This document shows positions 1 to 48,751 of a stretch of DNA of 48,751 nucleotides, piece by piece (the stretch's first letter is position 1; each line of letters opens with the position of its first letter). The DNA comes from Desulfobacteraceae bacterium (GTDB lineage Bacteria; Desulfobacterota; Desulfobacteria; Desulfobacterales; SURF-7). The notes below the pieces were generated by a model, which did not search any database, was not told where the DNA came from, and worked only from the letters and a program-made list of their open reading frames with translations. The stretch spans positions 1 through 48,751 of the forward strand of contig QZKS01000072.1 of assembly GCA_003599865.1 (NCBI GenBank). The letters are read 5' to 3'. A program made the translations under genes and the position numbers.

Positions 1-1836
1 AGATACGGTTTCCGGTAACTTGTCCCTGATCCGCGTGATCCAGCATTGCATGGTCTCCCACGGATAGCGCGGAAATCCGAGCCGGTGGATTTCCTTATCC
101 ACAGGATCGAATCCGGATTCGATCCTAAACCGTTTGTCTTTCCGGTTTTTTGAATCTTTCAACAAGGTGACGCGGCGTATTTTTTTCCGGGAATGGATTC
201 TCTTGACAAGAATGATTACCAGCGGCAGCAGCAATATCAGGCTATATGGTTTCCATGATGCGGAGTCCTCACTCCATCGCCATTGGGAAAACAGAAAAAA
301 ACCATAGGAAAACATGTCGGAAATTATATGCATCGGCGACATGGCTTCTTCCTCCATGGCAATCCAGGAGGAGGGGGTGGTGTCAACAGGACGCCACTTC
401 CCGTTGATATGAACCAGGGTCCACGCATGGGCATGCCGGGACCGGACAATCATGGCCTTTTCCATCGGGCTGTATTCATGGGCCAGAAACCCCCGGACAT
501 ACCGCGCGGGAATGCCGCAGGCACGCAACACCAGCGCGGTAGCTGTTGCAAAATATTCGCAGTGACCGGATCTGCCGGATAACAGGAAACCGGAGACGGG
601 AGCCCGGCCGGTTTGCTGCGCAGTCAGGTCAAGCATATAGGTGAAGTTCTCCTGGAAAAAGGATTGCAATACCCGGAGCGTTTCCTCCGGCGATTTGCCG
701 GACAGTCCCAGTTCCGCAATGAATTTCGTGATTCCCGGCATTTCTTCCTGCGGGACATACAGGTCCCGGTCATCCGGAACTGGATTATCCATGCCCTCCC
801 GGCCATACCGAAGGATATACCGGAGCAGACCCGGCCCTTCTTCGACCATGACCGCTCCCAGACTGGTTCTCCTCAATTTCAAACCCGGAATGCCGGTCAT
901 CTCAAATGCATTGGCCGGCAGTTTCAGCATGCCGCTGCCCTGTTTAAAATAAGCGCTTACCGTCATGGTATCTGCATTTTTTTGTTCCGGTGCAAGCCGC
1001 CAGGTATTGGTGTTCTTCTCCGGCTGTAATTCTTTTGATTCGGATCTTCCGGCAAACCAGACGGATGACTGATAGCGGTTATAAACAGCCTCCTGCATCA
1101 GGATGCCGTTCGAACCTTCTGCTTTTCGATCCATCCGGAAGATGATCCGGTCGGATTGTTTCACTTCTCCGATTTCACCGATGGCGGTGGTGCTTTTAAA
1201 CGGATTGGAATCGGTCAGGAACAGATCGCCTGCCCAGTGCATCAGAACTCCCTGCATGCGGTGCAGGCCATTGTGTGTCATGTATCCCAGACCAATTGAC
1301 AGCAGTATGAATACACACCAGACGGCAAGCGGATATCTTTTGGAACGGCAGGGAAACATCGCCCAGGCTGATAGAAGTACAAAACAGCTGTAAAAAATGG
1401 CTGTCCCTTGATTTGCCGAAGCGGCCGCCATCATGCAGAGAAAAAAATAGGGGTAGGAGAAATCAATGGAAGAAGGATTGTCCCGGATGACCGGCTCTTT
1501 TCTGGCCAGCATCATAAAGGCTCTGGTATCGATTTTCCCTTCCGTACTGTATTCCTGAGCAGCCATCAGGGGGAACATCATCAGGGGAAGCCATTTTACG
1601 CTTATCATGATGATGGATCGCGGATCGGTGAACAGTGCATATATGGCAATGCCGAGCAAAAAGAGGGTGGCGATATCCGCTGTCCGGTAAAAATCGGAAA
1701 GGGAAAGCACCCACCGTGTTCTGATAAACCGGGCGCTTTCCACAACCGGGACCATGAGAACGGCAAGAAAGATTGAATCGGTCTGCCATCCCCAGAAAAC
1801 CAGCGCCGCAGACAGGAGAAAAGGAGGTGTTTTCAT
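1..1836 (-). CDS. TgpA-like transglutaminase-domain membrane protein (3' end outside window)
   Basis: Reading the minus strand from the ATG at 1836 gives 612 uninterrupted codons that run off the left edge. The N-terminal ~200 residues are several hydrophobic segments (DUF3488/TgpA type). A periplasmic transglutaminase core follows with all three catalytic residues visible: Cys426 in SGHCEYFATA, His470 in HAHAW and Asp485 in RPVDTTP. A further hydrophobic helix near residues 530-550 precedes a basic cytoplasmic stretch. The start overlaps the stop of the DUF58 gene as ATGA, so the two are translationally coupled. Known family context is MoxR-DUF58-TgpA, thought to act in envelope or surface-protein processing. 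The substrate is unknown. The C-terminal DUF4129-like part, if present, lies beyond the window. Confidence 0.88.
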   Translation of the reverse strand, partial: MKTPPFLLSAALVFWGWQTDSIFLAVLMVPVVESARFIRTRWVLSLSDFYRTADIATLFLLGIAIYALFTDPRSIIMISVKWLPLMMFPLMAAQEYSTEGKIDTRAFMMLARKEPVIRDNPSSIDFSYPYFFLCMMAAASANQGTAIFYSCFVLLSAWAMFPCRSKRYPLAVWCVFILLSIGLGYMTHNGLHRMQGVLMHWAGDLFLTDSNPFKSTTAIGEIGEVKQSDRIIFRMDRKAEGSNGILMQEAVYNRYQSSVWFAGRSESKELQPEKNTNTWRLAPEQKNADTMTVSAYFKQGSGMLKLPANAFEMTGIPGLKLRRTSLGAVMVEEGPGLLRYILRYGREGMDNPVPDDRDLYVPQEEMPGITKFIAELGLSGKSPEETLRVLQSFFQENFTYMLDLTAQQTGRAPVSGFLLSGRSGHCEYFATATALVLRACGIPARYVRGFLAHEYSPMEKAMIVRSRHAHAWTLVHINGKWRPVDTTPSSWIAMEEEAMSPMHIISDMFSYGFFLFSQWRWSEDSASWKPYSLILLLPLVIILVKRIHSRKKIRRVTLLKDSKNRKDKRFRIESGFDPVDKEIHRLGFPRYPWETMQCWITRIRDKLPETVS

Positions 1837-3197
1837 AATGAGGCCAGTCCTTTCTCGATGTTGCCCACCTGAACCACATGAAAATTGCGGGCTCTGTTTG
1901 TCATGGGGCCGGGATCATGCCGGAGATTTTCCGGGTCGTCCATGGTCACGACAATCACCATCAGCGGCAATCCCTTGGACAATAGATAATGGATAAAATC
2001 CTTTCTGTCCTGATCCCAGGACAGCAGAATGCAGATGCATCCGCTGAGCAGACCGGCGGATTGGCTGACCAGGGGTTTCAGGGCTTCGATTTCCTTGTCC
2101 CTGCATGTCTGAACGCAGGAAAGAATTTCCAGAATTTTGCCGGTTCCTGCCATGCTTCTTCCGGAAGAAAAACAAAAGGACTCGGTTCCGACAAACATCA
2201 GATCCAGCAGTGATTCGCCTGTCCGAATCTTGCTTACCATGGACGCGGCGATGGAAACCGCCTCTTCAAAAACCTCACAGTATCGGCTTTTATGGAAGGT
2301 ATCCAGGATCAGGCCATGCCGGACAAAAAATTCGTCCTGATATTCCCGGATGATCAGCTCATTGGTTTTGGCCCAGCTTTTCCAGTGGATCTGTTTCATG
2401 GGATCACCGGGACGGTATGGCCTGAGGGAAAGGAACTCATCGGAATTTCCGACAGATGAGGCCATGGATATTCCGCCTGCATGGTATTTCCGGGTTCCCT
2501 TGAGTTCCATGTCGGGGATCGCATACTGCTTTGGCAGGACCAGGATTTTTTGCCGGTTTGGGACTACCTGAAAAGACTTGCAGAGTCCCAGGGGGTCCGG
2601 ACGGGTGATGGTGACACCGGAAAACCGCAGAAATCCCCGCTGCAGCGGGATGGTCTGTACAATGATCTTTTCTTCGGCATCCGGCAGGAGTTCCGGAACC
2701 GGTATTTCCCTGAACCTGGCTCTGGTGTTTTGGGAAATCAGCCACATCCAGCGGTGAAATTTGACGGTTCGGTCCCAGCGGTTTCGCTTTTCTTCACCCG
2801 GCTCTTTTTCCTCCATAAAGGTCTGGAAAGAGGGAAGGGGATCATCCGGATTTTCACAGATGAACAACCCTTTTTGCTTCCTGCCGCTGGTGTTTTGAAA
2901 CCGGATGGAATACGTCAACGGCCGGCCCACGACAGCATGTCTTGGCAGTTTTCGTTCGATGTTGATTGGAATCCGGAAAAAAGCACTGAACAGAAATGCC
3001 AGGATGAGAAGGGGAAGAAGGAAGGAGAAGATCTGATAAATCATGCTCCGGCCGGTGTCCATACCCAGGCCTGCGGCAGAAAAGACCACGATCAGGATCA
3101 GTATGCCGGCACTGGTGAACCGCCGTCTTCGCCAATGGCCCAAGGCGTAAAAAGTGCAATAGCTTTTATAGAAAAAGTGTTTCATGGATGGGGCCAT
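1833..3197 (-). CDS. DUF58 domain-containing protein
   Basis: The 454-residue protein has two hydrophobic segments near its N-terminus (about residues 28-45 and 55-72), then a beta-rich region. The DUF58 signature follows in the middle: RPYRPGDPMKQIHWKSWAKT around residues 255-275, with a von-Willebrand-like fold expected after it. It lies 5 nt downstream of the MoxR-type ATPase gene and overlaps the transglutaminase gene by 4 nt (ATGA), so all three form one operon. Members of this family are usually membrane anchored and partner the MoxR ATPase. Met5 is an alternative start; no strong ribosome site separates the two choices. The role is only known at family level. Confidence 0.9.
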   Translation of the reverse strand: MAPSMKHFFYKSYCTFYALGHWRRRRFTSAGILILIVVFSAAGLGMDTGRSMIYQIFSFLLPLLILAFLFSAFFRIPINIERKLPRHAVVGRPLTYSIRFQNTSGRKQKGLFICENPDDPLPSFQTFMEEKEPGEEKRNRWDRTVKFHRWMWLISQNTRARFREIPVPELLPDAEEKIIVQTIPLQRGFLRFSGVTITRPDPLGLCKSFQVVPNRQKILVLPKQYAIPDMELKGTRKYHAGGISMASSVGNSDEFLSLRPYRPGDPMKQIHWKSWAKTNELIIREYQDEFFVRHGLILDTFHKSRYCEVFEEAVSIAASMVSKIRTGESLLDLMFVGTESFCFSSGRSMAGTGKILEILSCVQTCRDKEIEALKPLVSQSAGLLSGCICILLSWDQDRKDFIHYLLSKGLPLMVIVVTMDDPENLRHDPGPMTNRARNFHVVQVGNIEKGLASL

Positions 3198-3202
3198 GAT
3201 CG

Positions 3203-4153
3203 TTACGTCGGCACGGCAATGGCTGCCAGGATCTCCTCCACCGCCTGTTCCGGCGTCCGGCCGGAAAACCGGGCCTGGGAATCCATGATCAGGCGATGGG
3301 CGATTACCGGAACGGCAACCTCCTGGATATGGTCCGGAGACACAAAATCCTGACCGTCAAAAAGCGCAAGGGCCTTGGCCGTCTTCATCAGGGAAAGGGA
3401 TGCCCGGGGACTGGCTCCGAGCTGAACATCAGCCCTTTTCCGTGTCGCGTTGACAATGTCGACAATGTAATGTTTCAATTCATCGCTGATATAAATCTTC
3501 CGGACCGCATCTTTCAGCAGCATCACATCATCCGTGTTGACACAGGGAGCAAGCGTCTCGATGGGATGACCCATATTCTGATCGGTCAGAATGGCTACCT
3601 CCTCATCCGGTTCAACATACCCGAGGCTGAACCGGAGTGCGAACCGGTCCATCTGCGCCTCGGGAAGCGGGTAGGTTCCGGAGGATTCGACAGGATTCTG
3701 GGTTGCAATCACAAAAAAAAGGGAATGAAAACCAAATACAGTACCGTCAATACTCACCTGCCTTTCCGCCATGGCCTCCAGCAGTGCGGACTGGGTGCGC
3801 GGCGAGGCCCGGTTGATCTCGTCAATCAATAATATATTTGTAAATATCGGGCCTTTGTGAACCGTAAAACACTTTTCCTCGGGGTTGAAAATAGACACCC
3901 CGATGATGTCGGACGGCAGAAGGTCGGGTGTAAACTGGATACGCTTGAAATCCGTATCAATGGATAATGCCAGGGTTTTGGCCAGAGTGGTTTTTCCGGT
4001 TCCGGGGTAATCCTCCAGCAATACATGGCCGCCGCCGGCAAAACCGGACAGCAGGAGCCGGATGGCGTGGGACTGCCCTTTGATTACCTTTTCGATGGTA
4101 TTGCATATTTTCTGATAGGTCCCGTAAGCCGAAAGGATTTCATCGGGAATCAT
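3203..4153 (-). CDS. MoxR-family AAA+ ATPase
   Basis: The 316-residue length is normal for MoxR (AAA_3) proteins. Walker A is GTGKT at residues 51-55, Walker B is LLIDE at 108-112, and the sensor-1 region ATQNPVESSGTYPLPEAQMDRF is typical of the family; the lid domain fills the C-terminus. It is the first gene of the minus-strand MoxR-DUF58-transglutaminase operon. These ATPases act as chaperones or activators for their DUF58/VWA partners. The upstream region to 4578 is shared with the divergent thiolase gene. Confidence 0.93.
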   Translation of the reverse strand: MIPDEILSAYGTYQKICNTIEKVIKGQSHAIRLLLSGFAGGGHVLLEDYPGTGKTTLAKTLALSIDTDFKRIQFTPDLLPSDIIGVSIFNPEEKCFTVHKGPIFTNILLIDEINRASPRTQSALLEAMAERQVSIDGTVFGFHSLFFVIATQNPVESSGTYPLPEAQMDRFALRFSLGYVEPDEEVAILTDQNMGHPIETLAPCVNTDDVMLLKDAVRKIYISDELKHYIVDIVNATRKRADVQLGASPRASLSLMKTAKALALFDGQDFVSPDHIQEVAVPVIAHRLIMDSQARFSGRTPEQAVEEILAAIAVPT

Positions 4154-4473
4154 AATATTCTGCGTTACCTCCTGATCATGGATTGGGATATGACTTCATG
4201 GAATGGATGGTATGAAATCTATAACAGGGATGCCGGTAATTTTCAACTGTTCCGCTGCCGGTATTCCGGATAACCGCATTGGGAGTGCCGGCCTTATACC
4301 GCTCAAGGAAGGCTGAAAATCCCAACCTGACACCAGAGTCGGAAAACCCAATAATTTCATGATCCGAAAATTTAGATATTTAAAAATAGTATTGATTCCA
4401 TATCGTTAATAGTAATAAGGTGTATTCATGCAGGAAATGTATAAAAAATAGATAACACCCTCTAAAAAAAAAC
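4154..4473. other. Intergenic region between divergent moxR and thiolase genes
   Basis: This 320-nt stretch separates the divergent operons. No ORF with convincing codon structure or recognisable motif was found. It becomes very A/T-rich toward 4380-4470, consistent with a promoter upstream region for the thiolase transcript. Confidence 0.5.
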
Positions 4474-4502
4474 TTGACACCCTGAAAAATGATGAATAAA
4501 GT
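4474..4502 (+). promoter_or_regulatory. Sigma-70-like promoter for the thiolase/FadJ-type operon
   Basis: TTGACA (4474-4479) is a perfect -35 box, followed by a 17-nt spacer and TAAAGT (4497-4502), which matches four of six -10 positions. It lies about 75 nt upstream of the thiolase ATG in an A/T-rich stretch. Confidence 0.6.
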
Positions 4503-4524
4503 GCTTCCAGCATATGATGGAAGC
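4503..4524. promoter_or_regulatory. Inverted repeat directly downstream of the thiolase promoter (candidate operator)
   Basis: GCTTCCA (4503-4509) and TGGAAGC (4518-4524) are perfect 7-bp arms around an 8-nt centre, starting right at the -10 box. The position suits a repressor operator for fatty-acid catabolism (TetR/FadR-type control is an inference) or a short leader stem. Confidence 0.4.
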
Positions 4525-4578
4525 AAAGAGTCTTAATTTAATGTTTACCATAACGATTAAAAAAAAGAGGGGATTAAA

Positions 4579-5796
4579 ATGAGTACACCGGCATTTATTT
4601 TTGATGCTATACGAACACCACGCGGCAAGGGAAAGAAAGACGGCTCATTGCATGAGGTCAAACCGGTTGATCTGCTGGCTTCCGTGCTCCGGGGACTGCA
4701 AGCCCGATACGAGCTGGATACGGCAAGGATTGATGATCTGATCGTCGGATGCGTTATGCCGGTCGGAGAGCAGGGGTCCAATATTGCCAAAACAGCCGCC
4801 ATGGTCGCAGGCTGGGATGAAAGTGTACCCGGCTTGCAGATTGAACGATTTTGCGCATCCTCTTTGGATGCAGCGGCCGTCGCAACCATGAAGGTCATGT
4901 CCGGATGGGAACAGCTTGTTGTTGCCGGCGGCGTGGAAAGCATGTCTCATGTGCCGATCGGCGCCAACGGAGGACCATGGGCGGAAGATCCGGCAACCTC
5001 GATGATTACCGGGTTTGTTCCTCAGGGAATCGGTGCGGATCTGATCGCAACCCTCGAAGGATTTTCCAGGGAGGATGTTGACGCATTTGCCGTTGAATCC
5101 CAGAAAAAAGCGGCTGCTGCCCAGAAGGCAGGATATTTTGATAAATCCGTTATCCCGGTTACGGATGAGAACGGCCTTGTGATTCTGGACCGTGACGAGT
5201 TTATCCGGCCCGGAACCACAGTAGAAGGATTATCCAAACTCAAAGCCTCATTTGAATTCATGGGCACCCTCGGGTTCGACGCCATTGCCATATCCCGATA
5301 CCCCAATGTTGAACGAATCAACCACGTTCACCATGCCGGCAATTCTTCCGGAATTGTGGATGGCGCCTGTGCCTTGCTGATTGGAAATGAAAAGATCGGA
5401 AAAGAACTGGGGCTTACCCCCAGAGGCCGCATTGTTGCATCTTCCGTGGTCAGCACGGAACCGACCATTATGCTGACCGGTCCGATTGCCGCCACAAAGA
5501 AAGTTCTGGATGTTGCCGGTCTGAGAATCGACCAGATCGACCTGTTTGAGGTCAATGAAGCGTTTGCCGCAGTCCCCATCCTGTATCAAAGAGATTTTAA
5601 TGTGCCGTGGGAAAAAATCAACGTCAACGGCGGCGCCATTGCCATGGGGCATCCTTTGGGAGCAACCGGCGGCATGATCCTCGGAACCGTTCTGGATGAA
5701 CTGGAGCGGCGGGGACTGACATACGGCCTCTGCACCATGTGTGCCGGTGGCGGTATCGGAATTGCAACGATTGTGGAAAGGGTTTCTTCATACTAA
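4579..5796 (+). CDS. Thiolase (acetyl-CoA C-acyltransferase/acetyltransferase)
   Basis: The 405-residue protein performs thiolytic cleavage of 3-ketoacyl-CoA, or the reverse condensation, in the cytoplasm. The nucleophilic Cys92 lies in RFCASS, His358 in [11 protein letters not shown] and the second catalytic Cys388 in [15 protein letters not shown] is also a thiolase signature. A GAGGGG ribosome site sits 7-8 nt before the ATG. The next gene, 31 nt downstream, is a hydratase/dehydrogenase fusion, so the pair covers the last three steps of beta-oxidation. The substrate chain length cannot be read from the sequence. Confidence 0.96.
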
Positions 5797-5827
5797 AAAT
5801 TTTCAAATCAAGAAAAGGTGAACCAAT

Positions 5828-7975
5828 ATGAGCGGCTTTATATATGAAAAAAATAAAGACAATATCGTTACCATAACCATGGATATGGCCGGTCCGGTCA
5901 ATGCCATGAATGAAGAATTTATCAAGCTGATGGAAGAAACCGTCACCCGGCTGGAATCCGAGAAAAACGAGATTACCGGTGTGATCATCACCTCTGCCAA
6001 GGATACTTTTTTTGCCGGCGGCGACCTGAACCAACTGGTGAAGATTCAAAAAGGCCAGGAAAAGGAATTTTTTGACAGCGCGGAAAAAAACAAATCCTTT
6101 CTCCGGCGGCTTGAGCTTCTGGGAAAACCGGTTGTGGCAGCCATCAACGGCGCGGCACTGGGCGGCGGCTGTGAAATCTGTCTGGCCTGCCATCACCGGA
6201 TCGCCATCAACAATCCAAAATCCCAGATCGGCATGCCGGAAGTATCCCTCGGACTTCTTCCCGGCGCCGGCGGAACGGTCAGAACCGTACGAATGCTCGG
6301 TCTGGAAAAAGCACTTCCCCTTCTCGTGGAAGGCAAACGCTTGAAACCGGAAAAAGCACTGGAAGCCGGTTTGATTAACGAGCTTGCCAATGACCGGGAT
6401 GACATGATGCAGAAAGCAGTCAAATGGATCAAGGAAAATCCGCAGGCAGGCCAACCATGGGATCAGAAAGGATACAAGATTCCGGGCGGCGATGCGAAAA
6501 ATTCCTATATCATCCAGATCCTTCAGGCCGCTCCCAGCATGCTGTACAAGAAAACCAAAGGCCTGATGCCGGCTCCCAAAAAGATTCTGGCTGTTGCCGC
6601 CGAAAGCCTTCGCGTGGATTTTGATACAGCCCTCCGGATTGAAAGCAGGGGATTGACCAGCCTGGTGGTATCTCCGGAAGCTAAAAACATGATCAATACC
6701 TTTTTCTTCCAGTTGAATGACCTTAATGCCGGCGGCAGCAGGCCCAAGGGCGTGGAAAAAACAAAGGTCAAAAAGCTGGGCATGATCGGCGCCGGTATGA
6801 TGGGCCAGGGCATTGCCTATGTTTCGGCAAAGGTTGGGATTGAAGTCGTCCTGAAAGACATCTCCAGGGAAGCGGCGGAAAAGGGCAAGGCCTATTGTGA
6901 AAAGCTCTGCACCAAACTGGTCTCAAAAGGGAAAATGGCCCAGGCCCAGCAAGACGAACTGCTGAACCTGATCAAACCCACTGCCGAAGACAAGGATCTG
7001 GAAGGATGCGATCTGATCATTGAAGCTGTTTTTGAGAATATGGATCTGAAAAATAAAATCATCTCCGGCACGGAAAAATACCTGGTCAAAAACGGCGTGT
7101 ACGGCTCCAACACCTCCACCCTGCCGATCACCGAGCTTTCCAAGGCAACGGAAAAACCGGAAAACTTTATCGGCATCCACTTCTTTTCACCGGTTGAAAA
7201 AATGCCGCTGGTGGAAATCATTACCGGCAAAAAAACCAGTCCCGAAACCCTGGCAAAGGCCTTTGACTTTGCCCAGCAGATCAAAAAGACCCCCATCGTG
7301 GTCAACGATTCCCGAGGATTCTTCACCTCCCGGGTATTCGGGACCTTTATCGATGAGGGCTGCAAACTGCTTCAGGAAGGCATCAATCCGGTTCTGATCG
7401 ACACCCTGGCCAAACAGGCCGGTATGCCGGTGGGAGCCCTTGCCGTTCATGATGAAGTGAGCCAGGAGCTGACCAAAAAAGTCGGCGCCACCAACAAGGA
7501 ACTGGACGCAAAACGTGGCGAAAGTTTCTGCAGCACCAATCCGACAACCATCGAGATCGGCAACCGCATGGTGGATGAATTCAAACGCGGAGGACGCGCG
7601 TATGGCGGCGGATACTATGATTATCCGGAAAACGGCCCCAAACGCATCTGGCCCAAACTCTATGATCTGTACTACAAGCCGGAAGTGAACTATCCGAATC
7701 AGGATATCAAGGATCGTATCCTGTTCCGGCAGGTCATTGAATCCATTAAGTGTCTGGATGAAGGTGTTTTCAACGCGGTCCGGGATGCGAATATCGGCTC
7801 CATCATGGGAATCGGCTTTCCGCCCCATACCGGTGGTGTATTCCAATACATCAACACTTACGGCATCCGGAAGTTTGTTGAGCGTGCCCAGGAACTGGCT
7901 GCGAAATACGGCGAACGTTTCAATCCGCCGGCAAGCCTGAAGAAAAAGGCCGAAAGCCAGGGGATTTATGAATAA
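5828..7975 (+). CDS. Enoyl-CoA hydratase / 3-hydroxyacyl-CoA dehydrogenase fusion (FadB/FadJ type)
   Basis: The 715-residue protein has an N-terminal crotonase domain with the oxyanion-hole stretch INGAALGGGCEIC and the acidic segment MPEVSLGLLPGAGG. From about residue 315 an NAD-binding 3-hydroxyacyl-CoA dehydrogenase follows, with Rossmann motif GAGMMGQG, the catalytic-His region IGIHFFSPVEKMPLVE and NDSRGFFTSR. The C-terminal dehydrogenase domains are complete. It hydrates trans-2-enoyl-CoA and oxidises the product to 3-ketoacyl-CoA, which the upstream thiolase then cleaves. AAAAGGTG precedes the start. A strong terminator closes the two-gene operon 40 nt downstream. Confidence 0.95.
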   Translation: MSGFIYEKNKDNIVTITMDMAGPVNAMNEEFIKLMEETVTRLESEKNEITGVIITSAKDTFFAGGDLNQLVKIQKGQEKEFFDSAEKNKSFLRRLELLGKPVVAAINGAALGGGCEICLACHHRIAINNPKSQIGMPEVSLGLLPGAGGTVRTVRMLGLEKALPLLVEGKRLKPEKALEAGLINELANDRDDMMQKAVKWIKENPQAGQPWDQKGYKIPGGDAKNSYIIQILQAAPSMLYKKTKGLMPAPKKILAVAAESLRVDFDTALRIESRGLTSLVVSPEAKNMINTFFFQLNDLNAGGSRPKGVEKTKVKKLGMIGAGMMGQGIAYVSAKVGIEVVLKDISREAAEKGKAYCEKLCTKLVSKGKMAQAQQDELLNLIKPTAEDKDLEGCDLIIEAVFENMDLKNKIISGTEKYLVKNGVYGSNTSTLPITELSKATEKPENFIGIHFFSPVEKMPLVEIITGKKTSPETLAKAFDFAQQIKKTPIVVNDSRGFFTSRVFGTFIDEGCKLLQEGINPVLIDTLAKQAGMPVGALAVHDEVSQELTKKVGATNKELDAKRGESFCSTNPTTIEIGNRMVDEFKRGGRAYGGGYYDYPENGPKRIWPKLYDLYYKPEVNYPNQDIKDRILFRQVIESIKCLDEGVFNAVRDANIGSIMGIGFPPHTGGVFQYINTYGIRKFVERAQELAAKYGERFNPPASLKKKAESQGIYE

Positions 7976-8015
7976 ACAAACCGCAAACCGATAAGCGCTT
8001 TTACTCCCCAATACG

Positions 8016-8044
8016 AAAAACCACCCGCCTCCGGGTGGTTTTTT
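8016..8044 (+). terminator. Rho-independent terminator after the beta-oxidation operon
   Basis: CCACCCG (8021-8027) pairs with CGGGTGG (8032-8038) around a CCTC loop. The stem is extended by A5/T pairs and followed by a T run to 8044. Confidence 0.9.
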
Positions 8045-8155
8045 CGTTCTGAAAACCATGTTCTTGAATCGGATGAACTTTCCGTGTATACTGCCCGAAA
8101 TCATGGGCCTGTTTTCCATTAATCCGAATATTCATTACGATACAAGGGAATCATC

Positions 8156-8557
8156 ATGACGGCAATCTCCTGGACGGACGACATCCTTATCCATGTTGAC
8201 ATCATCGATAACCAGCATAAAAAATTGCTGGAACTCCTGAACGATCTTTATGACGCAATGAACCGGGGGGAAGACAAGGAGGCGCTGGTGCCCACCATTG
8301 CCGCTATGGCTGACTATACGTTTTATCATTTCATGACGGAAGAAAAACTTTTTGAACGGTTTGAATACCCGGAGGCAGTTTCACATAAAAAAGAACACCG
8401 GTATTTTGCAAAACAGGTAACCGAATTTCAAAACCGTTTTGATCGGGGAGAAACAGTTCTTTCCGAAGACATTCTGCTGTTCCTGAAAAGCTGGATCAAC
8501 AATCATGTCAAAAAGAGCGATCAGAAGCTGGGGCCGTTTCTGAATACACGGAGTTAG
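8156..8557 (+). CDS. Bacteriohemerythrin
   Basis: The 133-residue single-domain protein carries the di-iron ligand pattern of bacterial hemerythrins: His in DNQHKKLLELLN, His/Glu in FYHFMTEEKLF, His in SHKKEHRYF and the closing HVKKSD. The family binds O2 reversibly and serves in oxygen sensing, storage or delivery in anaerobes. It is a lone cytoplasmic gene. The sequence directly after it is a decayed second copy of its C-terminal half, so the locus was once a tandem duplication. Confidence 0.93.
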   Translation: MTAISWTDDILIHVDIIDNQHKKLLELLNDLYDAMNRGEDKEALVPTIAAMADYTFYHFMTEEKLFERFEYPEAVSHKKEHRYFAKQVTEFQNRFDRGETVLSEDILLFLKSWINNHVKKSDQKLGPFLNTRS

Positions 8558-8742
8558 CCCGACATAAAAACGAACATCAATATTTTACAGAGGAGGTTAC
8601 CCGGTTTCAAAATCTATTTGATCAGGGGGAAAAGAACCTTTCCGGGGATATCATCCTGTTTCTGAAAAACTGGGTGTTCAATCATATTCAGAAGAGCGAT
8701 CAGAAATACAGCCCTTTTTTGAATGCCGGAGGAATAACCTGA
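8551..8742 (+). pseudogene. C-terminal remnant of a second hemerythrin
   Basis: In a frame different from the upstream gene, 63 codons read ELARHKNEHQYFTEEV through HIQKSD to SPFLNAGGIT and a TGA stop. They align residue for residue with the C-terminal half of the intact hemerythrin (SHKKEHRYFAKQV through HVKKSD to GPFLNTRS). There is no start codon, and the piece overlaps the stop of the intact gene. The N-terminal helices with the first ligands are missing, so it cannot bind the metal pair alone. The likely origin is a collapsed tandem duplication. Confidence 0.85.
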
Positions 8743-8848
8743 ATTATTCAGAGTTGTTTTTCCCCTCCTGTTTTTCTGCTGCAAGAAGAATTCCAGTCGC
8801 GTTTCATCTGCATTTATTTATTTTAACTATTCAAATCCAAAAATAGAT

Positions 8849-8865
8849 TCAAATTATCAATTTGA
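8849..8865. promoter_or_regulatory. Perfect inverted repeat upstream of the double-cubane protein gene
   Basis: TCAAATT (8849-8855) and AATTTGA (8859-8865) are separated by ATC, within the A/T-rich 8743-8926 interval. It resembles a dimeric regulator site, but no regulator gene is adjacent. No convincing -35/-10 pair could be fixed here. Confidence 0.3.
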
Positions 8866-8926
8866 TTAATTATCATAACCAATATTATGTATCCGCATCC
8901 TGCAACCTATAACGAAAGGGAAAAAA

Positions 8927-10204
8927 ATGAGTCAAAATTATCAAACCATGTGGAAGAATCTCGGACTTGATCTGAATGCCCATGATATGCTGCTGGAAGT
9001 TTTGGGAAAAGGTTATACCGATATTTATCTGTCGCAGAGCAATCGACCGACGGGTATGGGATATTTCGATTTTGTCATGAGCGAGGTTCATGGACTCAGA
9101 ATCAAGGAACTACTGGATGAGAAGGCGGCGGGACGAAAAATTGTTGGGTCCTATTGCGTGTTTGTTCCGGAAGAGATTATTCTGGCGGCAAACGCCACAC
9201 TTGTGGGTCTTTGTTCCGGCGCAGAGTTCGCGACAGAGGCTGTGGAAAAACTGTTGCCCCGGAATACCTGTGCGCTGATTAAATCGTCTTTCGGATTTAA
9301 ACTCGGAAAGGTATGCCCGTATCTGGAATGCGCGGATATGATTATCGGCGAGAACACCTGTGATGGTAAGAAAAAATCCTATGAAATATTAAATGATCTG
9401 GTGGCGCGGCTGTATGTCATGGATTTGCCGCAAATGAAGTCACCCGGCGGTAAAGCAATACTGAAATCCGAATATTACCGGCTTAAGGATGAAATGGAGA
9501 AACTGACAGGCGTGGTCATTGAAAAAGACCGGCTGAAACAAAGTATTGACATAGTAAATGCCAAACGGAAAGCAATTCACCGGTTATCCATCTTACGGAA
9601 AGCCAATCCGGTTCCCATTTCCGGTCTGGATGCACTTCTGGCCAATCAGGTGTTTTTTTATGATAATCCAGCCCGGTTTACCCAATCGGTCAATGCCCTG
9701 TGCGATGAGCTGGAAAACCGGGTGAAAGATAAAACCGGTGTATTCCCCGAAAGCACCCCCCGCATCCTGATTTCCGGATGTCCAATGGCTGTACCCAACT
9801 GGAAACTGCCATGGGTCATTGAAAATTCAGGCGGAGTAATCGTCGGTGAAGAATCCTGCGTAGGCGAACGCGGCACACGAAATCTGACAGATACCAGCGG
9901 AAATACGGTCGATGAACTCATGGAAGCCATTGTAAATCGTTATTTTGATATTGATTGCGCAGTCTTTACCCCCAATCCCGGCAGATTGCAGCATATCATG
10001 GAGATGAAAGAGGCATACAATGCCGATGGAGTGATTCATTACGGACTCCAGTTCTGTCAGCCTTACTCCATAGAATCCGGCCGGGTGGAAAAAGCCCTTC
10101 AAGCGGAAAATGTTCCTGTTCTGTGCGTTGAAACGGATTACAGCCAGACGGATATTGCGCAGCTTGAAACCCGTGTTCAGGCATTTATCGAAATGCTGAA
10201 ATAG
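8927..10204 (+). CDS. Double-cubane-cluster protein (2-hydroxyacyl-CoA dehydratase/BcrBC superfamily)
   Basis: The 425-residue protein belongs to the HgdB/BcrC-like superfamily and matches its double-cubane-cluster (YjiM-type) branch. Cysteines occur at 77 (SYCVFVPEE), 96 (LCSGAE), 115 (PRNTC), 130 and 135 (KVCPYLEC) and 145 (ENTCDGKKKSYE), with more in GCPMAVPNWK, GEESCVGERG and LQFCQPYS. Known members hold an [8Fe-9S] double cubane and do ATP-driven low-potential reduction of small molecules; the physiological substrate is unknown. The usual partner, a BadF/HgdC-type ATPase activator, is not encoded nearby. The next gene is an iron-sulfur protein 38 nt downstream that may donate electrons. 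Confidence 0.85.
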   Translation: MSQNYQTMWKNLGLDLNAHDMLLEVLGKGYTDIYLSQSNRPTGMGYFDFVMSEVHGLRIKELLDEKAAGRKIVGSYCVFVPEEIILAANATLVGLCSGAEFATEAVEKLLPRNTCALIKSSFGFKLGKVCPYLECADMIIGENTCDGKKKSYEILNDLVARLYVMDLPQMKSPGGKAILKSEYYRLKDEMEKLTGVVIEKDRLKQSIDIVNAKRKAIHRLSILRKANPVPISGLDALLANQVFFYDNPARFTQSVNALCDELENRVKDKTGVFPESTPRILISGCPMAVPNWKLPWVIENSGGVIVGEESCVGERGTRNLTDTSGNTVDELMEAIVNRYFDIDCAVFTPNPGRLQHIMEMKEAYNADGVIHYGLQFCQPYSIESGRVEKALQAENVPVLCVETDYSQTDIAQLETRVQAFIEMLK

Positions 10205-10242
10205 CACGGGTACCCTTTCTGAAAAAGGAGGCATTAGAAATC

Positions 10243-11181
10243 GTGATTAAAAAATCCACCCGGAATTTCTGGAAAATACAGAAAGAGGGGGCATGGGGTA
10301 TCCAGAGAATCCTGAACATGATCCACGGATACATGTACTATACGCTATATGATCATTACGTGACCAGCTCACTTGTATTGTTGCGGTTTTTGGGGAAATT
10401 TCCGAAATTCATTTATCAGGTGATCGCAATTGATTTTTTAGCCACCCGGTTTCACTGCAAAATTCTCACCTACGAAAACGCCCGAAAACTTGTGGCGCTG
10501 GAAGAAAGTGTGGTTCTCCCCACTGAAAAATCCAAAAAAATTATCCCCTGGGAAATTGCCAACAAGCTTATATTCAATCACAAAAATCATCTGGCCATTG
10601 TGGATTGTCCATGCCGTCTGGAAAAGAAGACTGCCGGTAAAAAATACTGCGAACCGGTTCACACCTGTGTTTTTATGGGAAAGACCAGCGTGGATTTTAT
10701 TACCAGTCATATGTCGAGGATGCATGGCACAAGGGCTGCAAAGGAACAGGTGCTGAATCTGCTGAAGGAACAGCATCAGCGGGGGATGGTGTTTACGATC
10801 TGGTTCAAGGACGCGACAGGATATCGTGGCGGGGTATTGTGTTCCTGCTGCTCTTGCTGTTGCGCCGGCATGGAGGTCGAGTTGTTATCCCGCAAAAAAG
10901 GAATTCAAGGATTGAAACTGACAGCTCCCTCCGGCTACTCCGCCGTGACCGACTTACAAACCTGTAATGTCTGTGGAAAGTGCATCCAGGCATGCCCCTA
11001 TCAGGCCCGGCAGATCATCGAGACGGATGGGGAAAAACGATTGATCGAGTCCATCGAATTGTGCATGGGTTGCGGCGTATGCGTGGACATCTGTCCCGCC
11101 AATGCGATCGCTTTAAAGGTCGATCCGGAAAAGGGAGAAATATTCGATGTCGACCTTATTGTTCAACAAGCATCCATCTAA
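10243..11181 (+). CDS. 4Fe-4S ferredoxin-domain protein partnering the double-cubane protein
   Basis: The 312-residue protein uses a GTG start after AAGGAGG. Its C-terminus has two 4Fe-4S motifs, CNVCGKCIQACP and CMGCGVCVDICP. An unusual cysteine-dense patch (CSCCSCCCAG) lies in the middle, and VDCPCRLEKK plus YCEPVHTC further upstream may bind additional clusters. The N-terminal ~80 residues are amphipathic or hydrophobic without a clear signal peptide. Similar proteins with a middle cysteine patch and C-terminal diferredoxin occur in anaerobes, but their role is unassigned. Position suggests electron transfer to the upstream double-cubane enzyme; this is inference. Confidence 0.8.
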   Translation: MIKKSTRNFWKIQKEGAWGIQRILNMIHGYMYYTLYDHYVTSSLVLLRFLGKFPKFIYQVIAIDFLATRFHCKILTYENARKLVALEESVVLPTEKSKKIIPWEIANKLIFNHKNHLAIVDCPCRLEKKTAGKKYCEPVHTCVFMGKTSVDFITSHMSRMHGTRAAKEQVLNLLKEQHQRGMVFTIWFKDATGYRGGVLCSCCSCCCAGMEVELLSRKKGIQGLKLTAPSGYSAVTDLQTCNVCGKCIQACPYQARQIIETDGEKRLIESIELCMGCGVCVDICPANAIALKVDPEKGEIFDVDLIVQQASI

Positions 11182-11204
11182 ATATACTCAAATAAAGGTG
11201 GCAC

Positions 11205-11327
11205 ATGTCAATGAGAATGCAACGAATCTTCATCACTTATTTGCTCGTAACACCGCTGCTTGTTCTTCTTATGGTCGTTCTTCTTTTGATGTCCTGGACC
11301 ATTGAGAGGTACCAATTAAAAAAATAG
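11205..11327 (+). CDS. 40-residue single-pass membrane protein
   Basis: An ATG at 11205 follows AAAGGTGG at good spacing, 23 nt after the ferredoxin gene. It encodes a basic N-terminus (MSMRMQR), one hydrophobic helix of about 23 residues and a charged tail ERYQLKK before TAG. The pattern fits a small membrane subunit or regulator. No family is recognised. Ribosome site, composition and operon position argue for a real gene despite its size. Confidence 0.55.
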   Translation: MSMRMQRIFITYLLVTPLLVLLMVVLLLMSWTIERYQLKK

Positions 11328-11387
11328 AAGGCTTTTTCTTTTGATGTTTGATTATGGTAAATTTTTCAACAAAGGGAGATAACAATA

Positions 11388-11597
11388 ATGAAATACGGTG
11401 CGAGAAATACCATCAAGGCAAAAGTGAAATCCGTAAAAAAAGGCGATGTAATGGCACTGGTGAAGTTTGATGTCATACAGGCGGATGAAATGGCATCGGT
11501 TCTGACCACTGAATCGGTTGAAGCAATGGGGCTTCAGCCGGGCGACGAGATTCAACTGATTATCAAGGCGATTCATGTTCTACCTGTCAAGGCATGA
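11388..11597 (+). CDS. mop: Mop-type molybdenum-pterin/molybdate-binding protein (TOBE domain)
   Basis: The 69-residue protein is one Mop/TOBE unit: it opens with ARNTIKAKV, continues VKKGDVMALVKFDV, and ends with SVEAMGLQPGDEIQLIIKA. Mop proteins form oligomers that store or buffer molybdate or tungstate oxyanions in the cytoplasm. AAAGGGAG lies 7-8 nt before the ATG. It follows the ferredoxin and small membrane genes, so it may be cotranscribed with the double-cubane locus, whose metal link is unexplained. Mo/W enzymes such as formate dehydrogenase are expected elsewhere in this genome. Confidence 0.9.
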   Translation: MKYGARNTIKAKVKSVKKGDVMALVKFDVIQADEMASVLTTESVEAMGLQPGDEIQLIIKAIHVLPVKA

Positions 11598-12121
11598 TTA
11601 TATCCATCGGATGGATTCATATTGTCCATAATAGAAAATTACTATACTTACTTTCAACGCGATAGATATTTTCATTTTGACAAATGTTTTACCGATGGAT
11701 TATAAAAACAATTTTTAAAATCGGAGCGGATTTCAAAACTAAATTTTGAAATCCGTCCATCGGACATATATTTTTTTTGATCAGGAAGTCATCAATGTAT
11801 CGATTTTTCGGTTTTACCTGAGCGATTACAAATACAATCCTACCCGGGTTGGTAGACGCTGGATAGCCTGAAAAATTGATGTCTTTCCCTTCTCTTTTTT
11901 CTTGACACATTACAATCACATTCAGGCCTGTCTTGCAAATGGGTTATAGGACCACCATTTTGTTCAATGGATAGGCTTTTGCAATTCAACGAACAATAAT
12001 ATTCGGGCTGTTCCGTATTTGAAAATTCAGGTTGCAAGCCTTAACCGTAAAGATGCCGGCTGATGTAATGGAATAAGCCGTTACTTCAACCCGGAAAGCA
12101 ATTTTGTTGAAAGGAAAAAAA
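11598..12121. other. 524-nt intergenic region with nested inverted repeats
   Basis: No coding frame is convincing here. The region holds ATCCAT-CGG-ATGGAT (11602-11616), the large hairpin at 11692-11763 described separately, and an A/T-rich stretch before the Hdr cluster. It probably contains the 3' end of the mop transcript and the promoter of the Hdr operon, but no clear -35/-10 pair was fixed. Confidence 0.5.
11692..11763. repeat. Nested hairpin (possible terminator or regulatory RNA)
   Basis: An inner perfect 12-bp stem CGGATTTCAAAA (11727-11738) pairs with TTTTGAAATCCG (11744-11755) around CTAAA. It is enclosed by CCGATGGA (11692-11699) and TCCATCGG (11756-11763). A run of eight T follows about 8 nt later. 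The same CCATCGG core recurs in the short palindrome at 11602-11616. Confidence 0.55.
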
Positions 12122-13429
12122 ATGACTGAAGCCCTTACAATCGGAAAAGAGTGGAAGACGGCATTTAAAGAAAAAATCATGAGCAGGCTCCCCAACGGAG
12201 CCAATCTGAATCTCTGTCTGACATGTGGTGCCTGCGCATCCGGCTGCCCGGCAACCGGACTGGCAAATATGGACCCGCGCAAGTTTGTCCGGATGGTGGC
12301 CCTGGGGCTGGATGAAGAACTGACCAGGCATCCGTGGGTATGGATGTGTTCCATGTGCAAGCGATGCAGTTATGTATGTCCCATGAATATCGATATAGCC
12401 GCAATGGTATATCAGGGACGTCAGCTCTGGCCCCGGGAAGAACGCCCAAAAGGAATTCTCGGATCATGTGACATGGCATTGCGCAATGACAGTTGCAGCG
12501 CCATGGGAACACCTGAAGACGACTTTCGGTTTGTTGTTGAGGATATTCTCGAAGAGATCCATGAAACCCAGCCCGGATGGGAAGATCTTAAGGCGCCGAT
12601 CGATCAGGAGGGAGCTCATTTTTTCCTGAGCCAGAATTCCCGTGAACCGGTAACCGAGCCTGAAGAGATGGCGCCGCTCTGGAAAATTCTCCATCTAGCC
12701 GGAGCGGACTGGACATACAGCTGCACGGGATGGGGCGGTGAAAACTACTGCATGTTCCTTGCGGATGACGAGAACTGGAAAACCATAACCGAAAAAACCC
12801 TGAAATCGGCAATGAATCTGGGATGCAAGGTTTATCTGAACACCGAGTGCGGGCATTCGACATTCTCCGTATGGATGGGTCAGCAGCGTCATAAAATCGA
12901 AACGGACCTGCAAATCGCACCCATGGTTTCCTATTACGCAAAATGGATCAGGGAAGGAAAACTGAAGGTTAATTCAGACTGGAACAAGGACCTGAAGGTC
13001 AAATTCACCGTACAGGACCCCTGTAATCTGGTCCGCAAAGGTTTCGGAGATACCTTTGCGGATGAACTGCGGTTTGTCACGAAAGCTGCCGTCGGGGAAG
13101 GAAATTTCATTGATACCGTTCCCAACAAATCCAACAACTATTGCTGCGGAGGCGGAGGCGGATTTTTACAAAATGGGTACAAGGAGGAACGCCTCCGTTA
13201 TGGCCTTCTGAAGCATAAGCAGATTGACGCAACCGATGCGACATATGTCATCACTCCCTGCCATAACTGCCACGCCCAGATTGAAGAGCTTGGTGAACAT
13301 TATGGAAAAGGAAAATACCGGGCCGTTCACCTTTGGACGATCATAGCCCTTTCACTGGGTATTCTCGGAGAAAACGAGCGTACCTACCTTGGACCGGATC
13401 TGGTGGAGGTCAATCTGCCGGGCTATTGA
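12122..13429 (+). CDS. hdrD-like: HdrC-HdrB-type fusion (HdrD-like CCG-domain iron-sulfur protein)
   Basis: The ATG at 12122 is preferred because GAAAGGA stands 7 nt before it; an in-frame TTG at 12104 adds six residues. The 435-residue protein begins with an HdrC-like pair of 4Fe-4S motifs (Cys 32/35/38/42 and 76/79/82/86). Two HdrB-like cysteine-rich CCG regions follow. The second has the full pattern DPCN, NYCCGGGG and PCHNC, which in HdrB holds the non-cubane [4Fe-4S] centre. The first (SCTGWGG, NTECGHS) lacks the CC and CxxC elements. It starts the Hdr/Mvh/MetFV cluster and would receive electrons from HdrA for reduction of a disulfide or other acceptor. Confidence 0.88.
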   Translation: MTEALTIGKEWKTAFKEKIMSRLPNGANLNLCLTCGACASGCPATGLANMDPRKFVRMVALGLDEELTRHPWVWMCSMCKRCSYVCPMNIDIAAMVYQGRQLWPREERPKGILGSCDMALRNDSCSAMGTPEDDFRFVVEDILEEIHETQPGWEDLKAPIDQEGAHFFLSQNSREPVTEPEEMAPLWKILHLAGADWTYSCTGWGGENYCMFLADDENWKTITEKTLKSAMNLGCKVYLNTECGHSTFSVWMGQQRHKIETDLQIAPMVSYYAKWIREGKLKVNSDWNKDLKVKFTVQDPCNLVRKGFGDTFADELRFVTKAAVGEGNFIDTVPNKSNNYCCGGGGGFLQNGYKEERLRYGLLKHKQIDATDATYVITPCHNCHAQIEELGEHYGKGKYRAVHLWTIIALSLGILGENERTYLGPDLVEVNLPGY

Positions 13430-13486
13430 TTTACGGAAGTTCAGACAACAACGATTATCGTTAACGGGAATATCGAGGTAAATATC

Positions 13487-13933
13487 ATGTCCGATTGGGA
13501 ACCGAAAATTATCGCGTTTTTTTGCAATTGGTGTACCTACGGCGCTGCCGACCTTGCCGGAGTCAGCCGCTTGCAGTATCCGCCCAATATCCGCGTCATC
13601 CGGGTGCCGTGCAGCGGCCGGATCAGCACGAAATTTATTCTTTCCGCATTCCGGGAGGGAGCTGACGGAGTCTGGGTATCCGGATGCCATCCAGGAGATT
13701 GCCACTATATTGAAGGGAACTACTATGCCAGGAAAAAATTTCTCCTGTTCAAAAATCTGATGGATCACATGGGAATCGAACCAGGCCGTCTCCATTTTGC
13801 ATGGATCTCCTCTGCAGAATCAACCAAGTTCCAGAAAATTGCAACAGAGGTGTGCGATTCCGTAAAGCAGGCAGGGCCATCCATACAGTTTAACAAAAGA
13901 GCCGGACTTCCGGCACAAGCGCATTTATCGTAA
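13487..13933 (+). CDS. mvhD: MvhD/FrhD-type hydrogenase delta subunit, copy 1
   Basis: The 148-residue protein carries the [2Fe-2S] ligands of MvhD: CNWC at 13-16, CSGR at about 43, and SGCHPGDCHY around 67-75. MvhD passes electrons between a partner oxidoreductase and the flavin of HdrA. All ligand positions are Cys, with no in-frame TGA, unlike the selenocysteine versions known in some anaerobes. The C-terminal ~20 residues are variable compared with copies 2 and 3. It lies between the HdrD-like gene and the truncated hdrA. Confidence 0.93.
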   Translation: MSDWEPKIIAFFCNWCTYGAADLAGVSRLQYPPNIRVIRVPCSGRISTKFILSAFREGADGVWVSGCHPGDCHYIEGNYYARKKFLLFKNLMDHMGIEPGRLHFAWISSAESTKFQKIATEVCDSVKQAGPSIQFNKRAGLPAQAHLS

Positions 13934-13959
13934 CGGTATATCGCACCGGAGGATTGAAG

Positions 13960-14346
13960 ATGACAAAACAAAATTCCGTTATCGGATCGGTAATGGTAGT
14001 CGGTGGAGGGGTTTCCGGCATCAAGGCGGCACTGGATCTGGCTGAATCCGGATATTATGTCTATGTGGTTGAAAAAACACCGGCCATCGGCGGCGTCATG
14101 TCCCAACTGGACAAGACTTTTCCGACTGCGGACTGTTCCATGTGCATACTGTCTCCCTATCTTGTGGAGACCGGCCGGCATCAGAATATAGAATTGATTA
14201 CCTACGCGGATGTTGAATCGGTGGAAGGGAACCCCGGAAATTTCCGGGTTAAGGTCAAAAAGAAAGCACGTTCCATCCGCCCGGAATTGTGCACCGGATG
14301 CCGGGCTTGTGTGGATGCATGCCCGGTAACCCAGCAGGCAGAATGA
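13960..14346 (+). CDS. Truncated HdrA paralogue (N-terminal FAD segment plus one 4Fe-4S motif)
   Basis: The ATG at 13960 follows CCGGAGGA. The 128 residues match only the N-terminus of the HdrA genes downstream: the Rossmann GGGVSGIKAALDLAESGYY, the QLDKTFPTADCSMCILSP block and one 4Fe-4S motif CTGCRACVDACP, then a TGA. Most of the FAD domain, the CCG-like motifs and the C-terminal ferredoxin are absent. The next gene repeats this segment almost word for word, so this is a partial tandem duplicate. It retains an intact ribosome site and frame and may be expressed, but it cannot do full HdrA chemistry alone. Confidence 0.8.
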   Translation: MTKQNSVIGSVMVVGGGVSGIKAALDLAESGYYVYVVEKTPAIGGVMSQLDKTFPTADCSMCILSPYLVETGRHQNIELITYADVESVEGNPGNFRVKVKKKARSIRPELCTGCRACVDACPVTQQAE

Positions 14347-14383
14347 TATCGGAATGAAACAGAGAACCAAAGGAGATTTTTTC

Positions 14384-17300
14384 ATGCCAACAGATTTGAC
14401 CGGCGCCGTTCTGATTGCCGGAGGCGGCATCACGGGCATCCAGTCTGCCCTGGATCTGGCCAACTCCGGTTACTATGTCTACATTGTGGAAAAGACCCCT
14501 TCCATCGGCGGCACCATGGCGCAATTGGACAAAACCTTTCCGACCAATGACTGCTCCATGTGCATCCTGTCTCCGAAACTGGTGGAGGTCGGGCGGCATA
14601 TGAATATTGAAATCATCACTCTTGCCGAAATACAGGAGGTTCGTGGCTCCGCAGGCAGCTTTGAAGTGGATGTTTTTCAAAAGGCCCGGTATGTCGACAT
14701 GAAAAAATGCATTGCCTGTGGAGCCTGCGTGGAAAAATGCCCCAAAAAAGTGGATGATGCATTCAATCTCAATCTGGTCAAACGAAAAGCCATCTATGTT
14801 CCGTATCCCCAGGCCGTTCCCCTGAAATACACCATTGATGCAGCAAACTGTCTGAAATTGACAAAAGACAAGTGCGGTAATTGTGAAAAGGTTTGCCCGG
14901 CAGGAGCGATTCAATTTGATGATCAGGATAAAAAGCGAACACTACGTGTGGGAGCCATGATCCTGGCACCTGGTTTTGAAACTTTTGATCCGTCCGGATT
15001 GGATATTTACGGTTACGGAACTTTGCCGAATGTTGTGACGGCCATTGAGTTTGAGCGTATCCTGAGTGCTTCCGGACCCTATGAAGGACATCTGAAAAGA
15101 CCTTCGGACAAAACCCAGCCGGAAAAAATTGCCTGGCTGCAATGCGTTGGATCAAGGAGTATCAGAGAAGATGCAAAACCATATTGTTCCGGTGTCTGCT
15201 GCATGTATGCCATCAAGGAAGCCGTCATTGCAAAAGAGCATTCAGACCGGGAGCTGGATACCGCCATCTTTTTCATGGACATGAGAACCCATGGCAAGGA
15301 TTTTGAAAAAACATTTGAACGTGCCAAAAATGAAAGCCATGTCCGGTTTATCCGTTCACGGGTTCATTCCATTGAAGCCATTCAGGGTTCAGATGACCTC
15401 AAACTCATGTATATAGATGATGAGGGGAAGGTGACTTCTGAAATTTTTAATATGGTGGTATTGTCAGTTGGAATGGACATATCCGAAGGCAGCCAAAACC
15501 TTGCAGCAAAACTTGGGGTAGAGCTGAATTCAGACGGCTTTGCAGAAACAGGATGTTACACCCCGGTCAGTACATCCCGCCCGGGCATTTACGTGAGCGG
15601 CGTGTTCAGCGGGCCCAAGGACATCCCTCAGTCGGTCATGGAGGCAAGCGCTGCGGCCGCAGCCTCATCCACACTGCTTTCGGCCGCCAGAAACACGCTG
15701 ACTCAAAAAAGAAGCGTTCCGGAAGAAGCGGACATCACCGGCCAGGAGCCCCGGATCGGGGTTTTTGTCTGCCATTGCGGGTCCAACATCGGGGGTGTGG
15801 TGGATGTTCCGGCAGTCAAGGAACATGCGGAAAAGCTTCCCTGCGTTGTATTTTCCACCCACAGTCTGTTTACATGCAGTCAGGACTCCCAGGAAAACAT
15901 CAAAAAAGCCATCAAGGAGCACCACCTGAATCGTGTGGTCATCGCCTCCTGTTCGCCCAGAACCCATGAAGCGCTTTTTCAGGAAACCATTGAGGAGGCC
16001 GGAATCAATCCGTATCTGCTGGAGTTCACCAATATCCGGGATCAGAATTCCTGGGTTCATATGCATAACCCCGAGGCTGCCACAAGAAAAGCCAAAGACC
16101 TGGTGCAGATGGCCGTTGCCAAGGTTGCTCTCCTGGAACCGCTCAAAAGACTTCAGATCCAGGTCAACCCAGGCGCATTGATCATCGGCGGCGGGATTGC
16201 CGGCATGGCTACCGCCCTGAATCTGGCAGAGCAGGGATTCCACTCCTATCTGGTTGAAAAAGACGATGCCCTGGGAGGAAATGCGCGAAAGCACTCCCTG
16301 AAAACCTGGAAGGGAGACATGGTTGCCGATTATCTTTCCGATCTGACGGACAAGGTAAACCGGAATCCGAATATTGAAGTGTTATTGTCCTCAAATATTA
16401 CCGCTGTTGACGGTTTTGTGGGCAATTTCAGCACAACCGTTGCTTCAGGCGGCAATCAGCAAATCATCGAACATGGTGCCGTGGTTCTGGCAACCGGAGG
16501 CCGTGCCTCCGAACCGGACGAATACCTGCTCGGAAAGAGCGAAAGGGTGTTCAAATGGCGAGAACTCACGAATTTGCTGGAAAAAGATCCGGAACGTCTT
16601 GAACAGACCGGCACCGTGGCATTCATCCAGTGTGTGGGAAGCCGGGAACCGGATCATCCCTATTGCTCGAAAATCTGCTGCACCGCATCCATCCGGAGTG
16701 CCATCTTTTTGAAGGAGAAAAAACCTTCCATGAGGATTTTTATTCTGTATCGGGATATTCGTACATACGGCTTGCGGGAGGCGCTGTATCTAAAGGCCAG
16801 AGATCTCGGCATCATTTTTATCAGATATAACCGGAATGAAAAACCAGTTGTGGAAAGGGATGGCGAAATCGGTCTTCTGCTGACCGTTACGGATCACATC
16901 CTGAAGCGTTCTGTTCAGCTGAGGATCGACTATTTGAGCCTGGCAACCGCGATTGTTCCGGATTATCAAAAAGACATTGCACAGATGCTGAAAGTACCGG
17001 GTAATGGTGAAGGCTTTTATATGGAAGCCCACATGAAACTCAGGCCGGTGGATTTTGCAACGGACGGCATTTATCTGTGCGGTCTGGCCCATTATCCAAA
17101 ACCGGTTGAAGAAACCATTGCCCAGGCCCAGGCCGCAGCCGCCCGCGCGGCATGCCTTCTGGTAAAACCGTTTATTGATATTGAACCTATAGTGTCCAAT
17201 GTGGACGCGGAAAAATGCATCGGCTGCGGCTTGTGTGAAAGCTCTTGCAGTTTTGGAGCGATCCGGCTGAAGGCCATTGCCGGTGTGGGCTATCGTGCGG

Positions 17301-17431
17301 AAAATTTTTCAGCCTTGTGCAAGGGCTGCGGGGTCTGCGCTGCCGCCTGTCCGCAGCAGGCAATTGATATGAAACATTTCAGCGACAGACAGCTCATGGC
17401 GGCGATCCGGGCCGGGATTGTCGCTGCATGA
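14384..17431 (+). CDS. hdrA: HdrA-type flavin electron-bifurcating subunit, long (double) form, copy 1
   Basis: The ATG at 14384 is chosen because AAAGGAGA lies just ahead; an upstream in-frame ATG at 14354 has no such site. The 1015-residue protein is two HdrA-like halves. The first has FAD motif GGGITGIQ, 4Fe-4S ligands at Cys 109/112/115/119, a second cluster region with an altered first spacing (CLKLTKDKCGNCEKVC) and CVGSR...YCSGVCC. The second starts near residue 457 with RIGVFVCHCG, has another FAD motif GGGIAGMA near 600 and CVGSREP...CSKICC. Two C-terminal ferredoxin motifs end it (CIGCGLCESSC, CKGCGVCAAACP). HdrA FAD splits electron pairs between ferredoxin and a second acceptor. Confidence 0.93.
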   Translation: MPTDLTGAVLIAGGGITGIQSALDLANSGYYVYIVEKTPSIGGTMAQLDKTFPTNDCSMCILSPKLVEVGRHMNIEIITLAEIQEVRGSAGSFEVDVFQKARYVDMKKCIACGACVEKCPKKVDDAFNLNLVKRKAIYVPYPQAVPLKYTIDAANCLKLTKDKCGNCEKVCPAGAIQFDDQDKKRTLRVGAMILAPGFETFDPSGLDIYGYGTLPNVVTAIEFERILSASGPYEGHLKRPSDKTQPEKIAWLQCVGSRSIREDAKPYCSGVCCMYAIKEAVIAKEHSDRELDTAIFFMDMRTHGKDFEKTFERAKNESHVRFIRSRVHSIEAIQGSDDLKLMYIDDEGKVTSEIFNMVVLSVGMDISEGSQNLAAKLGVELNSDGFAETGCYTPVSTSRPGIYVSGVFSGPKDIPQSVMEASAAAAASSTLLSAARNTLTQKRSVPEEADITGQEPRIGVFVCHCGSNIGGVVDVPAVKEHAEKLPCVVFSTHSLFTCSQDSQENIKKAIKEHHLNRVVIASCSPRTHEALFQETIEEAGINPYLLEFTNIRDQNSWVHMHNPEAATRKAKDLVQMAVAKVALLEPLKRLQIQVNPGALIIGGGIAGMATALNLAEQGFHSYLVEKDDALGGNARKHSLKTWKGDMVADYLSDLTDKVNRNPNIEVLLSSNITAVDGFVGNFSTTVASGGNQQIIEHGAVVLATGGRASEPDEYLLGKSERVFKWRELTNLLEKDPERLEQTGTVAFIQCVGSREPDHPYCSKICCTASIRSAIFLKEKKPSMRIFILYRDIRTYGLREALYLKARDLGIIFIRYNRNEKPVVERDGEIGLLLTVTDHILKRSVQLRIDYLSLATAIVPDYQKDIAQMLKVPGNGEGFYMEAHMKLRPVDFATDGIYLCGLAHYPKPVEETIAQAQAAAARAACLLVKPFIDIEPIVSNVDAEKCIGCGLCESSCSFGAIRLKAIAGVGYRAENFSALCKGCGVCAAACPQQAIDMKHFSDRQLMAAIRAGIVAA

Positions 17432-17473
17432 AAGCTGCCTGAAGAGACAGAATGATCGTAAGGAGTAACTTGA

Positions 17474-18232
17474 ATGAATCCATCTTTTGAGCCGAAAATA
17501 CTGGCCTTTTTATGCAACTGGTGTTCCTATGCCGGTGCGGATCTGGCAGGTATCTCCCGTATTCAGTATCCGCCGAATATCCGCGTGATCCGTACCATGT
17601 GCTCCGGACGGGTGGACCCCCTTTTTATCGTGAATGCGCTGGATGAAGGTTTTGATGGCGTATATGTGGGAGGGTGCCATATCGGAGACTGCCACTATCA
17701 GGATGGCAATCTCTATACCCTGAAGCGATTCGATGCCCTTCAGAAACTGATGGATCTGACCGGTATCAGCCGGAACCGGGTTCATTTGAAATGGGCCAGT
17801 GCAGCCGAGGCACAAATTTTCGCTGACAATATCACATACGTAACCCAGGTGATACGTGATCTGGGGCCTTTTGAGAGAGATTCCCGTCTGCTCCCGTTAC
17901 AGGCCATGAAAAGGACCCTGACCAGCCAGAGATACCGCTGGCTGGTTGGCATTGACCGGAAGATCACCGGGGATAAAAATGTGTATAACGAAAAAACACC
18001 TGTTCCATTGTTTGAAAAGGTTTTTTCCGAAGCACTTCAGGGGGAATACCAGAAAGCACTGGTAGTTGAATGCACAAAAGACAATCCATTATCGGTTCAT
18101 GAAATTTCAGGCCGGACCGGACTCCCGCCCTATACCATCTCCTGCCGTCTGAATGAGCTTTCACAGGATGGTATCACGGGAATTGGCAGGGTGGATGGCA
18201 GGACTCCGAAATTTATCAGCCGGGCAGCATAA
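17474..18232 (+). CDS. mvhD: MvhD-type subunit with C-terminal winged-helix-like extension, copy 2
   Basis: The first ~140 of 252 residues are a normal MvhD with CNWC, MCSGR and GGCHIGDCHYQDGN, so [2Fe-2S] binding is expected. The remaining ~110 residues are absent from copies 1 and 3. They end in a helix-turn-helix-like stretch (SVHEISGRTGLPPYTISCRL, then NELSQDGI) followed by GRVDGRTPKF, the shape of a winged helix. An AAGGAG site precedes the ATG. The gene sits between two long hdrA genes. The extension could be regulatory or a subunit-docking domain; neither is proven. Confidence 0.88.
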   Translation: MNPSFEPKILAFLCNWCSYAGADLAGISRIQYPPNIRVIRTMCSGRVDPLFIVNALDEGFDGVYVGGCHIGDCHYQDGNLYTLKRFDALQKLMDLTGISRNRVHLKWASAAEAQIFADNITYVTQVIRDLGPFERDSRLLPLQAMKRTLTSQRYRWLVGIDRKITGDKNVYNEKTPVPLFEKVFSEALQGEYQKALVVECTKDNPLSVHEISGRTGLPPYTISCRLNELSQDGITGIGRVDGRTPKFISRAA

Positions 18233-18253
18233 GGAAAATATAAAGGAATCAGA

Positions 18254-21200
18254 ATGACTCTTGCAGAAAAAAGGAAACTCGGTTCTGTTCTGGTGGTTGG
18301 CGCCGGCGTGGCCGGTATTCAGGCATCACTGGATATGGCAAACTCCGGGTTTTATGTTCATCTGGTGGATCGTTCACCCAGCGTTGGCGGAATCATGGCG
18401 CAACTGGACAAGACCTTTCCGACCAATGACTGCGCCATGTGTGTTATCTCTCCTTTTTTGGTAGAGGTCGGGAGGCACCTCAACATCCATGTCATTCCCT
18501 GTAGTGAACTCGAACGTCTGGATGGAGAAAAAGGTGATTTCAAGGCAACCATTGTCAACCATCCACGTTATATTGATACGGAAAAATGTACCGGATGCGG
18601 CCAGTGCCGTCAGGTATGTCCGGTGGTTGCCATCAATGAATTCAATTGCGGTCTGGATCTGCGAAAAGCGACTTATATTCCATATCCCCAGGCGGTCCCT
18701 CTGGCCTATGCCATTGACCGGAATGCCTGTATCGGATGCGGCATGTGTGAAAAAGTATGCTTGGCCGGTGCTGTGACTTATGATGATAAAACGAAAATCA
18801 CCGAGCTTGAAGTTGGGTCGGTGATTCTGGCGCCGGGCGGGGAGATGTATGATCCTAAAGAAGCGGATTCCTGGTCATACTCCCATCCCAATGTGGTAAC
18901 CAGTCTGGAGTTTGAACGGATATTGAGCGCATCCGGACCCTACCGCGGACATCTGATGAGACCCTATGACCGAGAAGAACCGGAGAAAATCGCCTGGCTG
19001 CAATGTGTGGGTTCCCGCGACATCAACCGGGCAAAGAACAGCCACTGTTCCTCCGTATGCTGCATGTACGCCATCAAGCAGACGATGATCGCAAAGGAAC
19101 ACAGCGCGCATGAGCTGGATACAGCCATCTTCTATATGGACATGCGCACCTATGGAAAGGATTTTGACAAATATTATAGCCGGGCAAAAGAGGAGAGGGG
19201 AGTCCGTTTTATCCGCTCCCGTGTCCATAGCATTGAACCGGTGGAGAATGGAAACCTCAGGCTGAGATACGTCAAGGAATCCGGCGAATCCGTTGAAGAA
19301 ATTTTTAACATGGTTGTTCTGTCTGTTGGATTCAAACCATCTTCGGGTGTCGAGACGATTGCAAAAAAACTGGGACTCACGCTGAATGAGCAACATTTTT
19401 TCCGGACAGGAGACATCCGGCCGGTCGCCACCAGCCGGGACGGTGTTTATGTGTGCGGCGTCTCCCACGGACCAAAGGATATCCCCCAATCGGTCATGGA
19501 GGCATCCGCAGCCGCTTCCGTGGCCACCAGCGATCTTTCCAGTGCCAGGTGGAGTGCTACACGGACTCCGCAACTTCCGCCGGAAACGGATTTTTCGAAA
19601 ATGGTTCCGCGGATCGGGGTTTTTGTATGCAATTGCGGCATCAACATCGGTGGCGTTGCGGATGTTCCGGCGATCCGGGAGTATGCAAAAACCCTTCCCC
19701 ATGTTGTGCATGTAGAGGACAACCTGTTTACATGCAGTCAGGATACACAGGAAAGGATGAAGCAGGTCATCCGGGAAAAGAATATCAACCGGGTCGTCGT
19801 GGCATCCTGTTCACCCAGAACCCATGAACCTCTGTTTCAGGAAACCATCCGGGAAGCGGGGCTGAACAAGTATCTGTTTGAAATGGCCAACATCCGGGAT
19901 CAGAATACCTGGGTTCATAAAAACAATCCGGATCTGGCAACAGCCAAAGCCAAAGATCTGGTGCGGATGGCGGTTGCCAAGGCAGAATATATTGAACCGC
20001 TTCACCAGGTGAAGCTGGATGTCAAACCCGCTGTATTGATCGTCGGTGGCGGCGTGGCCGGTATGGAGGCTGCCCTGGGTGCTGCTGAGCAGGGATTTCA
20101 GGCGTATCTGGTGGAAAAAACCGATACCCTGGGCGGAATGGCCCATCAATTACGGAAAACCTGGCAGGGAGAAGATATTCCGGCATATCTCGAACGACTG
20201 ATCAAAGATGTAACCAACCATTCCAAGATCCAAATTTTTTTAAACACCAAACCGGTGCATTTTACCGGTACCATCGGAAGCTTTACCACTACCCTGAATG
20301 ATATCCATACCGGTAATCCGAACGGAATCATTGAGCATGGGGCTGCCATTCTCGCTACCGGAGGCAGGGAATACCGTCCGGAAGGTTATCAGTATGGAAA
20401 CCGTCCGGATGTCATGACCCATCTGGATCTGGATCAAGCCATGAAAGACACTCCGGCGACGGTCATGAATGCCGACACAATTGTTTTTATCCAGTGCGTG
20501 GGGTCCAGAAACAGTGATCGGCCCTATTGCAGCCGGGTCTGCTGTACCCACACCCTGAAAAACGCTATTGAACTGAAAAAAATCAAACCGGGGATGAACA
20601 TCTTTGTGATGTATCGGGATGTCCGTTCCTATGGTTTCCGGGAATCCCTGTACCAGGAGGCCAGAGCCCTGGGCGTTCATTTCATCCGTTTTGACCCGGA
20701 AAATCCGCCGCAGATGAATATTGCTGAAAATAATATTCTGACAATAACTGTGACGGATCATATATTGCAGCGTCCGATCGTGATTTCTCCGGATCTTGTG
20801 GTACTGGCTGCTGCGGTTCTCCCCAATGAAAACAAGGAACTGTTTGAATTGTTCAAGGTGCCTGTCAATGCCGAAGGATTCCTGGTGGAAGCGCATGCCA
20901 AACTGCGTCCGGTGGATTTCGGGTCCGAAGGCTTGTTTCTGGCCGGTCTGGCACATTATCCGAAATCCATTGATGAAAGCATTGCCCAGGCAAGGGCAGC
21001 CGTATCAAGAGCCGTAACCATTGTTTCCAAGGACGGAATCATGGTCGGAGGCGTGGTGGCTGCCGTTAATCCGGATCGATGCGCGGTCTGCTGTACCTGT
21101 GTCCGGGCCTGTCCCTACGGCATACCGTTTATCGGCAATGAAGGACATGCGGTGATCCAGCAGGCGGAATGCCATGGATGCGGTGTGTGTGTTTCGGAGT

Positions 21201-21295
21201 GTCCGGGAAAGGCCATTACATTGCAGCATTTTACAGATCAGCAGTTGATCGCCAAAACACGGGCGCTGTTTTATCAGCCGGCTATGAATGAATAG
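18254..21295 (+). CDS. hdrA: HdrA-type flavin electron-bifurcating subunit, long (double) form, copy 2
   Basis: The 1013-residue protein is collinear with the upstream long HdrA. It shows FAD motif GAGVAGIQ, two complete 4Fe-4S motifs (CTGCGQCRQVCP near 112 and CIGCGMCEKVC near 160) and CVGSRD...CSSVCCMYAIK. The second half begins with RIGVFVCNCG near residue 453, with a second FAD motif GGGVAGME near 595. The C-terminal ferredoxin ligands start CAVCCTCVRACP and CHGCGVCVSECP. Unlike copy 1, its internal second cluster has normal spacing. It lies 22 nt after mvhD copy 2 and 13 nt before copy 3, clearly in one operon. Confidence 0.94.
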   Translation: MTLAEKRKLGSVLVVGAGVAGIQASLDMANSGFYVHLVDRSPSVGGIMAQLDKTFPTNDCAMCVISPFLVEVGRHLNIHVIPCSELERLDGEKGDFKATIVNHPRYIDTEKCTGCGQCRQVCPVVAINEFNCGLDLRKATYIPYPQAVPLAYAIDRNACIGCGMCEKVCLAGAVTYDDKTKITELEVGSVILAPGGEMYDPKEADSWSYSHPNVVTSLEFERILSASGPYRGHLMRPYDREEPEKIAWLQCVGSRDINRAKNSHCSSVCCMYAIKQTMIAKEHSAHELDTAIFYMDMRTYGKDFDKYYSRAKEERGVRFIRSRVHSIEPVENGNLRLRYVKESGESVEEIFNMVVLSVGFKPSSGVETIAKKLGLTLNEQHFFRTGDIRPVATSRDGVYVCGVSHGPKDIPQSVMEASAAASVATSDLSSARWSATRTPQLPPETDFSKMVPRIGVFVCNCGINIGGVADVPAIREYAKTLPHVVHVEDNLFTCSQDTQERMKQVIREKNINRVVVASCSPRTHEPLFQETIREAGLNKYLFEMANIRDQNTWVHKNNPDLATAKAKDLVRMAVAKAEYIEPLHQVKLDVKPAVLIVGGGVAGMEAALGAAEQGFQAYLVEKTDTLGGMAHQLRKTWQGEDIPAYLERLIKDVTNHSKIQIFLNTKPVHFTGTIGSFTTTLNDIHTGNPNGIIEHGAAILATGGREYRPEGYQYGNRPDVMTHLDLDQAMKDTPATVMNADTIVFIQCVGSRNSDRPYCSRVCCTHTLKNAIELKKIKPGMNIFVMYRDVRSYGFRESLYQEARALGVHFIRFDPENPPQMNIAENNILTITVTDHILQRPIVISPDLVVLAAAVLPNENKELFELFKVPVNAEGFLVEAHAKLRPVDFGSEGLFLAGLAHYPKSIDESIAQARAAVSRAVTIVSKDGIMVGGVVAAVNPDRCAVCCTCVRACPYGIPFIGNEGHAVIQQAECHGCGVCVSECPGKAITLQHFTDQQLIAKTRALFYQPAMNE

Positions 21296-21307
21296 GAGGA
21301 AAACAAG

Positions 21308-21730
21308 GTGAGCCAAGATTTTGAACCGCAGATTCTCGCATTCTGCTGCAAGTATTGTGCATATGCGGCAGCCGATCTGGCCGGGTCCATGCGCCTCAAC
21401 TATCCGCCCAATATCAAGGTGATTCAGGTCCCCTGCACCGGCCGGGTGGATATTATATTTTTGCTCAGAGCTATTGAAGAGGGCGCAGATGGTGTCTATG
21501 TGGCAGGTTGTCTGGAAGGGGAGTGTCATTTTGTCGGGGGAAACCTGAGAGCCCGGAAACGGGTGAACTATGTAAAAAAAACACTGGCTGAACTTGGAAT
21601 CGAGCCGGAGCGGGTGGAGATGTTCAACCTGTCATCGGCCATGGGTCCCAGGTTTGCTGAAATTGCAATTGAGATGACGGATCGGATTAAAAAACTGGGG
21701 CCGACTCCGGTATGTCGGTTAGCCGGTTAG
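21308..21730 (+). CDS. mvhD: MvhD/FrhD-type hydrogenase delta subunit, copy 3
   Basis: A GTG start follows AGGAGG by 9 nt. The 140-residue protein has CKYC, PCTGR and AGCLEGECHF, the expected [2Fe-2S] ligands, and a full-length MvhD fold. It sits directly before metV-metF, as MvhD does in acetogen MetFV-Hdr-Mvh clusters, so this copy is the best candidate to contact MetV. Its 3' end is a small tandem repeat (GCCGGTTA twice, then GCCGGTTG) leading into an inverted repeat GGTTGACCGGCCAACC at 21731-21748. Confidence 0.93.
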   Translation: MSQDFEPQILAFCCKYCAYAAADLAGSMRLNYPPNIKVIQVPCTGRVDIIFLLRAIEEGADGVYVAGCLEGECHFVGGNLRARKRVNYVKKTLAELGIEPERVEMFNLSSAMGPRFAEIAIEMTDRIKKLGPTPVCRLAG

Positions 21731-21769
21731 CCGGTTGACCGGCCAACCGTCCCACACAGGAGGAAAAAT

Positions 21770-22438
21770 ATGATCGTTGCGGATCGAAAGCCGCTGGTTG
21801 AAATCCAGGAGATGGTGGCAAACAGCAGGAAAATTCTGGTGATCGGATGCAAAGGCTGCGTTACGGTATGTAATGTCGGCGGATTAAAAGAGGCTGAGAT
21901 CCTTGCGTCATCATTGAGAATCGGCAGAAACAAAAATGGAAAACCCATGGAGATAGATGAAACTGTTCTTGAGAGACAGTGTGATCCGGAATACATTGCA
22001 CAGCTTAAAGATAAGGTGGGGAATTATGATGCGGTAATCTCCATGGCCTGCGGCGTCGGGCCGCAGTTTTTGTCCGAAGCCTATCCTGAACAGAAATTTT
22101 TTCCGGCAGTCAATACCAAATTTTTTGGTGGAGCTGTACAGCACGGTATCTGGGAAGAACGGTGCGCAGGCTGCGGTACCTGCGTTATTCATCACTATGA
22201 CGGACTCTGTCCCATTGCACGATGTTCCAAAAGCCTTCAGCATGGTCCCTGCGGCGGCAGTTCCAAAGGAAAATGTGAAATTGCAAATGATGTTGTCTGT
22301 ATCTGGGATCTAATTGTCCGGAAAAAAATGGAACAGGGTCGTCTGGATGACCTGCGGTTGTTTCAGCCGGCCAAGGACTGGCGGACGGCCAGAGATGGCG
22401 GACCCAGGAGAAGTATACGGGAGGAGCTGGCATCATGA
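21770..22438 (+). CDS. metV: MetV, zinc/iron-sulfur partner of methylene-THF reductase
   Basis: The 222-residue protein has the MetV pattern of scattered cysteines: GCKGCVTVCNVGG near the N-terminus, MACGVG in the middle, and a C-terminal cluster region with CAGCGTC, CPIARCSKSLQHGPCGG and GKCEI. In acetogens MetV links MetF to the MvhD-HdrA electron chain. AGGAGG stands before the ATG, and the stop overlaps the metF start as ATGA. Its presence identifies the enzyme as a MetFV-type methylene-THF reductase rather than a lone MetF. Confidence 0.93.
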   Translation: MIVADRKPLVEIQEMVANSRKILVIGCKGCVTVCNVGGLKEAEILASSLRIGRNKNGKPMEIDETVLERQCDPEYIAQLKDKVGNYDAVISMACGVGPQFLSEAYPEQKFFPAVNTKFFGGAVQHGIWEERCAGCGTCVIHHYDGLCPIARCSKSLQHGPCGGSSKGKCEIANDVVCIWDLIVRKKMEQGRLDDLRLFQPAKDWRTARDGGPRRSIREELAS

Positions 22439-23367
22439 GTGAACTGAAATCGGGAAGCAATCTGGAAAAAGTGTTGAAAGCCGGACACTTCGCGTTTACC
22501 GGTGAGTGCGGGCCGCCCAGAGGAGCCAATATCGATCACCTGAAGGAAAAATATGAACCCTTAAAAGGCATGGTGGATGCGGTGAACGTCACGGACAATC
22601 AGACTGCCGTGGTCCGCATGTCCAGCATGGCCGCTTCCGCCCTTCTGGTACAGGCCGGTCTCGAGCCCAATTACCAGATGGTATGCCGGGACCGCAATCG
22701 CCTGGCCATGATGAGCGATATTCTCGGAGCCTATTCTTTGGGTATCCGCAACATGCTCTGTCTGTCCGGGGATCATCAGAAGTTCGGGGATCATCCCCAG
22801 TCCAAAAACGTCTATGACATTGATTCCATGCAGTTGATTTCCATGGTGAAAAAAATGCGGGACGAGGGGAAATTCCTGAATGAAGACGAAATCGATGTGC
22901 CTCCGAAAATGTTTATCGGCGCTGCATCCAATCCGTTCGGAGATCCTTTTGAATTCCGGATATACCGTCTGGCAAACAAAATCGCAGCAGGAGCGGATTT
23001 TATCCAGACCCAGTGTATCTACAATATGCCCAAATTCCGGGAGTTCATTAAAAAGGCAGTGGATATGGGCTTGACGGAAAAGTGCTTCCTGCTGGCTGGT
23101 GTGACCCCCATGAAAAGTGTGGGTATGGCCAAATACATGAAAAGCCGTGTCCCGGGCATGGATGTTCCGGATGAGATCATCAAACGTCTTCAGGGTGTGG
23201 ACAAGAAAGAAGTGGCGGACGAAGGGATCAGAATCGCCTGTGAGCAGATCGAAGAATTCAAGGAAATGAAGGGAGTGGCAGGAGTCCATCTGATGGCCAT
23301 TGAATGGGAACACCGCGTGCCGGAAATCGCTGAAAGAGCCGGTGTACTTCCCAGGCCTGTAATATAA
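22435..23367 (+). CDS. metF: Methylenetetrahydrofolate reductase
   Basis: The 310-residue TIM-barrel flavoprotein shows family features: FTGECGPPRGAN with the catalytic Glu, VNVTDNQTAVVRMSS, and CLSGDHQKFGDHP for flavin/folate binding. It interconverts methylene-THF and methyl-THF in the methyl branch of the Wood-Ljungdahl pathway. Overlap with metV and the Hdr/Mvh genes upstream suggest that its electrons pass through MetV and an HdrA flavin. This would allow bifurcation or, in an oxidative organism, confurcation. It is the last gene of the cluster. Confidence 0.95.
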   Translation: MSELKSGSNLEKVLKAGHFAFTGECGPPRGANIDHLKEKYEPLKGMVDAVNVTDNQTAVVRMSSMAASALLVQAGLEPNYQMVCRDRNRLAMMSDILGAYSLGIRNMLCLSGDHQKFGDHPQSKNVYDIDSMQLISMVKKMRDEGKFLNEDEIDVPPKMFIGAASNPFGDPFEFRIYRLANKIAAGADFIQTQCIYNMPKFREFIKKAVDMGLTEKCFLLAGVTPMKSVGMAKYMKSRVPGMDVPDEIIKRLQGVDKKEVADEGIRIACEQIEEFKEMKGVAGVHLMAIEWEHRVPEIAERAGVLPRPVI

Positions 23368-23391
23368 ACTTTTATGATCAGGAGAAATGAA

Positions 23392-23703
23392 ATGTTTACC
23401 GTAACGGAGACCGCACAATCCGAGATTGCCGACTATTTCAAAAATAAAGAAAAAATGCCGATCCGTATTTTTGTATCCCAGGGATGCGGTGGAAGCCAGG
23501 TCGGCCTGGCCCTGGATGACAAAAAAAATACGGATATGGTGTACCGGGTGGGGGATGTGGAATACCTTGTGGATCGGGATCTGTTAAAACAGGCCCAACC
23601 CATCGTGATCGATTTTCTGAAAAACGGTTTCAGTATTTCTTCCAATTTGAAACTGAGCAGCGGCTGTTCCAGCTGCGGAACTTCCGGAACCTGCTGTTCA
23701 TGA
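23392..23703 (+). CDS. HesB/IscA-like small iron-sulfur protein
   Basis: The ATG at 23392 is preferred because AGGAG ends 7 nt before it; an in-frame upstream ATG at 23374 lacks one. The 103-residue protein resembles A-type Fe-S carriers (FTVTETAQSEIADYF, then GCGGSQVGLALDD) but ends in a cysteine-rich tail GCSSCGTSGTCCS instead of the canonical CGCGSSF. HesB-like proteins with such tails occur in anaerobes, some as selenoproteins; here the residues are Cys. It lies between metF and the tRNA-Sec gene. Role in cluster assembly for the Hdr proteins is plausible but unproven. Confidence 0.82.
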   Translation: MFTVTETAQSEIADYFKNKEKMPIRIFVSQGCGGSQVGLALDDKKNTDMVYRVGDVEYLVDRDLLKQAQPIVIDFLKNGFSISSNLKLSSGCSSCGTSGTCCS

Positions 23704-23736
23704 TGTGGCATGAAGCGTTCTGTTGAATATCAATAA

Positions 23737-23828
23737 GAGGGTAATGGTGCTGGGCGCCCCACGGTCTTCAAAACCGTCGGCTCCGCGTGAAAAACGGAGA
23801 GGAGGTTCGATTCCCCTTGCCCTCTCCA
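23737..23828 (+). tRNA. selC: Selenocysteine tRNA (anticodon UCA)
   Basis: The 92-nt gene has an 8-bp acceptor stem (GAGGGTAA with TTGCCCTC), an anticodon arm ACGGT-CTTCAAA-ACCGT with TCA at 23768-23770, a long variable arm (CTCCG...CGGAG), a TTCGATT T-loop and an encoded CCA. These are hallmarks of tRNA-Sec. Oddities read by eye: U at the discriminator position, one A-C mismatch in the T stem, and one U-C mismatch in the best six-pair D stem. It is immediately followed by selB. Confidence 0.92.
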
Positions 23829-23855
23829 TGATGTTTTATCAAATGCCGTATTGAG

Positions 23856-25769
23856 ATGACCAAATTTATTACCATAGGCGTTGCCGGTCATACCGGCCAT
23901 GGAAAAACAACACTGGTCCGATCCCTCACCGGAATGCCTGCCGATACAATGGAAGGTGAAAAACAGCACGGGGCCGGCAGGGAACCCGGGGTGTTTCCGC
24001 TTTCCCTGGAGATTGATATCCAGGCTGCCCTGATGGATATCCCCGGACATATCCGGTATCTCAAGAATACGATTCGGGGTCTTTGCTCTGTGGATATGGC
24101 TATCCTGGTTATCGCCGCAGATGACGGGATCATGCCCCAGACACGGGAACATTTGAACGTGTTCACCTGTCTCGGGATCAATCATGGTTTTATCGTACTG
24201 AGCAGGACCTACCTGGTTGACGAAGAACTTCTGGAACTTGCGGAACTGGAAATTCAGGAAGCGGTTGAAGGGACATTGTTTGAAGGCAAGCCGGTCATAC
24301 CTGTTTCAATGAATGAATCCGAAGGTCCGGAACGGATTCGAACCGCCATTCAAAATGAGCTGCAATCACTTCAGGGGAAATCCGTGGATTCACCTTTCCG
24401 CATGTGGGTGGATCGGGTGAAAAGCATTGCAGGTTTCGGTACGGTGGCTTGCGGAACTATATGTTCCGGACAAGTTTCCGTTGATGACGGGATTCGGATT
24501 CTGCCGGAAAACCGTGAAACCAGGGCAAGAACCCTTGAAGTTCATCATCGGAAGGTATCCCAGGCCTTTGCAGGTCAGCGGGTCGGCATCAATCTTCCCA
24601 AAGTATCCATACAAGATGTCCGTCCCGGTATGATGCTTTCCGCGTCATCTCCGAAAGATTTCCATCGGTTTTTCAATGTGGATCTGCATGCTTTTCGGCC
24701 TGTTCAAAACGGGCAGCGTGTCAGACTGCATCTGGGAACCGCGTCCGTCAATGCCATGGTAGTGCTGATGGAAACGGCGAATCTGAACCCAGGAGACACG
24801 GGCTTAGCGCAGCTTCGCCTTGACGATCCGATCCCGGCGATTCCCCATGACCGGTTCATCATTTGTTCCCTGAACCTGCATACGGTGATGGGAGGCGGAA
24901 CAGTGCTGGAAATCTCGGAATATAAATTCAAAAGGTCAAGACTGCCCGGAACACTTCCGTATCTGAAGGCGGTCAGGAATCGGGATATCCCGGCATTGAT
25001 TGCCGGCTTTTGCAGACAGCGGTTCAAGAGGCCGGTTACGGAATCCGAAATAACGGAATATTCGGGGCTTCCGGTCCGGGACATCCAGTCCGGGATCCAA
25101 CGAATGATAGAACAGGATGAGCTTCTCGCCCTTTCCGGTGAACAGTATTATCTCATGGATGAATATCGGAAACTCTATCAAGAGCTTCCAAAGATCATCA
25201 GCCGCATCCTGACCAGTGATCCGTTTAAAGGAAAAACCAACAAGGAAGCCATCCGGAAGCATTTCACCTATGGTTATGATGAACTGCTGATCAAAACCCT
25301 GCTGCAGGAACTCCATAATCGGAAAATGATATTCCTGAAAGATGGAATGATATCCGCTCCGATGGAGACATTGACCTTCAGCAGGCCGCAGAAACAGATG
25401 CTGGATTCCCTGCTGCGATACTCGGATGAGGTCGGGATACCGTTTTCCATCGGCGGATTCTGCCGGATCATCAAAAAGGGAACCAGAAAGGAAGAGGCCC
25501 AGGCATACCTTGATTTTCTTCAATTTCAGGGAAGGCTGATCCGTTTGAATGATGACTGCTATATCTCTTCCTCCATGATGGAAGAGATTAAGAAAAAGGT
25601 TTCGCAGGCAATACGGGAAAAGGGCAGTATTTCCGTCACGGATAGCAAGGATATTTTTGGATACGGAAGAACAAAGGGTGCGCCGGTGCTGGAATATCTG
25701 GATGAGATCGGCTTTACTTCCCGGAAGGGGGATGAACGGATGTTATGGATCAAATCCGGGCAGGAATAG
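23856..25769 (+). CDS. selB: SelB, selenocysteine-specific elongation factor with divergent G domain
   Basis: The 637-residue length, the elongation-factor domains II-III (DRVKSIAGFGTVACGT, VHHRKVSQAFAGQRVGINL) and the C-terminal winged-helix repeats from about residue 370 identify SelB, which brings Sec-tRNA to UGA codons at SECIS hairpins. Its position after the tRNA-Sec gene supports this. The G domain is unusual. G1 is GHTGHGKTT (11-19) instead of the usual GHxDHGKT; the switch-I RGITI segment is replaced by HGAGREPG (38-45); G3 DIPGH is kept (61-65). G4, normally (N/T)KxD, reads SRTY (116-119). Either it uses an altered nucleotide mechanism or it is a specialised or decaying paralogue. 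The ATG at 23856 has no strong ribosome site. Confidence 0.88.
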   Translation: MTKFITIGVAGHTGHGKTTLVRSLTGMPADTMEGEKQHGAGREPGVFPLSLEIDIQAALMDIPGHIRYLKNTIRGLCSVDMAILVIAADDGIMPQTREHLNVFTCLGINHGFIVLSRTYLVDEELLELAELEIQEAVEGTLFEGKPVIPVSMNESEGPERIRTAIQNELQSLQGKSVDSPFRMWVDRVKSIAGFGTVACGTICSGQVSVDDGIRILPENRETRARTLEVHHRKVSQAFAGQRVGINLPKVSIQDVRPGMMLSASSPKDFHRFFNVDLHAFRPVQNGQRVRLHLGTASVNAMVVLMETANLNPGDTGLAQLRLDDPIPAIPHDRFIICSLNLHTVMGGGTVLEISEYKFKRSRLPGTLPYLKAVRNRDIPALIAGFCRQRFKRPVTESEITEYSGLPVRDIQSGIQRMIEQDELLALSGEQYYLMDEYRKLYQELPKIISRILTSDPFKGKTNKEAIRKHFTYGYDELLIKTLLQELHNRKMIFLKDGMISAPMETLTFSRPQKQMLDSLLRYSDEVGIPFSIGGFCRIIKKGTRKEEAQAYLDFLQFQGRLIRLNDDCYISSSMMEEIKKKVSQAIREKGSISVTDSKDIFGYGRTKGAPVLEYLDEIGFTSRKGDERMLWIKSGQE

Positions 25770-25848
25770 AAATTTTCTATCGTCATTCCAGGCCTGATTG
25801 ATATTATGAATTTGACTTCCTGCATTCCAAAGGAGGATATTCCATACC

Positions 25849-26079
25849 TTGGAAATACAGGTGTTTTTTATGGAACTGATATTTACATGCCCGGAAACCA
25901 GTCAGGTGTTCTATACCGGAAATTTCGAAGTCATCGACAACCATGGCATCAAAACGGATACGGCAGGGAATAAGATACTGGAAGCAAAGGTTGCTCTGGT
26001 CGACCCATGCCCGTTTTGCGGCAGGATGCATGTTTATCATGCCAATGAATTGGCCTGTCCGCTTTCCGGGCGTTTTTGA
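25849..26079 (+). CDS. Small conserved-looking cysteine protein of unknown function
   Basis: This frame of up to 76 codons starts with TTG at 25849, 12 nt after AAAGGAGG. A weaker alternative is ATG at 25870, giving MELIFTCPETSQ. The product has two cysteine pairs, TCPETSQ and PCPFCGRMH, plus ELACPLSG, a zinc-ribbon-like layout. It sits between selB and yedE, so it may belong to the selenium block. No family is recognised. Confidence 0.6.
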   Translation: MEIQVFFMELIFTCPETSQVFYTGNFEVIDNHGIKTDTAGNKILEAKVALVDPCPFCGRMHVYHANELACPLSGRF

Positions 26080-26114
26080 ATATCTCATATCAAATAAGAG
26101 GGAGGATGAAACAG

Positions 26115-27206
26115 ATGCGGGGAAAAAATATTTTTGCTTCGCGCGGGGGCATCATCGGCGTCGGCGCGTTGATCGGCGTACTGGCAGCAGTGCTGCAAAA
26201 ACTGGGCAATCCCGGCAATATGGGAATTTGCGTGGCCTGTTTTGAACGGGATATTGCCGGTGCAATCGGCTTTCATCGGGCAGCAGTGGTTCAGTATATC
26301 AGACCTGAACTCATCGGATTTGTGATCGGATCCATGATCGCCGCATACCTGTTCAAGGAATACCGTCCCCGGCTGGGGTCGGCGCCGATTGTTCGTTTCA
26401 TCTTAGGCGTATTCGCCATGATCGGCGCCCTGATGTTTTTAGGGTGTCCGTGGCGCGCCATGCTGCGTCTGGCCGGAGGTGATGGAAACGCCATACTGGG
26501 CATATCCGGCTTGACATTCGGCATATGGATCGGAACCTTGTTTTTAAAAAATGGCTACAATCTGGGACGGACGCAGTCTTCCCATCATACCACCGGATGG
26601 ATGCTGCCCATGGTCATGTTTGGCCTTTTGATATTGATGCTTCTTTTTCCGCAGATTGGGGGGCAGGAAAAAAGCGGTGTTCTGTTTTACAGTATCAAAG
26701 GACCAGGTTCCATGCATGTTTCGTTATGGGTCGCCCTGGCCATTGGCACTATCATCGGTTTTCTGGCCCAGCGAAGCCGCTTCTGCACCATGGGCGCCAT
26801 TCGTGACTTGCTGCTTTTTAAACAGATCCACCTGTTCTCCGGATTCATCAGCATGGTGGTATTCGCGTTTATTGCCAATCTGATTCTCAGCCAATTCAAA
26901 CCGGGTTTTGACGGTCAGCCGGTTGCCCACACCATGCATATCTGGAATTTCGTTGGTATGACCCTGGCCGGGCTTTCTTTTGCCTTGGCCGGAGGATGTC
27001 CCGGGCGTCAACTTTTTCTGTCCGGGGAAGGTGACGGTGATGCAGCGGTATTTGTCATGGGAATGATCGTCGGGGCGGCTGTATCCCATAATTTCGGCCT
27101 CGCGAGTTCCCCCAACGGCGTGGGGGAGTATGGTATCGCAGGCGTTATTGTCGGTCTGGCGGTCTGTCTGTTTATCGGGTTTACGATGAGAAAAAGGATT
27201 GTCTAA
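26115..27206 (+). CDS. yedE: YedE-family putative selenium transporter
   Basis: The ATG at 26115 lies 9 nt after GGAGG; upstream in-frame starts at 26076 and 26106 fit worse. The 363-residue protein has about nine to ten hydrophobic helices. The repeated YeeE/YedE motifs are visible: NMGICVACFERDI, FLGCPWRAMLRLAGG, FLAQRSRFCTMGAIRD and LAGGCPGRQLFLSGEGDGDA, with conserved cysteines facing a membrane channel. The family moves sulfur or selenium compounds, and this branch co-occurs with selenium genes. The next gene, 11 nt on, is a YedF/TusA-like protein, which supports selenium as cargo. Confidence 0.92.
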   Translation: MRGKNIFASRGGIIGVGALIGVLAAVLQKLGNPGNMGICVACFERDIAGAIGFHRAAVVQYIRPELIGFVIGSMIAAYLFKEYRPRLGSAPIVRFILGVFAMIGALMFLGCPWRAMLRLAGGDGNAILGISGLTFGIWIGTLFLKNGYNLGRTQSSHHTTGWMLPMVMFGLLILMLLFPQIGGQEKSGVLFYSIKGPGSMHVSLWVALAIGTIIGFLAQRSRFCTMGAIRDLLLFKQIHLFSGFISMVVFAFIANLILSQFKPGFDGQPVAHTMHIWNFVGMTLAGLSFALAGGCPGRQLFLSGEGDGDAAVFVMGMIVGAAVSHNFGLASSPNGVGEYGIAGVIVGLAVCLFIGFTMRKRIV

Positions 27207-27217
27207 GGAGGTATGAA

Positions 27218-27436
27218 ATGGCCGTTACTGTTGATGCCAGAGGGCTTTCCTGTCCTCAGCCGGTGATTATGACATTGGACGAAATCAAAAAGGGTAATGA
27301 AAAAGCCATTATCGTTCTGGTGGACACGGATACATCCAAGGAAAACGTCATGCGGGCTGCGGAAAGTCAGGGGTGCCGGATCAATGATGTTGCACCTGAG
27401 GGTGAAGGGTACCGGATTTCTATAACAAAAGGCTAA
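27218..27436 (+). CDS. yedF: YedF/TusA (SirA-like) sulfur/selenium carrier
   Basis: The 72-residue protein is a single TusA-fold domain with the active-site motif DARGLSCPQPVI, where the Cys carries persulfide or perselenide. AAGGAGG precedes the ATG. It is coupled to yedE upstream and is 3 nt from the DUF3343 gene, the usual neighbours in selenium metabolism clusters. It lacks the C-terminal domain of longer YedF proteins. Confidence 0.92.
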   Translation: MAVTVDARGLSCPQPVIMTLDEIKKGNEKAIIVLVDTDTSKENVMRAAESQGCRINDVAPEGEGYRISITKG

Positions 27437-27439
27437 CGA

Positions 27440-27994
27440 ATGTTCGGATTTTTAAAGAAGAAAAAATCTGAAAGCATGACGACAAATTCCGCCGCTTCTG
27501 TTGGTCGCGGCTTTCTGGTGTTTGAAAACACCAGCGAAGTCATTCAGGCTGAAAATCTTTTAGCCGGTTCCGGCTGGACGGTTCGTGTCATGGGGCCTCC
27601 TCCGGAAATTCAAACCGGATGCGATCTGGTGATTGAGTTTCCCTTAATCGAAGAGTTGAATATTGTCCGGGAACTGGAAAATGCCCATATCCCGCCGATT
27701 CAGGTGGTGCCGGTCACGGCACCGCTGCTTACACCGGTTAATCTTTTTCATACAACGGATTTCGGCCTATACCTGATGGTCCGGGCGGCGAATATGAAAA
27801 TCACCATTGATAAAAAAGATCTTAGAATCGTCAATATCTCCGGCGGAGGATGTCCGGATGTGCCTTACCTGGCCCGGGAAATGGTGGGTAAAACCCTGAT
27901 GGACGTACCTCAACCCAGGACCCTTGGCCACACATTATGCGGTTACGCTCTTGAACTGGCCTACCAGGAATTGTGCAAACAATGCTCGCTGTAG
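27440..27994 (+). CDS. DUF3343-domain protein of the selenium cluster
   Basis: The 184-residue protein opens with a basic leader (MFGFLKKKKS), then the DUF3343 segment GFLVFENTSEVIQAENLLAG...VRVMGPPPEIQTGCDL, which folds as a small ferredoxin-like domain. The C-terminal ~80 residues (VNISGGGCPDVPYLAREMVG) are an added domain with a conserved-looking GGGCPDVP. DUF3343 occurs beside YedE/YedF in selenium-dependent molybdenum hydroxylase systems. Its reaction is unknown. The next gene overlaps its 3' end. Confidence 0.82.
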   Translation: MFGFLKKKKSESMTTNSAASVGRGFLVFENTSEVIQAENLLAGSGWTVRVMGPPPEIQTGCDLVIEFPLIEELNIVRELENAHIPPIQVVPVTAPLLTPVNLFHTTDFGLYLMVRAANMKITIDKKDLRIVNISGGGCPDVPYLAREMVGKTLMDVPQPRTLGHTLCGYALELAYQELCKQCSL

Positions 27995-28860
27995 TCGGAA
28001 CGGTTCCTGATCCGGAGTTCCCCCTGATTCATGGCCGGGTGGATATGGAGGGGGATCAATTATTGATCAGCGGCCATAGAGTTCCGGTTCATCGGGGAAC
28101 GCCGGCGCTTCTGGCTTCCGCCGTCAGGATTTCCCGGACCATAGGTGGTCCCGAATTATATGCCTTCCTGGTTGGGGATATCGGCAAGGGCGACGGCAGC
28201 CGGCGCCTGTATCAATTCCTGACCCAAAATCTGTCCCGGTTTTCCTTTGAAGTCATGACCTTTCATTATCTGCAACCGGATGTGGACTGGCACAACAGAG
28301 TATTGTTCGCCATCGAAACCATGAAGCCGCGGCCTGTCCTGATCGCGGATGCCGGATTCATGTATGCCGCCAAAATGAGCGGTCAGGCCGCCATGTATGA
28401 CTATTTCACACCGGATGTCGGGGAACTGGCCTTTCTGGCCGATGAATCCGCGCCGCATCCGTTTTACACGCGCGGTTTTATTCTGCATCAGGACAATAAG
28501 GCGCCTGACCTGATCAGACGGGCCTATCAAAACCGGAACGCCGCCGGATATCTGCTGGTCAAAGGAAAAACAGACTATATCGCCTGCGAGACAGGGATAA
28601 TCGAGACGGTTGACTATCCGTCATGCAACGCAATGGAAGCCATCGGCGGAACCGGAGACACCATTACCGGATTGCTTACCGTGCTGCGCGGTGCGGGATT
28701 CGGACCGGCTGAATCCGCCATTCTGGCCGCCAAAGTCAATCGCTGGATCGGCCGGTATGCTGATCCGACTCCGGCCACCCAAGTCTCGGAACTGATCGAT
28801 AAAATCCCCCAGGCATGGTCAACAGTATCTGAAATGGAACCATCCGGCCTGCCGGACTGA
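27982..28860 (+). CDS. Ribokinase-like / NAD(P)H-hydrate dehydratase (YjeF C-terminal) family protein
   Basis: The ATG at 27982 overlaps the DUF3343 gene by 13 nt; a GTG at 27973 is an alternative. The 292-residue product has the nucleotide-binding and catalytic signature AIGGTGDTITGLL near residues 214-226 and DAGFMY plus TPDVGELAFLADE, as in YjeF C-terminal and related kinases. Tight overlap with the YedE-YedF-DUF3343 genes suggests a role in the same pathway, perhaps ATP-dependent processing of a selenium-linked cofactor, rather than housekeeping repair of NAD(P)HX. This is inference. Confidence 0.72.
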   Translation: MLAVVGTVPDPEFPLIHGRVDMEGDQLLISGHRVPVHRGTPALLASAVRISRTIGGPELYAFLVGDIGKGDGSRRLYQFLTQNLSRFSFEVMTFHYLQPDVDWHNRVLFAIETMKPRPVLIADAGFMYAAKMSGQAAMYDYFTPDVGELAFLADESAPHPFYTRGFILHQDNKAPDLIRRAYQNRNAAGYLLVKGKTDYIACETGIIETVDYPSCNAMEAIGGTGDTITGLLTVLRGAGFGPAESAILAAKVNRWIGRYADPTPATQVSELIDKIPQAWSTVSEMEPSGLPD

Positions 28861-28874
28861 GTTCATATTTTTTT

Positions 28875-29261
28875 TTAATTTGTCGGGGCAGGGCTATCCA
28901 ATTGATTGATCAGCTCGTCTTGAGAAATGATGTATTCATCATGATGACCCATTCCGTCATTTATAATAATTTTAACGGGAGCTGCGGGTGTATGGGGTAA
29001 CCGGTAAAAGAATTTTCCTTCCTTATCGGTAATAACCCGGGCAATCAACTTGTCTCTGCTGTCAATAATCGTCACACGGCATGATTTTGCATATGAACCA
29101 TCGTTATAGGCGGCTTCCCCATAAACAGTATCGCTTTGCACCCAGGCATAAACCGTAAGTTTATGGGCTTTACACGGGTTTACGAAAAGACACAGCATTA
29201 TCGTTGAAATCAATGACAAAACCAAAATTTTTTCGATCGGATGATTCTTACACGATGTCAT
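28875..29261 (-). CDS. Small exported carboxypeptidase-regulatory-like protein (NikL/CbiL-type)
   Basis: The ATG at 29261 is preferred because AAGGGG lies about 8 nt ahead; the frame opens seven codons earlier. The 128-residue protein has a signal peptide ending near NPCKA-HKL. A mature beta-sandwich follows (VYAWVQSDTVYGEAAYNDGS, DKEGKFFYRLPH) resembling the periplasmic domain of NikL/CbiL accessory proteins of nickel/cobalt uptake. It is the last gene of the TonB-dependent operon, downstream of DUF4198. It probably binds or hands over the metal, which is inferred from context. Confidence 0.68.
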   Translation of the reverse strand: MTSCKNHPIEKILVLSLISTIMLCLFVNPCKAHKLTVYAWVQSDTVYGEAAYNDGSYAKSCRVTIIDSRDKLIARVITDKEGKFFYRLPHTPAAPVKIIINDGMGHHDEYIISQDELINQLDSPAPTN

Positions 29262-29353
29262 ATCATACCCCTTGGTTATCATTCGGATAAGAGTATTGCC
29301 CGTGAGGCAATCCTTTACAATCTGTGAACAGGATCACCCCACGGGTCGGCGGG

Positions 29354-30136
29354 TTAACGTATTTCAAATGTGAGGCTTGTCCTGTAGGCTTTCAGGTCAC
29401 ATTCCGCAGGGTTCTCGTAAGGTTCGTCAATTTCAGCATAGACAACCCATTTGCCTGAGTGAAGAATCTTAAGGTTGAAAATCCCCTTGCTGTCAACGCC
29501 GTTTGTGTAAGCAAAGGCACCATCGTTTGAAAATCCTTCATAAGTGGCGTAAGCTTTGAAGTGATGAACGGGTTTACTCTTGTGTAGAACCTGTATTTTC
29601 ATGTAGTCTCCGACTTTTATCTCCGACGGACTGGTAAGGGGAACAAGCTCCAGCGGGAAACCAAAAACCTTATCGGCATTTGCTTTTTCATCCCCGACTT
29701 GGAGTATGGCTTTCATGTTGTCCACCGAATAGCTGCATTTTACGGCATCCTTAACTCCGGTTTTGGGGCCGATCTTAAAGCCTTTTTCCCTTATAGTGAA
29801 AAATCCCGGTTTCCGCCGGCCCGTTATATAGTATACGCCAGGCTTGTCCATTTCCAGGGCAGTATAGGTTTGATCGCCGGCGGGAGATAACTTCCGTGTA
29901 TTGCCGTCAGGCCCCGTGATATGTAAAAAATCCACATCGGCTGTATCTAAAAAATCATCCAGTGGAAAGATGTGGCCCCATCCAACCCTGACTTTGGTGC
30001 TTCTGCCGGGATCAAGAGTGTGATCAGGCACGCTTATCCAGGGGAAATGAGCCAGTGCCGGTGCAACAACAAGCAGAGTGAACAACAGCACCAATGTTCT
30101 GATGCCGATTTTTGTAAGCAATATTTTGATTATCAT
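29354..30136 (-). CDS. DUF4198 periplasmic protein (NikK-like)
   Basis: The 260-residue protein has a signal peptide (cleavage near VAPALA-HFPW) and the DUF4198 pattern: N-terminal mature HFPWI, TKVRVGWGHIFPLDD, then YEGFSNDGAFAYTNGVDSKG and GKWVVYAEID. The N-terminal His after processing and the GHxFP motif are typical metal-contact candidates. AAGGAGAA stands before the ATG. It follows the TonB-dependent receptor by 26 nt. DUF4198 proteins accompany nickel/cobalt uptake systems, suggesting that metal as substrate, but other metals or chelates cannot be excluded. Confidence 0.85.
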   Translation of the reverse strand: MIIKILLTKIGIRTLVLLFTLLVVAPALAHFPWISVPDHTLDPGRSTKVRVGWGHIFPLDDFLDTADVDFLHITGPDGNTRKLSPAGDQTYTALEMDKPGVYYITGRRKPGFFTIREKGFKIGPKTGVKDAVKCSYSVDNMKAILQVGDEKANADKVFGFPLELVPLTSPSEIKVGDYMKIQVLHKSKPVHHFKAYATYEGFSNDGAFAYTNGVDSKGIFNLKILHSGKWVVYAEIDEPYENPAECDLKAYRTSLTFEIR

Positions 30137-30162
30137 GCGTTATTCTCCTTTTTTTCCAAGAT

Positions 30163-32376
30163 TTAGAAATACATTGACACGGACCCGATGACCGTAAGAG
30201 GTTCACCCGGATAAGCAGACTCCGGTCCTTCTTCGTTCCCGGACCAGTAAGCATAGTATTTTTTATCAGCGATATTTTTTACGGTGCAGGAAACACCAAG
30301 GCCCTTGATCCGGGGAGGTTCATAGTAGATCCTGGCATTTAAAAGCCCATAGGCCTCGGATTTACAGGTGTTGGCCGGATCGACCCACCATTCGCCCATA
30401 TAGTCATACCAGATATTGAAACCATATCCTTTATCACTATTAAAGTATTTCATTCCTGTAGAAAAATTGTGTTCAGGCATGACCTGGACATTTTTACCGG
30501 ACCAGTCATAGGTTACCCATCCCGTTCCCCATACGTATGATTCATATTGAAAATCTTTCCATTCTGATTGGGCGTATCCATAGTTAAAGAAAAAGCTCAG
30601 ACCGTCCAGAAATTTGTCGAGATTAAGGTTGGATTCCATTTCCAGACCCACGATTTCCTGTTGACCTGCAGTATCCGGATGAGATTGCCCGTCATCGCCG
30701 GAAACCATCACAAGAATATTCTCCCTTTTCATGAAAAAGGGGGACATGCTTACTAAAAGAAGACGGTCCAACAATCCGGCACGGATTCCCACCTCGTAGC
30801 TGTTTACGATTTCCGGGTCCATAAACGTATAATCTTCATTATACATCCATATGGGGCCGAAATTAGGATTGAAGGCATGGGCATAGGTAGCGTAGGTTGA
30901 TATGCTATCAGTCCATTTGTAATTTATGGAGGCTTTTGGACTGAAATGATCCTTGTCACCCTTAACTTTTGCAGCCTCTCCCGTATCGGTTGCCCTGTAA
31001 AGGGTTTCCCTGAAAAACGTATCATATCGAAGTCCCAGGGACAGTGTGGCTTTTGTTGTTACATCAAACTCATCCTGCATAAAAGCCGCAACATAATCGG
31101 ACCGGGTGGTGGTATCACCGGACTGCCAGAACAGTTTTTCATTTCGATTACCCCTATCCCCGGTGAGGTAGTTGACTCTCCATGAATCCCATTGGAATTC
31201 ATCACCGTACCATCCGGTAAGGTCGTCAGCCTCAATTCTTTCGTAGGATCCGCCAATCAGGAATCGGTTTTCACGGCCTGCGATAACACTTTTCCAGGTC
31301 AACTGGGGTTCTACAAAATAACTGTCTTCTTCCGAATTCAGTTCAATGACCGACCAACCGATGGTATGGTTTTCCTCGTCAAGATCTATGCCTCCCATCT
31401 GACCATAATAACCGCGATTCTCATGACCATATTTGAACTTTGTCTGCAATTTTGTGCTTTGGGTTAATTTCTGGTTTAACGTTGCGGCAAAAAGCGTGTT
31501 ATTATCAAATTTCCGGGCGTCAGGTACATCCCAGCAACTTTCCTGAGCGTCACCGGTAAACAGCAATGTGTTGTCTGCTCTTAAAGGAACTGGGCTCCCC
31601 AGATTTTGTTCATTTTCATGCCTGTTAAAGTGCAATAAAATATCAGTATCGTTCGAAAGCATTAATTTGTTTTTTACAAAAAGGCCTCTTGCCTTATGTT
31701 CGGTATTTTCTCTCCACCCGTCACCTGTATCAAAAATACCTCCAACGCTCATGCTGGATTTCCGTTCTATAACAGGGCCTCCAACGCTGAAAGCGGACTG
31801 ATTCAGATAATCGCTGCCGATGGTGATATTGACCTTTCCCTCAACTTCATCCTGAGGAGGGTCTTTGGTTATATAATTGATAACGCCGCTCACACCATTT
31901 CTCCCATAGAGGGCTGAAACCGGTCCCCTGATAACTTCTACCCGATCGATATTATAAAACGGGATACGGTCCATGTTGACTTCGTCATTGGCCGTTAGCA
32001 GCGGAATGCCATCCATGAGGACAAGAATATTATTGTTATTGTGAAAATGAGGCACACCACGCATATAAATCTGCGGGCTGCTGTCCATGTCCTGTTCAAC
32101 CCGAACATTGGGGATTCCATCCAAAACCTGCCTGGCGTTCAATACACCCCTTTCCTCAATTTCTTTTTGGTCAATAATCGATAAACTTGCCGGAACATCC
32201 ATTATATCCGTTTCCATGCGATTTGCCGTGATGACTACATTCTCCAGGACATAGACTGAAGATTTATCTTCCTCTTTTGCGTCTTCATCGGCAAAAACAG
32301 GCATTGAAACAAATAAAAGGCACAAGACCAAAACAGCCGTAAGAATTTTGCGTAATATATTATAATTTGATTTCAT
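30163..32376 (-). CDS. TonB-dependent outer-membrane receptor
   Basis: The ATG at 32376 is chosen because GGAGA lies about 9 nt upstream and a clear signal peptide follows (LTAVLVLCLLFVSMPVFA); the open frame continues 85 codons further without a good site. The 737-residue protein has a TonB box region (YVLENVVITANR), a plug domain (RQVLDGIPNVRV, MRGVPHF, VEVIRGPVSALYGRNGVSGVINY) and a 22-strand-type barrel ending in aromatic ...SVSMYF. It imports a chelated substrate using ExbBD-TonB encoded upstream in the same operon. Confidence 0.94.
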   Translation of the reverse strand: MKSNYNILRKILTAVLVLCLLFVSMPVFADEDAKEEDKSSVYVLENVVITANRMETDIMDVPASLSIIDQKEIEERGVLNARQVLDGIPNVRVEQDMDSSPQIYMRGVPHFHNNNNILVLMDGIPLLTANDEVNMDRIPFYNIDRVEVIRGPVSALYGRNGVSGVINYITKDPPQDEVEGKVNITIGSDYLNQSAFSVGGPVIERKSSMSVGGIFDTGDGWRENTEHKARGLFVKNKLMLSNDTDILLHFNRHENEQNLGSPVPLRADNTLLFTGDAQESCWDVPDARKFDNNTLFAATLNQKLTQSTKLQTKFKYGHENRGYYGQMGGIDLDEENHTIGWSVIELNSEEDSYFVEPQLTWKSVIAGRENRFLIGGSYERIEADDLTGWYGDEFQWDSWRVNYLTGDRGNRNEKLFWQSGDTTTRSDYVAAFMQDEFDVTTKATLSLGLRYDTFFRETLYRATDTGEAAKVKGDKDHFSPKASINYKWTDSISTYATYAHAFNPNFGPIWMYNEDYTFMDPEIVNSYEVGIRAGLLDRLLLVSMSPFFMKRENILVMVSGDDGQSHPDTAGQQEIVGLEMESNLNLDKFLDGLSFFFNYGYAQSEWKDFQYESYVWGTGWVTYDWSGKNVQVMPEHNFSTGMKYFNSDKGYGFNIWYDYMGEWWVDPANTCKSEAYGLLNARIYYEPPRIKGLGVSCTVKNIADKKYYAYWSGNEEGPESAYPGEPLTVIGSVSMYF

Positions 32377-32421
32377 TCCTGGTTTTCTCCTTATTTCATC
32401 CGAATGTTTTCCCCCTAGTGG

Positions 32422-32436
32422 TTTACCAATGGTAAA
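32422..32436. promoter_or_regulatory. Palindrome upstream of the TonB-dependent receptor
   Basis: TTTACC (32422-32427) and GGTAAA (32431-32436) flank AAT, about 45-60 nt before the receptor start. It has the form of a dimeric regulator site. No matching regulator gene is in the window. Confidence 0.35.
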
Positions 32437-32508
32437 TTGACGAAAAGACGCCCGGATGATATAAGGACTCCGAAGCATCCCTCTGACAATGAGGGGGCTT
32501 TGTTTATC

Positions 32509-32567
32509 CGGAAGGCGGTCTGTGAATCTCTTGGCGGAGAAGGGCCGCCTTCCGTTTTTCTTTTTTT
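32509..32567 (+). terminator. Plus-strand terminator-like hairpin between tonB and receptor genes
   Basis: CGGAAGGCGG (32509-32518) pairs with CCGCCTTCCG (32545-32554), followed on the plus strand by a T-rich run to 32567. An internal second GGCGG (32533-32537) could pair with the same CCGCC, giving two exclusive folds. The flanking genes are on the minus strand, so it would stop antisense transcription or act as a leader structure read from the other strand. Confidence 0.55.
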
Positions 32568-32627
32568 GTAAGTTCGTGCAGGTATGTTCTGTCTCTGATT
32601 TCACCTCCTTTGCCGGTTTCGTGTTAT

Positions 32628-33284
32628 TCACCTCAGTTCAAACAGAATGGCTATTTCCACGCGAATCTTGTCCTTGAACAGGCCGGCCGGAGGCCTGGGG
32701 AAGGGTGCAGCGTTTCCGACCGCCTCTATAGCTGCCTGATCAAGATCGGCATGATTTGAATTTTTTACGATTTCGAGGGAAGAGATCTGCCCGTCCATGG
32801 TAATGACGAACCGGACGTTGACCTGTCCTTCCCGGCCATTTTCTTTGGCATTTGCCGGATACCGTTTGCTGCTTTCTATTTTCATGCGGACCATGTCAAA
32901 ATAATCGCCGGTGGTGATATAGGCGGGTGGGCCGTCAAAATCCATGCCGGAGAAGGGAACCGCCGGTGCGCCGATATCGGCCGTCAGCGGTTCGGCGGCA
33001 TTGAGTCCGGTCTGCTTTACAGGGATAAGCGGCATATGGGACTTTTTCATTTCCCGTTGGTCGGCGGATGTGATTTCGGGTTTTTCATTCCTGACCCTGG
33101 GCCGGGGAATGGAACGGGCTGCCGGTTTGGATATCCCGTTCAGCGTCAGTTCGATATACGTCATGGCCTGAGACCGGTAGATTCCGGCGATGTGAAGAAA
33201 GACCAGGAAATGAATGCCGAGAGACACGGTGATCATGGTTCGCATCAGGTAGTTAGGCTTGTTTTTTTTAGACACGGATGCCAT
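32628..33284 (-). CDS. tonB: TonB-family energy transducer
   Basis: The 218-residue protein has an N-terminal cytoplasmic tip, one membrane helix (residues ~15-37), a basic and proline-containing spacer (RSIPRPRVRNEKPE), and the TonB C-terminal domain from about 135: SSKRYPANAKENGREGQVNV, then FVITMDGQISSLEIVKNSN. It couples inner-membrane proton motive force to the outer-membrane receptor downstream. It lies 3 nt after exbD. The spacer is shorter than in E. coli TonB. Confidence 0.93.
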   Translation of the reverse strand: MASVSKKNKPNYLMRTMITVSLGIHFLVFLHIAGIYRSQAMTYIELTLNGISKPAARSIPRPRVRNEKPEITSADQREMKKSHMPLIPVKQTGLNAAEPLTADIGAPAVPFSGMDFDGPPAYITTGDYFDMVRMKIESSKRYPANAKENGREGQVNVRFVITMDGQISSLEIVKNSNHADLDQAAIEAVGNAAPFPRPPAGLFKDKIRVEIAILFELR

Positions 33285-33287
33285 GGA

Positions 33288-33695
33288 TCAGAAATCCTTT
33301 TCCGTGGCCAGGCAAAGCCTTCCGGCGCCCGCAGCCTTGGCCAGATCCATGACCTTGACCGCCTTGTTCAGTATCACCTCCCGGTCGGCCTTGACCACTA
33401 CCAGCCGGTCTTCCTGTCCGCCGATCATCTCTTTAATGTGTTTGAACACCATCTCTTCCGGGATCGGCTTATTTGCGATATAGGTTCTTCCATCCCTGTC
33501 CACATAGACGGTGATCTCCTGCTGCGTCTGCGGAGCCGCAGCCCTGGCCTGGGGAAGCTTGATGGAAATGCCTTCGTCCACCATGAAGTTGGTGGTCAGC
33601 AGAAAATAGATCAGCAGCATGAAGACAATGTCAATCAGGGAGGTCAGGGGTGTCTGTATCGGATAAGGCGGTCTTTTTTTTCGATGAACCAGCAT
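33288..33695 (-). CDS. exbD: ExbD/TolR biopolymer transport protein
   Basis: The 135-residue protein has one N-terminal membrane helix with the proton-path Asp in TPLTSLIDIVFMLLIYFLL, then a periplasmic domain (YVDRDGRTYIANKPIP). It forms the proton channel with ExbB and drives TonB. It lies 10 nt downstream of exbB and 3 nt upstream of tonB in the same minus-strand operon. Confidence 0.95.
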   Translation of the reverse strand: MLVHRKKRPPYPIQTPLTSLIDIVFMLLIYFLLTTNFMVDEGISIKLPQARAAAPQTQQEITVYVDRDGRTYIANKPIPEEMVFKHIKEMIGGQEDRLVVVKADREVILNKAVKVMDLAKAAGAGRLCLATEKDF

Positions 33696-33705
33696 GGGCG
33701 GTCTC

Positions 33706-34311
33706 CTACTTTTGGGTGATGGCTTTCATGAAGGTCACGGAACCGTTCTGCAGCCGGGCCTCATAACTGTCGATGCGTGACAGCAGGTAGCTGTGGGCCA
33801 CCATGGTCGGCAGGGCCACGGCCAGTCCCAGAGCGGTGGTCAGCATGGCCTCCCAGATACCGCCGGCTAGCACCGCTGCATTGACCTTGCCTCCCATCTG
33901 CTGAATCACCATAAAGGCTTTGATCATGCCGATGACCGTTCCCAGAAGACCCAGCAGGGGGGCAATGTTGCCGATGGTTGCCAGGGTCTGGACATAGGTG
34001 GAGAGGTTCCGGACTTCTTCGTCCGTGGAATTGATCAGAACGGTTTCCAGTATCTCCCGGTCATTGTCCTGTACCTCGATGGCCTTGGCCAGAACACGGC
34101 CCATGGGAGAATTGCTTTCCACTGCCGTTTTCTGAGCCTCATCCTTTTTCCCCTGCATCAGAAGTCCCGCGATTTTTTCAGCCAGACCCGCACCCCGGAT
34201 GCGCAAGCGGGAATAGGTGATAACCCGTTCCAGAAAAATCGCAACAGTGAACACCGAGCAGAGCAGTATGGGAATCACCAGGATTCCGCCTTTTCCTAAA
34301 AATGCAATCAT
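33706..34311 (-). CDS. exbB: ExbB/TolQ/MotA proton channel protein
   Basis: The 201-residue protein has three membrane helices: residues ~8-27, and a pair in the MotA/TolQ/ExbB domain (LATIGNIAPLLGLLGTVIGM, then WEAMLTTALGLAVALPTMVA). It forms the pentameric core around ExbD. AAGGAT precedes the ATG. It follows the repeat-protein gene by 38 nt. Confidence 0.94.
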   Translation of the reverse strand: MIAFLGKGGILVIPILLCSVFTVAIFLERVITYSRLRIRGAGLAEKIAGLLMQGKKDEAQKTAVESNSPMGRVLAKAIEVQDNDREILETVLINSTDEEVRNLSTYVQTLATIGNIAPLLGLLGTVIGMIKAFMVIQQMGGKVNAAVLAGGIWEAMLTTALGLAVALPTMVAHSYLLSRIDSYEARLQNGSVTFMKAITQK

Positions 34312-34349
34312 GAGTCATATCCTTTGTTGTGTTTTCATCGCATCAAAAC

Positions 34350-35894
34350 TTATGGTTCCTCCACATCCGGTTTTCCGTCAAAGTCCAGGTCTTTCCGCCG
34401 CTTCACCAGGGCTTCGGCCGTGTCATAGGTTTCCCAGATGTCGGGCTTCCCGTCATGGTTGGAATCTTCCTCAACCGATACCAGCTTTCCCTTTTCATAA
34501 AAAAACCGGACATCAACGGCATGATCCGCGTTGGTATCCTTTTCCGCCCGGCCGGCCGGCCCGTCTTCATCATAAAACCAGGTCAGGGTGAGATTCCCGG
34601 TTTGGAGCTCATCCTCCTGGCTTTTGATCAACCGCCCTTGGGGATTGTAATATTCCTTGAGATCAATTTTCCCGTCATGGTTTTCATCCAGTTCCTTTAC
34701 CCGCAATACACTGTCGGTGTAGAAAAAACGGGCGTCCGGTTTCCGGTCCCGGTTGTTGTCAATTTCCACTACCAGAGACCAATCCGGATGATTGAACCAA
34801 TGTGTGGTCTCGAAATAACCATCGGCATCCGCATCCCGGACCTGTTTTTCCTTTTCCCCGCTGCTGTTGTAGTAAAGCTTCAGGTTTATCTTGCCGTCGC
34901 TGTTTTCATCCTTTTCCAGCCGGGTGATCCGGTCTTTTTCATAATATTGAAAGGTGTCCATGACACCGTTGAAATCCGTATCGCTTTCCACACGGGTACG
35001 CTCCTCTTGGTCATTCCAGAAAACCGATGTATCGATTTTTCCATCCCGGTTTTCATCCAGGGTCCGGCGGATCATTTTGCCGTTTGTGAAATAAGCACGT
35101 TTATCGATAAAGCCGCTGCGGGTCGTGTCTTCCAGAAACTCTTTCGGCAAACCCTTTTCATCAAAAATGAAAATAATATTATCCCTTTCCTCCCGGATGA
35201 CTTTACCTGCCTGATAAAAACGGACGGTTTCCAGAAAGCCGTCATGGGTGAGATCATGCCGGCTTTCACCGGGCAGGCCCTGCTTATCGAAAAGAAGGAT
35301 CGTTTCAGGTTTTCCATCTTCATTCTCATCCACAGTACGCTTGACGGGTTTGTCGTTAGCATATGTTTCCAGGATATTGACCGTGCCGTTTTCGTCCGTA
35401 TCCCGGGAGGAGGAGACAGGCCTGCCTTTGGAAAAGTAATAGATCGTATCAAAGAATCCGCTGCCGGTGGTGTCTTTTCTCATCTCCTTTGGCTCATCAT
35501 TTTCAGCAAAAAGGGTGAGCTGATACACCGCCCTGTCCTTGTTGATCCTTTCCTGCCGGGTTCTTTTCTCCTGATCGAAATAATCCAGGCAGTCCATTTG
35601 CCCGTCAAGATCCGTATCCCGTTCCGCTCTGACCATGGTTTCTTTTTCATAATACTGAACCTGGTCCATGCGGCCGTCTTTATTGGTGTCCATTTCCACC
35701 CGCAAAATTTTACCATCATCGTCAAACAAGGACCGGGTATCCGTCACCCCGTCGCCGTCCGTGTCCTTTTCCATCGGTTTATCCGCGGCATCGGCATACG
35801 GGGCAATCATTGTCAGGCATATGACGAAAAACCAGCCTGCGAGGTGTTTCCCAATTTTTTTCGTTTTTATTTGCAACCCCATATGAATATCCAT
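34350..35894 (-). CDS. Exported protein with about 20 EF-hand-like DxDxDG repeats
   Basis: The start is placed at 35894 because the longer frame to 35951 begins inside a terminator hairpin; ATG 35882 is also possible. A signal peptide (GWFFVICLTMIAPYADA) leads into ~480 residues of a ~22-residue repeat whose core is a calcium-loop pattern: DTDGDGVTD, DTNKDGRMD, DTDLDGQMD, DENRDGKID, DENSDGKIN, DENHDGKID, DSNHDGKPD, DLDFDGKPD and others, each followed by an aromatic strand such as VQYYEK. This looks like a calcium-stabilised solenoid in the periplasm or on the surface. It heads the ExbBD-TonB-receptor operon, so it may bind the metal or scaffold the system. No named family was recognised. Confidence 0.82.
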   Translation of the reverse strand: MDIHMGLQIKTKKIGKHLAGWFFVICLTMIAPYADAADKPMEKDTDGDGVTDTRSLFDDDGKILRVEMDTNKDGRMDQVQYYEKETMVRAERDTDLDGQMDCLDYFDQEKRTRQERINKDRAVYQLTLFAENDEPKEMRKDTTGSGFFDTIYYFSKGRPVSSSRDTDENGTVNILETYANDKPVKRTVDENEDGKPETILLFDKQGLPGESRHDLTHDGFLETVRFYQAGKVIREERDNIIFIFDEKGLPKEFLEDTTRSGFIDKRAYFTNGKMIRRTLDENRDGKIDTSVFWNDQEERTRVESDTDFNGVMDTFQYYEKDRITRLEKDENSDGKINLKLYYNSSGEKEKQVRDADADGYFETTHWFNHPDWSLVVEIDNNRDRKPDARFFYTDSVLRVKELDENHDGKIDLKEYYNPQGRLIKSQEDELQTGNLTLTWFYDEDGPAGRAEKDTNADHAVDVRFFYEKGKLVSVEEDSNHDGKPDIWETYDTAEALVKRRKDLDFDGKPDVEEP

Positions 35895-35940
35895 CTCAAA
35901 ATTCGGATTTTTAATTTTGCCGGTCCCTGTTTTCTCCAAT

Positions 35941-35994
35941 AAAAAAGCCATGAAAGTATATCAGACGTTGCCGTCTGTTCACCTTCATGGCTTT
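35941..35994 (-). terminator. Intrinsic terminator in the leader of the repeat-protein/TonB operon
   Basis: On the minus strand, AAAGCCATGAA (from 35994) pairs with TTCATGGCTTT (to 35944) and is followed by a run of U (plus-strand A 35941-35946). Inside sits a perfect hairpin CAGACG-GCAA-CGTCTG with a GNRA loop (35962-35977). It lies between the putative promoter and the gene start, so it either attenuates the operon or ends a small RNA. Confidence 0.7.
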
Positions 35995-36065
35995 GCTTTT
36001 TGAAATCAGAATATCTGTCTTGTAATATCTTTTTCCGGCCGTTCGGCCGCCGTCACCTTCATGGC
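35979..36065 (-). promoter_or_regulatory. Tandem-box leader RNA (candidate riboswitch, attenuator or sRNA)
   Basis: Read on the minus strand, the 13-mer GCCATGAAGGTGA occurs twice, at 36065-36053 and 35991-35979, 74 nt apart. Each copy is followed by a small GC hairpin (CGGCC-GAAC-GGCCG; CAGACG-GCAA-CGTCTG). The second copy pairs with the downstream TTTCATGGC arm to make the terminator; the first copy could compete for the same arm. No known riboswitch consensus, including the cobalamin box, was recognised. Confidence 0.5.
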
Positions 36066-36083
36066 AACGAAATAAGAAAGATC

Positions 36084-36113
36084 TTACTACAACAGCCCCG
36101 GCCGGCAGGTCAA
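36084..36113 (-). promoter_or_regulatory. Candidate promoter of the leader/TonB operon
   Basis: On the minus strand TTGACC (36113-36108) is followed after 18 nt by TAGTAA (36089-36084). The -35 match is good and the -10 weak. The spacer is GC-rich. It lies about 20 nt ahead of the first leader box. The rest of 36114-36332 is A/T-rich with no gene seen. Confidence 0.35.
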
Positions 36114-36332
36114 GGATTTTTTTACAAGGGAGGTGCCGAACAGAATATGCACCGACATGTCACACTCCCCATACCGCAGGCAGAATATTCTATAGATTCA
36201 CCTTTTTCCATCCACCTGAAGTTGATTATAAAAAACCTGTAAAATAAGTTTTGGCAAAATAAGCTAAAAATGGTATGACACAAAAAGCTAAAAACAATAC
36301 ACATTAAAAGGCTGACATAAGGAACAGGAATT

Positions 36333-37874
36333 ATGGCTACTCCTCAGGAAAAACTCGCTGAATCCCTTGAGATTCTCAGAATGATTCAGGAGCGCGGTGT
36401 TGTCGCCATATGTTCAGGAGATCTTACCCGGACACACCGTGAACGCCTGGTCAAAAACGGCTTCCTGCTGGAAATTATGAAGGGGTGGTACATTCCTGCC
36501 AATCCGGGAGAGGTAAGGGGTGAGAGCACGGCATGGTATGCTTCATTCTGGAGATTCTGTGCTGCATACTTGAAAGCCCGTTTTGAAACGAACTGGAGTC
36601 TCTCTCCTGAGCAGTCATTATTGCTGCATGTCGGGAACATGAAAGTCCCACGTCAATTGCTTGTTCGTTCACCAAAGGCCCGCAACAGAATCACAACCCT
36701 GCCTCATGGAACCTCATTATTTGACGTGCGTGCAACCCTTCCTTCGGGTGAAGAAGTGACGGAAAAGGATGGCCTGCGATTGTTCTCTATTCCTGCCGGA
36801 TTGATGAACTGCTCAGTTGGATTCTTTCTGCAGAATGAAACAGATGCCCGTGCAGCCCTGGCTATGGTGAAAGATGCTTCCGATGTGCTTTCATTACTCC
36901 TGGAAGGCGGACACAGTACGGTTGCCGGGCGTCTTGCAGGGGCATTTAGAAATATCGGCCGTGACCGTATCGCCGACGAAATTGTAAAAACCATGCAGGC
37001 CGCAGGTTACACTGTTCGTGAAAAAGATCCATTCGAACATACCATACAGTTGATCCTGCCAACAGGCGAACTGTCTCCATACGTGAACCGTATCCGACTC
37101 ATGTGGCAAAAAATGCGGGAACCGGTCCTGAAACATTTCTCAGCCGCACCCGGCCGGCCCTCCGACATTGCTGCATATCTAAAGGCTGCCGATGAAATTT
37201 ATATCACAGATGCTTATCACTCGCTATCTATTGAAGGTTATCAGGTCAGCCCGGAGCTTATTCAACAGGTTCGCAGCGGCGATTGGAATCCGGATGAAAA
37301 CAGGGATGACCGAAAGCATTTTAATGCCTTGGCAGCTCGTGGATACTGGCAGGCCTATCAGACGGTCCGGAATAGTGTACAAAGGGTACTGGAAGGCGAA
37401 AACCCCGGATCCGTCTGTCTTGATGATCACAGCATCTGGTATCGTGAGATGTTTGGACCTCTTGTAACAGCCGGCCTTTTGCGGGCAACCGATCTATCCG
37501 GATACCGAAAAGATCCGGTATATATCCGGTGTTCAATGCATGTGCCTCCGCGCCATGAGGCAGTACGAAGCTGTATGCCGGTATTTTTTGATTTGCTGAA
37601 AAATGAGCCGGAGCCATCTGTCCGTGTTGTTCTGGGACATTTTATGTTCGTATACATCCATCCATACCTGGATGGCAATGGCCGCATTGGAAGATTCCTG
37701 ATGAATGTGATGCTGGCCGCAGGCGGATATCCTTGGACCGTCATTCCACTGGAAAAACGGGATGATTATATGGGCACACTGGAAAAAGGGAGTGTTGAAC
37801 AGGATATTGAACCGTTTGCAATTTTTCTTGGCGGACTGGTTTTTCAAACCATGAATAGATCGCGTTTGGTGTAG
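36333..37874 (+). CDS. Fic-domain protein with AbiEi-like N-terminal region
   Basis: The 513-residue protein carries the Fic AMP-transferase motif HPYLDGNGRIGR at 443-454, with catalytic His443. The self-inhibitory motif (S/T)xxxE(G/N) appears as SLSIEG at 297-302, with Glu301 expected to block ATP, so it is an autoinhibited Fic. The first ~200 residues (QERGVVAICSGDLTRTHRER, then GFLLEIMKGWYIP) resemble the winged-helix region of AbiEi-type antitoxins of type IV toxin-antitoxin systems. AAGGAAC stands before the ATG. The combination suggests a stress or phage-responsive modifier with DNA binding. Its target is unknown. Confidence 0.85.
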   Translation: MATPQEKLAESLEILRMIQERGVVAICSGDLTRTHRERLVKNGFLLEIMKGWYIPANPGEVRGESTAWYASFWRFCAAYLKARFETNWSLSPEQSLLLHVGNMKVPRQLLVRSPKARNRITTLPHGTSLFDVRATLPSGEEVTEKDGLRLFSIPAGLMNCSVGFFLQNETDARAALAMVKDASDVLSLLLEGGHSTVAGRLAGAFRNIGRDRIADEIVKTMQAAGYTVREKDPFEHTIQLILPTGELSPYVNRIRLMWQKMREPVLKHFSAAPGRPSDIAAYLKAADEIYITDAYHSLSIEGYQVSPELIQQVRSGDWNPDENRDDRKHFNALAARGYWQAYQTVRNSVQRVLEGENPGSVCLDDHSIWYREMFGPLVTAGLLRATDLSGYRKDPVYIRCSMHVPPRHEAVRSCMPVFFDLLKNEPEPSVRVVLGHFMFVYIHPYLDGNGRIGRFLMNVMLAAGGYPWTVIPLEKRDDYMGTLEKGSVEQDIEPFAIFLGGLVFQTMNRSRLV

Positions 37875-37894
37875 GGGCGGTTCGCGAACCGCCC
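37875..37894. repeat. REP-like perfect palindrome, copy A
   Basis: GGGCGGTTCGCGAACCGCCC is a perfect 20-bp palindrome one base after the Fic stop codon. An identical copy stands at 42007-42026. Position between converging genes suits a bidirectional terminator or REP element. Confidence 0.85.
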
Positions 37895-37919
37895 TAAAGC
37901 GAACCGCCATTACCTCCAC

Positions 37920-38948
37920 TCATTTAACCCATTGGTATATGCCACGGGCGATGGATTCAATCTTTTTCCGGCTTTTCAGTTGAAACACGATATTCCTTAC
38001 TTTTTGCGCTTCCATGCCGGATGTTTTGATCAGTTCGGAAACGGAGATTCCTATTCTACGGCTGCGGATGATCTTCTCAATCTTTGTTGTATCCGTAAGT
38101 TTCCTGTTTTTTCTTTTTCCAGGGGTATTTGAAACCGTTTTCCGGATGGCCTGTTTTCTGGGAACGGTTTTTTTGATTTTGGGAGTAGAATCTTTGACTG
38201 TACCAGGTGCATCTCCTTCTCCAAAATCGATCCCGAACATGTCTGAAAGCCCGGATTCATTTTCAATGACGCGCGAGGTTTTCTTCTTGGCCTTGGACAG
38301 AAGTTCTTTTTTACTTTCTTTTACGGTTTCCGTGATCAGGTCGTTGATGTCAACCTTTCTCAGCACAAAAAAGAGATTGGGGTCCTGATCCAGTCTTGCA
38401 CCAACCCCGTAAAGTGTGGCGGCAACGTGCTTGCACATGGATGCCCAGTCCGGGCAACTGCATTCAAAATGGATTTCTTTCGGGACAGGGAACAGTCCGT
38501 TGCCTTGCCTGGTAAATACATCACCCAGTGCTTTTGGGAATTCTCCGGCAATCAGTTTTTTAAGACTGTCCATCCTGCCCTTGCAGCTTTGCTTGATTTC
38601 AGTCCAGTTTTTCCTGGGAATCGGATCGATGGAAATGGAAACAGCGTATGGTTTTGAACGGGAGCCCTGCACCAGTGCCTCAACCTGACCGGGTTTGATT
38701 TTCAGATCCAGTACTGCGCCGTGACGGACATAACTTCTGCCCCGGTCGATTCGATTGCTGTAGTCGGCGTAACGTTCCAGATTCTTGTTCCACTCTTTAC
38801 CCCACCAGGTTTTGGCTATCGCGCTTCCTTCTAAGACAATGGGCTGGATACCGGGATTTTTTTTCCTTAGCTGTTTCAGTTTTTTTTCTGCCTTGGCTCT
38901 TTTTTCTCCCACGGAAACATATTGGGGAAATCCGTAATAATAACTCAT
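37920..38948 (-). CDS. SWIM zinc-finger protein
   Basis: The 342-residue protein has a central SWIM motif CSCPDWASMCKHVAA (CxCx(n)CxH) near residues 163-177, expected to bind zinc and DNA or protein. The N-terminus (SYYYGFPQYVSVGEKRAKAE, then WWGKEWNKNLERYADYSNR) is characteristic of bacterial SWIM partners of SNF2 helicases. The C-terminal ~120 residues are lysine-rich with a winged-helix-like end (GISVSELIKTSGMEAQKV). AGGAG precedes the ATG, 8 nt after the SNF2 gene, so the two are coexpressed. Confidence 0.9.
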   Translation of the reverse strand: MSYYYGFPQYVSVGEKRAKAEKKLKQLRKKNPGIQPIVLEGSAIAKTWWGKEWNKNLERYADYSNRIDRGRSYVRHGAVLDLKIKPGQVEALVQGSRSKPYAVSISIDPIPRKNWTEIKQSCKGRMDSLKKLIAGEFPKALGDVFTRQGNGLFPVPKEIHFECSCPDWASMCKHVAATLYGVGARLDQDPNLFFVLRKVDINDLITETVKESKKELLSKAKKKTSRVIENESGLSDMFGIDFGEGDAPGTVKDSTPKIKKTVPRKQAIRKTVSNTPGKRKNRKLTDTTKIEKIIRSRRIGISVSELIKTSGMEAQKVRNIVFQLKSRKKIESIARGIYQWVK

Positions 38949-38956
38949 TGCCTCTC

Positions 38957-41629
38957 CTATAAAGTCAATCGGAACAGATTCATCAGTTGTGTATTGTCCA
39001 TTTCCGTAATCAGGGTTTCACCGGTCTGGGAAACGACCTGATCCGCCAGTTCTTTTTTATCATCCAGCATCCTGTCAATTTTCTCTTCAATGGTTCCCCG
39101 TGTGATAAACTTGTGCACAATCACTTTTTTATCCTGGCCGATCCGAAAGGCACGGTCCGTTGCCTGGTTTTCAACCGCCGGATTCCACCATCGGTCAAAA
39201 TGAATCACATGATTGGCCTTTGTCAGATTGAGTCCGATTCCACCGGCTTTCAGGGTGAGTACCATGAACGGGCAATATGCTTCACCTTGAAAAATGTCAA
39301 TAATCTTTCTTCGATTTCCCGCAGCAACACTGCCGTGAAGCACGAGCCCCTTGTGATGGAAAATGGTCTCCAGGAAAAATCTGATGGGTTCCGTTATCTC
39401 CCGGAACTGGGTAAACACAAGTACCCGTTCCCGTTTTTCATAAATGGTTTCACAGATCTCACGCAGCCGTTCAAACTTTCCGCTCTCCGATTCTTTGTAT
39501 TCGCCGGTGCCGGTAAGATGATCCGGGTGATTGCAGAGCTGCTTGAGTTTCATCAGGGAGGATAGAACCAGGCCTTTTCGTTGAATCCCATCGGATTCGG
39601 CAATCCGTCTTTCCAGTTCGGCCACAAATCCCCGGTACAGAACAATCTGTTTTTTGCTCAGATCCGCAAAGCTTTTCATCTCCACCTTGTCCGGCAGATC
39701 CGAGATAACCGACTTGTCGGTTTTGAGCCTGCGCAGGATATAGGGGGAAACAATCTTTCTCAGACGGCTGTAACCTTTTGGATGATTTTTCAGTTTTTTT
39801 GAAAATGCGGCAAACTCCTTTTCATTTCCCAGAAGACCGGGATTTAAAAAGTCAAAAAGAGACCAGAGGTCCGAAATCCTGTTTTCTACAGGGGTTCCGG
39901 TCATGATGATTCTGTTCAGGGATTTCAGTTTTTTGACCGCCCGTGTCTGTTTGGTTCCCGGATTCTTGATGGCCTGGGCTTCGTCCAGTATCAGGTAGTT
40001 CCAGCAGTAGTCACCCAGCCATTCATATCGCTGGGCAATGGCATAGCTGGTAATCACAAGATCAAGCCGGTCAAGCTCCTCCTTTTTTTTTTGAATCGTC
40101 TCTTTTCCATTGGGCAGTGTAAAGCCAGGATGGGCTACATGGATTTTCAGGATGGGGAGGAATTTTCCGATTTCACTGATCCAGTTTGAAATAAGAGATG
40201 CGGGAACGACGAGAAGACTGGAGGGCAGATCTTTCCGCTTCTTCAGGAGGCTTAAAAATGCCAGGATCTGTATGGTTTTACCCAGCCCCATATCATCGGC
40301 CAGGCATGCACCCAGATTCAGCGAATCCAGATAATGAAGCCATTGAAGCCCTTTTTCCTGATACTCCCGAAGTTTGGCCTGAAATCCTTTTTCCGGTTTG
40401 ACCTTTTTCAACCGATCCGGCTGTTTCAGGTTATGGATCACGGATGCAAGCCAGGTTCCATTGGAAACGCTCAGGCCCACATCAGCATTCATATCGCCCG
40501 CTATTTTTTCCGGGTTGAGCTGGAGCCGCATGGCATCACGAAGGGTCAATCCGTTTCCGGCCATCTGTTTTACCTGATCGCATGCCGCAAGAGCCAGCTT
40601 CAATTTTTCGTGGTCCACCGGAACCCATTTGTTCTTGATAAAGGCAAGACCTTCGGATTCCTCAAGCATCAATCTTGCTTCCTCTTCCGAGACAACCATA
40701 TCTCCCAGAAGAAGATTTGCATGAAAGTCAATTACTGCATCCAGGCCCACACGGGATGGCTGTTTATCGCCAAAAGAGATATTCAGCCGTGCTCCCTGGG
40801 AATGCTGTTTCCACCAGTCCGGTATCCGGCACAACACTCCGGATTCTTCATAATACGGGATCTCCTGTAAAAAGCAGAAAGCCTCTTTCGGGCTCCAGGC
40901 AAGGGGATGAAACAGTTCGCCGGTTTCGATCAGGTCTGCAACAAGACTGCTTTTCTCAGCCGCATGATAAACGGTTGCCAGAAGGTTCAGCAGTTGTTCG
41001 TCACTATACTCCTGAATGGCATGCTTCAACGGCAGATGCCGGGGTTTTCCGTTTTTCCCCATCCCGGCCGAGTAGGTCGCCATGAAGGCAAAGGGAAGGT
41101 CGCTGTTCCTGTTTTCCACCAGATGAAAAAAAACCCGTCCGGCCAGATGAATCGATGGGTCCTGCTGATGAAAAAAGGATTCCACACTTCCGTCATATTC
41201 CCGGATCCGGTTTGAAAAACTTTCTCCGAGTCCGGCCCATAAGCCCTTGAGCATATCATGATTCACATACTCGGCACCGGTGATCATCGGCAGGCTTCCC
41301 ACGAACTGATCCAGTTCCGGATCTGGAATATCAACGACTACTTTATGACGAAGGGTTTCAAGATCCGGCACCTGACTCAGTTTATGGATAAACAATCTGG
41401 AAAACCGGATAAAATAGTCAACCGAAGGCGATAGTTCAGCTTCTTTTCCGTAAAATCCAAGATAAAACAGCCAGGATTTCGGCTCGTGGATAAAACGGTC
41501 ATCAATGGCATGCTGTATCCGGATTGTATTCTCAGAGATCATTTCCGGGGTATCTTCCCATTCCGGCAGAATTGTCCGGTCGGGCATGACGGAAAAGGTG
41601 AGGGTGGTATTCAATTTATTTTTTTTCAT
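38957..41629 (-). CDS. SNF2-family DEAD/DEAH ATPase (helicase-like)
   Basis: The 890-residue protein has all SNF2 motifs in its C-terminal ~480 residues: I DDMGLGKTIQILAFL, II LDEAQAIKN, III MTGTPVENRISDLWSLFDFL, IV LVFTQFREITEPI, V GGIGLNLTKANHVIHFDRWW and VI QATDRAFRIGQ. The N-terminal ~400 residues are a long accessory region typical of bacterial SNF2/SWIM systems. It translocates on double-stranded DNA and remodels nucleoprotein. Its start overlaps the stop of the Phd-like gene as ATGA. Confidence 0.94.
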   Translation of the reverse strand: MKKNKLNTTLTFSVMPDRTILPEWEDTPEMISENTIRIQHAIDDRFIHEPKSWLFYLGFYGKEAELSPSVDYFIRFSRLFIHKLSQVPDLETLRHKVVVDIPDPELDQFVGSLPMITGAEYVNHDMLKGLWAGLGESFSNRIREYDGSVESFFHQQDPSIHLAGRVFFHLVENRNSDLPFAFMATYSAGMGKNGKPRHLPLKHAIQEYSDEQLLNLLATVYHAAEKSSLVADLIETGELFHPLAWSPKEAFCFLQEIPYYEESGVLCRIPDWWKQHSQGARLNISFGDKQPSRVGLDAVIDFHANLLLGDMVVSEEEARLMLEESEGLAFIKNKWVPVDHEKLKLALAACDQVKQMAGNGLTLRDAMRLQLNPEKIAGDMNADVGLSVSNGTWLASVIHNLKQPDRLKKVKPEKGFQAKLREYQEKGLQWLHYLDSLNLGACLADDMGLGKTIQILAFLSLLKKRKDLPSSLLVVPASLISNWISEIGKFLPILKIHVAHPGFTLPNGKETIQKKKEELDRLDLVITSYAIAQRYEWLGDYCWNYLILDEAQAIKNPGTKQTRAVKKLKSLNRIIMTGTPVENRISDLWSLFDFLNPGLLGNEKEFAAFSKKLKNHPKGYSRLRKIVSPYILRRLKTDKSVISDLPDKVEMKSFADLSKKQIVLYRGFVAELERRIAESDGIQRKGLVLSSLMKLKQLCNHPDHLTGTGEYKESESGKFERLREICETIYEKRERVLVFTQFREITEPIRFFLETIFHHKGLVLHGSVAAGNRRKIIDIFQGEAYCPFMVLTLKAGGIGLNLTKANHVIHFDRWWNPAVENQATDRAFRIGQDKKVIVHKFITRGTIEEKIDRMLDDKKELADQVVSQTGETLITEMDNTQLMNLFRLTL

Positions 41630-41901
41630 CCATTGGAATCGTCCACGTTTTCCAACGCTTGATCCGATAGCACCCGCCCATGCTGAACATCTTTCAAACC
41701 TTTTTGGACGGCATCAACAAAACGGCCCTGTTCTGTGAGCAAATCAAAATCAGCAGGAGAAATAAGGACAGCCGCTGCCTTGCCGTTTTGAGTAATGACA
41801 AGGGGCTGGTGCGAGTTCTGAACGTCATGAAGCATTTTGGACGCCCTGGTCTTAAAATCCGACAGGGAAACGATATTTTTCGAAATGTTTAATGGTTTCA
41901 C
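41626..41901 (-). CDS. Phd/YefM-family antitoxin-like protein
   Basis: The GTG at 41901 is preferred because AGGAG is 5 nt ahead and the resulting 91 residues are the normal family length; an in-frame ATG at 41970 would add 23 residues. The Phd/YefM signature is NIVSLSDFKTRASKMLHDV and PLVITQNGKAAAVLISPADF. Antitoxins of this family bind DNA through the N-terminus and repress their own operon. No RelE/Doc-type toxin is adjacent; instead the gene overlaps the SNF2 gene by 4 nt. It may act as the operon autoregulator or as an orphan antitoxin. Confidence 0.85.
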   Translation of the reverse strand: MKPLNISKNIVSLSDFKTRASKMLHDVQNSHQPLVITQNGKAAAVLISPADFDLLTEQGRFVDAVQKGLKDVQHGRVLSDQALENVDDSNG

Positions 41902-41989
41902 CGCAGCTCCTATTAATGAATTCAGGATTGTTTTGATACTGGATATAGACTCGAATTCGGATTTATTCAAGAATGAAAATCAATCGTGT

Positions 41990-42026
41990 GGGCGGTTCGC
42001 GTGTGTGGGCGGTTCGCGAACCGCCC
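41990..42026. repeat. REP-like palindrome, copy B plus half copy
   Basis: A half unit GGGCGGTTCGC (41990-42000) is followed by the full GGGCGGTTCGCGAACCGCCC (42007-42026), identical to copy A at 37875. The two copies bracket the SWIM-SNF2-Phd operon. Confidence 0.85.
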
Positions 42027-42094
42027 TTAAGCTATCCTAATTTCAGGAATCATTTCCTTTGGCGTATTGAATCATTTAACAAAACAGATAAATT

Positions 42095-42126
42095 CCGTCA
42101 TGCCGGGCTCGAACCGGCATCCAGAA
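42095..42126. repeat. Second REP family, fragment (TGCCGG...CCGGCA)
   Basis: CCGTCATGCCGG, a 7-nt spacer and CCGGCATCCAGAA match the element at the right end of the window (48680-48712) except for the spacer. It lies in non-coding sequence before the broken toxin-antitoxin locus. Confidence 0.75.
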
Positions 42127-42437
42127 ATTATAAGACAGGACACCATTTCTCGAAAACAAATCACCTTCAGCAGCGGAAGGGGAAGGTAGCCTATCCTTAT
42201 AACATCACCTGTTCGATGTTTGCTTGAAACATCTCAATCCCTTCGTAATTCAGGTCGTTTCCAAGGTTCATACCCTATCCGAATGTTTTCGCCAATAATT
42301 TTTCAATAATGCTTAACCCAATAATATACTTTTAAAATTGATTGTATAAGAAAATAATGATACCTTTTTCATCGTGATTCATTATGCGGTCAGACACTTA
42401 TTTGTATTGAAGACTGAATATCAAGAAATGGTGTTCA

Positions 42438-42737
42438 ATGATTAAAAAAACAGATGTAATAAAAAAGTTAAAAGAAAATCATAATATTTTGTCTGAATTC
42501 CAGGTAAAGGAATTGTATCTCTTCGGATCGGTGGCGAGAAATGAAGCGGGTCCGGATAGTGACGTTGATATGATAGTTGATTTTGAACCCGAAGCAGAGG
42601 TTGGCTTTTTTAAAATTGTAAGATTGCAGAAAATACTATCGGAGATACTGGATTGTTCAGTCGATTTGACAACCAGGGATGCACTGCATCAAGAGATGAG
42701 AGAGCATATCCTTAAGGAATCTTTCCGTGCCGCATAG
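42438..42737 (+). CDS. mntA: MntA-type nucleotidyltransferase antitoxin
   Basis: The 99-residue minimal nucleotidyltransferase has GSVARNEAGPDSDVDMIVDF (GSx10DxD), which binds metal and ATP. In intact HEPN/MNT pairs this protein AMPylates and silences the HEPN RNase toxin encoded just downstream. Here the downstream HEPN frame overlaps by 11 nt as expected but is cut off after 28 codons, so this is a widowed antitoxin. Confidence 0.9.
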   Translation: MIKKTDVIKKLKENHNILSEFQVKELYLFGSVARNEAGPDSDVDMIVDFEPEAEVGFFKIVRLQKILSEILDCSVDLTTRDALHQEMREHILKESFRAA

Positions 42738-42813
42738 AAACTGGAAAATCAGAATCCATGACATATTAGCTGCTATCCATTCTATTCAAAGCTACACAAA
42801 AGGAATGGATTGA
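42727..42813 (+). pseudogene. HEPN (DUF86) toxin gene, truncated after 28 codons
   Basis: GTG at 42727 overlaps the end of the MntA gene and opens [20 protein letters not shown], the usual N-terminus of a DUF86 HEPN toxin. After ...SYTKGMD it meets a TGA at 42811 exactly where sequence homologous to pstB begins. The RxxxxH RNase motif and about 80 residues are missing, so no toxin is made. The break shares the bases ATGGATT with the pstB segment. Confidence 0.8.
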
Positions 42814-43078
42814 CATCCGCCCCATTCTGCAATTCAAATACATTGTCCGCAATCCTCTGAACCTGATCCGGATTATGGGAAACCATCAGGATCGTGCATC
42901 GGGTTTTGAGCTGCACCAGAAGTTCTTCGATCACGTTTACCGCATGCGCATCCAGGGAGCTGGTGGGTTCGTCGCACAGCAGGATTTCCGGTTCCAGGAC
43001 CAGGGCTCGTGCCAGGCAGAGCCTTTGTTTCTGTCCTCCGGATAAATCCAGGGCGCTTGTGTGCAGACGATGTTTCAC
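42808..43078 (-). pseudogene. Duplicated 3' half of pstB
   Basis: This segment matches the 3' half of the intact pstB downstream over about 270 bp with roughly a dozen differences by eye. It encodes [20 protein letters not shown], the Walker [10 protein letters not shown] and [18 protein letters not shown], then a frameshift. The Walker A half is absent, so it is not a working ATPase. Upstream it is fused in frame to an integron-integrase fragment. It and the true pstB form a direct repeat around the integron piece. Confidence 0.85.
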
Positions 43079-43380
43079 TTTATCCAGATGGGCTTGCAAA
43101 AAGGGAATAATCGATGCCGGAAAGGTTGTCACGCGGTCCTTATTGCCTTTTCCGGTATTTTGGCTTCACCGTTCTGCAAATCATCACGGGACTTCATTTT
43201 ATGAAAATGAATATATTGCTTGATCCAATCACAATAAGTCCGTTCCGTGTGAATGGAATAATGATCAAGTCGCATCACTTCACGAACTTCATCCAGCAGT
43301 TTTTCGGTTATTATGTGTTGACATCCAATAAATAAAATGATTCTGTTGTGAATCTTTATAGTTGGCAAGATCAAGGCCAT
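43079..43380 (-). pseudogene. intI: Integron integrase (IntI) remnant
   Basis: The frame from 43380 encodes the N-terminal SAM-like domain of IntI: KLLDEVREVMRLDHYSIHTE, then RTYCDWIKQYIHFHKMKSRDD. After a deletion and a change of frame, 43153-43079 encodes [20 protein letters not shown] and AHLDKVK, which matches the conserved GKGxKDRxTxLP region of the catalytic domain. The region between, with catalytic Arg, and the C-terminal HxxR/Tyr are gone. Tyrosine recombinase activity is therefore lost. Its orientation, away from the cassette gene, is the normal integron layout. Confidence 0.78.
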
Positions 43381-43455
43381 GTTGGCTGGTGAATTTTACA
43401 TACAAAATGCTTCACCTTTTACAAGCGATTTATTACGAAAATAAGAATCAATTAA

Positions 43456-43524
43456 TATCAGGGCAAAAATGCCCGAAAACCCCCTGATTTGGCTATTATC
43501 AGGGCAAAAGTGCCTGAAAAGCCC
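43456..43524. repeat. Two direct hairpin repeats in the attI-like interval
   Basis: TATCAGGGCAAAAATGCCCG (43456-43475, continuing GAAAACCCC-like) recurs as TATCAGGGCAAAAGTGCCTG at 43497, 41 nt further; a third partial CAGGGCAAA follows at 43525. Each can fold GGGCA/TGCCC. They lie between the integrase remnant and the first cassette, where attI direct repeats or a cassette promoter would be. Confidence 0.5.
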
Positions 43525-43635
43525 AGGGCAAATTGACCTATGAATAATATGTTACATTTCAGTACTAATAATAGAGAATCTGAATAACGCTTTCAACAAT
43601 TTATTCAGGTCAATTCAATATTAAAAGGTATCAGT

Positions 43636-44169
43636 ATGGATCCAATTCAAAAATACATTATCACTGGTATAGTAAGTCTCATAGTAGGCCTGTTACTTCA
43701 ACGGTTACAAGCAAAACCCAAATTACAGTATTTTTTACCGGGGTCCTTTTTATTCTCTTTAAAGGACCCCAAAATCGATATTAGGACTGACTCATTAACC
43801 ATTCAAAACGCTGGTAGAAAACCTGCATCAAATATCGAAATAATTCATCAAGATCGTCCTGACCATTTTCAGTTTTCACAGGCAGTTAGATATGAAGAGG
43901 AAGTGTCACCTAATGGAAACCACATTATAAAAATTCCAACATTAGGTCCAAAAGAGCATGTTAACATTCAGCTCCTAAGCTATGTAAAACAGCCGGTATT
44001 GCTCAATGTTCGCTCAGAAGAAGGTCCTGCTAAGTTAATACCAGTTCAATTTCAGCGCATTTTTCCTCAATGGTTTAATTTTCTGGCAGTTGTATTGTTT
44101 TTGGTAGGCTTAGGCACAATATTGTATTGGCTATCGCTATTTTCTATTAAAATATATGGGTTATTATAG
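43636..44169 (+). CDS. Integron-cassette membrane protein of unknown function
   Basis: The 177-residue protein starts MDPIQKYIITGIVSLIVGLL, an N-terminal membrane helix. A ~110-residue hydrophilic beta-rich domain follows (DSLTIQNAGRKPASNIEIIH, then LGPKEHVNIQLLSYVKQP), and a C-terminal hydrophobic helix and short tail end it. It is A/T-rich compared with its neighbours, consistent with transfer. It lies between an integron integrase remnant and an attC-like hairpin, i.e. in cassette position. The ribosome site AAAAGG stands before the ATG. No family was recognised; a membrane-anchored sensor or effector is possible. Confidence 0.72.
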   Translation: MDPIQKYIITGIVSLIVGLLLQRLQAKPKLQYFLPGSFLFSLKDPKIDIRTDSLTIQNAGRKPASNIEIIHQDRPDHFQFSQAVRYEEEVSPNGNHIIKIPTLGPKEHVNIQLLSYVKQPVLLNVRSEEGPAKLIPVQFQRIFPQWFNFLAVVLFLVGLGTILYWLSLFSIKIYGLL

Positions 44170-44203
44170 TCAATAAATGGATATATGGTACCCAGGGATT
44201 GAA

Positions 44204-44271
44204 ATGTAACCAGTAGCTCCACCTGACCCGAAGGGCCTACCGGCCCTCGGGTCAGGTGAGCATGGCGTTAT
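44204..44271 (+). mobile_element. attC-like integron recombination site
   Basis: TAAC (44207-44210) and GTTA (44267-44270, within GCGTTAT) are outer boxes. Inner boxes are GCTCCACC and GGTGAGC, the former with one extra C. The central stem CACCTGACCCGAAGGGCC (44220-44237) pairs with GGCCCTCGGGTCAGGTG (44242-44258) with one bulged A. Outer and inner boxes, extrahelical bases, size of about 68 bp and position right after a cassette ORF all fit attC. Confidence 0.72.
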
Positions 44272-44289
44272 CTCTACGAGAGTAAATAA

Positions 44290-44445
44290 GTGGATCCAAA
44301 AATTATTACTGCCATAATTGGCTTAATAGGATTATTCATTGGCTCATTGCTTAACCCTGGCTATCCCGGAAGATGTTTGCTTGGAATATCCGATGGATTC
44401 ATCCGCCCATTCTGCAATTCAAATACATTGTCCGCAATCCTCTGA
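44290..44445 (+). pseudogene. Truncated second cassette ORF
   Basis: Starting 20 nt after the attC-like site, GTG opens VDPKIITAIIGLIGLFIGSL, a membrane-anchor N-terminus very like that of the first cassette (MDPIQKYIITGIVSLIVG). After about 22 codons the frame runs into antisense pstB sequence and stops at 44443. Only the anchor is left, so the rest was lost at the junction near 44355-44365. Confidence 0.65.
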
Positions 44446-45089
44446 ACCTGATCCGGGTTGTGGGAAACCATCAGGATGGTGCAGCGGGTTTTGAGCTGCA
44501 CCAGAAGTTCTTCGATCACATTTGCCGCATGCGCATCCAGGGAGCTGGTGGGTTCGTCGCACAGCAGGATTTCCGGTTCCAGGACCAGGGCCCGGGCCAG
44601 ACAGAGCCTTTGTTTCTGCCCTCCGGATAAATCCAGGGCGCTTGTGTGCAGACGATGTTTTACTTCATCCCATAGAAAAGCCTGTTCCAGGGCTTTTTTT
44701 ATTTTGGCTTCCCGGTATGACTTGTCCTGTATTCCGGCAAGCTTCAGGGGAAAGGCCATATTTTTGGCAATGCTCATGGGCAGGGGGTTGGGTTCCTGAA
44801 AAATCATGCCCACCTTTCGCCGCAGCATGGGAGTGGGAATGTCTTTGCGGATAGGGGTCACGGGCCGGTTGTCCAGCAGAATTTCCATATGGCCGTCTGC
44901 TTTTGCACCGGGGATATCGTCCCACAGACGGTTGAACAGCCCCAGGAAGGTGGTTTTTCCCTGACCGGACGGTCCCATGACGGCGGTAATGGTCTGTCCG
45001 GCAATCTTCATGCTGATCTTGTCCAGAATCCGATTCCGCCCGTACCAAAAATTCACATTCCGCAATATGATTTTTTCCTGCTGTTCCAT
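44361..45089 (-). CDS. pstB: Phosphate ABC transporter ATPase PstB
   Basis: The 242-residue ATPase has Walker A GPSGQGKTT near 39-47, Q-loop FQEPNPLPMS, signature [15 protein letters not shown], Walker [13 protein letters not shown] and switch His in MVSHNPDQ. It powers phosphate import through PstA and PstC, encoded just upstream in the operon. It starts 6 nt after pstA. Its 3' end abuts the integron remnant and its 3' half is repeated at 42808-43078, but this copy is complete. Confidence 0.93.
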   Translation of the reverse strand: MEQQEKIILRNVNFWYGRNRILDKISMKIAGQTITAVMGPSGQGKTTFLGLFNRLWDDIPGAKADGHMEILLDNRPVTPIRKDIPTPMLRRKVGMIFQEPNPLPMSIAKNMAFPLKLAGIQDKSYREAKIKKALEQAFLWDEVKHRLHTSALDLSGGQKQRLCLARALVLEPEILLCDEPTSSLDAHAANVIEELLVQLKTRCTILMVSHNPDQVQRIADNVFELQNGRMNPSDIPSKHLPG

Positions 45090-45095
45090 GATTTC

Positions 45096-45980
45096 CTATA
45101 CCTTGTATAAGGCCCGATGGGTCAGGTGTTTTTTTACCATACCGGCCAGAATGAACAGGACCGCACAGATTCCCAGAAGAATCAGGCAGGCTCCGTAGCC
45201 CTTGTCAAGCTCCGCCTGATCCGCATACTGGCCGGATATGTAGTAGATATAAAAGGGCAGGGCCTCATACTGGGAAAGAAGGGAGGAGGGGATGCCCGCG
45301 GTTGCGACAACACCGGTCAGCATGATGACTGCCGTGTCCTCGGCGCATCTTCCGATGGACAGGATGATGCCGGAAACAATATTGCTCAAGGCATGGGGAA
45401 TCAGGACATAAACAAGATTCTGAAGCCTTGTCGCACCCAGGGCAGGCGCGGTTCTGCGAATGGGCGCTGGAAGGCTTTCCAGGGCCACCTGGGTGCTGCG
45501 GATGATATAGGGCAATACCAGAAAGGCCAGGGACAAGGCGCTGATCAGCAGACAGGGCGAGATGCGGCCTGAAAAATGTTTGTGCAGAAAAACCGCGACG
45601 CTGAATCCGAACAGGCCGATGACAATGGAGGGAATCCCGGCCAGGATGTCAAAGAAGAATCCGAATCGTCTTCCGGCAGCAGGAGGAGCATATTCCGCAA
45701 GATAAATTCCGGCGGAAATTCCGATCGGCAAGGCCAGGGCAGTGGACAGCAGAACCAGATACAAGGTGCCCATGACGGCCGGAAACAGCCCGTCAAAAAC
45801 CCGTGCCCGGCCCAGGATTGCCTGCATGGGGTCTGTCTCGCCGAAAACCAGGCTCCTGCCGAGAACCGGAAGCCCTTTGTGCAAAAGATATCCGATGAAA
45901 AACAGGACAACCGAAAAAAGGACAAGGGTCATGAGCCAGGACAGAAAGGTAATGGTTTTTTCCATCAGAGTCCGCATCAT
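45096..45980 (-). CDS. pstA: Phosphate ABC transporter permease PstA
   Basis: The 294-residue protein has six predicted membrane helices and the permease EAA-loop region APALGATRLQNLVYVLIPHA. LPIGISAGIYLAEYAPP and GIPSIVIGLFGF are PstA-type signatures. It overlaps pstC by 4 nt (ATGA). With PstC it forms the phosphate channel energised by PstB. Confidence 0.93.
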   Translation of the reverse strand: MMRTLMEKTITFLSWLMTLVLFSVVLFFIGYLLHKGLPVLGRSLVFGETDPMQAILGRARVFDGLFPAVMGTLYLVLLSTALALPIGISAGIYLAEYAPPAAGRRFGFFFDILAGIPSIVIGLFGFSVAVFLHKHFSGRISPCLLISALSLAFLVLPYIIRSTQVALESLPAPIRRTAPALGATRLQNLVYVLIPHALSNIVSGIILSIGRCAEDTAVIMLTGVVATAGIPSSLLSQYEALPFYIYYISGQYADQAELDKGYGACLILLGICAVLFILAGMVKKHLTHRALYKV

Positions 45981-46834
45981 GCCGCTTCCTTTTTTCCCCG
46001 CTCAATGAACCTTACGGCGATCACGGAGGCGGTTGTAAACAGATACAGGGCAATGCCGCACGCAAAGATGGACCGGAATTCCAGGCTGTCATAATCGGCT
46101 GCCTGGACAAGGGCGATATGCCCGGTCAGGGTCCGGGCCGGGTCCAGAAATCCGGCAGGCATGCCGAGCGCGTTTCCGGCCAGCATGAGCGCGATCAGGG
46201 TATCTCCCAGGGCGCGGCCCAGGGCAAGGACAAGCCCGGTTGCCATGCCGCCCAGGGCTTCCGGCAGCATCACATAGAGAAGTCGTTGTATGCGTCCGGC
46301 TCCCAGGGCGCGTGCCGCCTGAACATGGGCCGGATCTACCGCCATGAGACTGTGGGAAAAGAACAGCACCATGGTGGGCGTAATCAGGACAGCCAGAACC
46401 ATGCTTGCGGCAAGCACGCACATGCCCGGACCTCCCAGCTCCTCCCGGATCAGGGGAACCAGCAGGAAGATGCCCAGAAAGCCGTAGATGACGGTCGGAA
46501 TGCCGGTCATGAACCGGACCAGGGAAATCAGTGTTTCCCGGAGCCGGGGGCCGCCCAGACCGGCGATCACAAAGGAGGTTCCCAGGGAAAGAGGCAGGGA
46601 AAGAACTACCGCCGGAATCGCGATCCAGAAGGTCCCGGCAATCATATGCCCGATTCCGAAAACCCCTTCGGCCGGCGACCAGGTTCCCATCCAGATATCC
46701 ATGAAAGAGCCTTTGCGGAAAAGCGGAAGGCCCAGCACAATCATGAACAGGAATACCGCAGATGTCATGACGGCACTGATCCCTGCGCAGGATAGAAAAA
46801 AAGCTTTTGCGATGGCGTCTCCGGAGGTTTTCAT
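45977..46834 (-). CDS. pstC: Phosphate ABC transporter permease PstC
   Basis: The 285-residue protein has six predicted helices, FMTGIPTVIYGFLGIF and the EAA loop AARALGAGRIQRLLYVMLPEA, followed by ALGRALGDTLIALMLAGN, all PstC-like. Its start overlaps the pstS stop (ATGA) and its end overlaps the pstA start, so the operon is tightly coupled. Confidence 0.93.
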   Translation of the reverse strand: MKTSGDAIAKAFFLSCAGISAVMTSAVFLFMIVLGLPLFRKGSFMDIWMGTWSPAEGVFGIGHMIAGTFWIAIPAVVLSLPLSLGTSFVIAGLGGPRLRETLISLVRFMTGIPTVIYGFLGIFLLVPLIREELGGPGMCVLAASMVLAVLITPTMVLFFSHSLMAVDPAHVQAARALGAGRIQRLLYVMLPEALGGMATGLVLALGRALGDTLIALMLAGNALGMPAGFLDPARTLTGHIALVQAADYDSLEFRSIFACGIALYLFTTASVIAVRFIERGKKEAA

Positions 46835-47661
46835 TTCACGGGAATGAATCCTTTGTCCGCGGCGATCTTTTGTCCTTCGGATGTGAAGAGGTAGTCAATG
46901 AACAGGCGGGTCAGTCCCTGCGGTTCGCCTTTGGTATTGCTGAAAAGTCCCCGTGATACCTTGTACCCGCCATTCTTGACGGTTTCCAGGGTCGGCGTAA
47001 CGCCATCCAGGGTAACGGGGACAATGCTCTTGTCCATATGGCCCACGGAAACATAGCCGATGGCATAGGGATCATTGGCAACCGCGGTCTTCATGGCTCC
47101 GTTGGAGGCGGTGAAAAGCGCCTTGGGGGAGATGGGACCTTTGGAGAGCGCTTTTTCCCAGAATACCTCACGGGTTCCGCTGGCCTCATCCCGTGTATAC
47201 AGGGTGATGGCATGGTCCGGACCGCCCAAAGATTTCCAGTTGTCGATTTTTCCGGAAAAAATATCCTTGAGCTGTTCCGAGGAAAGGGAGGTTACCGGAT
47301 TTTTCGGGTGAACAACCACGCCCACGCCGTCAATGGCCCATTTGTAAACGGCAAGGCCGTATCGTTCGATTTCTTCCGGTTTTGGTTCCCGTCCGGAATT
47401 GCCGATATCCACCAGCCTTTCGCCTGCCTGTTTGATGCCAAGTCCCGAGCCGCCTCCGGCAACGGTGATTGAAATGTCATTATGGCGCGTCATAATCCGC
47501 TTGGCCGCTTCGGTCATTACCGGGATATGGGCGGTGCCGCCGGCTATTTTGATGGTTCCTTTCTGTCCGGAAAAGGCATCGAGCGGATCACCCAGGCAGG
47601 GCGCGGCCATGCAGCAGGACAGCAGCAGTAAAACCAGCACAAGAGCAGATGATTGTTTCAT
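46831..47661 (-). CDS. pstS: Periplasmic phosphate-binding protein PstS
   Basis: The 276-residue protein has a signal peptide whose end contains LLSC, a possible lipobox, so it may be a lipoprotein. The mature protein shows phosphate-binding stretches GGTAHIPVM, AGGGSGLGIKQ and DEASGTREVFWEKAL, typical of PstS. AAAGGAG precedes the ATG. It is first in the pstSCAB operon, the usual order. No phoU or phoBR is in the window. Confidence 0.93.
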   Translation of the reverse strand: MKQSSALVLVLLLLSCCMAAPCLGDPLDAFSGQKGTIKIAGGTAHIPVMTEAAKRIMTRHNDISITVAGGGSGLGIKQAGERLVDIGNSGREPKPEEIERYGLAVYKWAIDGVGVVVHPKNPVTSLSSEQLKDIFSGKIDNWKSLGGPDHAITLYTRDEASGTREVFWEKALSKGPISPKALFTASNGAMKTAVANDPYAIGYVSVGHMDKSIVPVTLDGVTPTLETVKNGGYKVSRGLFSNTKGEPQGLTRLFIDYLFTSEGQKIAADKGFIPVK

Positions 47662-47986
47662 GAGGTTTCTCCTTTTTCCAAATGATTGTCTGTTGATTCA
47701 TCATCCATTGATTTGAGCTGCCTATTAAACATCAATGGATTCAAGGGGTCAAATAGGTAATATGGATAATGGAAGGCGTTATTATTGAAGGATTCAATGG
47801 AAGGGGGCGATTTTATCCATCATCCTGCCGATAAAATAATCCGCTGTAATTTTGACATATTGACTATAACCAGACAGGCTGTTATAGCGTTAATCTGCGC
47901 AGGGCAATGAATACAATCCCAAACGTTCGGATCTTCTATAAATTCAATGATCAGGGCAAGTAAAGGTACAATCAGACAGGTTTCAT
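47662..47986. other. Intergenic region upstream of pstS and the small ORF/NTase pair
   Basis: This 325-nt A/T-rich stretch separates divergent genes. The near-repeat ATCAATGGAT occurs at about 47734, with a CATCCATTGAT copy in opposite sense at about 47704. A clear Pho box could not be made out, although the position would suit one. Confidence 0.4.
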
Positions 47987-48172
47987 ATGGTCGAAATCCC
48001 GAAAAATCAAGAAAACTCAGGCGTTGATAAAGGGCTGGTGGCCATGTTCCTTAAAATGACACCAGAGGAAAGGCTGAAATCGAATGATAATGCCGTACGT
48101 ACCATTCTGGAATTGAGAAATGCATACCAACAGCAAAAATCAAAACATTACAGACCTGAGCGCAATACTTGA
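47987..48172 (+). CDS. Small protein upstream of nucleotidyltransferase (possible antitoxin-like partner)
   Basis: The 61-residue frame has MFLKMTPEERLKSNDNAVRT and ILELRNAY, an amphipathic helical segment. It overlaps the next gene by 53 nt in another frame, a tight arrangement common for two-gene toxin-antitoxin-like modules. AGG stands before the ATG. Function unknown. Confidence 0.62.
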   Translation: MVEIPKNQENSGVDKGLVAMFLKMTPEERLKSNDNAVRTILELRNAYQQQKSKHYRPERNT

Positions 48173-48638
48173 AGGCCTTGTAAAAGCAGGGGTTGAATTT
48201 ATCCTTGTCGGTGGTTTGGCCGCAGTTGTACAGGGTGCGCCGGTAACAACGATGGATGTTGATATTGTCCATAACAGGTCTTCTGAAAATATTTCCAGAC
48301 TCTTTCAATTTTTAAAATCCATTAATGCTATCTATCGTCGTCCTGATGATAAAATTATCGTGCCAAAAGAGGAAGACTTTTCGGGGCATGCACTTTTTTC
48401 TACCCGATTGGGGCCACTTGATGTTTTAGCTTTCATTGAGGAAGGGAAAAACTATGAAGATCTTTTACAAAACACAGTAGAAATTGATTTCAAAGGTCAT
48501 CCTATTCTCGTCCTTGATATCAGAACAATGATAGCGCTTAAAAGGATTTCCAAGGACCCAAAAGACAGGCAAAAGCTCCCTGTTCTTGAAGAAACAGTGC
48601 GGCAGTTGGAAGAGAATTCAGACATCGGCAAAGAATAA
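48120..48638 (+). CDS. Nucleotidyltransferase-fold protein (AbiEii/DUF6036-like)
   Basis: The 172-residue protein has the NTase core FILVGGLAAVVQGAPVTTMD followed by VDIV (GG...DxD), then LGPLDVLAFIEEG and VLDIRTMIALKRISKDPKDR, typical of AbiEii/MNT-related nucleotidyltransferases of toxin-antitoxin or defence modules. It overlaps the 61-residue upstream ORF. Activity would be nucleotide transfer to a partner protein or RNA; the partner is unproven. Confidence 0.8.
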   Translation: MHTNSKNQNITDLSAILEGLVKAGVEFILVGGLAAVVQGAPVTTMDVDIVHNRSSENISRLFQFLKSINAIYRRPDDKIIVPKEEDFSGHALFSTRLGPLDVLAFIEEGKNYEDLLQNTVEIDFKGHPILVLDIRTMIALKRISKDPKDRQKLPVLEETVRQLEENSDIGKE

Positions 48639-48679
48639 TGGCAATAACATATTTGATGAACTCGTAAAAAGTCACAAAA

Positions 48680-48751
48680 CCGTCATGCCGGACTTGATCC
48701 GGCATCCAGAAGCGTTTGAAATTGCTGGATTCTGACTTTCGTCAGAATGAC
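48680..48751. repeat. REP/MITE-like element at the right edge
   Basis: CCGTCATGCCGG-ACTTGAT-CCGGCATCCAGAA is followed by CTGGATTCTGAC-TTTC-GTCAGAATGAC: two stem-loops, TGCCGG/CCGGCA and TTCTGAC/GTCAGAA (48730-48747). The first half matches the fragment at 42095-42126. The element may continue beyond the window. Confidence 0.8.

Follow-up and report, generated by a model that had tools for sequence, protein, structure and literature searches.

A SelB paralogue with eroded GTPase motifs paired with a selC*-type tRNA in a Desulfobacteraceae genome

Results

A SelB* gene lies beside a Sec-like tRNA

The stretch of DNA analysed here, hereafter the window, spans an entire contig (48.8 kb) of a Desulfobacteraceae genome of 5.0 Mb that is 97% complete. 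It encodes a SelB-like protein, termed SelB*, preceded by a Sec-like tRNA and flanked by genes of the following families:

23374..23703, forward strand: IscA/HesB family gene (NF038090 IscA_HesB_Se), upstream, from a profile match
23737..23828, forward strand: selC*-type, Sec-like tRNA, from ARAGORN (tRNA-SeC), RF01852 and a pair check
23856..25769, forward strand: SelB*, 637 amino acids with an eroded G domain, from TIGR00475, the AlphaFold2 model and a PDB match
23886..23912, forward strand: P-loop GHTGHGKTT (residues 11–19), with Gly instead of Asp but an unchanged Lys and Thr, from translation and alignment
23967..23990, forward strand: switch I, where HGAGREPG replaces RG(I/L/M)(T/S)IE, from translation, alignment and a low-pLDDT stretch
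24036..24050, forward strand: G3/switch II, DIPGH retained with the catalytic His (residues 61–65), from translation and alignment
24201..24212, forward strand: G4, where SRTY replaces (S/T)KxD, from translation and alignment
24372..24920, forward strand: domains II and III, expected to bind tRNA and amino acid, from Pfam PF03144 and PF25461 and site counts
24921..25745, forward strand: C-terminal winged helices, the expected SECIS-binding end, from Pfam PF09107
26076..27994, forward strand: downstream genes for a YedE putative selenium transporter, a TusA/YedF-like protein and a putative Se/S carrier, from profile matches

The translated region (23856–25766, forward strand) is open throughout its 637 amino acids. 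The protein matches the NCBIfam selB profile TIGR00475 over residues 5–630 with 279.9 bits against a cut-off of 242.25, and Pfam assigns to it an EF-Tu G domain, domain II, a SelB beta-barrel and a SelB winged helix (PF09107, 43.4 bits; gathering threshold 23.2). A preliminary description of this DNA, made from the letters alone, had placed the feature at 23856–24260; this range covers most of the G domain, while the whole gene runs from 23856 to 25769 and the partner tRNA occupies 23737–23828.

The window protein lacks three features of translational GTPases, namely the P-loop GHxDHGKT, the switch-I RGxTI with its Mg2+-binding Thr and the G4 motif (N/T)KxD. It reads KQHGAGREPG at residues 36–45, where SelB reads K(x)RGITIE(x)G, and LSRTY at residues 115–119, where the SelB consensus is (L/T)TKxD. 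The G3 motif DxPGH with its His is present, as is the three-domain EF-Tu fold in the predicted model. The translation thus bears out the three departures listed in the preliminary description: GHTGHGKTT at G1, HGAGREPG without the Thr for RGITI, and SRTY at G4. The same description called domains II and III and the winged helices normal, which is correct in Pfam terms; by alignment, the pocket residues Asp186, Arg187 and Arg242 are also present. One residue of the pocket, in domain I, departs from the norm: Val46 stands at a position that is Phe in 23 of 23 canonical SelBs.

A sequencing error was considered and rejected. The change at G4 involves both AGG and TAC, two codons that are not adjacent, and therefore cannot be put down to a single frameshift; switch I differs along its whole length. 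Moreover, erosion of the P-loop and switch I is common to relatives in other genomes.

The genome has a canonical Sec system elsewhere

A canonical SelB is encoded on contig 23 of the same genome (GHIDHGKT, RGITI, DVPGH and TKND), and SelB* is 30% identical to it. One selA is found on contig 4, and contig 11 carries a canonical tRNA-Sec with an 8-bp acceptor and G73. The ordinary tRNA-Sec, SelA and SelB are therefore present without the window genes. The earlier suggestion that the gene is a specialised paralogue with a tRNA of its own alongside is borne out by this second, canonical selB and tRNA-Sec, and by the occurrence of a selC*-type tRNA upstream of the gene in 29 of 33 genomes.

The companion tRNA resembles selC* tRNA-Cys

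The window tRNA has a UCA anticodon (23768–23770), a long variable arm and an 8-bp acceptor, in which positions 23737–23744 pair with 23817–23824 at 8 of 8 positions. Its discriminator is U73 (23825), CCA is encoded, and the T-stem GG[A]GG/CCCC contains a bulged A (23801–23805 / 23813–23816). The tRNA ends 27 nt before the SelB* start and scores 56.7 bits with RF01852, against which the canonical copy of contig 11 reaches 74 bits.

The available parts of two sources describe G73 as the discriminator of tRNA-Sec, required for serylation (PMC5330540, PMC9976931), and tRNA-Sec predictions with another base at this position were partly taken as pseudogenes (PMC5330540). The window tRNA carries U73 in place of this G73. 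In the sections available of PMC9976931, U73 is a major Cys determinant, sufficient alone for the cysteine identity of minihelices, the other major determinant being the GCA anticodon. U73 and an 8/4 structure with a bulged T-stem A, both found in the window tRNA, are the marks of selC* tRNA-Cys (Mukai et al. 2017, as summarized in the accessible text of PMC7609411), which is described there with U73, a modified 8/4 structure, an A51a bulge and a GCA or UCA anticodon. The wording "Sec elongation factor" in the preliminary description is therefore probably wrong, given U73 instead of G73 (PMC5330540, PMC9976931) and the match to selC* tRNA-Cys (PMC7609411). Judged by its nucleotides, the window tRNA probably carries cysteine.

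CysRS also reads the GCA anticodon, whereas the window tRNA has UCA, which counts against charging with cysteine. When the 97% complete genome was searched for an extra CysRS (TIGR00435, E ≤ 1e-8), a single full-size CysRS came up, with two weak cross-matches of ~41 bits and no further enzyme. A CysK–CysRS fusion, though present in many SelB* genomes, was rejected as a dedicated partner of SelB* because 323 of the 389 genomes across the order have it; no such fusion was found in the genome that holds the window.

SelB* forms a patchy family linked to selC*

Proteins close to the window SelB* (E ≤ 1e-100) occur in 33 of the 389 genomes of the order, and none at this threshold was found in three genomes of the same genus (G001–G003). 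A class-level search matched 31 genomes, all among those already found in the order. At the level of the phylum, 27 new loci were obtained, comprising 2 eroded SelB*, 11 other SelB*, 4 SelBs beside GCA tRNAs and 10 canonical SelBs; six further matches without a locus were left out. Of the 33 SelB* genes of the order, 29 have a selC*-type tRNA no more than 700 nt upstream (28 UCA, one GCA); none was found within this distance for L094, L096, L109 and L102, the last of which is cut by a contig end. U73 is present in all 29 tRNAs. With the tRNA start picked for best pairing, each forms no fewer than 7 of the 8 acceptor pairs, and their acceptors show compensating changes.

In our trees, the window SelB* falls among the selC*-linked SelBs and separately from canonical SelB. 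Its identity to 30 other SelB* rows is 33–47% (excluding L111, which has a run of unknown bases). L119, a 94-residue end fragment, was excluded from all script-made alignments, and the trees omit a second SelB* copy of L092, which is frame-broken and in two pieces; L095, L102, L112, L115, L116 and L277 are partial rows.

Two pocket columns distinguish the family. At the column of E. coli Tyr42, 23 of 23 canonical SelBs have Phe, and 21 of 24 intact SelB* have Ile or Val; at the column of E. coli Arg181, 23 of 23 canonical SelBs have Arg, and 20 of 24 intact SelB* have Gln. Human eEFSec has Phe53 and His230 among its Sec-pocket residues, according to the part of PMC5059743 available. From an alignment that took in E. 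coli and A. aeolicus SelB only, we infer that the two columns correspond to these residues. The changes in SelB* suggest a fit to a different amino acid. The window protein has Val (Val46, domain I) and Arg at these columns; its retention of Arg, where most SelB* carry Gln, counts against the explanation preferred below.

The available text of PMC7609411 describes selB* as a second selB downstream of selC* in Syntrophobacterales and Desulfobacterales. On the strength of U73, the bulged A, the UCA anticodon and the second SelB downstream, the window pair is almost certainly a SelB* with its selC*-type tRNA and a member of this described system.

The G domain of SelB* has eroded more than once

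Each of 23 canonical SelBs of the order has the P-loop Asp, all of the switch-I residues R-G-I-T-I and the Lys and Asp of G4, which indicates that the motif losses of the window protein are more than chance drift. Most SelB* retain GHVDHGKT, RG(L/M)SIE and (S/T)KxD; L087, for example, is of an intact type with RGLSIE and SKAD. Most motifs are preserved in the 24 SelB* of the order that are not eroded, so the substitutions are not standard in this lineage, a possibility that the preliminary description had raised. Among these 24, the G4 Lys and Asp are present in all and the P-loop Asp in 22, the exceptions being a row cut by a contig end and L109, which has an unrelated N-terminus.

Eleven SelB* are eroded, nine within the order and two outside it. 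This label was first given by eye and later matched by a count of the five switch-I positions R-G-(I/L/M)-(T/S)-I: the 11 eroded proteins keep 1 or 2 of the five and other rows 4 or 5, except for L102 (contig end) and L109 (score 2, unrelated N-terminus), neither of which was counted as eroded. The P-loop Asp is lost from 7 of the 9 eroded SelB* of the order and from 9 of all 11, but from none of the 39 other rows that have a letter in this column (L109 has Asn in another alignment); with only 2 supported independent pairs, we claim no significance for this association. The P-loop Lys and Thr are retained in 11 of 11 eroded proteins and DxPGH in 9, the remaining two (L113 and L114) reading DVPAN. 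Both the Lys and the Asp of G4 are intact in 9 of 11, and L264 differs by an Arg for the Lys only. The window protein is the only one of the 11 that lacks the switch-I Ser/Thr and both the Lys and the Asp of G4. Erosion of switch I in 11 SelB*, with loss of the P-loop Asp in 9 and the window protein as the extreme case, is the new observation of this work.

All nine eroded genes of the order retain a U73 tRNA with 7–8 acceptor pairs. The two eroded genes outside the order adjoin UCA tRNAs with A73, showing that U73 is no fixed partner of the eroded state; the tRNAs of these two lineages may carry another amino acid or none.

In a tree computed without the G domain, the window protein and five eroded relatives form a six-member clade (ultrafast bootstrap 98, SH-aLRT 95), and L113 and L114 are placed elsewhere with good support. 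For 11 eroded rows, a quick tree method required four changes, two of them forced by well-supported branches; for 9 eroded rows, a careful method required two changes, both forced. L118, a canonical SelB, was left out of both G-domain-free trees, and ten canonical SelBs from outside the order were left out of the tree with 11 eroded rows. A single origin of erosion was rejected on account of the two forced changes, and G-domain loss has thus occurred more than once. The exact number of changes is uncertain, with L108 unplaced and several eroded rows on long branches.

Divergence of the window protein is strongest in the P-loop and switch I

Among canonical SelBs, the P-loop/switch-I stretch is the best conserved of those compared, with a mean pairwise identity of 84%; the G domain as a whole reaches 75% and domain II 70%. 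Intact SelB* follow the same order, with 67%, 61% and 54%, respectively. In the six-member clade of the window protein, the order is reversed, with 38% for the P-loop/switch-I stretch, 50% for the G domain and 57% for domain II. Mean pairwise identity of the winged helices WH3–4 is 45% in this clade and 43% in intact SelB*.

Compared with 20 intact SelB*, the window protein has a mean identity of 48% in the P-loop/switch-I stretch, for which eight intact examples give 66–75%, and of 52% in the remainder of this domain, G, for which they give 55–64%. Erosion of the window protein is therefore strongest in the P-loop and switch I. In L113 and L114, the P-loop/switch-I stretch and the rest of the G domain are equally diverged (42–46%).

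Whole-protein dN/dS is 0.24 for the eroded pair L086/L088 and 0.17 for L113/L114, compared with 0.16–0.27 for four intact pairs. For the P-loop/switch-I stretch, the ratios are 0.42 and 0.25, compared with 0.17, 0.19, 0.35 and 0.20. As these ratios overlap and the counts are small, dN/dS alone does not demonstrate relaxed constraint in this stretch. Reading the gene as a pseudogene is unsupported, given the open frame and the whole-protein ratios of the two eroded pairs; the window's own branch lies outside these pairs, a search for a close relative carrying the gene having found none.

An AlphaFold2 model of the window SelB*, built from 33 sequences, has a pLDDT of 88.1 and replaces an earlier model from 6 rows (74.6). 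Only residues 31–39 (switch I) and the last five residues fall below 50. The model matches A. aeolicus SelB (4zu9) with Z 44.6 and an r.m.s.d. of 6.7 Å over 578 residues, and Foldseek ranks 4zu9 first. GTP-form EF-Tu (1eft) ties with 4zu9 by Z (43.8; 351 residues at 2.1 Å), and E. coli SelB (5lzb) follows with Z 39.4. The predicted model carries no nucleotide and is hence silent on nucleotide binding.

Selenium-related neighbours and search for a target

The downstream neighbours match TIGR04112 (482.5 bits), TusA PF01206 (66.5 bits) and PF11823 (70.4 bits). A relative of the upstream IscA_Se gene lies close upstream in 4 of the 5 clade relatives (L086, L088, L097 and L104). YedE is near selB* in just one other locus searched (L087), so linkage to selenium transport is no general feature of the family. 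The cluster of selenium genes suits a selenium-dependent role of SelB* and proves none.

A search of FlpD copies and of the forward-strand frames of the window found no target mRNA for the pair. FlpD was rejected as a UGA-containing target, as the matched parts of the copies near selC*/selB* contain no in-frame UGA. A scan of the forward strand of the window for TGA-interrupted frames listed none that we judged a convincing selenoprotein.

Discussion

The explanation towards which we lean, taken as a whole, is a SelB*/selC* pair with a Cys-type tRNA and a weakened nucleotide cycle. The selC*-type tRNA would be charged with cysteine, and SelB* would take Cys-tRNA to SECIS-marked UGA codons, or otherwise hold the tRNA. 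The pair would then be a selenium-independent counterpart of the Sec system, which fits its place among selenium-related genes. SelB* may still contact nucleotide and ribosome and handle the tRNA and a SECIS-like hairpin, while working without a normal GTP switch. That its nucleotide cycle is weakened and less selective for guanine has about an even chance of being right, going by the residues themselves: the P-loop Lys and Thr and the catalytic His are kept, and the switch-I Mg2+ ligand and the guanine-specifying residues are gone. The suggestion of the preliminary description that the protein may differ in how it binds nucleotides is plausible. To our knowledge, every known factor that delivers aminoacyl-tRNA relies on a switch I that is ordered and on a pocket selective for guanine. 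A broader proposal, that SelB* is a GTP-independent or non-guanine-specific factor for recoding or tRNA holding, arisen repeatedly through loss of switch I and in most cases of the P-loop Asp, with its tRNA intact, is tentative and has perhaps one chance in a few.

SelB* could instead have become a GTP-independent RNA-binding regulator that holds the tRNA, SECIS-containing mRNAs or both according to selenium supply. Loss of switch I, the P-loop Asp and, in the window protein, G4, with retention of the domains expected to bind tRNA and mRNA, agrees with such a role, as does the position of the gene between IscA_HesB_Se and the YedE/YedF/Se-carrier genes; in L113 and L114, switch II is altered too (DVPAN). 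However, retention of the P-loop Lys and Thr in every eroded protein and of DxPGH in 9 of 11 would be odd were nucleotide and ribosome irrelevant, and most eroded proteins (9 of 11) have a complete G4 Lys and Asp. An ordered switch I is, as a matter of general knowledge, required for tRNA binding by SelB and EF-Tu, which weighs against tRNA holding by a protein that has lost it. We regard a purely regulatory SelB* as doubtful, although GTP-independent holding of tRNA or mRNA is the strongest competitor of the preferred reading.

Decay is the next alternative, in which selC* and SelB* are growing dispensable beside the canonical Sec system and the G domain is degenerating. The window SelB* is represented by one sequence, whose branch is long (1.05), which makes lineage-specific decay a live alternative; none of the other ten eroded proteins has lost as many motif residues, several eroded proteins have long branches, and the system is patchy, being found in 33 of 389 genomes and in none of G001–G003. 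By contrast, the 637-residue frame is open, whole-protein dN/dS is low in both eroded pairs (0.24 and 0.17), and the window tRNA retains all eight acceptor pairs. The erosion is, moreover, shared by a six-member clade supported at 98/95 without the G domain. Together, these observations make decay improbable.

An ordinary Sec-delivering SelB with an unusual tRNA-Sec and inconsequential quirks is very improbable: the NCBIfam selB match above cut-off, the tRNA-Sec calls by ARAGORN and Rfam and the canonical pocket residues Asp186, Arg187 and Arg242 favour it, but the tRNA has U73 and not the G73 of tRNA-Sec (PMC5330540), the genome has a canonical SelB, SelA and G73 tRNA-Sec elsewhere, and human eEFSec mutated at the switch-I Thr is severely impaired in UGA read-through (PMC5059743).

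Repeated loss of GTPase parts with the tRNA and RNA-binding domains kept offers a natural test of which parts are needed for delivery and which for selenium regulation. The window and its relatives also provide concrete genes for asking about the role of selC*/SelB*, which the account in PMC7609411 leaves open in the part available.

Comparison with known systems

The window pair shares with the delta-proteobacterial selC*–selB* system, as far as the available text of PMC7609411 describes it, a Sec-like tRNA with U73, an 8/4 structure with a bulged A and a UCA anticodon, a second SelB downstream and a canonical Sec system besides. It differs from that description by a SelB* without switch I, the P-loop Asp and G4. 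The same text reports a second CysRS (cysS*) in Desulfobacterales with selC*; no cysS* was found in the window's genome. Position 1:72 of the tRNA is G:C in the window and A:U in the selC* of Desulfobacterales (PMC7609411). G-domain loss goes unmentioned in the portion available of this selC*/selB* account, and we found no description of it for SelB* in the literature searched; the original selC* papers may contain one.

In human eEFSec, UGA read-through is severely impaired when the switch-I Thr or the switch-II Asp or His is mutated, and NKxD reads the guanine base (PMC5059743, in the part available). The window SelB* is like bacterial SelB (A. aeolicus 4zu9, E. coli 5lzb) in domain order, fold and SelB-wing domain, and has in common with it the pocket Asp, Arg187 and Arg242. 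Unlike bacterial SelB, it has no RGxTI, P-loop Asp or (N/T)KxD, its pocket Phe/Tyr is replaced by Val, and its tRNA is a different one.

A further parallel is the tRNA-ReC of Desulfotomaculum, reportedly described by Vargas-Rodriguez et al. in 2018 as a Sec-like tRNA-Cys that inserts cysteine at Sec UGA codons through SelB, and said to have been tested with an ordinary SelB. If so, tRNA-ReC is likewise a Sec-like tRNA-Cys, and the window pair differs from it by its dedicated, eroded SelB*.

Genes preceding the selenium cluster

The stretch of the window that precedes the selenium cluster contains the following features.

13484-23367, stretch preceding the selenium cluster
13484, 17486 and 21308, three FlpD-like genes or domains
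21308-21730, FlpD/MvhD gene
within 13484-23367, HdrA-like frame of 1013 aa, assigned by eye
within 13484-23367, MTHFR with DUF5981

Taken together, the three FlpD-like copies, the HdrA-like frame and the MTHFR with DUF5981 suggest that this stretch encodes a methylene-THF reductase/Hdr-type complex.

FlpD/MvhD genes also lie near selB*, the gene for the second SelB, at loci from several lineages that do not belong to the order (L255/L283, L258, L259, L260/L284, L261, L262 and L264/L282). These genes are 52-62% identical to the window copy and share with it the motif FCC or YCC (Q/R/K)(W/Y)C; at L283 and L284, the gene sits between selC* and selB*.

A cysteine synthase (PALP)-CysRS fusion, a single frame of ~760 aa at L144:1486-3771, has a match in 323 of the 389 genomes surveyed in the order and none in the window's genome.

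Variation in SelB* and its tRNAs

In three SelB* from a single family (L087, L090 and L092), the switch-II motif DVPGH reads DVPGQ, replacing the catalytic His (residue 65 in the window's SelB*) with Gln, while the other motifs and the tRNAs are intact. Two tandem selC*-selB* units occupy L092:6004-10191; in the second selB*, a frame change close to the junction of the G domain and domain II interrupts the gene.

Sec-like UCA tRNAs adjoining two eroded SelB*, in which most of the switch-I positions are lost, carry an A73 discriminator (L257/L280 in genome G661; L264/L282 in G733), with the acceptor GAGGGCAG/CTGCCCTC. G661 additionally encodes an intact SelB* (L281), in whose vicinity no tRNA was found. 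This A73 matches neither U73 (Cys) nor G73 (Ser/Sec).

At five further loci (L265, L266, L267, L270 and L117), a SelB with the canonical Phe/Arg/Arg pocket adjoins a Sec-like tRNA that has U73 and the Cys anticodon GCA, a pairing that possibly represents the ancestral state of the system.
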